This document shows positions 1 through 64,000 of a stretch of 64,000 bases of DNA, one piece after another. The position numbers and the translations under genes were made by a program. Within the stretch, counting starts at the first letter, position 1; each line of letters opens with the position of its first letter. The notes below the pieces were generated by a model. That model saw only the letters and a program-made list of their open reading frames with translations, searched no databases and had not been told where the DNA came from. Source of the stretch: Lachnospiraceae bacterium (GTDB lineage Bacteria; Bacillota; Clostridia; Lachnospirales; Lachnospiraceae); the NCBI GenBank assembly GCA_029099805.1, contig JAQXOR010000127.1, forward strand, positions 1-64,000, read 5' to 3'.

Positions 1-261
1 CTTCCCTTCTGCGAGTCCCTTTTCAAAGTCTTCTAATGTAGACGCATTTCCCCAGCCGTAAGGAATCCCCACGTTGGTTTCATTCACCTTCCACCAGCCG
101 CAGGCAAGCACCTCACCCTTCCACGTCACATCCGGTGTATCCACGAAATGTCCGTCTTCATCCACACCGTGCATCACATTCGCTTCGGTGGCAACCCATT
201 GAAAATCTGCATATTCCAGAGCTTTTTCGACTACTCTTTGTCCCCATGCGTCCGAATTCAT
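1..261 (-). CDS. Hypothetical protein, partial at window edge (MNSDAWGQRVVEKALEYADFQWVATEANVMHGVDEDG...)
   Basis: Manual translation of the minus strand from ATG at 261 gives an open frame to the window edge. The ATG overlaps the stop of the upstream gene (ATGA). Confidence 0.6.
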   Translation of the reverse strand, partial: MNSDAWGQRVVEKALEYADFQWVATEANVMHGVDEDGHFVDTPDVTWKGEVLACGWWKVNETNVGIPYGWGNASTLEDFEKGLAEGK

Positions 262-1358
262 TTTTTTCTTTTCCTCTCCGCCGGACATGTATGCGGCATA
301 AACGGTCCGTACTGACACGCCTTGCATCCATAGCATTTCACATATTCACTACCGGAAATAACAGCATTGGCAAAATCCGGATCCGCCAGGATGGCACGTG
401 CAACATCCACCGTATCTACGTAGTCGTTTTCAAGCAAGTACCGAATCTGCCCCGGCTCCGTGAGTCCGCCAACGCAGGATACCGGTACACGTCCCGCAAA
501 ATGCTCATGAAAATAGGCACCGAGACTCTGAATATCCGAAACTCGGGTATCGTGAAACGCCGGAAGACTCTCTAAAGAAGAAATGCCGGAGGATACCTGC
601 AAATAATCACACCCTGCCTTTACATATTCCTCTGCCACTGCAACTGCATCTGCCAAATCATTGTCATACCCTGAGGTTCGTACGGAAATCAAAAAATCTT
701 TTCCGCAAAGCTCACGTATCCTTCGGATGATTTCACAGCAAAACCTTGCTCTGTTTTCCGCACTTCCTCCGTATTCGTCCTCACGCAGATTTGCAGACGG
801 TGCCATAAACTGATTCATCAGATACCCATGACAGCCGTGAAGCTGTACTCCGTCATATCCTGCCGTCTTTGCCCGAACCGCCGCATCGACAAATGCCTGC
901 TGCATTTCATGGATTTCCGGAATACTCATTGCAATCGTTGTATATTCTCCATTTATCCCGTTTCTCTTTACGGCAGACGGGCCGATTGCCGGACCGCATT
1001 CCGGATTTGCGGTGTAACCCGTATGATTCAGCTGTATCAGAACAACAGCACCGTATTCATGACACCCTGCGGTTATTTCCTTATGCCCTTCCATCTGTTC
1101 GTCATTCCAAAGTCCCATATGTGTCTTACAAAAGCGTCCGCCCGGTGTCACCGCAGTTGCTTCCACGCAAATCAGACCGCAGCCTCCCTTTGCACGCTCC
1201 GTATAATGTGAAATCAGCCTTTCGTTTGCCTTCCCCGAATCATCCGTAAAATCAAACTTTACGGTAGGAGCAAACGTGATTCTGTTATGTAACGTGTGTG
1301 CTCCGATTTTAATTGATGAACCTACCTTTGCCATATAATAACTCCTTTGTTTATTCAA
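258..1358 (-). CDS. Old yellow enzyme-family NADH:flavin oxidoreductase
   Basis: 366 aa; OYE-like motifs (AGYDGVQLHGCHGYLMNQFMAPSANLREDEYGGS, TVDVARAILADPDFANAV). Confidence 0.85.
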   Translation of the reverse strand: MNKQRSYYMAKVGSSIKIGAHTLHNRITFAPTVKFDFTDDSGKANERLISHYTERAKGGCGLICVEATAVTPGGRFCKTHMGLWNDEQMEGHKEITAGCHEYGAVVLIQLNHTGYTANPECGPAIGPSAVKRNGINGEYTTIAMSIPEIHEMQQAFVDAAVRAKTAGYDGVQLHGCHGYLMNQFMAPSANLREDEYGGSAENRARFCCEIIRRIRELCGKDFLISVRTSGYDNDLADAVAVAEEYVKAGCDYLQVSSGISSLESLPAFHDTRVSDIQSLGAYFHEHFAGRVPVSCVGGLTEPGQIRYLLENDYVDTVDVARAILADPDFANAVISGSEYVKCYGCKACQYGPFMPHTCPAERKRKK

Positions 1359-1436
1359 TAAACTTCCGATTTGCTAAATAGCGTATCTGTCCGACAAAGT
1401 GGAAGTTGAAAGTTTGCTGTGCCGAGGTGTTCTATC

Positions 1437-2048
1437 TCAGAATAGTTCAGGATGATTCTCCAATGAATCGGCTTCTGTTATTTCACGAACTACATGGCAT
1501 GGCACTCCTACTGCAAGCGAATTTGGTGGAATATCTCTTGTAACTACACTTCCCGCACCGATAACACAACCATCACCGATAGTAACTCCTCCGCATATAG
1601 TGACATTTCCTGCAATCCAGCAGTTGTTGCCAATAGTAATTGGTTTGGCATATTCTTTATCGGTAGGAGTGCCATCCTGCTTTACATATTGATTTCTGTC
1701 CTGCCAACGAAGCGGATGTATTGGCGTAAGAAGCGAAACATTAGGACCAAAAAATACATTTTCGCCAATTGTCACAGGGCAACAGTCAACACAAGTAAAA
1801 TTGAAATTTGCATAGGAATTTGTTCCTATGGATGTGAAGCAACCATAATCGAATTGAACAGGTCCTTGAAAATAAAAGGAATCCCCGGCTATCCCAAGCT
1901 CCTTTATAATTTCTGCACGCCTTTCATCTGTTTCAAGGAGCTCGTTGTATTCTTTACTAAGCCTATGAGCTTTTGTTCTAAGTGCCACAAGTTCTTTGTC
2001 GGAAGGGTCATATATTTTTCCCGCTATCATTTTTTCTTTTTCAGTCAT
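1437..2048 (-). CDS. Sugar O-acetyltransferase (maltose/galactoside acetyltransferase family, left-handed beta-helix)
   Basis: Hexapeptide repeats; GCFTSIGTNSYANFNFTCVD, GNVTICGGVTIGDGCVIGAGSVVTRDIPPNSLAVGVPCHVVR. Confidence 0.9.
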   Translation of the reverse strand: MTEKEKMIAGKIYDPSDKELVALRTKAHRLSKEYNELLETDERRAEIIKELGIAGDSFYFQGPVQFDYGCFTSIGTNSYANFNFTCVDCCPVTIGENVFFGPNVSLLTPIHPLRWQDRNQYVKQDGTPTDKEYAKPITIGNNCWIAGNVTICGGVTIGDGCVIGAGSVVTRDIPPNSLAVGVPCHVVREITEADSLENHPELF

Positions 2049-2094
2049 CTTTTATTTCTCCTTTATATATCAGTTCAAATGAAGTGAATTTTAC

Positions 2095-2221
2095 TTAGGG
2101 AAACGCTGATTAAAGCGTTTCCACGCCGAATTTGCGTAGCGAAGCTACAATTTCTACTGCAAATTCGTGCGATCCGCCGGAGGCTTCTAAGGAAGCACTG
2201 AATTAATCAGTGCTTCCTTAG
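2095..2221 (+). repeat. Copy A of a 127-bp palindromic MITE-like element
   Basis: Same 127-bp sequence as the reverse complement of 8252-8378 with about 6 differences by eye; terminal inverted repeats (TTAGGGAAACGCTGATTAA ... TTAATCAGTGCTTCCTTAG). Confidence 0.85.
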
Positions 2222-2259
2222 CATACACAATTATCAATGCTGCCATGAAAATTCCGATT

Positions 2260-2481
2260 TTACACACGCTTCTGCTTTCCAACAAACTGGAATCTTTCGT
2301 TCAATTCATTTCCTTCAGCATCAAAAAAAAAATACTCTGACGGAATAAGTAAGTTAATATTAAATTCGGGATTGAATATAATTGTATTGCTCATATGTAT
2401 CTTTATACCCTCCTTTAATCTCAATGGGATTGTTGCCCCATCTCCAACTGCGCGAAGAACACCAACAAGTTCATCATCATC
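2260..2481 (-). pseudogene. Gene remnant without a start codon at the expected position (DDDELVGVLRAVGDGATIPLRLKEGIKIHMSNTIIFNPEFNINLLIPSEYFFFDAEGNELNERFQFVGKQKRV*)
   Basis: Open, protein-like frame bounded upstream by TGA with no ATG near its start; not in the ORF track. Confidence 0.4.
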
Positions 2482-2509
2482 TCACAAATGCATACATTCC
2501 TTGGTCACT

Positions 2510-3199
2510 CTACCGCACCGGGCATAAAAAACCGGCATAATCAAACTGATACAAAAGCACCGGCTTTCCAAATAAATCCACCGTTTTTCCCTCTTCCTGA
2601 CCGGCGAGAATCTGCTTTGCCCCCTCAATCAGCTTCGGGATAAGGCTTGGTTCCACAGCCACCGTACCATGTGACGCATATACCGTATCAAACCGTCCCC
2701 CATAATCAGAAAGCTTTTCCAGACTGACAATATAATTCTGTATATTACGATGAGTTCCAAACATAAAAATCCGCCCGTCCTGTATGGAATCTCCACCAAT
2801 TAAAACTCTGTTATTTATATCCAATATTGCAATGCTTCCCGGTGTATGTCCAGGAATATCAATAATCTCCAGAGGTCTATCCCCTAAATCAATGACATCT
2901 CCTTGCCTAACCGGAATAATTGTACCCTTTTTACCACGAAAACGATAGTTTTCTTCTTCCTTCGGATGCATATAAAAGCTTTCAAAGGCTTCATTACCGG
3001 ATATGTGGTCAGAATCCGCATGTGTATTAATCAACTTCACAGGAAGGTTCGTAATACTCTCCGCAATCTCCTTTGCGTTCGGTGTCTGCATTCCGGTGTC
3101 AATGAGCAGCGCTTCCTTTGTTCCTGCCAATAAAAACATACGAACGCCGCCATCCTCGATTCTCCACGTGTTCCCGTTAATTTGAATGATTTCGTTCAT
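2510..3199 (-). CDS. MBL-fold metallo-hydrolase
   Basis: 229 aa; NTHADSDHISGNEAF (HxHxDH-type variant), DIPGHTPGSIAI. Confidence 0.85.
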   Translation of the reverse strand: MNEIIQINGNTWRIEDGGVRMFLLAGTKEALLIDTGMQTPNAKEIAESITNLPVKLINTHADSDHISGNEAFESFYMHPKEEENYRFRGKKGTIIPVRQGDVIDLGDRPLEIIDIPGHTPGSIAILDINNRVLIGGDSIQDGRIFMFGTHRNIQNYIVSLEKLSDYGGRFDTVYASHGTVAVEPSLIPKLIEGAKQILAGQEEGKTVDLFGKPVLLYQFDYAGFLCPVR

Positions 3200-3269
3200 T
3201 CTGCCCCTCCTATCTTTTCACAAAAAAACCATCACTTTCTATTTTCTATAAGCTATAAATTTTTTACAC

Positions 3270-5363
3270 TTATACAATCCGCTTAAACTTCTTCTCTATC
3301 TCCTGCTTTGACATAGAAATCGTAGTCGGCCGTCCGTGCGGACAATGATACGGGTTATCCAAAGTTAAAAGCAGGTCAATCATTGCCTTTGCTTCCGGCT
3401 CGGAAAGTACCTGATTTCCTTTCACTGCTGCCTTACAGGACATGGATGCCACCTTTTCCACTAACAGTTCCGGGCTGCCGTGGAGCTTTTCCGCTACCAG
3501 TTCATCCAAAAGCTGTAAAAACAGCTCTCCACCGGTGAGTCCGCATAAATCCGTAGGAACTCCTGTCACCTTATAATCTCTGCCGCCGAAATGCTCAAAT
3601 TCAAACCCAAGATGCCTAAGCACCTCTCCCTGCTCCTTTAACACCTCCTCCTCACGAATGGAAAGGCTTGCAATATAAGGCGGCGCAATCTGCTGGGTCA
3701 ACATCTCCTTATCGCGGATACGCTTCATCGTCTGTTCAAACAATATCTTCTCATGCGCCGCATGCTGGTCAATCATAAACAGCTGCCCGTCCATTTCAAT
3801 AAGCCAGTAGGTTAAAAACAGCTGTCCGATAATGCGGTATTCCTTTTTATTTTCGTCACTGAGAAGATTCGGAAGCTCCATTTGTTTCTGAACATAGACA
3901 GGCTCCTTCGGATGTTGTGCCGCCTCCTGCCTGAATTCCGGTTTCTCCGAAGGTTGTGCCTCGTACTGCTTGGCTTCCGATTTTTGCAGCTGCGGCAGTA
4001 TTGCCTGCCTGTCCTCTGATTCTGCCGTATCGTCCGGCTTCCTTACTTCCTTTATCTCTTCTTCCCTTGTGATGTCTTCATGCTCTACTTTTGTAGAATT
4101 CTGTTTTCTTTCGTCGCTTTTCCTGACCTCATATAGCGCGGCATCTTCCTTTACCATTACCGCTTCCACCGCAGAAGCATGATTTCCGGCTGTTTGCGTA
4201 TTCGCCATTTGAACCGGCTGTACAACCTGGTTACTTTGCTCCAACGGCTTCTTCTCTGCCTGCTGTGCCATTCGCCTTGTCTCAAACTGCTCCGGTTCTG
4301 CTTCCCTTTTCGGTAATACGACAGGTGTAGACTTCTCCTCTTTCCCGAATCCCACCTGCGGAATCATGTTTTTCCCGGCAAGAGTCTCCTTAACCGCATG
4401 GTAGACTGCGTAATACACCGCTTCACTGTCGGCGAAACGTACTTCTAACTTCGTCGGATGCACATTGACATCTAACATTGCCGTATCCATGGAAATATGT
4501 AATGCCGTAAACGGATACTTATGCTGCATCATATAGGAGCGGTATGCTTCCTCAATCGCCTTACTCACGACACTGCTTTTGATATACCGCCCATTAATAA
4601 AATAGTTCTCGTAATTGCGGTTTCCCCGGGATACAATCGGCTTACCGATAAATCCGGTCACCTGAATTCCCGCGCTTTCTTCGATATGCTTCACTTCCAG
4701 AAGATTTGCCGTAATTTCCCGACCGTAAATCTGATAAATAACCTCTTTTAAGTTGCCGTTTCCCGGCGTCTGCAATACAATTTTCCCGTTATTAATGAAC
4801 TTATAGGCAATCTCCGGACGGCTCAGTGCCATGCGCTGCATCAAATCGGAACAAAGCCCCGCTTCCGTCATAGCGGATTTCAGGAATTTTCGTCTGGCAG
4901 GCACATTATAAAACAGATTCCGAATTAAAAAGGTCGTACCGTCCGGGCATCCTGCCTCCTCCATCGTCTGCTCTGTGCCGCCTTCAATAACATATCTCGT
5001 TCCGACAAAGGAATCCTTCGTTTTCGTCACCAGCTCCACCTGTGCCACCGCGGAAATACTGGAAAGAGCCTCCCCACGAAAGCCGAGACTTCCTGCGGTC
5101 AGCAAATCCTCCACAGTCCGTATTTTACTGGTAGAATGACGCAAAAAAGCTGTTTTTACATCATCCGTGGCAATCCCGGAGCCGTTGTCCGTAATGCGAA
5201 CCAGACCGCTTCCGCCCTCTTTCAATTCCACAGTAATCATATTTGCACCGGCATCAATGGCGTTTTCCGTCAGCTCCTTTACTACGGAAGCCGGCCGTTC
5301 CACCACTTCACCCGCAGCGATCTTATCTATCGTATTTTTGTCAAGTAAGGCAATCTTCCCCAT
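3270..5363 (-). CDS. mutL: DNA mismatch repair endonuclease MutL
   Basis: 697 aa; GHKL motifs (NAIDAGA, DNGSGI, RGEALSSISAV), C-terminal CPHGRP. Confidence 0.97.
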   Translation of the reverse strand: MGKIALLDKNTIDKIAAGEVVERPASVVKELTENAIDAGANMITVELKEGGSGLVRITDNGSGIATDDVKTAFLRHSTSKIRTVEDLLTAGSLGFRGEALSSISAVAQVELVTKTKDSFVGTRYVIEGGTEQTMEEAGCPDGTTFLIRNLFYNVPARRKFLKSAMTEAGLCSDLMQRMALSRPEIAYKFINNGKIVLQTPGNGNLKEVIYQIYGREITANLLEVKHIEESAGIQVTGFIGKPIVSRGNRNYENYFINGRYIKSSVVSKAIEEAYRSYMMQHKYPFTALHISMDTAMLDVNVHPTKLEVRFADSEAVYYAVYHAVKETLAGKNMIPQVGFGKEEKSTPVVLPKREAEPEQFETRRMAQQAEKKPLEQSNQVVQPVQMANTQTAGNHASAVEAVMVKEDAALYEVRKSDERKQNSTKVEHEDITREEEIKEVRKPDDTAESEDRQAILPQLQKSEAKQYEAQPSEKPEFRQEAAQHPKEPVYVQKQMELPNLLSDENKKEYRIIGQLFLTYWLIEMDGQLFMIDQHAAHEKILFEQTMKRIRDKEMLTQQIAPPYIASLSIREEEVLKEQGEVLRHLGFEFEHFGGRDYKVTGVPTDLCGLTGGELFLQLLDELVAEKLHGSPELLVEKVASMSCKAAVKGNQVLSEPEAKAMIDLLLTLDNPYHCPHGRPTTISMSKQEIEKKFKRIV

Positions 5364-5452
5364 ATGCCTGCTCCTTCCATCAAATATCCATTCACATTTT
5401 TCCTGTCATTTCATCATTAAAAACGAACTACTCTGAATTTCCCCATTAATTT

Positions 5453-5482
5453 AGTATATACCATGACACATCACCCAGTCAA
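5453..5482 (-). promoter_or_regulatory. Sigma-A-type promoter for mutL (TTGACT-18-TATACT)
   Basis: -35 at 5482-5477 and -10 at 5458-5453 on the minus strand. Confidence 0.55.
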
Positions 5483-5483
5483 C

Positions 5484-5511
5484 AAAAATTGAGCCTTTGA
5501 CAAGGCTCAAT
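5484..5511 (-). terminator. Rho-independent terminator (TTGAGCC...GGCTCAATTTTTG)
   Basis: Stem-loop followed by a U tract, downstream of the 86-aa ORF. Confidence 0.65.
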
Positions 5512-5542
5512 CTCATCCCTCAGGTCAATTATTCTCTTCCTT

Positions 5543-5803
5543 TCAGGTGCATCCATTCTTCTCTTGTGATGGCAAAGACTTCTCCAGCTTTCCTTTTGAG
5601 TCCCATCTTGCCTGGGCACAGGCAAGACAAAATCCTCTGGTTCTGACATATGAACTTTTCTCACACAGCATCGCTATGAAATCATCAAACAAAGAGTAAT
5701 ACGCATCCGATTCCGCTGATTTTGCACCGATTTCCTTTGAAAATTCATATGCACATTTATCGTCCTTGTCTTTCAGCTTACTAATAATTTGATTTCTTTC
5801 CAT
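5543..5803 (-). pseudogene. Probably truncated SufBD/HEAT-repeat-like protein
   Basis: 86 aa; N-terminus (KLKDKDDKCAYEFSKEI...DDFIAMLCEKSSYVRTRG) resembles longer clostridial 'SufBD-like' proteins, but the frame ends early in an unrelated-looking tail. Confidence 0.4.
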
Positions 5804-5824
5804 ATCTGCACATTATCCCCCATT

Positions 5825-6886
5825 TTAGTCTGTATTCTTACGCAAATACTCAAAAATCAAATCTCCCCAGTCCGTATATCGTTCGCCGTTTTTCCGGAAC
5901 ATTGCCGGCTCCCATCCGTCGTCATACCAGCACGCAACCCAGCTGATTCCTTTTTCCTCCATAAGCTTCAGAAACGGAATTCCAAAGCTTTCCCTGTCAC
6001 CAATCAAATATTCGTGATCAGGCTCATACGGTTCACCGGGAGCGATATAGCCCCATTCTGTCATAATAATCGGAAGCTTATCCGACAATTTGTCCAGATT
6101 CTGTAATCCCTGCTTTCTATTCGGATATATATGCGCCGTATACATAATATTGTTCGTCTGCAAAGGCTGTTGATACCAATAGTTCAAATCATAAGAATAA
6201 TCAACTCCGCTGACAATAATGATTTGCTCTGCACTATAGCTCCGGATAATATCAATCAGCATAGTCGCATTTTCTGCCCATCTTTTGTGACTGATACCGG
6301 CAGGCTCATTATATAATTCAAATATTACATTTGGTACATCTCTAAAATAATTTGCTACCATATTCCAGAACTCTACAGAAAACTCTACCGGTTCTTTCTT
6401 TATCGTCGGCATTTCTTTGCTGGAAGCGTCTTCAATATTTCCGATAAAATGCATATCCAGAATCACATACTTATTGTTTTCCACTGCCCATCCGACAATC
6501 GGGTCCAAATACCTCCAAAGATAGTATTCATCATTTTCCCAATACTCAGGATGAATCGGAACACGTACCACATTTCCACAGCAGGCAAACATTTTATCAA
6601 AGTACTCTTTTGTAAAATCCCCCTCCAAATCAAGCTTTCTGGCATCCGGTATCATTACTCCCTGTAAAACAACCTGTTCTCCCTCTTCATTTACAAGAAT
6701 AGTATCCTTTACAGTTAATTTCTGTGCATAGGAGGCAACGCCCTCCGGCATCTCAAAGCATTCTTTCTTTTGCACCGGTAACGTCAGCTTACCTTTCCCT
6801 GTTATCGCAAGAAATAGTAAGAACGCAGTAAACAAACCTATAACGATTACTAAACCGATACAAAGTATTTTAAATTTCTTTCTCAT
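5825..6886 (-). CDS. Membrane-anchored glycoside hydrolase family 5 (cellulase-type)
   Basis: 353 aa; N-terminal TM segment; VIFELYNEPAG, MTEWGY, HPEYWEN. Confidence 0.85.
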   Translation of the reverse strand: MRKKFKILCIGLVIVIGLFTAFLLFLAITGKGKLTLPVQKKECFEMPEGVASYAQKLTVKDTILVNEEGEQVVLQGVMIPDARKLDLEGDFTKEYFDKMFACCGNVVRVPIHPEYWENDEYYLWRYLDPIVGWAVENNKYVILDMHFIGNIEDASSKEMPTIKKEPVEFSVEFWNMVANYFRDVPNVIFELYNEPAGISHKRWAENATMLIDIIRSYSAEQIIIVSGVDYSYDLNYWYQQPLQTNNIMYTAHIYPNRKQGLQNLDKLSDKLPIIMTEWGYIAPGEPYEPDHEYLIGDRESFGIPFLKLMEEKGISWVACWYDDGWEPAMFRKNGERYTDWGDLIFEYLRKNTD

Positions 6887-6977
6887 GCTTGTTCCTCCTA
6901 CAGTTCATAATAATTCCTGCAAGCATCGCCGTCGTAAGAATTAAGGATATCTAACAAAGGGTTGCATTTAAGGAAAT

Positions 6978-8159
6978 TTATTCATATGCCATTTCATATA
7001 TTTTCAGGATATCGTCATATCCCAGTGGTTTGTATCCGATTAATGTTCTCGACTTGTTTCTGGAACAGTCAAGTGCAAGCTTTTCGAGAGACTGTCTCTC
7101 AACCCCCAAAGACTTTAGATTTACAGGCATTCCAATCGAACAATAAAACTGTTCCTGCTGATTAATTGCCTTTTCCACCGTCTTTTCCGGATGTTCAAAG
7201 TCAATCTCCAGATTCCAGACATTATGTGCATATTGTAACCATCGGTTTATATTAGCTGAATAAACATACCTCGCCCAGCTGCACCAGATGGCGGCAAGAC
7301 CGGCACCGTGTGCTATATCAGGGTACCTTCCGGATACCTCATGCTCAAACTGATGTACTACGAGCTGGCATTCTCTTCCGCACTGTGTAAGTCCGTTATG
7401 CGCAAGAGAAGACGCCCACATCATATTGGCACGTGCTTCATAATTTTCCGGATTTTCCAGACAGTCAACTCCGGCCTTCATCACATTTTTTATAACAGCC
7501 TCCGCGATTGCATCCGTCAAATAGGTATCTTCCCCCGGACAAAAATACCGTTCTATTGTATGCATGGCAATATCAACAATTCCGCATGCCGTCTGATATG
7601 GATTCACAGTATAAGAAAGTTCAGGATTTTCAATTGCGAAATCCATTCTGTTATTGCTGCAATTATACCCTCGTTTTTCTCCGGTTTCACTGTTTGTAAT
7701 GACACAGGAATTTGACATTTCTGAGCCGGCTGCGGCAAGCGTTAAAATGGCACCTTTATGTAATGTCTTTTCAGGTGCACATTTTCCCAAAGAAAACTCC
7801 CAGACGTCTACATCGGGGTTTGCCGCCCCATTCGCAATATCCTTCGCAGAGTCCATGACAGAACCACCGCCAACAGCCAAAACAAAATCGACCCCTTCTC
7901 GTCTGCACAAAGCAATTCCTTCTCTCACAAGCTTCAGCTCCGGATTTGCCACAACGCCGCCTAACTCTACATAAGCAATGTTTTCCTCTTCCAGGCACTT
8001 CTTCACCCTGTCTAATAATCCACTTTCTTTTGCCGATTTTCCGCCATAATGAATCAAAACTTTACACGGGTGATACTCCGCAATAATCTTTCCAACCTTA
8101 TATTCTTCCCCTTTTCCAAAGTACACTTTCGTAGGTGTTTCATAAATAAAATTATTCAT
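6978..8159 (-). CDS. Iron-containing alcohol dehydrogenase (butanol dehydrogenase-like)
   Basis: VGGGSVMDSAKDIA, DIAHGAGLAAIW, HTIERYF; start placed at MNNFIYETPTKVYFGKG (the ORF track extends to 8201). Confidence 0.9.
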   Translation of the reverse strand: MNNFIYETPTKVYFGKGEEYKVGKIIAEYHPCKVLIHYGGKSAKESGLLDRVKKCLEEENIAYVELGGVVANPELKLVREGIALCRREGVDFVLAVGGGSVMDSAKDIANGAANPDVDVWEFSLGKCAPEKTLHKGAILTLAAAGSEMSNSCVITNSETGEKRGYNCSNNRMDFAIENPELSYTVNPYQTACGIVDIAMHTIERYFCPGEDTYLTDAIAEAVIKNVMKAGVDCLENPENYEARANMMWASSLAHNGLTQCGRECQLVVHQFEHEVSGRYPDIAHGAGLAAIWCSWARYVYSANINRWLQYAHNVWNLEIDFEHPEKTVEKAINQQEQFYCSIGMPVNLKSLGVERQSLEKLALDCSRNKSRTLIGYKPLGYDDILKIYEMAYE

Positions 8160-8251
8160 CTTATGTTCCCTCTCTTCTCTGTCACGCTGCTTGATACCCA
8201 TGCAAATAATCTATCAAATGTAAGCATACTCCCTCCCATAAATCATTTATT

Positions 8252-8378
8252 CTAGGGAAGCACTGATTAATTCATTGCTTCCTTAGTAGCCTCCGGCAGA
8301 TCGCACGAATTTGCAGTAGAAATTGTAGCTTCGCTACGCAAATTCGGCGCGGAAACGCTTTAATCAGCGTTTCCCTAG
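8252..8378 (-). repeat. Copy B of the 127-bp palindromic MITE-like element (inverted relative to copy A)
   Basis: Termini CTAGGGAAGCACTGATTAA ... TTAATCAGCGTTTCCCTAG; reverse complement matches copy A. Confidence 0.85.
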
Positions 8379-8380
8379 AT

Positions 8381-8427
8381 TATTTTAATGACCTCCCCTT
8401 GTACGAATATACAAAGTGGAGGTCATT
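8381..8427 (-). terminator. Stem-loop terminator after pepF (AATGACCTCC ... GGAGGTCATT)
   Basis: 10-bp perfect arms just downstream of the pepF stop. Confidence 0.6.
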
Positions 8428-8436
8428 ACACACAGG

Positions 8437-10236
8437 TTATTTCATCAGCTCTTCCATCTCGTCCAGAAGCTTATCAAAATAGGCGAGTGCCTCATTCACC
8501 GGTTCCGGAGAAGCCATGTCAACCCCGGCAATTCGAAGCAGGTTAATCGGAGCATCCGAGCTTCCGCCGCTTAAGAATTTCTTGTAATTTTCAACAGCCG
8601 GTGCTCCTTCCTTCAGAATCTTGTTTGCAAGTGCAACCGCAGCAGAAAATCCGGTCGCATACTGATATACATAGAAATTATAGTAGAAATGCGGAATTCT
8701 TGCCCATTCCATGGCAATATCCTCATCCACAACCATATCTGTTCCGTAATACTGCTTATTCAGGTCGTAATACAGACTACTGAGTGCATCCGGGGTAAGA
8801 CTTTCTCCGCGTTCCGTCATTTCATGGGTGCGAAGCTCAAACTCCGCAAACATGGTCTGACGATACACGGTTCCGCGGAAGCTTTCCAGAAAATGATTAA
8901 TCAGGTAAGCTCTCTGCACCTTATCCGTCGTCTTCTTTAACAAATGCTGCATTAAAAGGACTTCGTTACAGGTCGATGCAACCTCTGCAACAAAAATCAC
9001 ATACCGGGAATCTACGTGCGGCTGATTTTTGTTTGATAAATAAGAATGCATTGCGTGTCCCATCTCATGGGCCAGAGTAAACTCATTATCGAGTGTTTCA
9101 TTATAGTTCATCAGCACATACGGGTGTACACCGTACACACCTGCAGAGTATGCACCGCTGCGCTTTCCTTCGTTCTCGTATACATCAATCCAACGGTTTT
9201 CAAAGCCCTCCTTGATTACTGCGCGATAATCCTCACCAAGCGGCGCAAGAGCCTCATATACGGTTTTCTTGGCTTCCTCAAACGGAATTTTCACATCGGC
9301 TTCTTTTACAAGAGGTACATACAAATCGTACATGTGAAGCTCGTCAAGACCGAGCAGACGCTTCCGTAGCGATACATAGCGGTGCATCTTATCCATATTA
9401 TTATGAACCGCCTCAATCAGATTGTAATATACAGAGACCGGCACATTGTTTCTGTCCACTGCTGCCTCAAGGCAGGAGCTGTACTTTCTTGCCTTTGCAG
9501 AAAACCAGCTGGCCTTCGTCTGGGTGCTGTATACAGCGGCCAGCGTGTTCCGATAGCTCTTAAAGGTTGAATACATTGCCTCAAATGCATCCTTACGCAC
9601 CCTTCTGTCCGCACTTTCCAAAAACGGAACGTAACGTCCGTGTGTCAGACGAACAGTTTCGCCGTTTTCATCCTGAATCTCCGGAAATACAAGATCTGCG
9701 TTATTAAACATACCGAATATATTGTCCGGAGCAGCAGTCAGTTCTCCTGCCGAAGCAAGAAGCGCTTCCATTTCCTGTGACAGCGTATGCTCCTTCCCAC
9801 GCAGTACTTCTTTGATAAAGTTGGTATACACCCTAAGCTCCGGCTTCTGTCCGAAAAACTCCTTGATTTTATCTTCCGGAATCGAAAGAATCTCCGGGAC
9901 AAGAAAGGAGCACTGTTCTCCCAATGATACAAAAAGCATCTGCACTTTCATAACTCTTGCCTGATTTTCTGCATTGGTTGTATCCACATCCGAACAGCGG
10001 GATGCATAGTTATAGGTCATTCCGGCAAGACGCTCGATTTCATCATTTAGCACAAGTGCACGGTAAAAGCTTTCCGCATTGTCTTTCAGGTGTCCTGAAA
10101 GCTCTGTAAGCTCCTTAGCCATGTTGGACATTCTTGTAAGGTCAGCCTCCCAATCTGCCACAGTTGCATACATATCTTCTGTTTTCCAGGTATTCTGCAG
10201 CTCTACTTCGCTGCGCTTCGGTAATTCTTTTGCCAT
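8437..10236 (-). CDS. pepF: Oligoendopeptidase F
   Basis: 599 aa; M3 zinc motif FTLAHEMGHAMHSYLS. Confidence 0.97.
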   Translation of the reverse strand: MAKELPKRSEVELQNTWKTEDMYATVADWEADLTRMSNMAKELTELSGHLKDNAESFYRALVLNDEIERLAGMTYNYASRCSDVDTTNAENQARVMKVQMLFVSLGEQCSFLVPEILSIPEDKIKEFFGQKPELRVYTNFIKEVLRGKEHTLSQEMEALLASAGELTAAPDNIFGMFNNADLVFPEIQDENGETVRLTHGRYVPFLESADRRVRKDAFEAMYSTFKSYRNTLAAVYSTQTKASWFSAKARKYSSCLEAAVDRNNVPVSVYYNLIEAVHNNMDKMHRYVSLRKRLLGLDELHMYDLYVPLVKEADVKIPFEEAKKTVYEALAPLGEDYRAVIKEGFENRWIDVYENEGKRSGAYSAGVYGVHPYVLMNYNETLDNEFTLAHEMGHAMHSYLSNKNQPHVDSRYVIFVAEVASTCNEVLLMQHLLKKTTDKVQRAYLINHFLESFRGTVYRQTMFAEFELRTHEMTERGESLTPDALSSLYYDLNKQYYGTDMVVDEDIAMEWARIPHFYYNFYVYQYATGFSAAVALANKILKEGAPAVENYKKFLSGGSSDAPINLLRIAGVDMASPEPVNEALAYFDKLLDEMEELMK

Positions 10237-10253
10237 ATAAAACCTCCCAAATC

Positions 10254-10649
10254 TTAAACAATATAATAAAAAATCAGGAACAGAACAGACAGCCCCAGTG
10301 CAATAAGTCCCATATACAGAAGCCTCGGCGTCCAGCTTCGCTCCTTTTCCAGAAGCTCCGCTCTGTAGTCATAAAAGCTTTCATAACGGCTCCGGTCCAT
10401 TCCCGGAAGAAATCTGCTGAACACACTCCCGAAAGCAAACCGCAGCATATCATAGGTCCCTTTGGAGGCTGCAAGGCTCAGTAGACTGATTCCGATATAC
10501 ATTACGGCAGGAATAGAAAAAGCATCGGTTAAAATCCGAAAGATTTCCCTTGCATCTCCTGCAGAAAAAATGTTTCGATATAGGCAGAAAAGGGAGGCTG
10601 TTATGAGAATGATACAACCGTGAATCAGAAAAACGATTCCCTTCTTCAT
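10254..10649 (-). CDS. Small membrane protein (DUF3899-like)
   Basis: 131 aa, three hydrophobic segments; general resemblance only. Confidence 0.5.
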   Translation of the reverse strand: MKKGIVFLIHGCIILITASLFCLYRNIFSAGDAREIFRILTDAFSIPAVMYIGISLLSLAASKGTYDMLRFAFGSVFSRFLPGMDRSRYESFYDYRAELLEKERSWTPRLLYMGLIALGLSVLFLIFYYIV

Positions 10650-10679
10650 ACATAAGCCTCCTTTTCTTTATTTCCGTTC

Positions 10680-11876
10680 TTATTTCAGTTCTGATTGATA
10701 CTTTTTAAATTCCGCTTCATTACAATGGATAAAATGTCCCGGCTTTATTTCACGAAGAGACGGCTGATCCACAGAATAATCATGCTCCGCAAGCGGATTA
10801 TACGTAATACGCACACGCTTCTTCTCGTAAACCGGATCTGGAAGCGGAATTGCGGAAAGCAGCGATTTCGTATACGGGTGAAGCGGATTCAAAAACAACT
10901 CATCCGAAGGTGCAAGCTCCACAAGTTTACCGAAATACATAACTCCGATACGGTCGGAAAAATATTTGACGACCGAAAGGTCATGTGCAATAAACATGAT
11001 GGTAAGTCCGAATTTTTCCCGTAGGTCGTTTAAAAGATTAATTACCTGCGCCTGAACAGACACATCCAGTGCAGAAACCGGTTCATCCGCAATAATCAAA
11101 TCCGGATTCATAATAATCGCACGCGCAATGCCGATACGCTGACGCTGTCCGCCGGAGAATTCATGCGGATAACGACCGGCATGCTCAGGTACCAGTCCGA
11201 CCAGTTCTAACATCTCATAAACCTTTTTATTCAGAACCTCTTTGTCTCTCTCTCCCTGAATAATCAGTCCTTCGGAAATAATTTCACGAACGGTAAGTCT
11301 CGGATCGAGTGAAGCAATCGGATCCTGGAAAATCATCTGAATCTGTGTGACAAGTCTGGTATGCTTCGCCTTGTAAAGCTCCTTCTTATACTCCTTTTGA
11401 AGCCTTTCTTTTTCTTCCCCGGAAGCCTTTTCAATCAGTGCGGTGTATGTTTCGTTCAGTTCCCGGATACGCTTTTTCGCGTACTCCTTATCGCAATTTC
11501 TTTGGTCATTTTGTGCCGACTTGATAAGAGCCTTTTTCTCAGCAATAAATGCATTCAGCTCTCTTTTCAGTTCTTCCTTATTACCGCCTGCGGCAAGCTT
11601 TTCCTTATATTCCTGCTTTTTTTTCAAAATCTCCTGCCGGTGCGACATCACACCAGCGCTGATACGGACTCCTTTGAAAAAAATATCACCGGATGTAATA
11701 TTGTACAGCTTGATAATAGAGCGCCCGGTCGTGGTTTTACCGCACCCGGATTCTCCAACCAATCCGAATACCTCGCCCTTCTTAATCTCAAAGCTGACAT
11801 CATCAACTGCTTTAAAACCGGAAAAATACTGGCAGAGATGATCTACTTTTAACAAAACTTCCTTATTCTCTTCCAT
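10680..11876 (-). CDS. Oligopeptide ABC transporter ATP-binding protein, OppF type, with internal charged insertion
   Basis: Walker A GESGCGKTT, Q-loop QMIFQDPIASLDPR, signature SGGQRQR, Walker B LIIADEPVSALD; extra Lys/Glu-rich segment before the Q-loop. Confidence 0.93.
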   Translation of the reverse strand: MEENKEVLLKVDHLCQYFSGFKAVDDVSFEIKKGEVFGLVGESGCGKTTTGRSIIKLYNITSGDIFFKGVRISAGVMSHRQEILKKKQEYKEKLAAGGNKEELKRELNAFIAEKKALIKSAQNDQRNCDKEYAKKRIRELNETYTALIEKASGEEKERLQKEYKKELYKAKHTRLVTQIQMIFQDPIASLDPRLTVREIISEGLIIQGERDKEVLNKKVYEMLELVGLVPEHAGRYPHEFSGGQRQRIGIARAIIMNPDLIIADEPVSALDVSVQAQVINLLNDLREKFGLTIMFIAHDLSVVKYFSDRIGVMYFGKLVELAPSDELFLNPLHPYTKSLLSAIPLPDPVYEKKRVRITYNPLAEHDYSVDQPSLREIKPGHFIHCNEAEFKKYQSELK

Positions 11877-14034
11877 CTTCTACCTCGTTTCTGCCGTTCT
11901 TTGCCTTCATACGCTCAATTCGTGATGTAATGCTCTTCGGCGGTTCCACTTTCGGAGCAGACGGATGCAGCAGCCAGGTAGCTGCATAATGCGTATCCGT
12001 TATCCGAAACATCGGCGGCTGTTTTTCAAAATCAATTTTTAGTGCATATTTATTTCTTGCGGCAAACGCATCTCCGACCGGAGGATAAATCATATTCGGC
12101 GGTGTCCCCGGAATTGCATCTAATTTCTCGTTTGTGTCCAAATCCGGCATAGAGGAAAGCAATGCCCACGTATACGGATGTGCTGACTCATAGAAAATTT
12201 CCTGAGCCGTACCGTACTCCACGATTTTTCCGGCATACATTACCGCAACACGGTCTGCCATATTGGCTACAACGCCAAGGTCATGTGTAATAAAGATAAC
12301 CGAAATGTTACGCTCCTTCTTTAACTTATTGATAAGCTCCAGAATCTGCGCCTGAATTGTAACATCCAGTGCAGTAGTCGGTTCATCACAAATTAAAATA
12401 TCCGGATTTGCAGCAAGTGCAATGGCAATCACGATACGCTGACGCATACCGCCGGAAAACTCGAACGGATACTGGTTGTATCTTTTCCGCGGCTCCGGGA
12501 TACCTACCTCCTCCATCAGCTTGATTGCTTTATTCTTTGCAACGCGCTTTGTAACCTTCTCGACAACCCCGCTGGCATTCTCCTTCAGGTAATCAATTAC
12601 GGCAACCGTCTCTGCATCATAATCTCTTTCCGTACGCAAACGGATTCTTTCCTCATAATGCTCAATCAAACGGTCAAACTGTGCCGCAATCGTGGTTTTG
12701 ATTTGTTCGAAATCCGTATAGGATGCCGGAACAACCTGCCAATCCGGTTCCTTTCCTTTGGCAAAGCTGCGATCCCATTTTGCCTTTTGCTTTTTATAAC
12801 GTGCTTCTTCCTTTTTGTTTTTTGAAAACCCGGCAAAATAGCGGTTCAGTTCAGACCTAAGGCTCACGCCGAAGGTATACGTAAGATTATCCTTTACAAT
12901 CGCAAGCGGGTCTACTGTAGCCATGACCTGTTTTACACAGGAGTGATATGCCGCCATGCATTCGGACTTATCTAACCTCTCCCTGCCAAAAACTTCCTTA
13001 TTTGTCTTCAGTAAATCAATTGCTTTTTTCTGTTCTGCATAGGACTGCTCTGCTGTATAAAGCAATGCAGTCTTTGCATCGGAAATAAACTCAAGCATGA
13101 AATTATCATCGAGATACTTACGTAAAAATACATTCAGTTCCTCTACAGGAAGCTCCGGAAGAGGCTCCTTTGCATAGGTCAGGTAATATCCCATGGAAAA
13201 GAAATTCGGCTGCGGCAGTGCTACCGCTTCCTTCAAAATACCAAGCATAGCATTCATAATTCGAATGATATCCCGATACTCCTTCCTTTTCTTCTCCGCC
13301 TTTACCTTTGCACGAAGCTCTTTTACAAGCTCCAGTAATTCTTGTTCCTTTTCCTTTACCACATAAGTATGACAGGACTTCTTTGCCATGGAACAAACCT
13401 GTTCGGTACGGTAAGAAAGCTCCTTGTCTACGTTCTTATCCAGCTCAAATACCAGACTTTCCAGTTCTGCGATTGCCTCATTTGCAGCTTCATATGCAAT
13501 ATTATAGGCCTTTTCAAGTTCCAGATGCTTGTACTCGAATTTATCGAAATCCTTACACTGTGCCGTTATCGCAGCTGCGGTCTTATTCCCGGAATGAGCC
13601 GTAATCATATACTGGTTCAGTTTCTTCAGGTAGCTGTTAAAATTCGCACGACTTTCTCTCTGCCGAACCTTTCCCTTTAAAATCATAGCCTCTGTCAGCT
13701 GACGCCCGATTTTTACAATCGGGTTCAGACTCGACATCGGATCCTGGAAAATCATTGCAATCTTGTCACCGCGAATCTTATGAAACTCATCTTCACTGAT
13801 TTTTAAAAGGTCTTTTCCATCATAAATGATTTCGCCACCCTCAATGATGGAATTCCCCGCAAGAATTCCCAGTATTGCCTTCGACGTAACCGATTTACCG
13901 GAGCCGGATTCTCCCACGATTGCAAGGGTCTCCCCTTTTAACAGGTCAAAACTAACCTTTCTAACCGCCTGTACCTTACCGTTTGAGGTACGGAAGGAAA
14001 TAACCAGGTCTTTTACTTCCAGTTTCTTTTCCAT
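11863..14034 (-). CDS. Oligopeptide ABC transporter ATP-binding protein, OppD type, with ~377-aa internal insertion
   Basis: Walker A GESGSGKS, Q-loop MIFQDPMSSLNP, signature SGGMRQR, Walker B ILICDEPTTALD; 723 aa against ~330 for a standard OppD. Confidence 0.93.
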   Translation of the reverse strand: MEKKLEVKDLVISFRTSNGKVQAVRKVSFDLLKGETLAIVGESGSGKSVTSKAILGILAGNSIIEGGEIIYDGKDLLKISEDEFHKIRGDKIAMIFQDPMSSLNPIVKIGRQLTEAMILKGKVRQRESRANFNSYLKKLNQYMITAHSGNKTAAAITAQCKDFDKFEYKHLELEKAYNIAYEAANEAIAELESLVFELDKNVDKELSYRTEQVCSMAKKSCHTYVVKEKEQELLELVKELRAKVKAEKKRKEYRDIIRIMNAMLGILKEAVALPQPNFFSMGYYLTYAKEPLPELPVEELNVFLRKYLDDNFMLEFISDAKTALLYTAEQSYAEQKKAIDLLKTNKEVFGRERLDKSECMAAYHSCVKQVMATVDPLAIVKDNLTYTFGVSLRSELNRYFAGFSKNKKEEARYKKQKAKWDRSFAKGKEPDWQVVPASYTDFEQIKTTIAAQFDRLIEHYEERIRLRTERDYDAETVAVIDYLKENASGVVEKVTKRVAKNKAIKLMEEVGIPEPRKRYNQYPFEFSGGMRQRIVIAIALAANPDILICDEPTTALDVTIQAQILELINKLKKERNISVIFITHDLGVVANMADRVAVMYAGKIVEYGTAQEIFYESAHPYTWALLSSMPDLDTNEKLDAIPGTPPNMIYPPVGDAFAARNKYALKIDFEKQPPMFRITDTHYAATWLLHPSAPKVEPPKSITSRIERMKAKNGRNEVEDGRE

Positions 14035-14036
14035 CG

Positions 14037-15575
14037 TTAATCCTCCAATCCTCTCATAGACGGGTTAAACGCATCACGCAGACCGTTACCGAATAAGTTA
14101 AACGAAATCAACAGCAGAGAAATAAATATAGACGGAAATACCATCGCATGCGGAGCAGTCGTTGCAACTGCCTGTCCCTGCGACATTAACGTGCCGATTG
14201 AAGTACCCGCCAAATCCGAAAGATTTACGATACCGAGATACGTAAGTGTCGTCTCATTGCTGATAACCCCGGGAATTACGAGCGCGCAGCTTGTAATAAT
14301 CGTGCCAAGGGAATTCGGGAAAATGTGCTTAAACATCAGACGCTTATCCGAAGCGCCGAGTGTACGGGCCGCAAGAACATACTCCTGCCCCTTGAAGCGA
14401 TAAAACTGCTTTCTGGTAAGTGCAGCCATACCAATCCATCCGGTCAGGAAAAATGCAAATGCGAATGTTACAATCGGACCAACCTTGGACGCAAGATGAT
14501 ACTGGAACAGTGTAACCGCCACGATAAACGGAATGCCGCCGACAATATCTGCAATACGGTCCATTACCATATCTGTCATTCCGCCGTAATACCCCTGAAT
14601 GGAACCGTAAATCATGCCAATCGTCAGGTTCACTACAGATACTAAAATTGCGAAAATAAGCGAGAATCTTGCCCCCACTCCAATTGCCATAAACAAATCC
14701 TGGCCCATGTTGTTCGTTCCGAACAGATAGCTCGGCTCATGACCGTTCTTGAAAATATAGTAATTGTAGTAGTTGAAACGGCAGCGGACAGAACCGGACT
14801 TTTGAACACTGTAAATCCAGGTGCCCGGGTCACCCTCCAGTCGCTGGCTGTGGTACGGAGCACCCTCAATCGCAGAATTGCTGGAGTAGGCCGGAATCCA
14901 GTTTCCGTCACTGTCCTTCTTCGGCGTTCCCTTGTTGTCCTTCACCTGATACCAGATAGCCGGGTCATCCGCAATGTCTTTGATATCCTTAGACTCCACC
15001 CACGGATAAATTACCTGAATACCGGTCTCGTTCTGGAAGTTCTGGATTGCCTCGAATTCCTCATAGGAGAAAGTCTGCGTCCGAATGCCGATTGCATAAT
15101 AGCTGTTCATTTCCAGTTTATAATAGGTGGTAATCCTCTCTTTTCCGCGGTAGACGGAGGAAACCTCTTCCGTTCCAAGCACGCGGATAATCGGATTCAT
15201 CCCGGTTTCTGCCGCAATGGCCTGCCACTTGTCATACATCAGCTCATTCTGACTGGCAAGTGTCTTCGCACCGTCAAGAATACCAAGATTTTTTTCCGCA
15301 ACGGAAGGAACATACGGTGGAAAATTCTGATATACGGTATCCTTATCCTTCATCGTGTACGGAGAAAAAAGAGGAGAAAAAATCGCAAACAGAACTAACA
15401 GCAGGATAATCCATGCCGCTACTACGGATGATTTATTTTTCTTAAAGCGGATTAATGCATCCGCAAAATATCCTCTTGCCTTTGTTTCAATCTTTTTATC
15501 ATGAAGCTCCGCATCCAGCTGTGCAAATTCAAACAGCTCCTGCGGAATGTTTTCATATTCGTTCTTCATAATCAA
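14037..15575 (-). CDS. Oligopeptide ABC transporter permease, OppC type, with large extracytoplasmic insertion
   Basis: 512 aa; FGTNNMGQDLFMAIGVGARFSL, EYVLAARTLGASDKRLMFKHIFPNSLG. Confidence 0.93.
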   Translation of the reverse strand: MIMKNEYENIPQELFEFAQLDAELHDKKIETKARGYFADALIRFKKNKSSVVAAWIILLLVLFAIFSPLFSPYTMKDKDTVYQNFPPYVPSVAEKNLGILDGAKTLASQNELMYDKWQAIAAETGMNPIIRVLGTEEVSSVYRGKERITTYYKLEMNSYYAIGIRTQTFSYEEFEAIQNFQNETGIQVIYPWVESKDIKDIADDPAIWYQVKDNKGTPKKDSDGNWIPAYSSNSAIEGAPYHSQRLEGDPGTWIYSVQKSGSVRCRFNYYNYYIFKNGHEPSYLFGTNNMGQDLFMAIGVGARFSLIFAILVSVVNLTIGMIYGSIQGYYGGMTDMVMDRIADIVGGIPFIVAVTLFQYHLASKVGPIVTFAFAFFLTGWIGMAALTRKQFYRFKGQEYVLAARTLGASDKRLMFKHIFPNSLGTIITSCALVIPGVISNETTLTYLGIVNLSDLAGTSIGTLMSQGQAVATTAPHAMVFPSIFISLLLISFNLFGNGLRDAFNPSMRGLED

Positions 15576-15584
15576 CCTCCGCCG

Positions 15585-16538
15585 TTATTTTTTGGAGCCC
15601 ACACGAATACGCGGGTCAATGAAACTGTAACTGATATCTACCACAATACTTGCCGCAAGACCTATCGTGGTATAGAATACGGTCAGCATTGTAAACATCG
15701 GGTAATCCGGCGCATTAATGGAATTTAAGTAAAGCATTCCGACGCCCGGAACCGAGAAAATTTTCTCAATAATCAGGGAACCGCTCATGATTCCGATAAA
15801 TGAACCGAAAATAGACGGAACAACAACTACCATACAGTTTTTAAATGCATGACGCACCGTTGCCTGCGCTCTGGTAAGTCCTTTCGTGCGCGCAAGCAGC
15901 ATAAACTCACTGGTCAGCACCTCGGTAAGCTCTGCACGCGTCGTACGGGTAAAGCCTGCGATTTCACCAAAGGACAGGGAAAGAATTGCAGGAAGCATAC
16001 TTTTAAACATATCCCAGGTAAAGTAATCCGTCCCTGAATTCATAAGTGCCGGCAAAATACTGAGCTTATAGTAGAACACATACTGTATTATAAATGCATA
16101 TACAAAGGACGGAACCGAAATCGCAATCATTGTGACCGTAGAAAGGAAATGGTCCACCCATGTATTTTTTTTCAAAGCAGCAAATACTCCGAACGCAATA
16201 CCAATCGGAATACTGATTATAATTGAATAGAGATTCACAATCATTGTTGCCGGCAGCTTTTCAAAGAAAATTGCTCCAACACTGCGGCCAATGTATAACT
16301 TATCACTTACACCCCAATCAAACTTTGTAAAAACATTTTTCAAAAAAATGCCAAACTGTACCAGGTACGGTTTGTTGTAGCCTGCGGCCTCACGCTGCAG
16401 TTCAACAATTGCCGAGTGAGAATCCTCCGGCGGCAACGGTTGAAGCGGCATCATACGAATCAAGATAAAGCAAATACACGTGATGCCCAAAAGAGTCATC
16501 AGCATATATAAAACTCGTTGTATTACATATTTCCACAT
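15585..16538 (-). CDS. Oligopeptide ABC transporter permease, OppB type
   Basis: 317 aa; EFMLLARTKGLTRAQATVRHAFKN, IEKIFSVPGVGML. Confidence 0.95.
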   Translation of the reverse strand: MWKYVIQRVLYMLMTLLGITCICFILIRMMPLQPLPPEDSHSAIVELQREAAGYNKPYLVQFGIFLKNVFTKFDWGVSDKLYIGRSVGAIFFEKLPATMIVNLYSIIISIPIGIAFGVFAALKKNTWVDHFLSTVTMIAISVPSFVYAFIIQYVFYYKLSILPALMNSGTDYFTWDMFKSMLPAILSLSFGEIAGFTRTTRAELTEVLTSEFMLLARTKGLTRAQATVRHAFKNCMVVVVPSIFGSFIGIMSGSLIIEKIFSVPGVGMLYLNSINAPDYPMFTMLTVFYTTIGLAASIVVDISYSFIDPRIRVGSKK

Positions 16539-16609
16539 AGCCTTCCTCCGATTTGCTTCTTTAGCTGTTTGTCACTTTACTACGACAAACATACCCCAAT
16601 TGCAACAAA

Positions 16610-16630
16610 TACAGGGACACTGTCCCTGTA
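16610..16630 (-). other. Perfect intergenic stem-loop between oppA-type and oppB-type genes (TACAGGGACA G TGTCCCTGTA)
   Basis: 10-bp perfect inverted repeat 22 nt after the oppA-type stop. Confidence 0.7.
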
Positions 16631-16652
16631 TCTGCCGCATGAAAATATTAGA

Positions 16653-19289
16653 TTAGTACTTAAGCTCACCGTTGTTGGACTGAACGAAAGCCTTCCACTC
16701 GTCCTCGGTGTAGTTATACTTTAAGTATGGAATTCCACCACGACCCAGAATCGCATTGTAGTCTTCCACTACATAGAACGCCTGCTGGGTAAGTAAGAAC
16801 ATGGAACCATCCTGAAGCATCGGAATATAGTTGTAGGTCTGAAGAACAACGCCTTCAATACCGGCAAGAATGCTAAGTCTTGTTTCGGTATCTGCAATAC
16901 CCTCACCAAAGCAGTACTCAGTTCCGTCGATTTCAACGGTTGCACCGTTTAATGCATCGGACCATACCTTGATGCTGGTGGTAAGCTCCTTGTTGGAAGC
17001 CGGCTTATCAATACCTGCCACATTTACATTTAAGGTAAGCATTGCGGTAGAAGCATCAAACCACTTTGCATCATACTGATATGCCGGGTCGGTGTACAGT
17101 CTGGAAAGACCGAACGGATCCAGATTGGAACCGGTCCAGCCTGCAAGTGCGGTATCGGAAAGACCTGCCTTTAACTTGTTGCTCCACTCGGTACCATACG
17201 GTGCGGAGCAAACAAAGGAAACCTTGCCTTCAAACGGAGTACCTGTGGTAACATCCGCAAGCTTCTCATTTAAATAATCAAGCGTCTTATTAATGAAATC
17301 ACTGACTGCTGAAGCGGAATACTCAATACGAATCTCCTGATCGGACTTCCCGTCGTTATCCGCATCGGTAATATAACCAGCCTCAATTGCATCCTTAAAT
17401 GTCTGGGTGAAAAGCTCTTTTGCCTTTACCGGATCGTAACCGGTAATGGAAGCCACTGCATCATCAAGGCTTGCATACTTGGAAACATCAACACTGTAGA
17501 ATTCACAAAGAACCTTCTTGGCCTGCTCGGTGTCACGGTATCTTGCACCGGTCTCAGGATCGTAAATATAGGTGTTACCGATAAGTCCGTAACCGCCGGA
17601 ACGGGACGGAGAAATCGTAGTAGCAAGGAGCTCCTTATCATAGGTAACTGCGATTGCTCTTCTGAAGTTCTCAAGTGTCATGGTCTGTAAATCATATTTA
17701 CTTGTATCGAAGTCTGCAGCAGCCTCTCTCTCGTTGATTGCTTCCTTATTTCCGTTGAAAATAAAGAAGAATAGGGTATCTGCCGGAGAGGTATAAGCAT
17801 AATCGGAACCTCTGTAGGAAACATAATCATCTGCCTGTAAGCCGTAGGTCATGAGCTCACCCTTTAAGAACATCATCTTGTTCGTTGCTGCTTCGGCTAC
17901 TACCTGACAGTCAATCACATCGGTCTGGTACATTCTGTATACTTCACCGTCCTCCGGATCCATATAGATGTGCTGCTTATCAGTGTAACCATACCACTTC
18001 GGGTTTCTCTCAAGACGGAGTGCCTTATCGGTCTGATAGCTTACAAGGCTGTACGGACCGTAGGACATTGTTGTCTCAACACTGGTGTTATAGGTAGTGG
18101 TAACAGAACCGTTTACCTCACTCTTGCATGCCTCATAGTACGGCTCATATACAAGCCAGTTCGAGGTCAGGTGGTAGTAAAGGTTGAAGCCTGCCAGGGA
18201 CTTGCCGAGAACTAGCGTAATCTTGTAGTCATCGTTCTTGAAAAGACCAACATTCTCCCATGCATACTCATCATAGGTCTTGTTGAAGGAGATGTAGTAG
18301 CCAAGCTGCTCTCTGGTCTCGTTACCCCATACATCACTGTTTGTAAACGAGAAAAGTGCTGCAATCGTCTCATCCGTTACCGGTACATAATTGTCCTCAT
18401 CTGCTGCTGCGGAAAGAACATTCCAGCAGCCCTCATTCGGAACATAGCCTGCATCATGGTAACTAGAAAGGCTATTACCGCTCATCCATGCATACCCCTC
18501 AGCCAAACCAAAAAATGCGATTTCACCGTCTGCATTACGGTAAACGCCGTCATCGCCCTTAACCAGCTCATCCAGGGCATACTTCATTGCATCACCGTCG
18601 GTGGAGTTTGCTACATAAACGGTACGTCCGCCGTAGAAATAATTCTCGGCATTTGCAATACATAATGCACCGCTGAAGTAATCGGTTGCACGGTAGTTAA
18701 TCATCTTCGGATCAAGCAACTGCTGCATGGAGTAGATATAGGTATCTGCAGTAATCTTGGTGCCGTCTGCCCAGCATGCATCCTTATTTAACTCAATCTC
18801 ATATGCATAGCCCTTGGTAGCACTTTCCGGAATACCGAACTCCGGATGCGCAGCCTTAACAGACTCCGTCACATCCACAGGGTCACTGGCAGCCATCTCC
18901 GGAATAATCTTGTAACCGCTGTAATTCTCCTTACCCTCTACGGCATGAAGTTCATCGTTGAATACGATGTTATAAAGACCGGAGCTGATGAAATCTGCAA
19001 GATATGCATCATCATTGGTCTCGTAGTCATGCGGATTCCAGTAAGCCGGAAGTGTGGATACACTGTCCTTGTACACATACTGTTTGGAGTTAAGATCCCA
19101 TTCATTAATCTTGAGCTTCTGTACCGGGGTATCCCCCTGGGAATCTCCGGACTGATCATTACTTTGACTTGCTCCCTGTGTAGGAGTCGGGGTCGGTTTA
19201 CCATCGTCATTTTTCTTACAACCGACAAGAGAAACCACCATCATCGATGCAAGAAGAACAGACAATGCACGTTTAGAAAACTTTGTCAT
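16653..19289 (-). CDS. Extracellular solute-binding protein family 5 (OppA type), lipoprotein, 878 aa
   Basis: Lipobox VSLVGCKK; peptide-binding fold motifs such as YNTSVETTMSYGPYSLVSYQTDKALRLERNPKWYG. Confidence 0.92.
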   Translation of the reverse strand: MTKFSKRALSVLLASMMVVSLVGCKKNDDGKPTPTPTQGASQSNDQSGDSQGDTPVQKLKINEWDLNSKQYVYKDSVSTLPAYWNPHDYETNDDAYLADFISSGLYNIVFNDELHAVEGKENYSGYKIIPEMAASDPVDVTESVKAAHPEFGIPESATKGYAYEIELNKDACWADGTKITADTYIYSMQQLLDPKMINYRATDYFSGALCIANAENYFYGGRTVYVANSTDGDAMKYALDELVKGDDGVYRNADGEIAFFGLAEGYAWMSGNSLSSYHDAGYVPNEGCWNVLSAAADEDNYVPVTDETIAALFSFTNSDVWGNETREQLGYYISFNKTYDEYAWENVGLFKNDDYKITLVLGKSLAGFNLYYHLTSNWLVYEPYYEACKSEVNGSVTTTYNTSVETTMSYGPYSLVSYQTDKALRLERNPKWYGYTDKQHIYMDPEDGEVYRMYQTDVIDCQVVAEAATNKMMFLKGELMTYGLQADDYVSYRGSDYAYTSPADTLFFFIFNGNKEAINEREAAADFDTSKYDLQTMTLENFRRAIAVTYDKELLATTISPSRSGGYGLIGNTYIYDPETGARYRDTEQAKKVLCEFYSVDVSKYASLDDAVASITGYDPVKAKELFTQTFKDAIEAGYITDADNDGKSDQEIRIEYSASAVSDFINKTLDYLNEKLADVTTGTPFEGKVSFVCSAPYGTEWSNKLKAGLSDTALAGWTGSNLDPFGLSRLYTDPAYQYDAKWFDASTAMLTLNVNVAGIDKPASNKELTTSIKVWSDALNGATVEIDGTEYCFGEGIADTETRLSILAGIEGVVLQTYNYIPMLQDGSMFLLTQQAFYVVEDYNAILGRGGIPYLKYNYTEDEWKAFVQSNNGELKY

Positions 19290-19381
19290 AAAATGTCCTC
19301 CTTTATCCTTTGCTCTTTGTAAATCTTATCGTACACCGTAGAAAAAAGCACACAATACATTTTCAAAAAGCACTGAATAGA

Positions 19382-19410
19382 ATTATATACGAAAGCACCA
19401 TTCTTGTCAA
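19382..19410 (-). promoter_or_regulatory. Consensus promoter (TTGACA-17-TATAAT) for the opp operon
   Basis: -35 at 19410-19405 overlaps the mutS stop codon; -10 at 19387-19382. Confidence 0.8.
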
Positions 19411-22079
19411 GTTTTTGTCAGCTTTTTCGCCTGCTCCTGCAGTTGATACAACAGATTCAGCGCATCAATCGGCGTCATCATGGAAAGATTCAGCTCCGCC
19501 AGCGTCTTTGTAATACCGGCATCCTCGGATTCCTCGGTCCCGAACATCGTCATCTGACCGCTCATGGTATCCTTATCTGCCTTTGCCGACTTTGTTTTTG
19601 TAACCTGCTTTACTTCGATTTGAGACGCATTTTTCGTAATATCGCGCTCCGCCAGCTCGTCCGCAATCTCTCTTGCTCTTGCCAGCACCGTACCCGGCAC
19701 TCCGGCAAGCTTTGCCACCTGAATCCCGTAGCTTTTGTCCGCTCCGCCCGGAATTATCTTACGCAAGAAAACAATGTCCTCTCCCTGTTCCTTCACGGCA
19801 ATACAATAATTGTGTACGGAAGCAAGCTTTCCCTCCAGCTCCGTCAGCTCATGGTAATGGGTCGCAAAAAGTGCTTTGGCCCCGATGAGCTTCGGGTCCG
19901 CAATATGCTCTACTACCGCCCACGCAATACTGAGTCCGTCAAAGGTACTCGTGCCTCTTCCGATTTCATCCAGAATCAAAAGACTGTTTCTCGTTGCATT
20001 CCGAAGAATATTCGCCACCTCGGTCATTTCCACCATAAAGGTACTTTGTCCGGAAGCAAGGTCATCCGATGCCCCGACACGGGTAAAAATACGGTCGCAG
20101 ATACCGATATCCGCTTCTTTTGCCGGCACAAAGCTGCCAAGCTGTGCCATCAGCACAATTAACGCCGTCTGGCGCATATAGGTGGACTTCCCCGCCATGT
20201 TCGGACCGGTAATCACAGCAATCCGTTTATCCTGATTGTCAAGATACGTATCATTTTCCACAAACATATCATTCGGAATCATCTGTTCCACAACCGGATG
20301 CCTGCCGCCGGTAATATTTATTACACCTTCCTTGTTAATGTGCGGACGCACAAAACGGTTCTTTTCCGCAACGGTAGCAAGGGAAGCAAACATATCGAGC
20401 CACGCAACTGCCTTTGCGGTCTGCTTAATGCGGATAACCTCTGCAGCGACGGCATCACGCACCTCTGTAAACAAAGAATATTCCAATGAAAACAGCTTGT
20501 CCTCCGCTCCTAAAATATCCTCCTCAAGCTTCTTTAATTCCTCCGTGGTATATCGCTCCGCATTTGTCAGGGTCTGCTTTCTGATCCAGGTCTGCGGCAC
20601 CAGATTCTGATAAGAGTTGGTGACTTCAAAATAATAGCCGAATACCCGGTTAAACTTAATCTTTAAATTCTTAATACCGGTAGCCTCACGCTCCCGTTCC
20701 TCTACCTCTGCAAGCCAGCCCTTACCCTCGGTCTTCGCAAGACGCAGACGATCTACTTCTTCATTATAACCGCTCTTTATAATACTGCCTTCCTTTACGG
20801 TCAAAGGAGCATCCGGGTCAATGGAAGCTTCAATCAACTCGCTCAAATCGGACAAGGTATCCAAATCCTCGTTAATCTTTTTCAAAAGCGGTGCCTCCAA
20901 ATCGGAAAGCAGGGTCTTAATCGGAGGAAGCATGGACAGCGAAGTCTGGAACGCAAGCATATCTCTCGGATTGGCAGAGCGATATGTCACACGGCTTAAT
21001 AACCGTTCCAAATCATAGACGGCATTTAAGTACTCTCTTAGCTCTGCTCTCGTAATTCCGTTTTCCTTTAATTCCTCAACCGCCGTCAGACGGTCATTAA
21101 TCTCCTCCTTTTCCAAAAGCGGCTGTTCAATACAGCTGCGAAGAAGTCTTGCTCCCATCGCAGTTTTTGTCTTATCCAACACCCAGAGCAGAGAACCTCT
21201 TTTCTGTTTTTCCCGAAGCGTTTCCGTCAGCTCCAGATTTCTTCTGGTGCTGCTGTCCAATATCATGTACTTTCCGGTCACATAAGTCTGAAGTGCAGTG
21301 ATATGCTCCATCGATGTCTTCTGCGTCTCCTTCAGATACTGCATCACCGCTCCGGCAGCAATGCCTCCGAGCGGAAAATCCGTAAGTCCCAGACCGGCTA
21401 ACGTCCCCACTTTAAAATGAGTCATCAGTGCACGTGCACAGGCTTCTCCGTCAAAGAAACGCTCCTCCAGGACTTCTGCCGCCATGTGATATCTGCTCTT
21501 AAACTCTTCTAAATCAACTCCGCTCATACAAAAAGCAGCATTAGAAATAAGCTCGGAAGGAGCAAATTTCGTAATTTCATCAATTACCTTTCTGGCCTCA
21601 TCCACCTCAGTAACATAATAATCACCGGTCGTAACATCAACCGCAGAAATTCCGAAGGCATCCCCGCTGTAATAAATCCCCATCAGATAATTATTCTTAC
21701 CTTCGTCCAAATTTTGCGTATTTAAGTTTGTCCCCGGTGTTACCACGCGGATTACCTCACGCTTTACGATCCCCTTTGCAAGCTTCGGGTCCTCTACCTG
21801 CTCGCAGATTGCCACACGGTATCCCTTTGCCACCAGACGGTTTATGTAAGTATCGGCAGCATGAAACGGTACACCGCACATCGGTGCACGTTCCGGAAGG
21901 CCACAGCTTTTCCCGGTCAGGGTAAGCTCCAGCTCTCTGGAAACCTTTACCGCGTCCTCAAAAAACATTTCATAAAAGTCACCCAGTCTGTAAAATAAAA
22001 TGCAATCGCCGTAAGCATCCTTCATTTCCAAATAATGCTGCATCATCGGCGTAACCTGCTCATAAATTTCCTTATCCAT
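19407..22079 (-). CDS. mutS: DNA mismatch repair protein MutS
   Basis: 890 aa; GDFYEMFFEDA, TGPNMAGKSTYMRQTALI, DEIGRGTSTFDGLSIAWA. Confidence 0.98.
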   Translation of the reverse strand: MDKEIYEQVTPMMQHYLEMKDAYGDCILFYRLGDFYEMFFEDAVKVSRELELTLTGKSCGLPERAPMCGVPFHAADTYINRLVAKGYRVAICEQVEDPKLAKGIVKREVIRVVTPGTNLNTQNLDEGKNNYLMGIYYSGDAFGISAVDVTTGDYYVTEVDEARKVIDEITKFAPSELISNAAFCMSGVDLEEFKSRYHMAAEVLEERFFDGEACARALMTHFKVGTLAGLGLTDFPLGGIAAGAVMQYLKETQKTSMEHITALQTYVTGKYMILDSSTRRNLELTETLREKQKRGSLLWVLDKTKTAMGARLLRSCIEQPLLEKEEINDRLTAVEELKENGITRAELREYLNAVYDLERLLSRVTYRSANPRDMLAFQTSLSMLPPIKTLLSDLEAPLLKKINEDLDTLSDLSELIEASIDPDAPLTVKEGSIIKSGYNEEVDRLRLAKTEGKGWLAEVEEREREATGIKNLKIKFNRVFGYYFEVTNSYQNLVPQTWIRKQTLTNAERYTTEELKKLEEDILGAEDKLFSLEYSLFTEVRDAVAAEVIRIKQTAKAVAWLDMFASLATVAEKNRFVRPHINKEGVINITGGRHPVVEQMIPNDMFVENDTYLDNQDKRIAVITGPNMAGKSTYMRQTALIVLMAQLGSFVPAKEADIGICDRIFTRVGASDDLASGQSTFMVEMTEVANILRNATRNSLLILDEIGRGTSTFDGLSIAWAVVEHIADPKLIGAKALFATHYHELTELEGKLASVHNYCIAVKEQGEDIVFLRKIIPGGADKSYGIQVAKLAGVPGTVLARAREIADELAERDITKNASQIEVKQVTKTKSAKADKDTMSGQMTMFGTEESEDAGITKTLAELNLSMMTPIDALNLLYQLQEQAKKLTKT

Positions 22080-22088
22080 TTTGTCTCC

Positions 22089-22577
22089 TTAGTCCTCCAG
22101 ACCTTCATCAACCATCAGAACAGCTCCGTCGGCAGCAGTGGTGGCAAGCTCATCACACCGCTCGTTCTGCGGGTGTCCCGCATGGCCCTTTACCCAGAAA
22201 AACTGTACTTTATGGGGCTCCATTGCCAGAAGCAGCCGTTTCCAAAGGTCCACATTTTTCACAGGCTCATTTTTTCCGCGTTTCCAGCCCTTTTTCATCC
22301 AGCCTTCCAGCCAGTGTTCGTTAAACGCCTTTACCAGATACTGGGAGTCGGAATACACCTCCACCTCACAGGGCTTTGTTAACGCCTCAAAGCCGACAAT
22401 TGCAGCCATCAGCTCCATGCGGTTATTCGTCGTCCGTACATAGCCGCCGGAATATTCTCTCAAATGCTCCGTACCATCCTTCATGATACAGGAAAGCACT
22501 GTTCCGTACCCTCCCGGACCGTCCGGGTTTCCTCTTGCCGCTCCGTCCGTATACATTGTTACCTTCATCATTTCCAT
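22089..22577 (-). CDS. rnhA: Ribonuclease HI
   Basis: YTDGAARGNPDGPGGYG, NNRMELMAAI, YSDSQYLVKAF, VKGHAGHPQNERCDELA. Confidence 0.93.
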   Translation of the reverse strand: MEMMKVTMYTDGAARGNPDGPGGYGTVLSCIMKDGTEHLREYSGGYVRTTNNRMELMAAIVGFEALTKPCEVEVYSDSQYLVKAFNEHWLEGWMKKGWKRGKNEPVKNVDLWKRLLLAMEPHKVQFFWVKGHAGHPQNERCDELATTAADGAVLMVDEGLED

Positions 22578-24319
22578 TCCCCCGTTTTCAGAAAATGCTC
22601 TGCCGAAGCCTCGGCGCGTTCAATTACCTCATCCGGATACCCTAACATCCGAAGAAGCTTAATCGCATTCCGGGAGGTAGCCCTTCCCTCATGCAACAAA
22701 TAATCAAACTCAACCTGATGATTCGTCACTGTTTCTTCAAAATGATAATTGTCACAGCCCTGCTCCAAAAGATACGTCAATTCAATATCGTGGGTAGCCG
22801 CAAAACAGATGGTACGTTCTCCTGCAAGACCTGCAAGCACCTCTCTTGATGCCGCAATCCGTTCTACCGTATTCGTTCCGCGAAGCACCTCATCCACAAA
22901 GCATAACGTACAGACCGGCGCCTTTGCCGCCTCAAACATACGCTTTAGGGACTTTATCTCCACAATAAAATAGCTTTCGCTCTCCTGCATATTGTCACGA
23001 AGTGCCATAGAGGACAAAATCTGAAAATAAGAAGCACGGTAAGAGCCTGCCGGGACAGTATGAATCGTCTGGGCAAGTAAAGCTCCGATTGCCACAGATT
23101 TTAAAAAGGTCGATTTTCCGGAGGCATTGGAGCCGGTAAGCAGTACACTCCGGTTTGTCCGGATAGAATTCTTAACCGGATGCTCAAGCAGCGGGTGATA
23201 AAGTTCCTCTGCCTCATAATAAGGTACCGGAATTACCCCCGTATCCCTTCCCTTATCCGACGGTGTGTGAACCTGTTCCCACTCCGGATTGGGAAGGCTG
23301 TCTGAAAGAAGCTCCGGTACACAGTATCCATCCTCTCCAAGAAAGGCACGGAACGATGCAACCGAACAAAGGGCATCCAGATATCCTACCGTTTCATACA
23401 GCTGATTCAAATCAGCGACATGCTTATCATAAATCTTAAGCATCGAATTAAATTTTATCAGGTCAATATGAAACAGCATCCGCAGGTATGAGACCAGCAT
23501 ATCCATCATATCGCCGGTTGGCTTTCTGCTTCCGATAATCCAAAAATTACGCTTAAATGATTGAAAATGCCTGTTCAGGGATTTCATACGCTCCGTATAA
23601 AGCGAAAGCTCGGGAACCGCAAGCTTTGCCATATCTTCTGTCGCATATAAAAGCCGGATAAGATACGTAACCGTACTTAAATAAGCATCCAGCTCACCCT
23701 TTCGTTTCATATAAGAGGTAAGATTCCAGATAATTACCGCGCAGGTAGCAACAATTCCAACCGAAGGCATCAGAAAAGCAGAAACAACAGCCGCCGCCAA
23801 CATAATAACAGCAAGATAATGCGGCAGATTCGACTCACGCTTTATATTCTTAATATAGTTCATACACTCGTACACAGACAGCTTACTGTTCTTTCCTATC
23901 TGATACAGCGCCTCCTGCACATCAACACGCATTTCCTCGTTATTCTGAAAAAAGGAAATCAGCCGTTCACGTTCCTCCATCTCCTCTGCAGAAAACTGAG
24001 GCTGATGAAGCATCGCATAGAGATATTCCTCTCCCATTGCACTCACGGTGCGGTTCATTACCATAAACAGTTCGTCTAACTCCAGGTCATTCCAGGTAAT
24101 CGAATCTATGTCACATGCATCCCTTTTTATTGCCTCATAATAGCTTAATAAGGACTTCATCTTTTCCGGCGTATACTCCTGTTCGGAAACCGTGCCGAAT
24201 TCTTCGCGAAGTCTTTGTCTGACGACTCGTCTGTACTTCTTCTTATCGTAAATCCCCTTCCCTACAAGAAAAAGAACAACTGTTACTCCAATCACAAGAT
24301 ATTCCATATGGTTCCTCAC
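22568..24319 (-). CDS. MutS-family ATPase-domain protein with membrane segments
   Basis: 583 aa; LTGSNASGKSTFLKSVAIGALLAQT, FVDEVLRGTNTVERIAA; hydrophobic stretch HYLAVIMLAAAVVSAFLMPSVGIVATCAVIIW; no MutS mismatch-recognition domain visible. Confidence 0.85.
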   Translation of the reverse strand: MRNHMEYLVIGVTVVLFLVGKGIYDKKKYRRVVRQRLREEFGTVSEQEYTPEKMKSLLSYYEAIKRDACDIDSITWNDLELDELFMVMNRTVSAMGEEYLYAMLHQPQFSAEEMEERERLISFFQNNEEMRVDVQEALYQIGKNSKLSVYECMNYIKNIKRESNLPHYLAVIMLAAAVVSAFLMPSVGIVATCAVIIWNLTSYMKRKGELDAYLSTVTYLIRLLYATEDMAKLAVPELSLYTERMKSLNRHFQSFKRNFWIIGSRKPTGDMMDMLVSYLRMLFHIDLIKFNSMLKIYDKHVADLNQLYETVGYLDALCSVASFRAFLGEDGYCVPELLSDSLPNPEWEQVHTPSDKGRDTGVIPVPYYEAEELYHPLLEHPVKNSIRTNRSVLLTGSNASGKSTFLKSVAIGALLAQTIHTVPAGSYRASYFQILSSMALRDNMQESESYFIVEIKSLKRMFEAAKAPVCTLCFVDEVLRGTNTVERIAASREVLAGLAGERTICFAATHDIELTYLLEQGCDNYHFEETVTNHQVEFDYLLHEGRATSRNAIKLLRMLGYPDEVIERAEASAEHFLKTGEWK

Positions 24320-24344
24320 TTTTTCATAGAATTATACAAGATAA

Positions 24345-24373
24345 AGTATAGTCAGATGGAAATGAAAAGTCAA
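24345..24373 (-). promoter_or_regulatory. Sigma-A-type promoter for the MutS-like gene (TTGACT-17-TATACT)
   Basis: -35 at 24373-24368, -10 at 24350-24345. Confidence 0.65.
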
Positions 24374-24383
24374 GGAATTACCT

Positions 24384-24422
24384 AAAAAAATACCGCGCAC
24401 TGTATTTACATACAATGCGCGG
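24384..24422 (-). terminator. Rho-independent terminator after the NlpC/P60 gene (CCGCGCATTGTATG...GTGCGCGGTATTTTTTT)
   Basis: Long GC-rich stem followed by a T tract. Confidence 0.85.
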
Positions 24423-24443
24423 CTATTCGGATACCTTCTCGCA

Positions 24444-25541
24444 TTAATCCCAAATTACTCTTGCGTACTTGTATACGGTACGATAGTTTACATTAGAAAT
24501 CTCTACGCCGTTATTTGCATGGATAATCTTACCGTTTCCGATATAGATTGCCACATGGTCTACCACTCCGGTTCTCAAATTGTGATAAAATACCAAATCG
24601 CCGGCCTTTGCTTCCGATCTGGAAATCATACTATACGTTCTTGCCATCTCTCTCGAAGTACGTGGCATAGAAGCACCGTAACCAAACTGCGTAAATACCT
24701 GCTTTACGAAACCGGAACAGTCCACACCTCTTGATAAGCTGTTACCGCCCCATACATAAGGAGTACCGAGATACTTCATGGCAAAATCAATCATATTGGT
24801 ACGAAGCTGGGACACCCCGTCACCGTAGCTGCTGCTTTCTACTGCTTCCTTATACTTATACGCAACCGTAACAAACTCGGAGCTGACATATGCCTCAACG
24901 TTCTTCTCTGCATCGTTGTTCCACTCAATCTGAACAAAGGTCTTTGCTTCCGGGTCATTCTTACTGATTACAACCTCTTTTACAACCTTAAAGCTCTCGC
25001 CGCCTTTTACCTTTGCGATTATATTATCGGCTGTCGTATCCGGAGTGGAACGGACATTCAGATTGACAATTCCCCTGTTTACCGTTGCTGTCAAGGTTCC
25101 AAGACTCTCTGCAAGCTTTACGGCCTCATTGCCCATAATAAGGTACTCCGTAGAGCAATATCCCTTTACACTGCCGGAGGTAATCTTTGCCCAGCCGTTC
25201 TCTACAGACTCTATAATACAATGTGCATTTTTACCAAGCTTGCCGATACGGGAATAGTTGGTTCCCGGACCGCTTCTGACATTTAATGCATCTGTAACAT
25301 TTGCAAATGCAATCCCTTCCGGAACTTCAACCTTAGAAAAAAGCTCAGTTGTATCGTCTTTATTTTCCTCTGCAGCCACCGTAAAAAAGTCACTGGATAC
25401 CACAGAAAACCCGCCAAGCGCATTACCGCCGGTAACAACCGCAGCTTGTGCTGTTGCAGCGACTCCGGATAAGGATATCACTGTACCAAAAAACAAAGCA
25501 AGCACTGCTCCATGCTTCACTCTCATCAAAAGTACCTCCAA
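24444..25541 (-). CDS. Secreted NlpC/P60 cell-wall hydrolase with bacterial SH3 domains
   Basis: Signal peptide; LNVRSGPGTNYSRIGKL; catalytic GVDCSGFVKQVFTQFGY, DHVAIYIGNGKIIHA. Confidence 0.93.
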   Translation of the reverse strand: MEVLLMRVKHGAVLALFFGTVISLSGVAATAQAAVVTGGNALGGFSVVSSDFFTVAAEENKDDTTELFSKVEVPEGIAFANVTDALNVRSGPGTNYSRIGKLGKNAHCIIESVENGWAKITSGSVKGYCSTEYLIMGNEAVKLAESLGTLTATVNRGIVNLNVRSTPDTTADNIIAKVKGGESFKVVKEVVISKNDPEAKTFVQIEWNNDAEKNVEAYVSSEFVTVAYKYKEAVESSSYGDGVSQLRTNMIDFAMKYLGTPYVWGGNSLSRGVDCSGFVKQVFTQFGYGASMPRTSREMARTYSMISRSEAKAGDLVFYHNLRTGVVDHVAIYIGNGKIIHANNGVEISNVNYRTVYKYARVIWD

Positions 25542-25593
25542 ACTTACAATCTATACAAATGTTACATAATTGTTAAATTTTATTACACGGCTA

Positions 25594-25622
25594 ATTATAG
25601 CAAGACTGTATGTTATTGTCAA
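25594..25622 (-). promoter_or_regulatory. Consensus promoter (TTGACA-17-TATAAT) for the NlpC/P60 gene
   Basis: -35 at 25622-25617, -10 at 25599-25594. Confidence 0.8.
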
Positions 25623-25684
25623 TATTGTAATGAAATATTTTTTATCTTTGCGGTACTTTTAGACATATTTGCCAAAAAAACGAC

Positions 25685-27160
25685 TCAGATAATGAAACAT
25701 ATTACGCCACCGTTACTTTCATTTATTATTTTTTCAATCGACTCCTGTAGTTTTGTCTGACATTCTTCATTAATATTTCCGATTTTTGCGTTTACTCCTT
25801 CTTCCACCAGCTTATCAACTGTCTTTCCGAAAATACTTGCGGCACGGAGTCCTTCTTCTCCCTGCTCTCCCTGCTTTTCCATATAGGCAATCAAATCCTT
25901 CGCCTGCTCTTCACTTCCTACAATCGGCGCAATCTCCGTCACGATATCTGCCTGTATCATATGAATTGACGGCGCTGTCGCCCGTATTTTTACCCCGAAT
26001 TTTCCGCCCTGCCTGATAAGCTCCGGTGTCGAAATTTTGATTTGACCTGCTTCCGGCAAAACTACACCGTAGCCTTTCCCTTCTACCTCTTCGCATGCCA
26101 CAGCGATTTTCTCATACTCCTTGCGCCGGTTTGCAAGTTCTTTCAGCACCTGATAAAACCGATGCTCCCCGGTTACATCGCAGCCAAGTAATTCACTTAA
26201 CATTTGATAGTAATATTCCCGCTTCGGCTTCAGGCTATACTCCACCCTGCCGTTTTCCATTGATACGACGGCGGGTAAAATGCGTTCAAAATATGTACCG
26301 GACGGGAAGTCCTTCTGTTCTCTGACATCACGTATTCTGCGATTTCGCAACAATAACGTTTTGGCATGCTCCATTGCTTCCTTTTTGATTTCACTCGTAT
26401 TATCCAGAAGCTCCACCCATTTCGGCAGATGAAACATCATCTCACTGACCGGGAATGCCGCAAGTAATTCTTCTAAAATACCGGTAAGCTCTGTTCTTCC
26501 GAGCCTTGTACAATCCGTCGGTAAAACAGTTACATCATAACGTTCTGATAATGTGCGTGCTAGCGTTTCGGTCTCTGCCGCCCGTGGTCTGGCAGAGTTT
26601 AATAAAACAATAAACGGCTTTCCGAGACGCTTCAGTTCGTTAATGGTTCGTTCCTCCGGTGCCTCATAGTTTTCTCTGGTAAGCTCCCCAAAGCTTCCGT
26701 CCGCTGTAACCAGAACGCCTACCGTAGAATGTTCTTTTATTACCTTTCCCGTACCGATTTCCGCCGCCTTGGTAAACGGTATTTCACTGTCCGACCAGGG
26801 AGTTTTAATCATCCGTTCCTTTTCTCCCTCCATATGACCGGCCGCCCCCTCTACCATATAGCCGACACAATCAATCAGACGAATCTTTACACCGGTTCCG
26901 TCCGGAAACGTAAGCTTTGCAGCCTCCTTCGGAATGAATTTCGGCTCGGTAGTCATGATGGTACGCCCCTGTGCCGACTGCGGCAATTCATCGGTTGCCC
27001 TTATTTTTTCTGCCTCTTCCGTCATAACCGGAAGCACCATTTCGTCCATAAAATGCTTGATAAATGTTGATTTTCCGGTTCTCACCGGCCCAACCACTCC
27101 TATGTAAATCTCTCCGCCGGTTCGCAGCCTCATGTCTTTGTATAAATCAAACGTTTCCAT
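25685..27160 (-). CDS. spoIVA: Stage IV sporulation protein A
   Basis: METFDLYKDMRLRTGGEIYIGVVGPVRTGKSTFIKHFMD; start moved to ATG at 27160 on SD spacing (AGGGGGA); ORF track extends to 27223. Confidence 0.96.
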   Translation of the reverse strand: METFDLYKDMRLRTGGEIYIGVVGPVRTGKSTFIKHFMDEMVLPVMTEEAEKIRATDELPQSAQGRTIMTTEPKFIPKEAAKLTFPDGTGVKIRLIDCVGYMVEGAAGHMEGEKERMIKTPWSDSEIPFTKAAEIGTGKVIKEHSTVGVLVTADGSFGELTRENYEAPEERTINELKRLGKPFIVLLNSARPRAAETETLARTLSERYDVTVLPTDCTRLGRTELTGILEELLAAFPVSEMMFHLPKWVELLDNTSEIKKEAMEHAKTLLLRNRRIRDVREQKDFPSGTYFERILPAVVSMENGRVEYSLKPKREYYYQMLSELLGCDVTGEHRFYQVLKELANRRKEYEKIAVACEEVEGKGYGVVLPEAGQIKISTPELIRQGGKFGVKIRATAPSIHMIQADIVTEIAPIVGSEEQAKDLIAYMEKQGEQGEEGLRAASIFGKTVDKLVEEGVNAKIGNINEECQTKLQESIEKIINESNGGVICFII

Positions 27161-27164
27161 AAAA

Positions 27165-27220
27165 AAATCCCCCTCGGCTCTGCTGTTACAGTATATGCCG
27201 CAGGGGATTTCATTTATTCC
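27165..27220 (-). promoter_or_regulatory. Composite gpsA-spoIVA junction: terminator-like hairpin (27165-27210) with putative sigma-E promoter (-10 CATATACT at 27197-27190; -35-like GAATAAA at 27219-27213)
   Basis: AAATCCCC...GGGGATTTTTTT stem; -10 fits CATANNNT with ~15-nt spacing to the ATA core. Confidence 0.6.
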
Positions 27221-28227
27221 CAACTAAGAGAACTATATTCCGTTACCTTTTCCCGCACCAGTAAATCCGCCAGTGCTTCCTTCACTTCTTTTCCGTCAAA
27301 TAAAACCGCATTTACCTGTTCCACAATCGGCATCTCCACACCATACTTTTTCGCAAGTGCCAACGCCGCCTGCGCGGAATTTACGCCTTCTACCACCTGA
27401 CCGACTTCCTTTTTTGCCTCCTCCAGTGATTTCCCTTTTCCGAGAAGAAATCCCGCATTATGATTACGGCTATGTGTACTGGTACAGGTAACAATGAGGT
27501 CTCCGATACCGGAAAGTCCCGCAAATGTCTCCTGGCGGGCTCCCATTGCCTCTCCGAGTCTGGCAATTTCAACAATTCCACGGGTAATCAGTGCGGCCTT
27601 CGTATTATCACCGAATCCCAGTCCGTCAATAATCCCGGCGGCCAGGGCGATTACATTCTTTAAGGCTCCTCCCAGTTCAATTCCCATAACGTCCGGGCTC
27701 GTATACACGCGAAAATACTGATTCATAAACATATCCTGAACAAATTGAGCGATTTTTTTGTCCTGAGCACCTACCACTACCGTAGTCGGGATAAATCTGC
27801 TTACCTCCTCGGCATGGCTGGGTCCCGAAATCACCGCTACCTTTGCCTGCGGAATCTCCTCGGAGATAATATCGGTCATTGTATGAAGTGTCCCGTTCTC
27901 AATCCCCTTCGATGCATTTACAATCACCGTTCCGTCCGGAATATACGGCGAAAACGCCCCTGAAACCTCTCTTACCTTTGGAGAAATTACTGTATTAACA
28001 ATCAAATCCGGTGCATTTTCTACCGCCTCTGCGTAATCATTTGTTAATCTCACACTATTCGGCAGTACCGCCCCCGGAAGGTTTTTGATTTCTTTTCTGT
28101 TTTTTTGTAATGCATCGGTTTCCTCACGGAATTTTGACCAGAGAGTAACCTCATGACCGTTATCTGCAAGCAATATTGTAAGAGCAACGCCCCATGTGCC
28201 TGCTCCCAAAACCGTGACCTTTTTCAT
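27214..28227 (-). CDS. gpsA: NAD(P)H-dependent glycerol-3-phosphate dehydrogenase
   Basis: MKKVTVLGAGTWGVALTILLADNGHEVTLW, ISGPSHAEEV, GALKNVIALAAGI. Confidence 0.96.
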   Translation of the reverse strand: MKKVTVLGAGTWGVALTILLADNGHEVTLWSKFREETDALQKNRKEIKNLPGAVLPNSVRLTNDYAEAVENAPDLIVNTVISPKVREVSGAFSPYIPDGTVIVNASKGIENGTLHTMTDIISEEIPQAKVAVISGPSHAEEVSRFIPTTVVVGAQDKKIAQFVQDMFMNQYFRVYTSPDVMGIELGGALKNVIALAAGIIDGLGFGDNTKAALITRGIVEIARLGEAMGARQETFAGLSGIGDLIVTCTSTHSRNHNAGFLLGKGKSLEEAKKEVGQVVEGVNSAQAALALAKKYGVEMPIVEQVNAVLFDGKEVKEALADLLVREKVTEYSSLSWE

Positions 28228-28304
28228 ACTTTCCACCTGTCTGTGCACAACATGTACACACAGTCCTTTCCTTTCATGTTTCGATAAATGCCGGTTTCCT
28301 GCAT

Positions 28305-28973
28305 TTATTGTTCCGATGTATTCTCCTGTCCTTCCTGCACTCCGGAATCTGCAGCTGCAAGATTCACCTTCTGACCGATTTTATTCTCTGTACCGTTCAA
28401 AAGACGCTTTATATTGGTTCTATGTGTATAAAACGCCAAAATAGCAAATACGGCGCTCACACAGAGCATATGCCAGTCTCCGGGTCTTGTAAGTGCCACA
28501 AAAACAACAAACTCAAGCTCCATAACAAGAGAACCGAGTGATACATAACGCGTAATCGCCAGAATTGTAAAAAAGGTAACAAGGCAAATCAGGGAAAGTC
28601 GCCAGTCAAAGGTAATAATCGCACCGCACAGAACGGCGATTCCCTTTCCTCCTTTAAAGTGCAGATAGAACGGAAAAGTATGACCGAGTACTGCGCCAAG
28701 CGCTGTATATAAGCCTAAGAGCTCTGCATACGGCACTCCCCGGAATATCAGAAATTTAACCAGCAGAACCGGAACCGCACACTTTAGTACATCGCCAAGA
28801 AGCGTAATCAACGCTGCCTTTTTCCCAAGTGTCCGAAGTGCGTTTGTAGTGCCTACATTACCACTCCCGTACTTTCTGATATCCACCTTTTTGGTCTTTC
28901 CGACAATATAGCCGGTAGAAATACAGCCAAATCCATACCCTAAAATCAAACAAATTGCAATCCGCCAAATCAT
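28305..28973 (-). CDS. plsY: Glycerol-3-phosphate acyltransferase PlsY
   Basis: YGSGNVGTTNALRTLG, FPFYLHFKGGKGIA. Confidence 0.96.
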   Translation of the reverse strand: MIWRIAICLILGYGFGCISTGYIVGKTKKVDIRKYGSGNVGTTNALRTLGKKAALITLLGDVLKCAVPVLLVKFLIFRGVPYAELLGLYTALGAVLGHTFPFYLHFKGGKGIAVLCGAIITFDWRLSLICLVTFFTILAITRYVSLGSLVMELEFVVFVALTRPGDWHMLCVSAVFAILAFYTHRTNIKRLLNGTENKIGQKVNLAAADSGVQEGQENTSEQ

Positions 28974-29010
28974 ATCCCTTATCCTGCCATTTCCTCTGTA
29001 CTAATTCCGA

Positions 29011-30339
29011 TTATTTTGATTCCGCGCGTTCCCTGATAATAAACTTTAAGGAAGTACCCGTAAATCCGAAGGTTTCCCGCACCTTGTTCTCAATATAGCG
29101 CTGATACGAAAAATGCATCAGTTCCTTGTTGTTCACAAACAGAACAAAGGTAGGCGGACATACCGCCACCTGCGTCATAAAGAAAATCTTTAAGCGCTTT
29201 CCTTTATCTGACGGCGGCTGCTGTAAAGAGGTCGCCTCCATCAGAATCTCATTCAGAACACCCGTCTGGATACGGAGCGTTCTGCTCTGAATTACCAGAT
29301 CGATTTTCTCAAACAGTTTTGACATGCGCTGTCCGGTCAATGCCGAAATGAAAACTATTTCCGCATACGGAATAAAGGAAAGTATCTCACGAATCCGCTC
29401 CGTCTGCCGGTAAATCGTCTTATCATCCTTATTTTCTACCGCATCCCACTTATTGACCGCAATGATAATTCCCTTTCCGCGCTCATGGGCAATTCCGGCA
29501 ATTTTAGCATCCTGCTCGGTAACTCCCTCCGTTGCATCAATTACAACTACCACAACATCCGCACGCTCTACAGCAGTTACCGTACGAATAATACTAAAGC
29601 GTTCCAGTTCCTCTTTTATCTTATTCTTTCTGCGCAGACCTGCCGTATCGATAAAAATATACTCTTTTTCATCATATTTCACTACAGTATCAATGGCATC
29701 CCTGGTGGTACCTGCGATATCCGATACAATCACACGGTTTTCACCGGTCAATTTATTGATAATGGATGATTTTCCGACATTCGGCTTACCGACAACCGCA
29801 ATCTTCGGAAGCTCTTCTGCTTCTTCGCCGTCTGAAGGCTCCGGAAAATGCTCGACAACAGCATCAAGCAACTCTCCAAACCCAAGTCTGGAAGCCCCGG
29901 ATACCGCAATCGGGTCACCGATACCGAGATTATAAAACTCGTATACATCGGCCTGCATTTTTTCGAAATCATCTACCTTATTCACCGTAAGGACTACCGG
30001 CTTGCCGGAACGGCGAAGCATATCTGCTACTTTGAAGTCGGCATCCACCAGCCCCATACGTACATCGGTCAGAAATACAATAACGTCAGCGGTATCAATG
30101 GCAATTTGTGCCTGCTCCCGCATATACGTCAGCATCTTATCTTTGGTCTCCGGCTCAATACCACCGGTATCAATCATGGTAAACTTATAGTTCAGCCAGG
30201 TTACATCCGCATAAATACGGTCACGGGTTACCCCCGGATAATCCTTTACAATTGAAATACGTTCCCCCGCAAGGGCATTAAATAACGTGGACTTACCGAC
30301 ATTCGGGCGTCCCACGATAGCTACAATCGGATTACTCAT
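29011..30339 (-). CDS. der: Ribosome biogenesis GTPase Der (EngA)
   Basis: Two GTPase domains: GRPNVGKSTLFN and GKPNVGKSSIINK. Confidence 0.97.
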   Translation of the reverse strand: MSNPIVAIVGRPNVGKSTLFNALAGERISIVKDYPGVTRDRIYADVTWLNYKFTMIDTGGIEPETKDKMLTYMREQAQIAIDTADVIVFLTDVRMGLVDADFKVADMLRRSGKPVVLTVNKVDDFEKMQADVYEFYNLGIGDPIAVSGASRLGFGELLDAVVEHFPEPSDGEEAEELPKIAVVGKPNVGKSSIINKLTGENRVIVSDIAGTTRDAIDTVVKYDEKEYIFIDTAGLRRKNKIKEELERFSIIRTVTAVERADVVVVVIDATEGVTEQDAKIAGIAHERGKGIIIAVNKWDAVENKDDKTIYRQTERIREILSFIPYAEIVFISALTGQRMSKLFEKIDLVIQSRTLRIQTGVLNEILMEATSLQQPPSDKGKRLKIFFMTQVAVCPPTFVLFVNNKELMHFSYQRYIENKVRETFGFTGTSLKFIIRERAESK

Positions 30340-30371
30340 CTCAGGATTTTGTCCTTTCTATTCTCTGTATA

Positions 30372-31688
30372 CTACTCAATCACCGCACGTACCAGTGCCT
30401 CTCCATCTGATTTTACAATACCTACTCGGGTTTGTAAAGCCTTTTCCACATCAGAAATTCTCAAATCATCCAGAAATACATCCTCTCCGCTTCGAAGCAG
30501 CACCTCCGGAAGCAGTAAAACATCTCCCAGCGCCCGGCCCTTGAGCTGTGCAATAATATCCTGTCCGGTCAATAAGCCGGCTACCGTAATTCGTTCTCCA
30601 AAGAAGTGATTGATAATCGTAACAACCTCTGCCTCGATGTTCGGATATTTTTTTTGAATTTTTTTAATCTGCTCAGAAATGACCGGTGCCGCCAATACAC
30701 CGGTAGCAAGCGTCAGCTTCCGTATCCGGTTATCTCCGCAACACTCTGCAAGGTACGCATCTACCTCTTCGTTTAACAGCCGGATCATTCCCACACCGTT
30801 TTCCAACTGCGGGTAGCCCTCATACTCTTCCTCCGACGGCAACGCAAGCCCTGCCAGTATATACCATTCATCACTGGCATGAATCATACGGGTACCATAC
30901 TCTTTCAGAATAATCCTCTGCCACTTTGCAATGACCTCCAGTACCTTTGCGGCATCCTCTTTTGAAAACGGTTCAATCTGCGTCAGACCTTCCCGGTACT
31001 TTGTCATACCGATTGGCACTACGGAAACACTTTGCATCAGCGGCAGATACGCTGTCAGATCATGTATGGTGCGTTCCAGCTCTGCTCCGTCATTATAGCC
31101 CTTACAAAGCACGATCTGACCGTTCATTTCCAGTCCCGCATCATAAAACCGCTGAAGCTTTGTTAATGCCTCACCGGCAAAGCGGTTATTTAACATTTTA
31201 CAGCGGAGCTCCGGATTCGTGGTATGAACGGAAATGTTAATCGGGGAAAGCTTATAAAACAAAATCCGCTCCATATCCTCTTCGGAAAGATTCGTTAACG
31301 TGATATAATTTCCCTGTAAAAAGGAAAGCCTCGCATCATCATCCTTAAAATATAACGTATCGCGCATTCCGGGCGGCATCTGGTCAATAAAGCAGAAAAT
31401 ACATTTATTCCGACAGGAGCGGTACTCATCCATTAAACCGTCTTCAAATACCAGCCCCAGGTCTTCATACGCATCCTTCTCAATTTCAAGCTCCCATTCT
31501 TCACCGTCTGCCTTACGGATAAGCAGCGTAAGCTCCTCATCCTCAGATAAGTACCGGTAATCAAACACATCCTTGATTGGCTGCTCATTAATCGAAACCA
31601 ACACATCCCCGGCTTCAATTTCCAGCTCCTGCGCAATGCTTCCCGGAATTACTCCGTTAATTCTATGTTCCTGTAGTTTCTTTGCCAT
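30372..31688 (-). CDS. DUF512 family protein (PDZ + Fe-S/radical-SAM-like)
   Basis: YRSCRNKCIFCFIDQMPPGMRDTLYFKDDDARLSFLQGNYITLTN; C-terminal DUF512-like segment. Confidence 0.88.
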   Translation of the reverse strand: MAKKLQEHRINGVIPGSIAQELEIEAGDVLVSINEQPIKDVFDYRYLSEDEELTLLIRKADGEEWELEIEKDAYEDLGLVFEDGLMDEYRSCRNKCIFCFIDQMPPGMRDTLYFKDDDARLSFLQGNYITLTNLSEEDMERILFYKLSPINISVHTTNPELRCKMLNNRFAGEALTKLQRFYDAGLEMNGQIVLCKGYNDGAELERTIHDLTAYLPLMQSVSVVPIGMTKYREGLTQIEPFSKEDAAKVLEVIAKWQRIILKEYGTRMIHASDEWYILAGLALPSEEEYEGYPQLENGVGMIRLLNEEVDAYLAECCGDNRIRKLTLATGVLAAPVISEQIKKIQKKYPNIEAEVVTIINHFFGERITVAGLLTGQDIIAQLKGRALGDVLLLPEVLLRSGEDVFLDDLRISDVEKALQTRVGIVKSDGEALVRAVIE

Positions 31689-31762
31689 AAATGCCTCTTT
31701 CTCTAACAATACCGATTTCAGATTCCGTACCTGCCAGCTGTACGATACCTCTTCCGTTCCTT

Positions 31763-32608
31763 CTAATCTGACAGCATCAGAAAGCCCGCCAGACTGCCTC
31801 TGTCATTTCCGGTCACCCGATGGGAAAATAATACATCGGAGTGACATCTGGTACAAACGCCTCCAATTACAATATTTTCAGGTCTTACTCCCGTCTCTTC
31901 CAGGATGATACGGTTCACCTTCCATAAATCCAGCTGACAGGCACCTTCCGCTCTCTGCTCCCGTGTCTGCTTTGCAGCTTCCGGGTACTCCGTCATAAAC
32001 TGCTGCGCCACTTCACCGCCGACAGTATAGCAGTCACCGCAGATAGAAACACCGACATATGCCTCAATGTTCTGTGGCAGACTGCCGAATTCTTTTTCCA
32101 TCGTCTGTACCGTCTTCTCTGCAATTCTACCTATCGTACCGCGCCAGCCTGCATGCGCCGTGCCGATTGCCCGTGCCACCGGATCGTAGAAAAACAACGG
32201 CACGCAGTCCGCACCGAACACCGCCAGTGCCACTCCCGTCTCGTTTGTTATCTGGGCATCCACACAGGAATACTCTCTTGGTCTTACAATTCCTTTCCCA
32301 CAGTCTGCCTTTCCGGCCTTACGTACTACCACTTCGTGCACCTGATCCGGCAGCACGACCTGTTCTTTTGTAATGCCTATCGCAGAACAAATCCTGTCAT
32401 AATTCTCTAACACCTCTTCTTCGGAATCTCCTCTGCCAAATCCCAGATTCATGGACGAAAAAATCCCTTTGCTTACTCCTCCTACTCTTGTAGAACAGCC
32501 GTGCTTTACTCCGGGATGTTCTGCAAGACGGCGAAAAAACAAATAGGGAACCTCTGTATTTGAAACTGCCATCTCCTTCGTGGCAAGCATTTCCAAACTA
32601 TACTTCAT
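31763..32608 (-). CDS. pgeF: Peptidoglycan editing factor PgeF (YfiH/laccase-domain family)
   Basis: ADCVPLFFYDPVARAIGTAHAGWRGT. Confidence 0.9.
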   Translation of the reverse strand: MKYSLEMLATKEMAVSNTEVPYLFFRRLAEHPGVKHGCSTRVGGVSKGIFSSMNLGFGRGDSEEEVLENYDRICSAIGITKEQVVLPDQVHEVVVRKAGKADCGKGIVRPREYSCVDAQITNETGVALAVFGADCVPLFFYDPVARAIGTAHAGWRGTIGRIAEKTVQTMEKEFGSLPQNIEAYVGVSICGDCYTVGGEVAQQFMTEYPEAAKQTREQRAEGACQLDLWKVNRIILEETGVRPENIVIGGVCTRCHSDVLFSHRVTGNDRGSLAGFLMLSD

Positions 32609-32620
32609 ACCTCTGCTCCT

Positions 32621-33043
32621 CTACAGCCAGAATGCATTTTCTGTGATGCGAATCTCATCCCTTCTCACGCCTGCCACATCAAACCGGCACGGCGTGTCAA
32701 AAGGAATCCTGTTTTGATACATATAATACTTTGCAGCTGCAAGAATCCGCTGCTGCTTTCTGTAATTCACAGCCTCCTCCGGCGCACCAAAACGCTCATC
32801 CCCACGATATTTTACCTCAATAAAGACAAGATATCCGTCTTTTCTTGCGATAATGTCGATTTCTCCGTGTCTGGAATAAAAGTTTCTTGCAAGGATTTCA
32901 TAACCGTTTTTACGTAAATATTCCTGTACCCTGGTCTCCTGCTGATTACCGATATACCGTCGATTCCGGACATTTATTTCTTCCTGCTTCGCATTTGCCG
33001 CTTTATTTAAGCTATTTTTCATTCCCACCGTTTCCCTTTTCAT
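32621..33043 (-). CDS. YraN family (UPF0102) endonuclease-like protein
   Basis: ARNFYSRHGEIDIIARKDGYLVFIEVKYR. Confidence 0.92.
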   Translation of the reverse strand: MKRETVGMKNSLNKAANAKQEEINVRNRRYIGNQQETRVQEYLRKNGYEILARNFYSRHGEIDIIARKDGYLVFIEVKYRGDERFGAPEEAVNYRKQQRILAAAKYYMYQNRIPFDTPCRFDVAGVRRDEIRITENAFWL

Positions 33044-33094
33044 ACGTTTCCTATCTTATACCCTGCTGTCCGTTTTCCGGACTCCGGGTTCTTT

Positions 33095-33388
33095 CTATAC
33101 TGACTTCTTTACTTTGTCCTTGATTTTATCTACCTTATCAACAAATAACAGAACCTCTGCCACCACCTCATACAGCTCCGGAGGTATGGCATCTCCGATT
33201 TCCAGCTTGGAAAGAGTACCTGCCAGCTTATCATCCTTATGGAGCGGCACATTCTCTTCTACCGCACGCTCAATGATTTTCTCAGCAACATAACCTCTGC
33301 CGGATGCCACAATTTTCGGCGCATCCTCGGAAGGCTCATATTCGAGCGCAACCGCAATTTTATTCTTCTGCTCTTCCAAACATGCCAC
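33095..33388 (-). CDS. Stand-alone FlhB-like C-terminal domain protein (YlqH type)
   Basis: AVALEYEPSEDAPKIVASGRGYVAEKIIERAVEENVPLHKD. Confidence 0.88.
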   Translation of the reverse strand: MACLEEQKNKIAVALEYEPSEDAPKIVASGRGYVAEKIIERAVEENVPLHKDDKLAGTLSKLEIGDAIPPELYEVVAEVLLFVDKVDKIKDKVKKSV

Positions 33389-33410
33389 CTCCCCGGCTTT
33401 GTGATTTATC

Positions 33411-33449
33411 CTAAGGAAACACTGATTATTTCAGCGCTTACTCCCCTAA
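33411..33449 (+). repeat. Solo, degenerate end hairpin related to the 127-bp element, overlapping the rnhB stop codon
   Basis: CTAAGGAAACACTGATTATTTCAGCGCTTACTCCCCTAA compared with CTAAGGAAGCACTGAATTAATCAGTGCTTCCTTAG in copy A. Confidence 0.5.
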
Positions 33450-34232
33450 AATTCCCTTAATAAAGCTACGTCTGTGAATCGGGCAGGGCCCATCGGCACG
33501 AAGCTTTTCCATATGCTCCGCAGAACCATAGCCTTTATTTCCCGCAAAGCCATAGCCCGGATAAACCTTGTCAAACTCTACCATCATCCGATCTCGCGTT
33601 ACCTTTGCCACAACGCTTGCTGCCGCAATAGACAAGCTCTTGGCATCTCCCTTGATAATCGGCACCTGTCGCACGTTCTTGCCCGGAAAAAGTTCTGCTA
33701 CTCCGGGGATTGTTACCGCATCATTTAATAAAACATCCGGTGCCCCGCACGACTCGGCTGTTTTTACAATAGCTTCCCGCATGGCACGATACGTTGCCTG
33801 CAGGATATTAATTTCGTCAATGACCGTATGCGATACACAACCGATACCATAAGCCACTGCTTTCTCAAGAATCTCCGGAAATAATTCCTCTCTCTTTTTT
33901 TCAGACAACTGCTTGGAATCATTCAGATATAAAATCCTGCATTCCTTTGGAAGCACCACACAGGCAGCCACTACAGGTCCCGCAAGAGGACCTCTGCCCA
34001 CCTCATCAATGCCGCACACTATATTGTATGCCCCGTATTCCCGCTCATAGACGAGCATACCGTCCACTCTGGCACATTCCGCCAGAAACTTTTCCTTTCT
34101 CTTTCTTGCCTGCTCTATCAGCTTTGCAACACTGCCTCTGGTATCCTCTGCATACCGCGCAATCACCGTTTCCAGTTCATCCGGTGAAGCATTTGACAAT
34201 GCCGCCTTAATCGCATCTATCTTTTCCGCCAT
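33438..34232 (-). CDS. rnhB: Ribonuclease HII
   Basis: GIDEVGRGPLAGPVVAACVVL, SIAAASVVAKVTRDRMM; likely start MAEKIDAIK (ORF track extends to 34256). Confidence 0.95.
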   Translation of the reverse strand: MAEKIDAIKAALSNASPDELETVIARYAEDTRGSVAKLIEQARKRKEKFLAECARVDGMLVYEREYGAYNIVCGIDEVGRGPLAGPVVAACVVLPKECRILYLNDSKQLSEKKREELFPEILEKAVAYGIGCVSHTVIDEINILQATYRAMREAIVKTAESCGAPDVLLNDAVTIPGVAELFPGKNVRQVPIIKGDAKSLSIAAASVVAKVTRDRMMVEFDKVYPGYGFAGNKGYGSAEHMEKLRADGPCPIHRRSFIKGILGE

Positions 34233-34294
34233 AACGCCCCCGTACTTTCGCAACACTGTTCCTGCATTTATTCAGCCTTTGCTGTCTTTTCGGT

Positions 34295-35161
34295 TCACTT
34301 TTCTTCCTTTGCTGTTTCCTTCTCCACTCTCTCGAGCGTAATTCTTCCGATTTTACCGGCGCGGAAATCATCCATGATAAAACCCGCCGCACGGTCAATA
34401 TCCGGTTCTCCGCCTTTTTTCAGACAGGCACGCTTCTTTGCAATCCGCTCCAAAGCCTCATGTCCGTCCGCACATTCCTCAATCCCGTACTTTGTCTGAA
34501 GAAAGCCCGGATAGTTCTCATACAGGTACGAAAGTAACGTCACCGCAAGCTCGCGGACATCCAGTATATCCTCATTGATCGAGCCAATCCATGCAATACG
34601 CAAGCCAACCTTCTGGTCCTCGAATTTCGGCCATAAAATACCCGGTGTGTCTAAAAGCTCCAGTTCCTTATTCAGACGAATCCACTGTTTTCCCTTTGTG
34701 ACTCCCGGCTTATTGCCGACCAGGGTACAATTTTTCCCTGCAAATGTATTGATAAATGTAGATTTTCCTACATTCGGAATTCCCACAATCATTGCCCGGA
34801 GCGGTCTGCCGATAATTCCGCGCTTTAAATCACGCTCACGCTTTTCTTTGCAGGCTTCTTTTATTACATTTAAAACATTTTTCACTCCGGTACCGCCCTT
34901 TGCATTTACCGTCAGTACAAAGTACCCTCTTGCTTCATAATATGCTTTATACTCCCTTGTACGTACTTCATCCGCCAGGTCCGCCTTATTTAATAAAAGT
35001 ACACGCGGCTTATTGCCTGCAAGCTTTTCAATATCAGGATTTTTCGAACTGTACGGAATACGGGCATCTACAAGTTCCACAATAACATCCACCAGCTTTA
35101 ATTCATCCTGTATCTGGCGCTTTGCCTTACTCATATGTCCCGGATACCACTGATACTGCAT
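34295..35161 (-). CDS. rbgA: Ribosome biogenesis GTPase RbgA/YlqF
   Basis: WYPGHMSKAKRQIQ, circularly permuted GTPase GIPNVGKSTFIN. Confidence 0.95.
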   Translation of the reverse strand: MQYQWYPGHMSKAKRQIQDELKLVDVIVELVDARIPYSSKNPDIEKLAGNKPRVLLLNKADLADEVRTREYKAYYEARGYFVLTVNAKGGTGVKNVLNVIKEACKEKRERDLKRGIIGRPLRAMIVGIPNVGKSTFINTFAGKNCTLVGNKPGVTKGKQWIRLNKELELLDTPGILWPKFEDQKVGLRIAWIGSINEDILDVRELAVTLLSYLYENYPGFLQTKYGIEECADGHEALERIAKKRACLKKGGEPDIDRAAGFIMDDFRAGKIGRITLERVEKETAKEEK

Positions 35162-35199
35162 CTTACACCTCCGTCCTGCAATCTCTCAACAAAAAACTT

Positions 35200-35817
35200 C
35201 TATTCTTCCTTCTTTAAGTTCATTTTGGAAACAATATTAAACGGCTCAAGCGTAAGCCAGGCTTTTCCGATAATCTGTTTTCCGGTTACATTGCCGATAT
35301 TTGCAAACCGGCTGTCCTCACTCTTATTTCTGTTATCGCCGAGTACAAAATATTCATCCTCATCTAATGTAAACGCCTCAGCAGCAAGTCCTGACAGATG
35401 AATCTTTGGTAAATTCTGTACGGACTCTTTTAGAAGCTCGCCGTTAATATAGACACTTCCGTCAATAATCTGAATCGTTTCTCCCGGAAGCCCGATTACC
35501 CTTTTTATATGGTAATACCTGTGCTCCTCGCCCTCCTGTTCAAAAACAATTACATCAAACCGTTCCGGTCCTTTTCTGAGATAAGACAACCGGTTTACGA
35601 CAATCGATGTCCCCTCCTCCAAGGTAGGTGACATCGACTCGCCCGGAACAGTTGTCCGTTCAATTGCAGCTCTGACGAAAAAAAAGGCAAGCAAAATAAC
35701 CGCAATTGTTTCAAAAAAAAGGAACAAAATGCGGAGCAGTTTCTTTCTTCGCTTCTTTTTTTTCCGATTATCACTCAAATCAAAATCATAGCCTGCCATA
35801 TCTACTATGCCTCTCAC
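35200..35817 (-). CDS. lepB: Signal peptidase I
   Basis: VPGESMSPTLEEGTSIVVNRL, YYHIKRVIGLPG, VLGDNRNKSEDSR. Confidence 0.95.
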   Translation of the reverse strand: MRGIVDMAGYDFDLSDNRKKKKRRKKLLRILFLFFETIAVILLAFFFVRAAIERTTVPGESMSPTLEEGTSIVVNRLSYLRKGPERFDVIVFEQEGEEHRYYHIKRVIGLPGETIQIIDGSVYINGELLKESVQNLPKIHLSGLAAEAFTLDEDEYFVLGDNRNKSEDSRFANIGNVTGKQIIGKAWLTLEPFNIVSKMNLKKEE

Positions 35818-35843
35818 ACTGACTCATTACGAAGTTTTCTTAG

Positions 35844-35873
35844 AAAAAAAGGGACAATTCACATTGTCCCTTT
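35844..35873 (-). terminator. Rho-independent terminator after rplS
   Basis: AAAGGGACAAT GTGA ATTGTCCCTTT followed by TTTTC. Confidence 0.9.
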
Positions 35874-35880
35874 GGTTGAC

Positions 35881-36228
35881 TTATTTTACGATTTCCTTAA
35901 CCTTAGCCTTCTTACCGATTCTGTCACGCAGATAATTAAGCTTTGCTCTGCGAACCTTACCGCGTCTTACAACTTCAATCTTCTCAACAATCGGAGAATG
36001 TAACGGCCAAGTCTTCTCAACACCAACACCGTTGGATGTCTTTCTTACCGTAAAGGTCTCTCTTGCGCCACCGTTCTGTCTCTTTAAAACGGTTCCCTCA
36101 AATACCTGGATACGCTCACGGTTACCCTCTTTTACCTTTGCATGAACCTTAACGGTATCACCTACGTTGAAATCGGTAACCTCAGCCTTTAACTGTGCTG
36201 CTTCAATGTTCTTAATAATGTCGTTCAT
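35881..36228 (-). CDS. rplS: 50S ribosomal protein L19
   Basis: [44 protein letters not shown]. Confidence 0.98.
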
Positions 36229-36249
36229 GTTGCGACCTCCTTATAAATT

Positions 36250-36295
36250 AAGACATTCTTACTACCGACTCCCGGTACAGCGGAACATCTCGTCT
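36250..36295 (-). ncRNA. Putative L19 (rplS) leader structure
   Basis: rplS 5' UTR has nested stems GAUGUUC/GAAUGUC and UACCG/CGGUA between the promoter and SD; consistent with a ribosomal-protein leader, family not verified. Confidence 0.45.
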
Positions 36296-36306
36296 CACAA
36301 TCGAAG

Positions 36307-36335
36307 ATTATACCATATAATCAATAAGAATGCAA
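36307..36335 (-). promoter_or_regulatory. rplS promoter (TTGCAT-17-TATAAT)
   Basis: -35 at 36335-36330, -10 at 36312-36307. Confidence 0.75.
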
Positions 36336-36359
36336 GCACTTTTTACTATTTTTCGTCAA

Positions 36360-37319
36360 TTACAGATATTTCACCAGTTCATTGATGACTCCGCTCATGC
36401 GCTCGTCGGACAAGCCGAAATCCATCTTCCTATAGCTCCATGCACTGCGGCTGATTCCAAGCTCCTCAAAAGCTTCATGAATTACCTTGAACCACTTTAG
36501 CGCATCCTCCGGCGCCACCACATCAATCACACCATACTCCCCGCAGTATAAGCCTGTGTTATATTGATTCGCAGTTTCTACCGCAGAAGCGAATCTCTCC
36601 TTAAAGTAATCCGCAGTAATGTTCATATCCTCAAAAGAATAACGCTCCTCACGAACAATCATGTCCGTCCAATATGCACCCTGATGCGTAAACTTCATAG
36701 GGTCATAGCAATGCATATTGAAAATCACCTTATCATCCGCCGGTGCCGCCAGATCCTTAACAGCCTCCGGCGCATTATTCCAGTAGCTTCCCACCAGAAT
36801 CAGAACGTCCGGTGCGAATTTACGGATTCTCTTAATGCATTCTGCCGAAATCCGGTTCCACGCATCAATAAAGGACTGGTCCGTAATCTCGTTTAACAGC
36901 TCAAATACGACATGCTCTGCATCATTTCCGAAGCGCTTCGCCATTTCTTCCCAAAGGGCGTAAAACCCGTCCTGAAGCTTTTCGCTGTCAAAAAATCCGC
37001 TCTCCTGCTCCCCCTTATCAAAGGAAAAGCCCTTCGTCTTATGCAAATCCAGTACAATTTTCAACCCATTCTTTTTGCTCCATGCGATTGCCTTTTCAAG
37101 TCTTGCAAAGCCATCCTCGATAAAACTGCCATCCTCTGCCTGAACAATATTATAATCGAACGGAAGTCTGACGTGATCTGCTCCCCAGGAAGCAATTACG
37201 GCAAAATCCGGCTCCTCAATAAAATGATTCAGTCTGTCGAGACTGTAATCACACTGAGATAACCAACCACCAAGATTAACGCCCTTTTTAAGTCCTGTTA
37301 ATTCTCTCATAAGTAACAT
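36360..37319 (-). CDS. Glycoside hydrolase family 5 (no signal peptide visible)
   Basis: GLKKGVNLGGWLSQCD, VVFELLNEITD, YCGEYGVIDV. Confidence 0.88.
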   Translation of the reverse strand: MLLMRELTGLKKGVNLGGWLSQCDYSLDRLNHFIEEPDFAVIASWGADHVRLPFDYNIVQAEDGSFIEDGFARLEKAIAWSKKNGLKIVLDLHKTKGFSFDKGEQESGFFDSEKLQDGFYALWEEMAKRFGNDAEHVVFELLNEITDQSFIDAWNRISAECIKRIRKFAPDVLILVGSYWNNAPEAVKDLAAPADDKVIFNMHCYDPMKFTHQGAYWTDMIVREERYSFEDMNITADYFKERFASAVETANQYNTGLYCGEYGVIDVVAPEDALKWFKVIHEAFEELGISRSAWSYRKMDFGLSDERMSGVINELVKYL

Positions 37320-37441
37320 CCTCCTTACGTTACACTCACTTTTGTTATCATGAGTCTACCATGATTTTCAAAAAAAACATATCATACAATTACTCTTTTT
37401 ATCAAAAATATGTCATTATTTTTAATAAGATACCCAAGGTA

Positions 37442-38176
37442 CTATCGTGCGTGAAACTGCTGTTCCCGATACTCACGCGGAGTCACCTTGACATACCGTT
37501 TAAACATAGAAATAAAATGACTTTCCGAGCAAAAACAAAGACTGCTTGCAATCTCAGCGGACGAGAACGCCGTATAGCGCAACATTTTTTCCGACGCCTC
37601 GATCCGTTTCTGCATAATATACTGTGACACGGAGATTCCTACCTCTTTATGAAACAGCTTGGATAAATATGTCGGACTAAGCTTTGTTTCCTCTGCTAAA
37701 TCTGCAAGCGTAATCTTCGCATGCAGATGAGAATAAATATACTCCAGACAAACGATAATTGCCTTGGAATACATTGTTTTCTTTCGGATGCTGTGCATCC
37801 TTTTTACATACGCCTCAACCAGTTCCCGGTGAAGCAGTGTAATTTCTTCTTCGTTCTGAATCTTATCGATTCTCCGAATATAAATATCACTGCGATTATA
37901 GGCCTCCTCCATTTCCATCCCGCCCTCGATACAATATCTGGTAATAAAGGCAATGGTGATAATCAGATGATATTTTAAATTACGCAGTTTGTCATCACTG
38001 AGCACTCCCAGCCCATCGCTGTCGAAGGGACGCATAAGCGCCAAGGTCTCTTCCACATTCCCCATCTTAATGCTCTGGTAAAACTCTACCTCTCTGTCAT
38101 AGGGCGTATGAAACCGATTGTCTTCCCGGTTTTCAAACTCAATCTGCGCCAGTGCCTTTTGCATATCAAGCTTCAT
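37442..38176 (-). CDS. AraC-family transcriptional regulator
   Basis: C-terminal double HTH: ITLADLAEETKLSPTYLSKLFHKEVGISVSQYI ... SSLCFCSESHFISMFKRYVKVTPREYR; likely start MKLDMQKALAQIEF. Confidence 0.92.
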   Translation of the reverse strand: MKLDMQKALAQIEFENREDNRFHTPYDREVEFYQSIKMGNVEETLALMRPFDSDGLGVLSDDKLRNLKYHLIITIAFITRYCIEGGMEMEEAYNRSDIYIRRIDKIQNEEEITLLHRELVEAYVKRMHSIRKKTMYSKAIIVCLEYIYSHLHAKITLADLAEETKLSPTYLSKLFHKEVGISVSQYIMQKRIEASEKMLRYTAFSSAEIASSLCFCSESHFISMFKRYVKVTPREYREQQFHAR

Positions 38177-39119
38177 CAATACACCTTCCCCGGAATAATT
38201 CATCCGTTATCATTTTATACTCACTCAGTTTCTCACATTTCCTTATCCGTTTCCGTGCCTTTTCATTCTCTGCAAAACTATCCAGCAAATAGAACCAGAG
38301 CTCCTTCATCTTATAAATCAGATCACGGTCACAGGACAAAACCTCGCGATACTCATTTACGAGCTGTTCATGAAACTCTCTTATTGTCTCTCTGCGTACC
38401 TTTTCCTCCGGTAATTTCTCACCCCGGAGGCGTCCGATGAGATACGGGTCCCGTAAAAGCCCTCGGCCGAGCATCACCGCAGAAAGCTTTGGGAAACGGG
38501 CCGTCAGTAACTCATAGTCTTCCTTAGTAAAAATGTCTCCGTTATAGCAAAGGTCCCCTTTCCAACCGTCATATGCTGTTGCAAACGCTTCCGGTCGTAC
38601 CTGCCCCTTATAGAAATCCTTTTGAATCCTCGGGTGAACGGTAAGCTCTTTCATCGGATACTTCTCATATATCTGAAGAAGCTTCTCCCAGCCTGCGGTA
38701 TCTCCACGGCCAATCCGTGTCTTTACCGACACAGCAACGTTACATTTTTCAAACACTTCGTCAAAAAACCTTGTAAGCTCCTCCGGCCGGTCGAGGAATC
38801 CGGACCCTTTTCCCTTAGCCACCACTGTCCCCGACGGACAACCAAGGTTTAAATTCACTTCTGTATAACCGAACTCTTTTAAACAATCTGCTGCCATTAA
38901 AAAGTAGTCCGCACGATTCGTTAAAATCTGCGGAACTACCTTCATACCTATATTATTTTCCGGCAGGATATCCCGCCGCTCCTTATTCCGGAGAATTTTG
39001 TTGATATCCGGTGAAATAAACGGAGTAAAATACTTTTCCGGTGCCGGAAAATATTTCTGAAACGCCAGGCGAAAAATATACCCGGTAATTCCTTCCATCG
39101 GTGCAAAGTAAAACTTCAT
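38166..39119 (-). CDS. tRNA-dihydrouridine synthase family protein
   Basis: FAPMEGITGYIFR, VNLNLGCPSGTVVAKGKGSGFLD, CYNGDIF, VMLGRGLLRDPYL. Confidence 0.93.
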   Translation of the reverse strand: MKFYFAPMEGITGYIFRLAFQKYFPAPEKYFTPFISPDINKILRNKERRDILPENNIGMKVVPQILTNRADYFLMAADCLKEFGYTEVNLNLGCPSGTVVAKGKGSGFLDRPEELTRFFDEVFEKCNVAVSVKTRIGRGDTAGWEKLLQIYEKYPMKELTVHPRIQKDFYKGQVRPEAFATAYDGWKGDLCYNGDIFTKEDYELLTARFPKLSAVMLGRGLLRDPYLIGRLRGEKLPEEKVRRETIREFHEQLVNEYREVLSCDRDLIYKMKELWFYLLDSFAENEKARKRIRKCEKLSEYKMITDELFRGRCIDEA

Positions 39120-39180
39120 GGGAAACGCTCCTGTAATTATCTTACGGATTCTTCTGTCTTCAATCCGACGACTGTTTATC

Positions 39181-40686
39181 TTACTCTTCTTTATTCTCCT
39201 GCTTTAACTGCTGTGCAAGCTCCTCAAGCCGTTCAACAAGTTCCAGCATCTCGGAAGCAGACTGTCCGTTCTGTTCACTGATTTCATAGGTCTCACCGGA
39301 GTGTGCCGTTACCTCCTCCGTAATCGCAGAAATCGTCTGAATACTTTCCACAATCTCAGCATTCGCTCCGGCCAGCTTCTTCACGGCATCTCCCAGACGT
39401 TCTGCCTGAGTATCAATATCTGCGGAAGCCTCTGCAATCCCCTTGAAATTACGTTCTGTCTGAAGCGCCATATTACCCTGCAGACGGTTGCTCTCACCCA
39501 GCTCCCTGATTACCGCAATCAATGCATTAACTTCATCGGAAACATTATTAATAATCGTCGTAATCTCTACCGTTGCGTTATTTGTCTGTCCTGCCAGTGC
39601 TGAAATTTCGGACGCAACCACAGCAAACCCTTTTCCGGCCTCCCCGGCTCTCGCAGCCTCAATACTTGCATTTAAGGAAAGAAGTGCTGTCTTTTTCGTT
39701 ACCCCCTCAATTGCACTGATAATATGCTCCATCTGCTGGGCATAGGTATGAAGCTTCTCTAATTCACTATATACTCTTTCACTTGCCTCATTGGTATGCT
39801 TCACCTGGGTAACCAGCTCCTCCACGGACTGATTTCCCTCTGTAATTTCCTTTCTTGCCGTACGAATGTCTGCACCGATCACTTCGGAAACCTCTTCCAC
39901 ATTAGCCACAAACGACTGAATCTGCTCCGTTTTCTCCAGCTGCAGCTGTACCGCGTTCACCGCATCATCCGTACCGTTCGTTACCTCCTGCATCGCAAGC
40001 ATCGTCTTTGACAAGGATTCGTGCAGACCGTTCATCCGGCTTGCAACGGTGTCCGTCAATTCAACCATACTGCCGGAAGTCAGCATGATTTTTTCCAGCA
40101 ATTCTTCGGAACGCTCCTTCGCTGCACTTGCTGCTTCTACCTGCTTTTGTCCCATACGCATCAGGGCCGCAGCCACCATTCCCAGAAAAACCATGCAAAG
40201 AAGAATCACAGCAACACGGATTTCCATGCTGGAAAGATTTGCATTCGTATATTTCGCAGTAATAAACCCGTAATTAATCTCTATGAGATTAATCAGCATA
40301 ACTCCGACACCTAACCTTGCAATAAACGCTTTATCGGCATATACCGCACAGGCAACAAGCATCGGTAACGCATAGACAAATGCCTCGGGAGCAGTCGTTG
40401 TAAACAATACAAAGGTGTAAAGTGCGGCATATCCGACGGAAATGATTGTTCTGAGAAAAACACTTCCTGCATTTTTACGATATAACACTACGGCTGCTGC
40501 TAACGGCACAAGTGCAAACACAAGAAACTTTGCGTAATATCCGGGTGTTCTTGCACCTTTTGCAAGCTCCAGTGCATATGCAAGAACTAATACAATATCC
40601 GTAATCAGATAGCAACGGAACAAAATTTTGTTTGCCTCCAATACGTCCGATGTGTACTTTTCCTTTTTCATTTGTCTGCTCATCAA
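39181..40686 (-). CDS. Methyl-accepting chemotaxis protein with multi-TM N-terminus
   Basis: Signalling hairpin [35 protein letters not shown]; six hydrophobic segments, no obvious periplasmic domain. Confidence 0.95.
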
Positions 40687-40699
40687 ATATTCCTCCTCT

Positions 40700-41461
40700 T
40701 TACACGTTAGTTATTTTCTGCACTGCCAACAGGTTTTCCAAAAACTGCTTCTCTTTCTTGGATAATACTGCATTTTCAAGCAAATCCGGTCTCGCGGCAA
40801 GAGTTCGTTCGATTGACCTCTCCCTGCGCCATTTCTCAATATTTGCATGATGCCCGGATAATAACACCTCCGGCACCCTTCTGCCCTCGTATTCCTCCGG
40901 TCTTGTATACTGCGGATACTCTAACAGATTATCCTGAAAACTCTCAAACTCCGCCGAAGCCTCGTTATTCAATACTCCGGGCACCAGACGGGACACCGCA
41001 TCTATCATCATCATTGCCGGAAGCTCCCCACCGGTCAGTACATAATCTCCCGCTGATACCATATCCGTCACCACCATCTCAAGAGCTCTCTCATCTATGC
41101 CCTCGTAGTGTCCGCAAAGAAAAATCAAATCTTCCTCCTTTGCCCACTCTTCCGCCTTTTTCTGTGTAAAGGTCTCACCCTGTGGTGTAAGATATATCAC
41201 CTTTGTCTTTTCCCTGCGTTCCTCCGGAATCAGACTCTTTACATAAGCACAGGTCTTTACGACCGGGTCCGGTGCCATTACCATGCCGGCTCCGCCGCCG
41301 TAGGGGTAATCATCCACCCGCTTATGCTTGTCCTCGGAAAAGTCCCGGATATCGACCGCTTTAATCGACAACAGCCCTTTCTCCACGGCACGGCCGATAA
41401 TACTTGTATTTAGACCCTGCTCCACCATGTCAGGGAAAAGTGTCATTACATAAAAATTCAT
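40700..41461 (-). CDS. trmD: tRNA (guanine-N1)-methyltransferase
   Basis: [44 protein letters not shown]. Confidence 0.98.
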
Positions 41462-41464
41462 GTA

Positions 41465-41768
41465 TTATCCTTCCTTCGGCTGTTCCATCAAAGAACCACA
41501 AAGCCGTTCCAAATATCTTTCCTGTTCCTTTTTCATCAATGCAACAAGTGCAGATGCATCCTCTTTCGTCTGGCTTTATGAATTGCAGCCAAATATGCCG
41601 GTCTGTCTTTATCCTGCAAAATAAACGGACAAATTGCATTTTTCAAATATTGGAATTATACGCCAGTTCACGTTGTGTAAAACCGTAAATACCGTTTCGG
41701 ATCTGATGCTTTTGTTCAGTTTGCAACGTGTATATCAGGTTAGAATTCACTTCCTTGCTATATTCCAT
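41465..41768 (-). pseudogene. Degenerate Fic-family protein fragment
   Basis: N-part MEYSKEVNSNLIYTLQTEQKHQIRNGIYGFTQRELAYNSNI*, then PFILQDKDRPAYLAAIHKARRK and, after a frameshift, KEDASALVALMKKEQERYLERLCGSLMEQPKEG*; central Fic domain missing. Confidence 0.55.
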
Positions 41769-41826
41769 AAAATCATCCTCTTCGAAAATTTCCACAAAAA
41801 CATTATACTATAAAAGAGAGCATTAT

Positions 41827-42087
41827 TCAAGAAAGACATTCCTTCTTCCTACACTTTTCTGCTTCTGCCTGCAGATAACCATAAGCAACTTTTTTGCCAT
41901 TTTCACTTTCATTGTAAAATCCACAAGTCAACATAATAAAGCCTATAGGCAAAATCATACATATAAAAAAGCTGCCGTTACCAAACTCTATCAGCACACA
42001 AACTGCAAAAGCAACTACTGTTACAGAAACAATAAGTGAACCTGCTCTGGCAAACTTTTCATTCGTTTTGAAATAATCCTCCTGCTT
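41827..42087 (-). pseudogene. Remnant of a small two-TM protein gene without start codon
   Basis: Frame KQEDYFKTNEKFARAGSLIVSVTVVAFAVCVLIEFGNGSFFICMILPIGFIMLTCGFYNESENGKKVAYGYLQAEAEKCRKKECLS* preceded by in-frame TAG. Confidence 0.4.
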
Positions 42088-42101
42088 CTACTTGATGCTC
42101 C

Positions 42102-42617
42102 TTATTTGTCCTGTACAGAATTTTTGTGATTTTCACGAATTACGATTCCCCACAGACCAACCACGCCTATTACTCCTATTCCCAACCCTAAACCACCACT
42201 TCTCATGAAAGAACCTTCCGGCAATTGAGGAAATATAATATACCCAATCATTATACTCAACGCTAATATCAATGTTCCTACAAATGTTACGATGCACTTA
42301 CGTTTCACTACTAGCTTTTTTTCAGTCTCTGCATAATCTGCGACCTTTCGTAAGGTCTCTTTTTCTTCCTTTTCCATTCTCTCACTTTTCCTTTCCCCAT
42401 CAATTATTTCTTTGATGTCGACTTCGTAGTAATCCGCCAATTCAACCAGAATTCCTAATTCCGGCATGGTATTACCATTTTCCCATCGAGATACACTTCG
42501 AGAGGATACACCAAACTTTTCTGCCAGTTGCTCTTGTGTCAGTTCTTTCTCTTTGCGCAATTCTCTTAGAAAAGCACCAATTTTTATCTGGTCTATCATC
42601 TGACTCACTCCTTTCAC
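42102..42617 (-). CDS. XRE-family HTH regulator with C-terminal TM segments
   Basis: IGAFLRELRKEKELTQEQLAEKFGVSSRSVSRWENGNTMPELGILVELADYYEV. Confidence 0.92.
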   Translation of the reverse strand: MKGVSQMIDQIKIGAFLRELRKEKELTQEQLAEKFGVSSRSVSRWENGNTMPELGILVELADYYEVDIKEIIDGERKSERMEKEEKETLRKVADYAETEKKLVVKRKCIVTFVGTLILALSIMIGYIIFPQLPEGSFMRSGGLGLGIGVIGVVGLWGIVIRENHKNSVQDK

Positions 42618-42730
42618 AACCTATTATCACTGAAAAGGCAATAGAAAACCACGTCACAAAGTGAGAAATAACATGATTTTCAACGGACACTTATGTCTTG
42701 TCATCAGGCATCTGATTCGGTGCCGCGTAC

Positions 42731-43246
42731 TTAGTCCAATAGCCCCGGCAGAATATGCACGGTTACTTTCCCTTCCTCCAGAGAAATCTCCTTTACACAA
42801 TCCTCGATATACGGAATCAGCACTGTTTCCTTATTCGGAAGCGTAACCTCAAATACGTCATTGGCCCCGGTCTGCAACACCTCGCTTAACGTACCCAGAG
42901 TCTCGCCCTCATCAGTAACCACTGACAGCCCGATTAAGTCACATATATAAAACTCATTTTCCGCAAGCGGCATGGCATCCTCTCTTTCGATAAGAATATC
43001 CTTATTGCGGTATAATGCCGCCTTGTCACAGTCATTTATTTCCTTAAACTTCAAGATAACCATCTGCTTAAAAAACTTTACACCCTCTATGGTTACCGGA
43101 AGCAATTCTCTTCCCAAATCCAAATACGCCTTCTTTAACTTTTTAAAACGCTTTGCATCATCGGTGGTCGGGAACACCTTTACCTCACCCCGCACCCCGT
43201 GGGTGGTGGTAATCACACCGACACGTAACATGCTATCCTTATCCAT
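42731..43246 (-). CDS. rimM: Ribosome maturation factor RimM
   Basis: LRVGVITTTHGVRGEVKVFPTTDD, FYICDLIGLSV, PNKETVLIPYIEDCV. Confidence 0.96.
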   Translation of the reverse strand: MDKDSMLRVGVITTTHGVRGEVKVFPTTDDAKRFKKLKKAYLDLGRELLPVTIEGVKFFKQMVILKFKEINDCDKAALYRNKDILIEREDAMPLAENEFYICDLIGLSVVTDEGETLGTLSEVLQTGANDVFEVTLPNKETVLIPYIEDCVKEISLEEGKVTVHILPGLLD

Positions 43247-43387
43247 AGACAGAATCCTTTCTTTCGCAATCTTGGTCTCTTTATGTCAATTATTATCTAT
43301 ATGATTTATATTCATTCTAAATTAGTTTCTTGATTTTTACGTTTTTCTGCTTGTTCTTTTTCCTTGCAGCCCTTCTTTTCTTGCCTA

Positions 43388-43523
43388 AGCGGAAGCATCG
43401 AAAATTCCTAAAGAGAACCTTAAAGCAACGTCGGCACTTAGCGAGGTGTTTTCGAGCTTAGTGTCCGCTACGTTGCTGCAAGAGCGAGAGCGGGTTCTCG
43501 TAGGAAATTTCGATGCTCCCGCG
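43388..43523. repeat. ~136-nt nearly full-length imperfect inverted repeat between khpA and rimM
   Basis: Outer arms GCGGAAGCATCGAAAATTCCT / AGGAAATTTCGATGCTCCCGC; inner arms GAGAACC/GGTTCTC, AGCAACGT/ACGTTGCT and CGGCACT/AGTGTCCG. Confidence 0.75.
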
Positions 43524-43537
43524 TGTACAAAACCCAA

Positions 43538-43569
43538 GGGGCTGCCCGGTCAAAAAGACCAAGCAGCCC
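43538..43569 (-). terminator. Stem-loop after khpA (GGGCTGCTTGGTC TTTTT GACCGGGCAGCCC)
   Basis: 13-bp stem with two G-T pairs, weak T tract. Confidence 0.6.
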
Positions 43570-43581
43570 TCAGTATTGGCA

Positions 43582-43812
43582 TTATTGTAGTATTTCAACG
43601 ACTACCTTTTTGTCGTCTCCGGCAGCTGCGGACTTAACGACGGTACGGATAGCTTTTGCAATACGGCCCTGCTTGCCGATTACCTTACCCATATCCTCCT
43701 GTGCCACACGCAACTCGACAACAATCGACTTATCGGTTTCCTTTTCAGTCACCTCAACTGCCTCCGGATGATCTACAAGTGCCATAGCAATAACCTTTAC
43801 TAACTCTTTCAT
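43582..43812 (-). CDS. khpA: KH-domain RNA-binding protein (YlqC/KhpA)
   Basis: EDMGKVIGKQGRIAKAIRTVVKSAA. Confidence 0.94.
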   Translation of the reverse strand: MKELVKVIAMALVDHPEAVEVTEKETDKSIVVELRVAQEDMGKVIGKQGRIAKAIRTVVKSAAAGDDKKVVVEILQ

Positions 43813-43862
43813 TACTATACACCTTGCCTTTCCGGATACTGCCGTACCCGCACTTCCACTTC

Positions 43863-44108
43863 CTACTTCTCGATACCGGCCTTCTTTAATAACTTGGCAA
43901 CGGTCTCGGTCGGCTGTGCGCCATCAGCAAGCCACTTCTTTGCAGCCTCCTCGTTTACGTTGAAAACGCTCGGCTCCTTGGTCGGATCGTAGGTTCCGAT
44001 TTCCTCGATAAATCTACCATCACGCGGAGATCTGGAATCTGCAACAACGATTCTATAGAAAGGTGCCTTCTTCTGACCCATTCTCTTTAATCTCATCTTT
44101 ACTGCCAT
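43863..44108 (-). CDS. rpsP: 30S ribosomal protein S16
   Basis: [42 protein letters not shown]. Confidence 0.98.
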
Positions 44109-44161
44109 CTCAATTTCACCTCCTTAAATCTGAAATACATGTATAGTCAAAGCGAAAACGC

Positions 44162-45502
44162 TTAGAACCCGAACGGAAGCTTAAAGCCTCGTCTGCCTTT
44201 GCCGCCCATCATGCCGGACAGCTGCTTCATCATCTTTTTCTGACCTTCCACCTGCTTTACCAGACGGTTTACTTCGGAAATATCCACACCGGCTCCGGCA
44301 GCTATTCTACGCTTTCTGGAAGGATTCAAAAGTGCCGGATTGGAGCGTTCCTCCTTTGTCATGGACTGGATAATCGCCACCATTCCCTTGAACATGTCAT
44401 CGTTTAACTCAACACCCTTTAACTGGCTGCCGACTCCCGGAAGCATGTTCATAATCTGGCTGATACCGCCCATCTTTTTCATTTGTTCGGTCTGCTCCAG
44501 CAAATCGTTAAAGTCGAACTCTGCCTTCTTTAACTTCTTTTCCATCTCCCTTGCCTTGTTCTCATCGAACTCTGCCTGGGCTTTATCAATCAGGGTAAGA
44601 ATATCACCCATTCCGAGAATACGGGATGCCATACGGTCCGGATGGAACTGCTCCACATCCGTCAGCTTCTCGCCCGTACCTGCATACAGAATCGGACGCC
44701 CCGTTACCGCACGGATGGAAAGTGCCGCACCGCCTCTGGTATCACCGTCGAGCTTCGTGATAACGACACCGGTGATTCCGATTTCCTTTTCAAACGTCTC
44801 TGCCACGTTGACCGCATCCTGACCGGTCATGGCATCTACGGTAAGCAGCGTATTTGTTACCGAAAGAGCTGCCTTTATCTGCTTTAGCTCCTCCATCAGC
44901 ACCTCATCAATATGAAGACGTCCTGCAGTATCTATCAAAACTACGTTATTGTTATTCTTCCTTGCATGCTCTATGGCAGCCTTTGCAATATCGACAGGAT
45001 TATTCTTATCTCCCATCGTAAACACCGGCACGCCTACCTTCTCACCGTTAATGATAAGCTGGTCGATTGCCGCCGGACGATATACGTCACAGGCAACGAG
45101 AAGCGGACGTTTGCCCTTACTCTTAAACTGACCCGCAAGCTTTGCAGCCATCGTCGTTTTACCGGCACCCTGTAAGCCGCACATCATAATGACGGTAATT
45201 TCGTTTCCCGGAAGAAACGTAAGCTCCGTGGTCTCGGAGCCGAGCAGGGAGACCATTTCCTCGTTTACAATCTTTATCACCATCTGTCCCGGAGTCAGGC
45301 TGTTCATCACATCCTGTCCGATGGCACGCTCTTCTACGGTTTTCACAAAATTCTTTACTACACGGAAATTTACATCCGCCTCCAAAAGAGCCATCTTAAC
45401 CTCTTTCAGAGCCGCCTTTACATCTGCCTCGGAAAGTCTTCCTTTCCCGCGCAGATTCTTAAAAATCCCCTGCAGCTTTTCCGAAAGGCTGTCAAATGCC
45501 AT
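44162..45502 (-). CDS. ffh: Signal recognition particle protein Ffh
   Basis: GLQGAGKTTMAAKLA, DTAGRLHID, TKLDGDTRGGAALS, Met-rich M domain. Confidence 0.98.
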   Translation of the reverse strand: MAFDSLSEKLQGIFKNLRGKGRLSEADVKAALKEVKMALLEADVNFRVVKNFVKTVEERAIGQDVMNSLTPGQMVIKIVNEEMVSLLGSETTELTFLPGNEITVIMMCGLQGAGKTTMAAKLAGQFKSKGKRPLLVACDVYRPAAIDQLIINGEKVGVPVFTMGDKNNPVDIAKAAIEHARKNNNNVVLIDTAGRLHIDEVLMEELKQIKAALSVTNTLLTVDAMTGQDAVNVAETFEKEIGITGVVITKLDGDTRGGAALSIRAVTGRPILYAGTGEKLTDVEQFHPDRMASRILGMGDILTLIDKAQAEFDENKAREMEKKLKKAEFDFNDLLEQTEQMKKMGGISQIMNMLPGVGSQLKGVELNDDMFKGMVAIIQSMTKEERSNPALLNPSRKRRIAAGAGVDISEVNRLVKQVEGQKKMMKQLSGMMGGKGRRGFKLPFGF

Positions 45503-45511
45503 AACTCCTCC

Positions 45512-45865
45512 TTATAACCAATCCAAAAGCTCCTCGGTCAATCCTCTGGCTTCCTTTACAAAATCCAGATTCCCTGTATCGTAACTGTGTCCCAAAATCG
45601 CATTAATCTTTTCGACACATTCCTTAGTCTTATTAAACTTTTCTACCAGATGGAGCTTTTCTTCGTAATCACGCAGCTGCTTACTGCAACGCTTCACCAC
45701 ATCATGTACGCCCTGCCTCGTAATCCCTTCCGCATCCGCAATCTCGGACAGAGACAAATCATTCAGGATGTAATCCTCGAAAATCTGCTTGTTATGCTCC
45801 TTCAGCAACTCACCGTAAAAATCATACAGCATGGCAAGCTCCAGAAGCTCATTTACCTCTTCCAT
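45512..45865 (-). CDS. ylxM: YlxM family (UPF0122) sigma-like HTH protein
   Basis: MEEVNELLELAMLYDFYGELLKEHNKQIFEDYILNDLSLSEIADAEGITRQGVHDVVKRCSKQL; start moved to 45865 because SD AGGTGG lies 8 nt upstream (ORF track extends to 45934). Confidence 0.94.
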   Translation of the reverse strand: MEEVNELLELAMLYDFYGELLKEHNKQIFEDYILNDLSLSEIADAEGITRQGVHDVVKRCSKQLRDYEEKLHLVEKFNKTKECVEKINAILGHSYDTGNLDFVKEARGLTEELLDWL

Positions 45866-45872
45866 CAAAAAC

Positions 45873-45905
45873 ACCACCTGTAAAGTTTTTTTCTTTACAG
45901 GTGGT
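45873..45905 (-). other. Perfect 13-bp inverted repeat (ACCACCTGTAAAG-A7-CTTTACAGGTGGT) holding the ylxM Shine-Dalgarno in its 3' arm
   Basis: Arms 45873-45885 and 45893-45905, 7-nt loop, followed by GTTTTTG-ATG. Confidence 0.85.
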
Positions 45906-45934
45906 AGTGTAACAGATAATGAAGTATCTGTCAA
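45906..45934 (-). promoter_or_regulatory. Promoter for ylxM-ffh (TTGACA-17-TACACT)
   Basis: -35 at 45934-45929, -10 at 45911-45906. Confidence 0.65.
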
Positions 45935-45942
45935 GTATTTTT

Positions 45943-47622
45943 TTAATCATTTATATCCGGCTTCTGTACATCCGTAATAATGGAAAACGCAATATTGGTC
46001 GCGTGGTCTGCCACACGCTCGATATTGGAAACCACGTCGGTAAATATCATACCTGTCTCCGCATCACACTCGCCCTTTGTCAGTCTCTCGACATGGCTTT
46101 CCTGTAAAGCGCGCTCTTCCTCGTCGATTTCCTCCTCAAGCTCAAGAATATCACGAAGATGCTCTTCATGCTTCTTTTCAAAGGCTTCCAGAGAATACCG
46201 GAGTAAGGTCTTTGTCTTCTCGAACATATCCCGAATCTGGGCTTCCGCAAAGCTGCTGATACTCAGATTATCCTCTCGCAACTGCGTCGCCGCATCCGCC
46301 ATATTTTCCGCATGGTCACCGATACGCTCGATATCGTTAACCACATGAAACAGACCGCCGAGAAGCTTTCTGTCCTCTACCGGAAGAGAGAGCTGGTTTG
46401 CCTTCACCAGATAGTTTGTAATCTCCTCATTTAAGAAATTAACTGCCTTTTCTGTTTCGTAAATTTCCTCAATTACCTTTGTATCCTTTGAAAACAATAC
46501 ATCAATACCCTTTGACAGGTTGTCGATTGCAATTCCGGCCATACGGGTCGTCTCACTGATAATATTCGGAAGTGCGGCAGTAGTGGAGAATACACTGTTT
46601 TCTCCGATGTATTCAAGATGCATGTTGTCTGCCTTCTTGTCCTCACCCGGTACAAGCAGATACGTAAGCCTTACAATCGGCTTTGCAAGCGGGAAGCAAA
46701 CCAGTACCTGGAATACCTTAAAAATCAGGTGGGTATTTGCCACATCACGCGCAATCTTTGCATTGACACCGTTTACATAAACATCCTCAATTCCCATTGC
46801 GGTAGAGATAGAGGTGATAAAGCTTAAAATCTGCTCCTGCAGGAAGAACAGTACAATCATAATTGCTGCAGAACCGATAATGTTTACGATGAAATGAATG
46901 TGAGCCGCACGCTTTGCCATTTTCTTTCCGCCGATGCTGGCAATAAGTGCCGATACACAGGAACCCATATTACAGCCGAGAATAATGTAAAAACAAATCT
47001 CTAACGGAATCAGCCCCTGGGATGCCATAAGTAAAACGATGCCGACCGTAGCGGATGAGCTCTGTAGCACTGCCGTAACGACAAAACCTACAGCGACCGC
47101 AAAAAACGGATGTGTCAGAGAACCTAAAATATCCGCAATCACCGGAGAGGACTTTAACGTCTCCATACCGCCCGACATCACGCTCATACCGAAAAACAGC
47201 ATACCGAAGCCGAGCACTACCTCTCCGATTCGCTTAATCATCGGCTGTTTAAAGAACATCAGCATAACAACGCCGCCGATTAAGAAAAACGGAGCCACAT
47301 CACTTAAATTAAATGCAATTAACTGGGCAGTGATTGTTGTACCGATATTTGCACCCAGAATAACACCGGCTGCCTGAAGCAAATCCATAAGTCCCGCATT
47401 TACAAAGCTGACGACGAGAACCGTTGTTGCGCTGGAAGACTGCACCACCGCGGTAAATAAAATACCGACAATCATTCCGAGAAAGCGATTCTTGGTAACC
47501 ATCTCAAGAATCTTACGAAGTCTGGCTCCGGCTGCCTTTTCAAGGCCCTCGCTCATCAACTTCATTCCGTATAAAAAGAGTCCTAATCCTGCTGCAAGTG
47601 CAGTTATGACTTGAATTACCAT
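45943..47622 (-). CDS. Na/Pi cotransporter family protein with PhoU-like C-terminus
   Basis: Two QSSSATT-type repeats (VVQSSSATTVLVVSFVNAG, VLQSSSATVGIVLLMASQG). Confidence 0.94.
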   Translation of the reverse strand: MVIQVITALAAGLGLFLYGMKLMSEGLEKAAGARLRKILEMVTKNRFLGMIVGILFTAVVQSSSATTVLVVSFVNAGLMDLLQAAGVILGANIGTTITAQLIAFNLSDVAPFFLIGGVVMLMFFKQPMIKRIGEVVLGFGMLFFGMSVMSGGMETLKSSPVIADILGSLTHPFFAVAVGFVVTAVLQSSSATVGIVLLMASQGLIPLEICFYIILGCNMGSCVSALIASIGGKKMAKRAAHIHFIVNIIGSAAIMIVLFFLQEQILSFITSISTAMGIEDVYVNGVNAKIARDVANTHLIFKVFQVLVCFPLAKPIVRLTYLLVPGEDKKADNMHLEYIGENSVFSTTAALPNIISETTRMAGIAIDNLSKGIDVLFSKDTKVIEEIYETEKAVNFLNEEITNYLVKANQLSLPVEDRKLLGGLFHVVNDIERIGDHAENMADAATQLREDNLSISSFAEAQIRDMFEKTKTLLRYSLEAFEKKHEEHLRDILELEEEIDEEERALQESHVERLTKGECDAETGMIFTDVVSNIERVADHATNIAFSIITDVQKPDIND

Positions 47623-47661
47623 GTCTAACCTCCTCTTATGTACCTGACGCTTCTTTCTATT

Positions 47662-48588
47662 CTACCCGATTTGTCCAAGTTTTTCAAGTACCGCTTTTGC
47701 ATTTATAAAATCAGCCGAAATAGCTTTCTTTAATTCCTCTGCATCCGCAAACCGCTGCTCCGGGCGTAAAAAGTGCAAAAACTGTACTTTAATCTGCTTT
47801 CCGTACAAATCCTGATTGCACTGAAACAGATGAGTTTCCACTGTAATGACCTTATCGGAATCCACCGTCGGCCGAAGACCTATGTTCGTTATTCCGTAAA
47901 ACCATTGCTCATCAACATATGTTTTTGTAACATATACGCCGTAGGCAGGAAGCAGCTTTGCCTTCGGCGGGATCAGGTTTAGTGTAGGAAAGCCAAGGGT
48001 ACGTCCCAGCTTCTTTCCGTGCATTACCTCTCCAAACACCGTATACGGCTGTCCTAAAAGTGTATTTACCTCTTCTATCTTTCCTTCTGCCAGCAACTCA
48101 CGGATTCCTGTACTGCTGATACGTATCCCGGCACAGGTAATCTGCGGAATACTTATCGTCCGGTAATGATACTGCTCTTCCAATGATTTAAGCAACAAAA
48201 CATCTCCAGCTCTGCCCTTTCCAAAGCGGAAATCTTCTCCTACCACAATCACCTTTGCATGCAAATTCTTGCAAAGTACTTCAGAAACAAACTGCTCGGC
48301 TGACATTTCCCGTATCGTTTCATCGAACGGATACTCCGCCAGAATATCAATTCCCATATCCTCACAAAGCCGGCGTTGCTCTTCTCTTGTATAAATAACG
48401 CTTCGTTCTGTGTCGACTGCCGAAAAAAACGAGACCACGCAGGATGCGTATCCGTGTTGTTTTTCCTGTAACACTGCTTTTAACAGACCCTGATGTCCTA
48501 AATGGAATCCATCAAACTTACCGATGGTAACTGCAGTCTGTACCGGAAGATACTCCGTATATTTTTTGATTCTTAACAGAAGACTCAC
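47662..48588 (-). CDS. ribF: Bifunctional riboflavin kinase/FAD synthetase
   Basis: TIGKFDGFHLGHQGLL, VGEDFRFGKGRAGD, GKKLGRTLGFPTLNL. Confidence 0.95.
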   Translation of the reverse strand: MSLLLRIKKYTEYLPVQTAVTIGKFDGFHLGHQGLLKAVLQEKQHGYASCVVSFFSAVDTERSVIYTREEQRRLCEDMGIDILAEYPFDETIREMSAEQFVSEVLCKNLHAKVIVVGEDFRFGKGRAGDVLLLKSLEEQYHYRTISIPQITCAGIRISSTGIRELLAEGKIEEVNTLLGQPYTVFGEVMHGKKLGRTLGFPTLNLIPPKAKLLPAYGVYVTKTYVDEQWFYGITNIGLRPTVDSDKVITVETHLFQCNQDLYGKQIKVQFLHFLRPEQRFADAEELKKAISADFINAKAVLEKLGQIG

Positions 48589-48605
48589 CTTCCTCCTGTT
48601 TCTAG

Positions 48606-49514
48606 TTAAAACATTTTTTCCGATTGTAATAGATTTTTGTCTTTTCTGTAAAAATACAGACCAATCAATCTTCCTTTTGTATCATACAGCCGAATTCTGT
48701 CTCCGTCTGCAAGTGACACCTTGTCACGCAGCATTGTAAGCGTAAGCTGATTTCCGTTATACAGTAAACGTTCAGCCTCGGGCAGGATTGTCCCCTGCGG
48801 GTAATTCGCCAGAAAAGTATCGATTGGCAGTAAAATCTCCTCCAGATGTCCGGTATCCCTTGCCTGTTCCACCTGAGACAACGTCACGGCATCCGTCAGT
48901 GCAAATACTCCGGCTTTTGTCCGGACAAGGGACTTCATACAGGCACCACAGCCGAGATATTCACCCATATCCCGAAGCAGACTTCTGATATATGTGCCTT
49001 TAGAGCAGCGCACACGTAATACAGCACTCTCGACATAACCATCCTCCCGTAAAGAAAAAGAAAGAGGTGTATTCTCGAATAATTCGACTTCACGCGGCTT
49101 ACGCTCAATTTCCCGGCCTTCTCTGGCAAGCTCATACAGTCGCTTTCCGTCTACCTTGAGTGCCGAATACATCGGAGGAATCTGCCCGTATTTGCCGGTA
49201 AAGTGCTTTGCCGCACGCATAATATCCTCTGCGGTAATCTGCACTTCTCTTCGTTCCAAAATGTTACCGGTCATATCCTCGGTATCGGTAATCACGCCCG
49301 GAAGCAGCACTGCTTCATATGTTTTCTCCTTATCGAGCATCAATTCACAAAGCTTAGTTGCTTTGCCGATGCATACCGGAAGTACTCCGGTTGCCTGCGG
49401 GTCTAGCGTTCCGGTATGGCCGATTCTTCTTTCGCGAAGAATTCCGCGGAGCTTTGCAACAACATCATGGGATGTATACCCGGCCTCTTTCCGAATGTTA
49501 ATGATTCCGTCCAT
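48606..49514 (-). CDS. truB: tRNA pseudouridine(55) synthase
   Basis: INIRKEAGYTSHDVV, RIGHTGTLDPQATGVLPVCIGKATK. Confidence 0.97.
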   Translation of the reverse strand: MDGIINIRKEAGYTSHDVVAKLRGILRERRIGHTGTLDPQATGVLPVCIGKATKLCELMLDKEKTYEAVLLPGVITDTEDMTGNILERREVQITAEDIMRAAKHFTGKYGQIPPMYSALKVDGKRLYELAREGREIERKPREVELFENTPLSFSLREDGYVESAVLRVRCSKGTYIRSLLRDMGEYLGCGACMKSLVRTKAGVFALTDAVTLSQVEQARDTGHLEEILLPIDTFLANYPQGTILPEAERLLYNGNQLTLTMLRDKVSLADGDRIRLYDTKGRLIGLYFYRKDKNLLQSEKMF

Positions 49515-49524
49515 ATACTGCTCC

Positions 49525-50487
49525 TTACTCCGTAGTATATCCTTTCAATTGATGTTCTATCTGCGCGGAAAGATTGTTCACCACATCATGCGCCGAACCA
49601 TTCATTGTACAGCCGGCAGCCATTTTATGTCCGCCTCCGCCAAACATACAGCAAATCTTACTGACATCAACTTTTCCGTTGGAACGCATACTCACCTTAT
49701 GGTGCTGCACGCCTTCTTCCCTGACGAGAATTGCAACCTCGACACCTTCCGTAACCCGCAGCTGGTCAATAATACCGTCCAGATCCGACGCTACCGCACC
49801 GTACAGCTGCATCATCTTCTGAGAAACAAAGGAATAAATAATTTTCCCGTTCAGCAGAAGAATACTTTCGAGCAGACAGCGACCGAGAATCTGATTCTGC
49901 ATATAGGTTTTGCGGTAAAAGGAGTCATCAATCACCTTTGATGAAGAAACTCCCTTTTCTAACAGACGCCCTGCCATATCCATCGTTCTTCTGGTGGTGT
50001 TGGAATGCTTGAATACACCGGTATCATGCACAATACCAAGGTACAGACACTCCGCCGTTTCTTTGCTGATTTTTGCGTCTTCCAAAAAACCGCACAATAC
50101 TTCACAAGTGGAGCTTACATCTTCTTCCACATGATTATACTCCGCAAATCTTGTATTACTGATATGATGGTCCAGACATACCGTATGCTTTGCACCTAAA
50201 AACAACTCCTCCGTAAACCCAAGGCGGTCAATACTTCCGCAATCAAGTGCAACAAATAAATCATACGTTACATTCTGCTTTGCCGTTTGTATTGCGTTCT
50301 CTGTATTCTTTAAAAAAGAAAATGCTGCCGGAACAGACTCCAGATATACATCAATTTGTTTATTTTCTGTATTTTCCAACAGATAATTATATAAGGCAAG
50401 GCAGGAGCCTACGCAATCCCCGTCCGGTCGAATATGTCCGGCAATCGCGATGGAAGTCGCCTCATTAATAAGCCTGAAAAACTCCAC
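49525..50487 (-). CDS. nrnA: DHH-family bifunctional oligoribonuclease/PAP phosphatase NrnA
   Basis: IAGHIRPDGDCVGSCLAL, LDHHISNTRFAEYN, CMFGGGGHKMAAGC; GTG start at 50487 preferred on SD (AGGGGAGATAAGGTG). Confidence 0.92.
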   Translation of the reverse strand: MEFFRLINEATSIAIAGHIRPDGDCVGSCLALYNYLLENTENKQIDVYLESVPAAFSFLKNTENAIQTAKQNVTYDLFVALDCGSIDRLGFTEELFLGAKHTVCLDHHISNTRFAEYNHVEEDVSSTCEVLCGFLEDAKISKETAECLYLGIVHDTGVFKHSNTTRRTMDMAGRLLEKGVSSSKVIDDSFYRKTYMQNQILGRCLLESILLLNGKIIYSFVSQKMMQLYGAVASDLDGIIDQLRVTEGVEVAILVREEGVQHHKVSMRSNGKVDVSKICCMFGGGGHKMAAGCTMNGSAHDVVNNLSAQIEHQLKGYTTE

Positions 50488-50545
50488 CTTATCTCCCCTC
50501 CTTTTCAACAATTCCTGTTTCCTGACAAATAGAAATCTATGAATT

Positions 50546-50932
50546 CTATTCCGTCTCTTCCTCATCAGAGCGGTCAGGTAGCTGTGCCGTTACATCGTCA
50601 ATCAGCTTAGACATCGACACGCCATACGCAATCGAGCGGTCTCCCACAAAGGTCAGCTCCGGCGTATTTCTAAGATTTAATGATTTTGCAAGCTTGGAGC
50701 GCAGATGAGATGCTGCACTTTTCAGTCCCTTAAGAGTATTGGCAACCGCTTCCTCGTCACCAAGAACACTGATATAAATCTTTGCTGTTTTTAAATCCGG
50801 AGCCACCTCCGCCGCAACCACCGAAGTCAACGGATGAATGCGCGGATCCTTACACTCCTCGCGGATTAAGGTGCTGAGCTCCCTCTGGACCTCAGCATTA
50901 ATCCGCGTATTTTTTACACTGTTTTTTCTCAT
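50546..50932 (-). CDS. rbfA: 30S ribosome-binding factor RbfA
   Basis: RINAEVQRELSTLIREECKDPRIHPLTSVVAAEVAPDLKTAKIYISVLG. Confidence 0.96.
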   Translation of the reverse strand: MRKNSVKNTRINAEVQRELSTLIREECKDPRIHPLTSVVAAEVAPDLKTAKIYISVLGDEEAVANTLKGLKSAASHLRSKLAKSLNLRNTPELTFVGDRSIAYGVSMSKLIDDVTAQLPDRSDEEETE

Positions 50933-53658
50933 TATCTCGGTACCTCTTCCATTACATAAAGCTCAATCTGGTCAAATTCCTGCAAATCATTGAACTTCTC
51001 AAATACAAGACCGCACTCGTAGCCGGCTGCAACTTCCTTTACATCGTCCTTGAAACGCTTCAGGGAAGCCAGATCACCCTCGAAAATCTGCTCGCCCTCA
51101 CGCGAAATACGAGCCTTACAGCCACGGACAATCTTACCGTCCAATACATAAGAGCCTGCAATCATACCAAGACCGGAAGCCTTGAATACCTGACGAACCT
51201 CTGCATGACCGATGACCTTTTCCACAAATACCGGATCAAGCAGACCCTTCATTGCTGCTTCCACATCCTCAATTGCATTATAGATTACACGGTACAAACG
51301 CACATCAACCTTTTCACGGTCTGCCATTTCCTTTGCCTGATTATCCGGTCTGATATTAAATCCGATAATAATTGCATTGGATGCACTCGCCAGTGTTACA
51401 TCAGACTCATTTACGGCACCCACGCCACTGTGGATTATCCGGATTGCAACCTCTTCATTACTTAACTTTAACAAACTCTGCTTCACTGCCTCTACAGAAC
51501 CCTGTACGTCAGCCTTGACAATCAGGTTCAATTCCTTAATATTGCCTGCCTGAATCTGTGAGAACAAACCATCTAAGGAAAGCTTTGCCTTAGTATCCGC
51601 AATCAGACGTTCCTTACCCTGGGAAATAAAGGCTTCTGCAATATTTCTTGCTTCCTTCTCGTTCTCGGTCGCCATTACAATTTCACCGGCGTTCGGAACC
51701 TCATTCAAGCCAAGAATTTCTACAGGTGTAGACGGAGTTGCTTCCTTTACCCTGCGTCCCTTATCATCCATCATGGCACGTACTTTACCGTAAGCGGAGC
51801 CGATAGCAACAATATCACCTACGTGAAGCGTACCCTTTTGCACAAGAATCGTTGCAACAGGTCCTTTCCCCTTATCAAGCTGTGCTTCAATAACAATACC
51901 TCTTGCCTTTCTGTTCGGATTTGCCTTCAACTCGCACATTTCCGCAGTCAAAAGTACCATCTCCAGAAGCTGGGTAATACCCTCCTTTGTATGAGCGGAA
52001 ACCGGAACAAAAATCGTATCACCGCCCCAGTCCTCTGCTACCAGCTCATATTCCGTAAGCTCCTGCTTTACGCGCTCTACATTTGCGCTCGGCTTATCAA
52101 TCTTATTTACCGCAACAATAATCTGAATTCCTGCTGCTTTTGCATGGTTAATTGCCTCTACGGTCTGCGGCATGACACCGTCATCAGCCGCAACTACAAG
52201 AATCGCAATATCCGTAGACTTTGCACCACGCATACGCATGGAAGTAAATGCCTCATGTCCCGGCGTATCAAGGAACGTAATGTGTTCACCGTTTACCTCT
52301 ACCGTATAAGCACCGATATGCTGGGTAATTCCGCCCGCTTCCTTGGCCGTAACATTTGCCTCACGGATTGCATCCAGAAGGGAAGTTTTACCATGGTCAA
52401 CATGACCCATAACACAAACAACCGGCGGACGCTTCACCATCAGGCTCTCGTCCTCCTCCGCTTCCTTCAAAAGCTCCTCAACCACATTGACCTTTACTTC
52501 CTTTTCGGCAATGCAGTCGTATTCCAATGCAATTTCCTCTGCTTCTTCAAACGTAATTTCCTGGTTAATGGAAACCATCTTTCCTGCAAGGAAAAGCTTC
52601 TTTACCAGTGCAGATGCCGGCTGCTTTAACTTATCCGCCAGCTCCTTTATGGTAATCACATCCGGAACAACAATGGACTTAATTTCTTCCTCCACCGGCT
52701 TTACTACCTCCGGCTTAATGAAAGCACCCTTACGATTCGGATCCTTCTTCTTTAGCATCTTCTCCATGGAGGATTCATCCATCTCACGGTCTTTCTTCTT
52801 CTCTCTTTCCTTATCACGGTCACGATGACTGAATGCAGCCACTCTCTGCTCTTTCGTCAGCTCATTTGCAAAATCAGCCTTAATACTGCTGGCTGCACCG
52901 TTTCTTGCATCATTTCTTCCGCGCGCTGCCGGTCTCTTCTGCTGTACGGAATCCTTATCGGCATCCTTATCAAAGAAGCGATCCTTATTAAATCCGCCAC
53001 TCTGCGGTCTGCCGCCCATACCGCCCTGTGGACGATTACCCTGTGGTCTGTCTCCGTATCTGCGCTCACCCTGCGGACGGTCTCCCTGCGGTCTGTCTCC
53101 GTATCTGCGTTCACCCTGCGGACGGTCTCCATATCTGCGCTCTCCCTGCGGACGATTGCCCTGCGGACGGTCTCCGTATCTGCGCTCTCCCTGCGGACGA
53201 TTGGCTTCTCTCTGTGCCTGTGCGGCTGCCTTTGCAGCCTGACGCTCTGCCTGCTGCACATATACATTTCCTAATATATTAATTCGAGCCGGCTCTTCCT
53301 TCTTTTCGACCGGAGCCTTGGTTTCTTCCTTCTTTTCTGCCGGTTCTTCAACAGGCTCTGCCTTCTTTTCTGCCGGCACTGCCTCTGCCTTTACTGTCTT
53401 TTTCTCTGCGACCGGTTTTGCCTTTGCTTCCGTCTTTGCCTCTGTCTTTTTCACAGGCTTCTTCTCGGCATCCTCTTTCTTTGCAGTTTCCAGCTTTGCA
53501 AAATCACCGAATCTGCCGCGAATCATGGAAATCTGGCGCTCATCCAGATTACTGGAATGACTCTTTATTTCAAACCCGTATTCGCCCAGATAACCTATGA
53601 TGTCCTTACTCTGGATTTCTAATTCCTTTGCAAGTTCACTTACCCTCATTTTTGCCAT
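50932..53658 (-). CDS. infB: Translation initiation factor IF-2
   Basis: [39 protein letters not shown]; start at [24 protein letters not shown]. Confidence 0.98.
53024..53202 (-). repeat. Tandem ~30-bp coding repeat in infB encoding ([10 protein letters not shown])n-type units
   Basis: [60 protein letters not shown]. Confidence 0.95.
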
Positions 53659-53665
53659 GTATTCT

Positions 53666-54028
53666 TTACCTCCGTCGTTGATCCTCATGTTCTAAAAATG
53701 CCAGTTGTTTCATAATTGCCGTTGCCAATCCGGTCTCCAGAATTGCCAACGATGCACGGAACTCTTTTCCCATTGCGTGACCGAGCTCTTCTTTTCCTCC
53801 AAACAGATAAACCGGTACGGAATAGTACGTTGCACTGTCAATAAACTTTTTTCTGGTATTTGCAGATGCCTCTTCAGAAATCAGAACCAGTGAGGCTCTG
53901 TTTTCCTGAATCGCTTTTTCAGTCAGGAATTCACCTGCTGCCACCTTACCCGCCTTTTGTGCCAACCCGATATAGGATAAAATCTTCTTTGACACAGCTT
54001 CGCGTTTTGCTGCCTCATTCTCCTGCAT
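53666..54028 (-). CDS. L7Ae-family ribosomal/RNA-binding protein (YlxQ)
   Basis: [36 protein letters not shown]; between infB and ylxR. Confidence 0.9.
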
Positions 54029-54287
54029 TCCCTGTCGTCAGCTCCTTTTCCAATGTTTCGTACACTTCTGTCGGAATCGCGCACTCCAGAGAACGTTCCA
54101 GCCCTTTACTTTTTCTGGCTTTTCTGAAACACTCTATCTGATTACAGAGATAAGCTCCTCTACCGTTCTTTTTCCCTGTTACATCTAATACTATAGTGCC
54201 CTCCGGCGTTTTTAATACACGAATTAATTCTTTTTTTGTCTTCATTTCACCGCAACCGGTGCATTTACGAAGCGGAATCTTTTTCAT
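54015..54287 (-). CDS. YlxR family protein (RnpM)
   Basis: PLRKCTGCGEMKTKKELIRVLKTPEG, GRGAYLCNQIECFRKA. Confidence 0.93.
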   Translation of the reverse strand: MKKIPLRKCTGCGEMKTKKELIRVLKTPEGTIVLDVTGKKNGRGAYLCNQIECFRKARKSKGLERSLECAIPTEVYETLEKELTTGNAGE

Positions 54288-54307
54288 CTACGCCTAATTC
54301 CTTTCTC

Positions 54308-55417
54308 CTAGTCTTCCCCCATCCAGTTGCCCATATCGTCATAATATCCGGTATTTGCTTTTTTCTTCGGCTTCTCTCTTCCCTGTAAGTCCGACTTAAT
54401 GTCAATCTTATAACCGGTCAGTCTCGCTGCAAGTCTTGCATTCTGACCTTCTCTGCCGATTGCAAGAGACAGCTGATAATCCGGAACAATTACCTGTGCT
54501 GTACGCTCTTCGGTATTTACCGTTACAGAAACTACCTTTGCCGGACTTAATGCGTTTTCAATTAACACCTCCGGAACATCGCTCCAGGTAATAATATCAA
54601 TTTTTTCTCCGCGAAGCTCGTTAACAATTGCATTCACACGTGCTCCGTTTACGCCGACACAGGCTCCTACCGGATCTACATTCGGGTCATTGGACTTAAC
54701 TGCCATCTTTGTTCTGGAACCGGCATCACGGGAAACTGCTTTGATTTCTACAATACCGTCACGGATTTCCGTTACCTCTTCCTCAAACAGACGCTTCACA
54801 AGCTCCGGATGAGAACGGGAAACCGTTACACGCGGTCCCTTTGTCGTTTCCTTTACTTCCATTACATAAACCTTAATACGGTCATTCGGGCGATAAACTT
54901 CTCCGCGAATCTGCTCCCCCTCCATTAAGATAGCCTCACATTTTCCGAGGTTTACGCTGATATTGTTCCCAAGATATCTCTGTACAACACCGGTAACTAC
55001 CTCTCTCTGCTTCTCGCTGTACTGCGTATAAATTGCTTTCCGCTCTTCCTCACGAATCTTTTGAACAACAACCTGCTTTGCCTTCTGAGCCGCAATACGA
55101 CCGAAATTCTTCGGAGTAATTTCGATATTCACCGTATCACCGATTTCATACTTCTCTGCCGGGAACTTCATTGTTGCTTCCGCAAGGGAAATCTCTTCTA
55201 CGTCATCCTCTACCTCTGCTACAACTCTCTTTTCGGCCCAGACTACAACCTCGCCGGTCTTCCGGTCAATATTTACCTTAATATTATCTGCCTTCCCGTA
55301 ATTGTTTTTACACGCTGCAATTAATGAATTCTCAATTGCCTCCAGCAAAATATCCTTACTGATTCCTTTCTCCTTTTCCAACAGATTTAATGCCTCAATT
55401 AACTCCTTTGCGTCCAT
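54308..55417 (-). CDS. nusA: Transcription termination/antitermination factor NusA
   Basis: S1 and KH domains; ACVGVNGARVNAIVNELRGEKIDIITW. Confidence 0.98.
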   Translation of the reverse strand: MDAKELIEALNLLEKEKGISKDILLEAIENSLIAACKNNYGKADNIKVNIDRKTGEVVVWAEKRVVAEVEDDVEEISLAEATMKFPAEKYEIGDTVNIEITPKNFGRIAAQKAKQVVVQKIREEERKAIYTQYSEKQREVVTGVVQRYLGNNISVNLGKCEAILMEGEQIRGEVYRPNDRIKVYVMEVKETTKGPRVTVSRSHPELVKRLFEEEVTEIRDGIVEIKAVSRDAGSRTKMAVKSNDPNVDPVGACVGVNGARVNAIVNELRGEKIDIITWSDVPEVLIENALSPAKVVSVTVNTEERTAQVIVPDYQLSLAIGREGQNARLAARLTGYKIDIKSDLQGREKPKKKANTGYYDDMGNWMGED

Positions 55418-55449
55418 AATATCCTCCTTATCTCGTTTTGTTCTTACTG

Positions 55450-55917
55450 CTAAAAATGTATTGCTAATTTTATCATTGCAATGCTCTCTCTCGGAATCGT
55501 AATCGTTTCTGTTTCCGAAATACGAAGCACAATGTTTGCATCATCAAAGCTTTCCAAATCTCCCGAAAGCTCCTTCTTTTTATTCAGCGGCTTATACAGC
55601 TTTACCTCTACCTCTTCACCGATACTGCGGGCAAAATCCTTATCCTTTTTTAACTGTCTGCCGAGTCCCGGAGAACTGACCTCTAAAAAATAAGCCTCCG
55701 GAATAAAATCCTCCACATCCAGCAAATCACTTAATTCTCTGCTTACAAGCTCGCAATCATCAATCGTAATACCGCCTTCCTTGTCAATATAGGCGCGCAG
55801 ATAATAATTACTGCCTTCCTTTACATACTCGACATCCACAAGCTCAAAGCCGGTACGTTCCATAATCGGCAGGAGCAGGCTTTCTGTCTTCTGCTCGTAT
55901 TCGTCTCTCTTTGCCAT
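55450..55917 (-). CDS. rimP: Ribosome maturation factor RimP
   Basis: YVKEGSNYYLRAYIDKEGGITIDDCELVSRELSDLLD, YFLEVSSPGLGRQLK. Confidence 0.97.
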   Translation of the reverse strand: MAKRDEYEQKTESLLLPIMERTGFELVDVEYVKEGSNYYLRAYIDKEGGITIDDCELVSRELSDLLDVEDFIPEAYFLEVSSPGLGRQLKKDKDFARSIGEEVEVKLYKPLNKKKELSGDLESFDDANIVLRISETETITIPRESIAMIKLAIHF

Positions 55918-55934
55918 ACAATCTCCTTAACAAG

Positions 55935-55960
55935 AAAGAGTGGACTTTCGTCCACTCTTT
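55935..55960 (-). promoter_or_regulatory. Perfect 11-bp stem with GAAA tetraloop in the rimP-nusA operon leader
   Basis: AAAGAGTGGAC-GAAA-GTCCACTCTTT immediately upstream of the rimP SD. Confidence 0.75.
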
Positions 55961-55986
55961 GCTCAACCTTTATGCTACCAAAGGAC

Positions 55987-56015
55987 ATTGTATCACGTAC
56001 TTTAGGAAAAATCAA
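55987..56015 (-). promoter_or_regulatory. rimP-nusA operon promoter (TTGATT-17-TACAAT)
   Basis: -35 at 56015-56010, -10 at 55992-55987. Confidence 0.65.
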
Positions 56016-56199
56016 GTAGTTTTTTTGAAATCTCTCAATTTTCATCAGATTTCCCACAGCCTGCTATACCAGCCATTATAAGCATAAACATCATGATAGT
56101 TACAAACTTTTCTCCTCCGCTCAAACAAAATATCACTTTATTTTTTCTTCCACCGACTATACACAAATTCATCAAAAGCCAAAGATAAATCAGGCAATA

Positions 56200-58020
56200 C
56201 TACTGATTGATCTTGTAATAATCAAACTCCGCATATCCTCCTGCTTCCTTTGTGGCATAGCAGAACAGGAAGCTCCTGGTTCCCATAAAGGTAGTGGAGG
56301 TAGAAAAGCCCAACTGCATCTGATTTCCGAACTCCACCCAGTTTTCACCGTCCATACTGTAAGAAAACGTCGCACGATTTCCGCTCAAATCATAGGATAT
56401 CTTAAGACAAACCTCCGCATCCTCCGGAAGAGGTTCTTCTGTTTTTGCATTCAATGCTTCAAACGCAGTCTTAAACTGACTGTTTGCCTGATAGATATAC
56501 TTATCGCCCTTCTCATCGCAGTATACCCCAATCATTCCGTAATGCTCGGACACAGCACTGATACCGGCATAATCCCCGTTCGTTAAACCTGCTATGGAAA
56601 TCTTTGTCTCTGTATCACACTTCGGTCCTACGGTTCTCTGTGTCAGGGAATTATGCGCCTCATAAAGATTGCCTACTACCCTGTCGGTCGTAAGACGCAG
56701 ATAGCCCGGACGTTCTGTCACAGACCAGTATTCCTCTGCCGGATTGTGATTCCACTGCCATACTAATTTCAGTTTCTCTCCGGCCTCATAATCAAAGGTA
56801 TCATCATCAACAAAGTAATTTTCTTCCTCGCTGTCCGGTAATTGAATCCGCATCGGCATATCGGACTGATTCGGCAAAAACTTTCCGTTCATGGCATAGG
56901 TCCCCATCATCGGCCAGTTCTCCTGCCAGTCAACCGCTACAATGGACGGCACACGTCCGACACTGCCTCTGTCCTGAAATAAAAATCCGTACCAGTCCCC
57001 GTACTGGGTCTGTATAAGGCCTCCCTGTGCAAGTCCCGCACCGTTATTTCCGGAACCGCCCTCATAAATGATTTTTTCTTCCCAGGTCCCCGAAAGCAGA
57101 TTTTTGGAACGATAACAAAGCTGTGTCCGCATCCATTTATTACTTGGAGACGCAATGATACAGACATAATAATAGTCCCCGATTTTATACGCATGTGCAC
57201 CTTCCCATAACGACCAGCCGCTTGCCGTAAAAATCGGTCTTGCTCCTCCTACTGCCTCAACCGTACGGTTCTCCTCGTTCAATCTCAACTGCTGGATACG
57301 GCAGGTTCCGCCACTTGCCGAGATTCCGTATAGATTTCCATCGTCAAAGAGAAGTCCCGGGTCATGTAAAAATCCGTTCATCTTATATTTCTTCCATGTA
57401 CCGTTTTCAATATCAGCGGTCGTGTAAATATAGAAGCCGTGATTATTGCTGTTGAATCCGACATAATAAAGACCGCTTGTCTCATCATATCGCAAAGAAG
57501 CGGCCCAGGAACCACGGGAATACATATCCTTCCCGTTTTCCATACGTCCGTAATCATCATCTTCCATGATATCGTACACATAATTAACAATCTGCCAGTG
57601 CACCAGGTCCTTTGATTTCATGATTGGTACACCCGGACACAGGTTCATTGTCGTACTGGTCATATAATAATTATCGCCTGCACGGATAATATCCGGGTCC
57701 GGAATATCCGCATACAGCGTAGGATATTTCACAAGTGCATACTTATTAATATCCGCAACTGCAGCCGATGTTGGTGTTACCGCAGGTGGTGTAGCTGCAT
57801 CAAGTACTTCCGTTACCGTCTCCTTTGCAGGTGTAACCGCCGGTGTACTATCCTGTTCCGGAGACATAGAAAGAGAGCCGGATAGCCCCGTCTCTGGAGA
57901 CGGGGACACCTCACTGCCCTCTTGTATATTACCGTTACAGGCCAAAAGAACGCTGCCGGTGCAAAAGAAAACCAACACCAGAAGCAAACCTCTTTTTCTA
58001 TTCTTCCGCCTATCTGTCAT
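56200..58020 (-). CDS. Glycoside hydrolase family 43 lipoprotein
   Basis: 606 aa; lipobox SVLLACNG; YPTLYADIPDPDIIRAGDNYYMTSTTMNLCPGVPIMKSKDLVHW. Confidence 0.92.
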   Translation of the reverse strand: MTDRRKNRKRGLLLVLVFFCTGSVLLACNGNIQEGSEVSPSPETGLSGSLSMSPEQDSTPAVTPAKETVTEVLDAATPPAVTPTSAAVADINKYALVKYPTLYADIPDPDIIRAGDNYYMTSTTMNLCPGVPIMKSKDLVHWQIVNYVYDIMEDDDYGRMENGKDMYSRGSWAASLRYDETSGLYYVGFNSNNHGFYIYTTADIENGTWKKYKMNGFLHDPGLLFDDGNLYGISASGGTCRIQQLRLNEENRTVEAVGGARPIFTASGWSLWEGAHAYKIGDYYYVCIIASPSNKWMRTQLCYRSKNLLSGTWEEKIIYEGGSGNNGAGLAQGGLIQTQYGDWYGFLFQDRGSVGRVPSIVAVDWQENWPMMGTYAMNGKFLPNQSDMPMRIQLPDSEEENYFVDDDTFDYEAGEKLKLVWQWNHNPAEEYWSVTERPGYLRLTTDRVVGNLYEAHNSLTQRTVGPKCDTETKISIAGLTNGDYAGISAVSEHYGMIGVYCDEKGDKYIYQANSQFKTAFEALNAKTEEPLPEDAEVCLKISYDLSGNRATFSYSMDGENWVEFGNQMQLGFSTSTTFMGTRSFLFCYATKEAGGYAEFDYYKINQ

Positions 58021-58038
58021 ATTTTATCTCCTCCGCTA

Positions 58039-60330
58039 CTATCCGCGATAGTAGTTAATCAGACATCCCTTTGTAATAATTTCACGCTCATCATCCGTAA
58101 GCTCACCGAGACGTACCGTAAACGGTACCATTTTTTCTCCGACCACATAAGCCGTAATCTCGGACTGCTTTTCCGCAACAGCCTTCTTAATGTCCTTTAA
58201 GAAGATATAGTCACCGTTCTTAAACGGGAGCTCGCCGTCAAATAAGAACGGAAGCATTCCCCAGTTGATGAGATTACTGCGATAGCGCTTGGTCGCATAT
58301 TCCTTTGCAATATTAGCAAGACCGCCCAGAACCTTCTGACAGCTTGCAGCCTGCTCACGGGCTGAACCGTCGCCCGGCTTGGTTGCATAAATCACACTGC
58401 CAATCTCTGTCGCCGCCGGATTCACTTCCATCTGCTTTGCAACCGTCTCGAACGCTGCAGCCACTTCTGCATTTGCTTCCTTTATCTCCGCAAGAGCACC
58501 ACCGGCAATTCTCGCTTTCTCAGCCTTCTGTACCTCCTTCGCACGTCCGACATATGCCGGGTCCTTTCTGGAAAGAGTAAACTCTGCCAGACCGAGCGGA
58601 TTGGATCGGTAAGAGGAAGTCTCGCCGGACGGAATCAACTCATCCGTCGTAGTAACCGGATCATGAATCTCGGAAACTACCTTTAAGAGCATATCATCGG
58701 TCAGCTCAGACATTGCCGGCCAGTCCACAATACCCGGTCCGAACTTCACCTCCGCATTCTTATCCGGCTTTCCTGCACCGAAGTATACTCTGTTCTCGTA
58801 AATAGAAGAATCGAAGAAATATGCCGGCTTTGTGAAAGTAACATCCAGCTCATCCGCACCGGTCAGGAAGCCCTTATTTGCTGCGGTCGCTGCAATAGAA
58901 CGTGCATCCATAAGTGCAACGGAAGCAATCTGACCGTTGGTAACCTTGGAACCCTCGCGATTCGGGAAGTTACGGGTGGAATGACGGATACTCAAGCCGT
59001 TATTTGCCGGAACATCACCGGCACCGAAGCACGGTCCGCAGAATGCGGTACGGATGGTAGCACCGGCACGCATCAGCTCCGCTACTCTGCCGTTCTTTAC
59101 AAGCTCCATGAAAATCGGCTGGCTCGCCGGATATACGCTTAAGGAGAACTCATCGTTACCGATAAACTTATCCTTTAAGATATCAGCAGCATCACAGATA
59201 TTTTCAAAGCCGCCGCCTGCACAGCCCGCGATAACCCCCTGCTCAATGTAGAGCTTGCCGTCACGAATCTTGTCACGTAACTTGTAGGTAACCTTATTGT
59301 TATTCAGGCTTACAAGAGCCTTCTTCTCAACCTCTGCAAGAATATCCTCCAGATTAGCCTTTAACTCCGCAATGGTATATACATTACTCGGATGGAACGG
59401 CATTGCAATCATCGGACGGATTTTGCTTAAATCCACTTCGATTAAGCCATCATAATAAACGACGGAAGAAAGCTTTAACTCCTTATAGTCTTCCTTTCTG
59501 CCGTGCAGCTCATAAAACTGCTCTACCGCAGAATCAGTCTCCCAGATGGAGGAAAGACAGGTCGTCTCTGTCGTCATAACATCCACGCCGATACGATAAT
59601 CCACGCTTAGATTATGAACACCTTCTCCAAAGAATTCCATTACCTTATTGTTGACATAACCGTTGGCAAATACAGCACCGATAATTGCAAGCGCAATATC
59701 CTGCGGACCGACACCCTTTGCCGGCTTTCCGGTCATGTGAACACCGACTACCTTCGGCATATTAATATCATAGGTCTTATTCAAAAGCTGCTTAACCAGC
59801 TCCGGACCACCTTCACCTACTGCCATGGTACCGAGCGCACCGTATCTGGTATGACTGTCAGAACCAAGAATCATCTTACCGCCACCTGCGAGCATCTCTC
59901 TCGCAAACTGATGAATGACAGCCTGATGAGGCGGAACGTAGATTCCACCGTATTTCTTCGCACAGGAAAGTCCAAACATATGATCATCTTCATTAATCGT
60001 ACCACCAACCGCACAAAGGCTGTTGTGGCAATTCGTCAATACGTACGGTACCGGAAATTCGGTCAATCCGCTGGCCCTTGCCGTCTGGATAATACCGACA
60101 AAGGTAATATCATGAGACGTAAGCTTATCGAACTTAATCTTTAATTTCTCCATGGAATCTGAGGTATTATGAGCCTCTAAAATCCCATAAGAAAGCGTTG
60201 CTTTTTTCGCCTCATCTGCTGCCGGAACACTGCCAAGCACTGCAGCTAACTTCTGTCTCCCCTCTGCGGTATCCTCGATAACTTCCGAACCGTTTACCAC
60301 ATAAGCACCGTTTTTTAATAATGTAATCAT
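58039..60330 (-). CDS. Aconitase-superfamily hydratase (YbhJ-like)
   Basis: 763 aa; [74 protein letters not shown]. Confidence 0.9.
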
Positions 60331-60374
60331 AGTTTTCCCTTTCCTTCGTTCAACGACGAACTTCTATTCCGTAG

Positions 60375-60398
60375 CTAAAAGCTGTCTCAGACAGCTGA
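60375..60398 (-). terminator. Stem-loop terminator (AGCTGTC TGA GACAGCTTTTAG)
   Basis: 7-bp stem, short T tract, after the 184-aa gene. Confidence 0.5.
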
Positions 60399-60404
60399 TA
60401 CTCC

Positions 60405-60959
60405 TTATTCGATATATCCATCCTTCGGATTAATGTAATATACATCATCACAACCGGTAATTACCGTAGAATTAAACAATCCCTCACCGGCCTTTAAACG
60501 GACAATCAATTCTTCTTCTCCGGTGTCTGCTAAATCAAAACTTATTTTGCCGTCGAAGCTGTGTAAAAACTGTCCGGTCTGTAACAGGGCTTCTCCACCG
60601 TCCTCGAAAGCAATCAGCACCGACAACCATGCATTTCCTTCTAATTTCGATAACGCAAGACTTTCCGTGGACTCTTTGATTTTCTCTTTTGCAGCCACCG
60701 AATCAAACTCCATAATATCCGTAATATCTCCGTTTTCATCCTCATACCAGAACTGTAATTTCGAGATATTATGGGAGGACCTGTTTTTTACGACTATTTT
60801 GTTTTCCATGCCTTTTTCGATAAAAATTAAGACTACTACTACTGACAGCAATATTCCCAGTGCCGCTAACACATAATATATCTTTCTATTATTTGCTTTT
60901 GGGGTTTCTTCTGATTTTTTGCTTTGATATACGTAATTATTTGTCTTTACTTTACTCAT
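60405..60959 (-). CDS. Hypothetical single-TM protein
   Basis: 184 aa; TM segment IYYVLAALGILLSVVVVLIFI then an extracytoplasmic domain. Confidence 0.7.
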   Translation of the reverse strand: MSKVKTNNYVYQSKKSEETPKANNRKIYYVLAALGILLSVVVVLIFIEKGMENKIVVKNRSSHNISKLQFWYEDENGDITDIMEFDSVAAKEKIKESTESLALSKLEGNAWLSVLIAFEDGGEALLQTGQFLHSFDGKISFDLADTGEEELIVRLKAGEGLFNSTVITGCDDVYYINPKDGYIE

Positions 60960-60990
60960 TCCCAGTCTCCTAAGCTATTATTAATGTTCT

Positions 60991-61030
60991 AAAAAAAGAG
61001 GTGATGCCCGTTTGCGTCACCTTCTCTTTT
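60991..61030 (-). terminator. Rho-independent terminator after cheX
   Basis: GGTGACGC AAACGG GCATCACC stem followed by TCTTTTTTT. Confidence 0.75.
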
Positions 61031-61042
61031 CATTTCCTGTGC

Positions 61043-61516
61043 TTATGCCAGTTTCAATAAGAAGAACAATCTGACCTCACCGCCGTCATATAATAACGGC
61101 ACCTTTATTGAAGTCATATTCGGCGACGTAAGTGTCGTGCTCCCCATTCCGAGCGTCGGCGGTGTAATATCGATTCTGAAATTCTTATTGGAAAGCAATG
61201 TTGCTGCATTTCCCATAATCATATTACCAAGCTCACTTAACGCGCTCTTTGCCATATCATCGATTTCAGTAACCGGCATTCCCATCATCATCCGGGATGC
61301 AATATCCTTGGCAACATCTATATCAAACACAATACATACCTGTCCCGATATCTCACCCGTTACTCCCAACATAATGAATAAAGGCTCACCGTCGATACTC
61401 AAATTATCTTTAGAGAGTGTCCCAAGCTTTGTCTGAATATTGCAGACCTGCGACAATATCTGTTGTGCCGATATCAAAAAAGGGTTGATATGCTCTACCG
61501 AAATAATTTCTGCCAT
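61043..61516 (-). CDS. CheX-like chemotaxis phosphatase
   Basis: 157 aa; SALSELGNMIMGNAATLLS, PTLGMG. Confidence 0.85.
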   Translation of the reverse strand: MAEIISVEHINPFLISAQQILSQVCNIQTKLGTLSKDNLSIDGEPLFIMLGVTGEISGQVCIVFDIDVAKDIASRMMMGMPVTEIDDMAKSALSELGNMIMGNAATLLSNKNFRIDITPPTLGMGSTTLTSPNMTSIKVPLLYDGGEVRLFFLLKLA

Positions 61517-61661
61517 ATAGTCCCCATACCTTTCTTAGCTGTATGCCAACTTCTTTCGTAAAATAAGTTTCTTGAACAGCTACCAATACAGTTTCTTCCC
61601 ACACTGATTATCTTCTATAATACCAAATTTGCGTGAGACTTTCAAGACTTTTCCTAATTTT

Positions 61662-63563
61662 TTAAAAAAGCAAATAAATCAGTGAAATAGCAAGCCCTGT
61701 TGCAGCAAGAAGAAGTCCGAAAGACACACTCCCTGTAATCAGGGAAAATGTCTGTCTTGCCTCCAGTTCGCTGACTGCAAACACCGACACAAATGATTTT
61801 ACAATCGGATGATTACGGAACAGTGTTTTATTTAATACAGAAACAACCGCATCCATAGCCGTACCTAACATATGTGTCATTTTGGTACCTACCCAGATTG
61901 ACATCTTTCTCTTTCTCGGAGCAAAAACGGTAGAACGCAAAAGTCCTGTTACCCCATCTACCAGAGTATCGCAGATTCTGCTAAAAAAAGCAAGAACAAA
62001 CGGTAAGAATCCAAAAAACACCGGTCGATATACGGACTCTTCCAAATCAAGCCAGGCAGGAATCCGGTTTACATATACTCTTCTTTCCTTTTCCCGTTTC
62101 ATTAACAACCCACGTACAACCAAAACGTATACCAGAATACCGATACTTACCGAAATGGCAGCACCCTTTAAATTTTCTGCCGAAAGCCAGTGTATGTGCT
62201 CTGATTCTCCGGTAAGAAGTTCGGCCGGGCAGAAAAACTCCTCTGCAGTCCTGCCGATTTTGGCAAAGATAACATCCGGCGTCAACCCTAAAAACGGTAT
62301 CAGTAACGCAGAGCCGCACACAGCGATTCCGGACAGAGGTGCCATACTGTATTTCTGTCCTTTTGCCTCCCCGTCTCCCTTTTCAATAAAGATTGCAATG
62401 AAAAGCTTTAGCATATAGGCAAGTGTCAATCCGCCCGCAAGTAAAAACAACACTTCTACAGTCTTAAACATTCCGATTTCGGAATGCAGTCCATTTGCCT
62501 CCAGATGCTCCATATGCTCAACAATGCTCTCATGTAATAAAGTCTTACTGATATACCCGTTAAATCCCGGTATTCCCGCAAGTCCAAGTCCTCCAAATGC
62601 AAATGCAGCAGCCAAAAGAGGATGCTTCCTTCCGTAACCGCGTACTTCATTCAGATTAAGAGAATGTGTGTTTACATAAATCACACCCGCTGCAAGGAAC
62701 AGAACAAGCTTCAGTATTGTATGGTTTACCATATGATATACGGTCCCCTGCAATGCAATTCCGCGTCCTTCCATAATACTGAGCATGCCGATACCTAACG
62801 TAATAAAACCGATTTGCGAAACGGAAGAACATGCGAGCGTACGCTTAATATCAATCGAAAACAATGCCGATACGGCACCGAGTACCATGGTGATTGTTCC
62901 TAAAATCAATGTCACCCTGCCCCAGGAGGCATCTGCAAACAATATATGACAGTTCACAAGCAGCATCCCGAAAATACCGCATTTGGTAAGCATACCGGAT
63001 AACAATGCGGAAGCCGGTGCCGGTGCGGCGGGATGTGCCTTTGGAAGCCAGATATGAAGCGGAAATACACCTGCCTTTGCTCCAAAGCCTACCGTAAGTA
63101 ATGCTGCAGCTGTATATAAATATGTCTGACGGTTGCCGAAATTGCCGCCTTCTCCGGCCAGAAATGCAAACGCAGAATCCCGAAGCTCCGAAATCAGAAG
63201 TGTTCCGAATGCATGATCCAGCATAAACAGGCCCATTAACATGGACAAACCGCCGATTACCGCCACGGCCAGATAGGTTTTTGATGCCCGCAGGGCAGCC
63301 TCTGTTTCTTCCTGTGCCACCCATACATAGGAGGTAAAGGACATAATCTCGAAAAACAAAAACAGAGTCATCAAATCTGCCGCAAAAAACACACCGAGAA
63401 CAGCTGCAAATGTTGCAAAATAGAAAACAAAGTATCGAATTAAATTCTTATGATGATGAAAATACTGTTTTGAAAACAACAGCGTAATAATCCAAAGGAA
63501 TGTTGCCAGCAATGCATACAGTACCCGAAATCCGTCCGTAGCAAATTGAAGTGCTCCTATCAT
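61662..63563 (-). CDS. Proton-conducting transporter subunit (NuoL/HyfB/MrpA-D-like)
   Basis: 633 aa, multi-TM; FFEIMSFTSYVWVAQEE, HIWLPKAHPAAPAPASALLSGMLTKCGIFG. Confidence 0.88.
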   Translation of the reverse strand: MIGALQFATDGFRVLYALLATFLWIITLLFSKQYFHHHKNLIRYFVFYFATFAAVLGVFFAADLMTLFLFFEIMSFTSYVWVAQEETEAALRASKTYLAVAVIGGLSMLMGLFMLDHAFGTLLISELRDSAFAFLAGEGGNFGNRQTYLYTAAALLTVGFGAKAGVFPLHIWLPKAHPAAPAPASALLSGMLTKCGIFGMLLVNCHILFADASWGRVTLILGTITMVLGAVSALFSIDIKRTLACSSVSQIGFITLGIGMLSIMEGRGIALQGTVYHMVNHTILKLVLFLAAGVIYVNTHSLNLNEVRGYGRKHPLLAAAFAFGGLGLAGIPGFNGYISKTLLHESIVEHMEHLEANGLHSEIGMFKTVEVLFLLAGGLTLAYMLKLFIAIFIEKGDGEAKGQKYSMAPLSGIAVCGSALLIPFLGLTPDVIFAKIGRTAEEFFCPAELLTGESEHIHWLSAENLKGAAISVSIGILVYVLVVRGLLMKREKERRVYVNRIPAWLDLEESVYRPVFFGFLPFVLAFFSRICDTLVDGVTGLLRSTVFAPRKRKMSIWVGTKMTHMLGTAMDAVVSVLNKTLFRNHPIVKSFVSVFAVSELEARQTFSLITGSVSFGLLLAATGLAISLIYLLF

Positions 63564-64000
63564 AAAACGATTCCTCCCTTCGCAATCTCTGCAAACAGCT
63601 CAGTCAGTGGCCGCGCAAATATTCCGAGTAAAACGATTAAGGCACACAGCAATATCAGCGGAACCGTCATATATGCATTTGCCTCGCAGCGTGCCGTTTC
63701 CGGCTGTACACCTGCTTTTGACGGAAAACAGGTCTTAAACACAACAAGGAATAAATAGATTGCAGTCAATACCGCCGATATCAAAAGCACGACAACGCCC
63801 ATAAACGCCAGTGGATTCCCTGCATGTAAGGCTGCCTCTGCCAGATTCCATTTACTTAAGAAGCCCGGAAGCGGCGGAACACCCGATAATGCAACAGATG
63901 CAAGTGTAAAGCAGGCGAAGGTAATCGGCATACGCTTTCCCATGCCACGCATATCGTGCACATATTCCTTTCCGGTTTTATACAATACTGCTCCGGCGCA
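63560..64000 (-). CDS. Proton-conducting transporter subunit (NuoN/MrpD-like), C-terminal part; extends beyond window
   Basis: GKRMPITFACFTLASVALSGVPPLPGFLSKWNL; frame open to the window edge; 4-nt overlap with the downstream gene. Confidence 0.85.
   Translation of the reverse strand, partial: CAGAVLYKTGKEYVHDMRGMGKRMPITFACFTLASVALSGVPPLPGFLSKWNLAEAALHAGNPLAFMGVVVLLISAVLTAIYLFLVVFKTCFPSKAGVQPETARCEANAYMTVPLILLCALIVLLGIFARPLTELFAEIAKGGIVL

Follow-up and report, generated by a model that had tools for sequence, protein, structure and literature searches.

A mobile repeat of Lachnospiraceae with terminal hairpins, most likely moved by an IS5-family transposase, and its apparently widespread structured core

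The window analysed here, a 64,000-nucleotide stretch of DNA from a Lachnospiraceae bacterium, contains two short repeats in inverted orientation that each fold into a series of hairpins, and this locus raises the question of what these repeats are, how they came to be there and what maintains their structure. An earlier note on this DNA had placed two inverted 127-bp copies here with about six differences between them; the positions were as it had given them, and six mismatches were counted between the two 127-mers. A repeat search of the window returned a single inverted pair (137 nt, 93%). Both copies are intergenic and show no coding capacity, in agreement with the earlier description, whilst their extent had to be redrawn: the outer 4 bp on each side are a target duplication (TTAG/TTAG for copy 1, CTAG/CTAG for copy 2), and the element proper comprises the remaining 119 bp, GGAAAC...GCTTCC (Table 1). 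The proposed order of end hairpin, central part and second end hairpin was retained; the central part, previously taken for a cruciform, is better read as an inner GTAGC-GAA-GCTAC hairpin enclosed by an outer stem GCCGAATTTGC/GCAAATTCG(T)GC, with a bulge AATTTCTACT following on the 3' side. Relatives do not preserve the GTAG/CTAC pairing favoured by RNAfold. Folding, suggested by the earlier note as a check, gave -62.1 kcal/mol for the RNA, where shuffled sequences gave -31.4 (z = -9.2); DNA parameters gave -41.3 (z = -9.4), and in neither case do shuffled sequences come close to the observed value. The inner loop GCGAAGC (2139-2145 and its counterpart in copy 2), which we take to be an unusually stable DNA mini-hairpin, is replaced by GCAAAGC or GCGTAGC in relatives.

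Table 1. Positions of the two window copies and their parts, and of the single end hairpins found elsewhere in the same genome (contig:position)
Feature	Location	Strand	Remark
Copy 1, left 4-bp target duplication TTAG	2095..2098	+	matches TTAG at 2218-2221
Copy 1, 119-bp element	2099..2217	+	
Copy 1, end hairpin H1 GGAAACGCTGATTAAAGCGTTTCC	2099..2122	+	first 15 nt are the IS5-family TIR
Copy 1, central stem-loop H2	2124..2171	+	inner GTAGC-GAA-GCTAC hairpin, 3' TTTC bulge
Copy 1, core-model match	2124..2184	+	94.5 bits
Copy 1, conserved linker GTGCGATCCGCCGGAGGC	2167..2184	+	mini-hairpin TCC-GCC-GGA
Copy 1, end hairpin H3 GGAAGCACTGAATTAATCAGTGCTTCC	2191..2217	+	inner CTAA (2187-2190) pairs with outer TTAG, extending H3
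Copy 1, right 4-bp target duplication TTAG	2218..2221	+	
Copy 2, target duplication CTAG	8252..8255	-	
Copy 2, 119-bp element, reverse orientation	8256..8374	-	H3 8256-8282, core 8289-8349, H1 8351-8374
Copy 2, target duplication CTAG	8375..8378	-	
Single end hairpin	C81:39379		L074
Single end hairpin	C158:7678		L029
Single end hairpin	C95:8712		L072
Single end hairpin	C58:1484		L068
Single end hairpin	C69:924		L067
Single end hairpin	C102:4194		L073
Single end hairpin	C140:9444		L075
Single end hairpin	C33:18805		L069
Single end hairpin	C3:10009		L063

The earlier note had allowed that the family might dissolve, either for want of further copies or into one segmental duplication that includes the flanks. 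Instead, BLAST-type searches of the window's own genome (G000) returned 46 matches, comprising approximately 11 near-full copies, approximately 10 shortened copies and several single end hairpins, and eight of ten genomes of the same genus carry the element. Since these matches lie on many contigs and have unrelated flanks, the two window copies are not the pair left by a single duplication. That both inverted copies lie within 6 kb of each other might still be taken to indicate one segmental duplication or an assembly artefact, but the differing flanks, the presence of copies on many contigs and in most genomes of the genus, and the empty sites described below refute this, leaving it practically no probability. 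We compared the 4-mers on the two sides of 68 TIR-type copies, taken from the genus group of the window and 13 further genomes of the family: they match exactly in 36 copies, compared to 23 expected on reshuffling (p < 5e-5). Three insertion sites of G000 (copy 2 and those on contigs C67 and C140) are empty in a close relative, G008, whose flanks are 94-97% identical, and each retains one tetranucleotide; the cleanest reads GGTT-CTAA-ATCTTAC in G008 and CTAA-element-ATAA in G000. The site of copy 2 counts against the simplest account, as its tetranucleotide in G008 is CCGG instead of CTAG. An altered footprint might look like this after precise excision in G008, which would replace insertion in G000 as the origin of the empty sites; such an origin is nonetheless improbable, given the intact single CTAA at the C67 site and that three separate precise excisions are less simple than three insertions. 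Both readings mean that the element is mobile.

End hairpins without a core were found at nine loci of G000 (Table 1) as palindromes of 24-33 bp, often of the form CTAA...TTAG. We considered the single hairpin as the smallest mobile unit and did not adopt this: the hairpins on at least C95 and C102 are missing from the orthologous sites in G008, where insertion and deletion are indistinguishable and fit alike. Tens of bases from one empty site, G008 carries a 78-bp insertion relative to G000 (L148, contig C24 of G008) that contains AAGCTCCGGCGG and resembles the linker of the element.

In order to identify a partner that could supply the transposase, we searched G000 with the TIR pattern; on contig C3 it matched twice at a distance of 1222 bp, with a gene for a 338-aa transposase in between. 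This IS is complete (CTAG-GGAAACGCTGATTAATTC...TTAATCAGCGTTTCC-CTAG) and exhibits the same TIR as the element, GGAAACGCTGATTAA: the left end of the element is identical to it in 15 of 15 nt and the right end in 13 of 15. The protein is an IS5-family DDE transposase (NF033581, 285 bits, E = 5e-85; PF05598 and PF01609). Homologues with the same kind of TIR were found in G150 (70% identity; IS left end GGAAACACTGATTAA, CTAG/CTAG) and G155 (62% identity; IS left end GGAAACGCTGATTTA, CTAA/CTAA), which belong to two other genera and are both rich in element copies, a PyTAPu 4-bp duplication thus being present at three ISs in three genera. For IS5, the target is PyTAPu, with CTAG the commonest (PMC5493358). 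The earlier note had proposed a non-autonomous mobile or REP-like family; the first of these options is borne out by the many intergenic copies with conserved ends in G000 and its genus, the target duplications, the empty orthologous sites and now a transposase gene with the same ends.

At the level of sequence, TIRs in common with a resident IS, the 4-bp PyTAPu duplication and presence or absence at orthologous sites are thereby established, and the element has what characterises a MITE: it is short and non-coding, shares its TIRs with an autonomous element and is flanked by a target duplication. Because an IS with the same TIR resides in the genome and its homologues in two other genera exhibit PyTAPu duplications, elements with these ends (type I below) are most likely MITEs moved in trans by an IS5-family transposase. 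A resident or recently lost DDE transposase of this family would bind the TIRs in trans, excise or copy the element and insert it at CTAG, TTAG or TTAA. Several observations count against parts of this account: the C3 IS occupies the same locus in G000 and G008 and so gives no sign of present activity, G009 carries element copies with no transposase of the C3 kind detected, and the target letters, read in the orientation of the covariance model R1 described below, are nearly always TTAG or TTAA and never CTAA, contrary to what a simple PyTAPu target would lead one to expect. Approximately 1 kb from another MITE copy (L079), a fragment of an IS5-family transposase (L190, G003:C65:10231-10392; 54 aa, 89% identity) is a relic of the partner IS.

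To analyse how far the element extends, a covariance model (R1) was built on an alignment (A1) of 35 copies from the window's genome and its relatives. R1 matches at least 64 of 397 Lachnospiraceae genomes, representing 61 genera (with up to eight scored places per genome), and approximately one sixth of the sampled genera of the family carry the core; in a class-wide sample used as specificity control, matches outside the family came from one genus only (three genomes). Distant members keep the order of parts, namely end hairpin, central stem-loop with inner hairpin and TTTCC bulge, linker (TGCG(C)ATCCNCCGGAGG, with its mini-hairpin) and end hairpin, yet the end hairpins are wholly different between subfamilies whilst the core persists. 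By these ends we provisionally sorted five types: type I with GGAAACGCTGATTAA and a PyTAPu duplication; type II with TATAGGAAACGTCATAATAA and TATAGTAAACGACAAAT; type III with CAAGAACGCC or CAAGTCTCGC combined with TTTAACTCAGTCGGGG, the right hairpin being larger; type IV with AGAGTTTCGC and a CCATAGG-type end, with a T-run after the hairpin; and type V, which takes in the multiple copies found in G089 along with other single cases. A core-only model (R2), built from the window's group alone, found the core in all 43 distant loci tested and in every type, and in the 64-kb window only the two known copies, with 94.5 and 91 bits, rose above noise, the next score being 14.9 bits. The homology of the core is therefore independent of the ends: judged by these models, the central stem-loop and linker are homologous across Lachnospiraceae between unrelated pairs of end hairpins, and thus the end modules are exchangeable and the core is the constant part. 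Tentatively, we suggest that the core with its linker GTGCGATCCGCCGGAGGC may be a functional module, an uncatalogued structured nucleic acid selected at the RNA or DNA level that has spread through the family as different transposons took it up between their terminal hairpins.

Multiple copies within one genome are often nearly identical (G155, G300, G305), and amplification has therefore been recent and local. In the searched genomes of types II-V, no relative of the C3 transposase was found at E <= 1e-30, and a search with the type II end pattern returned hairpins and no IS; candidate intervals for an IS with type II ends in G060, G397 and G076 were rejected, as they held single hairpins and ordinary genes only. 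Type II ends are heavily amplified in G076, with 92 pattern hits in a 3.9-Mb genome, both as composite elements and as single hairpins (e.g. C1:15246-15390). In G089, three near-identical copies in the same orientation and with similar short flanks lie within approximately 4 kb of contig C13 (L217:2763-2881, 5436-5554, 6886-7004), and a second element or core copy lies near another at L182:1501-1619 and adjacent sequence, L178:43-163 and L180:1435-1495.

The end hairpins that also occur singly, together with an inner CTAA-hairpin-TTAG arrangement that resembles guide, hairpin and cleavage site, recall REP/REPIN systems, in which hairpins are moved singly and paired by a RAYT (Y1 HUH) transposase. 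This origin is very improbable here: PF01797 was not found in G000, G008, G150, G155, G339 or even G076 with its many end hairpins, and most of the other tested type I genomes rich in copies lack it as well; at the Y1 loci inspected in types III-V, neither element copies on the flanks nor a core beside the Y1 genes were seen; and the transposase encoded by the IS that shares the TIR is of the DDE class. The REP-like option of the earlier note, in its strict RAYT-driven sense, is not supported, since no Y1 transposase was found in G000. REP, BIME and REPIN repeats share with the element their palindromic units, single and paired, but differ in that neither G000 nor most of the genomes richest in the element contain a RAYT. 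Long Y1-transposase-like genes with GGACATGTCC repeats were seen in G348 and G024 (L284:1172-2459, L285:1156-1186) and are possibly a separate RAYT/REP system.

Compared to other small repeats, the IS5-driven MITE described here combines an ordinary mechanism with an unusual cargo, the family-wide structured core with exchangeable ends. Like MITEs of the IS5 family (IS5 subgroup) it is short, non-coding and intergenic, with TIRs in common with a resident IS and a PyTAPu 4-bp duplication; unlike them, each TIR folds back on its own inverted copy, which yields a hairpin at either end, and what lies between is a conserved structured core instead of a recognisable IS remnant. As a rule, a bacterial MITE is what remains of one IS and is restricted to a genus. 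The bcr1 repeat of the Bacillus cereus group, an intergenic mobile repeat of approximately 150 bp with a conserved fold and target duplications, is alike in kind, but has another host group and another duplication (the likeness is one of description, not of sequence), and we are not aware that bcr1 combines one core with several unrelated end modules. ERIC (RU-1) of enterobacteria is likewise intergenic, palindromic and MITE-like, its 127 bp being a coincidence of length; its hosts are unrelated and it uses a TA target, so that at the level of description, not of sequence, the 4-bp PyTAPu duplication of our element speaks against an ERIC. RUP is linked to an IS630-type IS. Together with BOX and SPRITE it forms the small interspersed repeats of Streptococcus pneumoniae, which exhibit extensive secondary structure and are mostly confined to pneumococcus and S. 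mitis (PMC3049150), whereas the core described here spans approximately 60 genera with exchanged ends. By analogy, the element would appear to work most like BOX/RUP, bcr1 and ERIC. Searches of plasmid, phage and IMG/VR viral sequences gave no match to the element, and no such element in Lachnospiraceae was found described in the literature searched (most subscription journals lay outside the search); the core family is apparently undescribed. With several unrelated end pairs on one core, what is inherited as a unit looks to be the core and not the TIR, so that one can test whether small mobile repeats bring a selected payload with them.

In order to analyse what maintains the structure, base pair changes were compared. 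Within the genus group, 17 of 45 pairs show two-sided changes, a value reached by none of 500 shuffles (6 in shuffles, 3-7 in slid controls); in the broad set all 45 R1 pairs covary, although this alignment was fitted to the model and leans towards it. If one RNA strand were under selection, G-U pairs would be expected to outnumber A-C. Over the whole structure of the genus group, 94% of the pairs are Watson-Crick, with G-U in 26 and A-C in 23 cells; because these are nearly equal and the changes in the end hairpins, almost all of them Watson-Crick, are roughly strand-symmetric, these hairpins appear to be maintained at the DNA level. At some loci occupied in more than one species, both arms of the copies have changed, with several double changes in H3 (L081/L093) and, in L082/L097/L083, double changes that extend beyond the target duplication into host DNA. 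Transposition cannot produce such in-place changes at one locus; they fit template switching between the arms, or strong selection on the fold. Template switching has been proposed to create and maintain hairpins (PMC8794818). The end hairpins would thus be kept perfect mainly through replication template switching between arms, the core by selection on sequence and structure. The end hairpins provide many natural experiments on the maintenance of perfect palindromes, with concerted arm-to-arm changes as template switching predicts. Taken as a whole, an IS5-driven MITE with a structured core, exchangeable ends and DNA-level upkeep of its end hairpins is very probably the correct explanation.

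Within the core, the asymmetric bulge and the linker are retained, and G-U exceeds A-C on the R1 strand by 14 to 2 in the central stem and 23 to 3 overall (as counted in a model-fitted alignment), a hint that this strand is constrained as RNA. This conflicts with gene orientation in types II-V, where it is the opposite, non-R1 strand that is co-directional with the flanking genes (24:4; 13 of 14 genomes, p = 0.002, with a simple ORF caller). If the element were a mobile gene for a structured RNA, or a regulator acting as RNA (a terminator, an mRNA stabiliser or a small RNA), under selection at the transcript level, this would account for the strong covariation, the conserved single-stranded linker and bulge, this strand bias and, by eye, the T-run that follows the stem end in type IV. 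We regard this reading as rather unlikely: within the genus nearly all pairs are Watson-Crick and G-U is roughly as frequent as A-C, gene orientation in type I is without significance (27:16, p = 0.13), the window copies lack a T-run after their end hairpins, and there is no Rfam family, the window and 20 loci of distant members giving no relevant match at gathering or permissive thresholds. An intrinsic terminator at the element ends was likewise rejected for the window copies, whose end hairpins show no stem with T-run, the only terminator-like calls inside the element being the inner GTAGCGAAGCTAC hairpin. For the IS5-driven MITE, stable secondary structure in read-through transcripts is a plausible bystander effect. 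In G300, an unrelated TwoAYGGAY RNA (L186:1839-1997; RF01731, 65 bits) lies a few hundred bases away from one of the type III copies.
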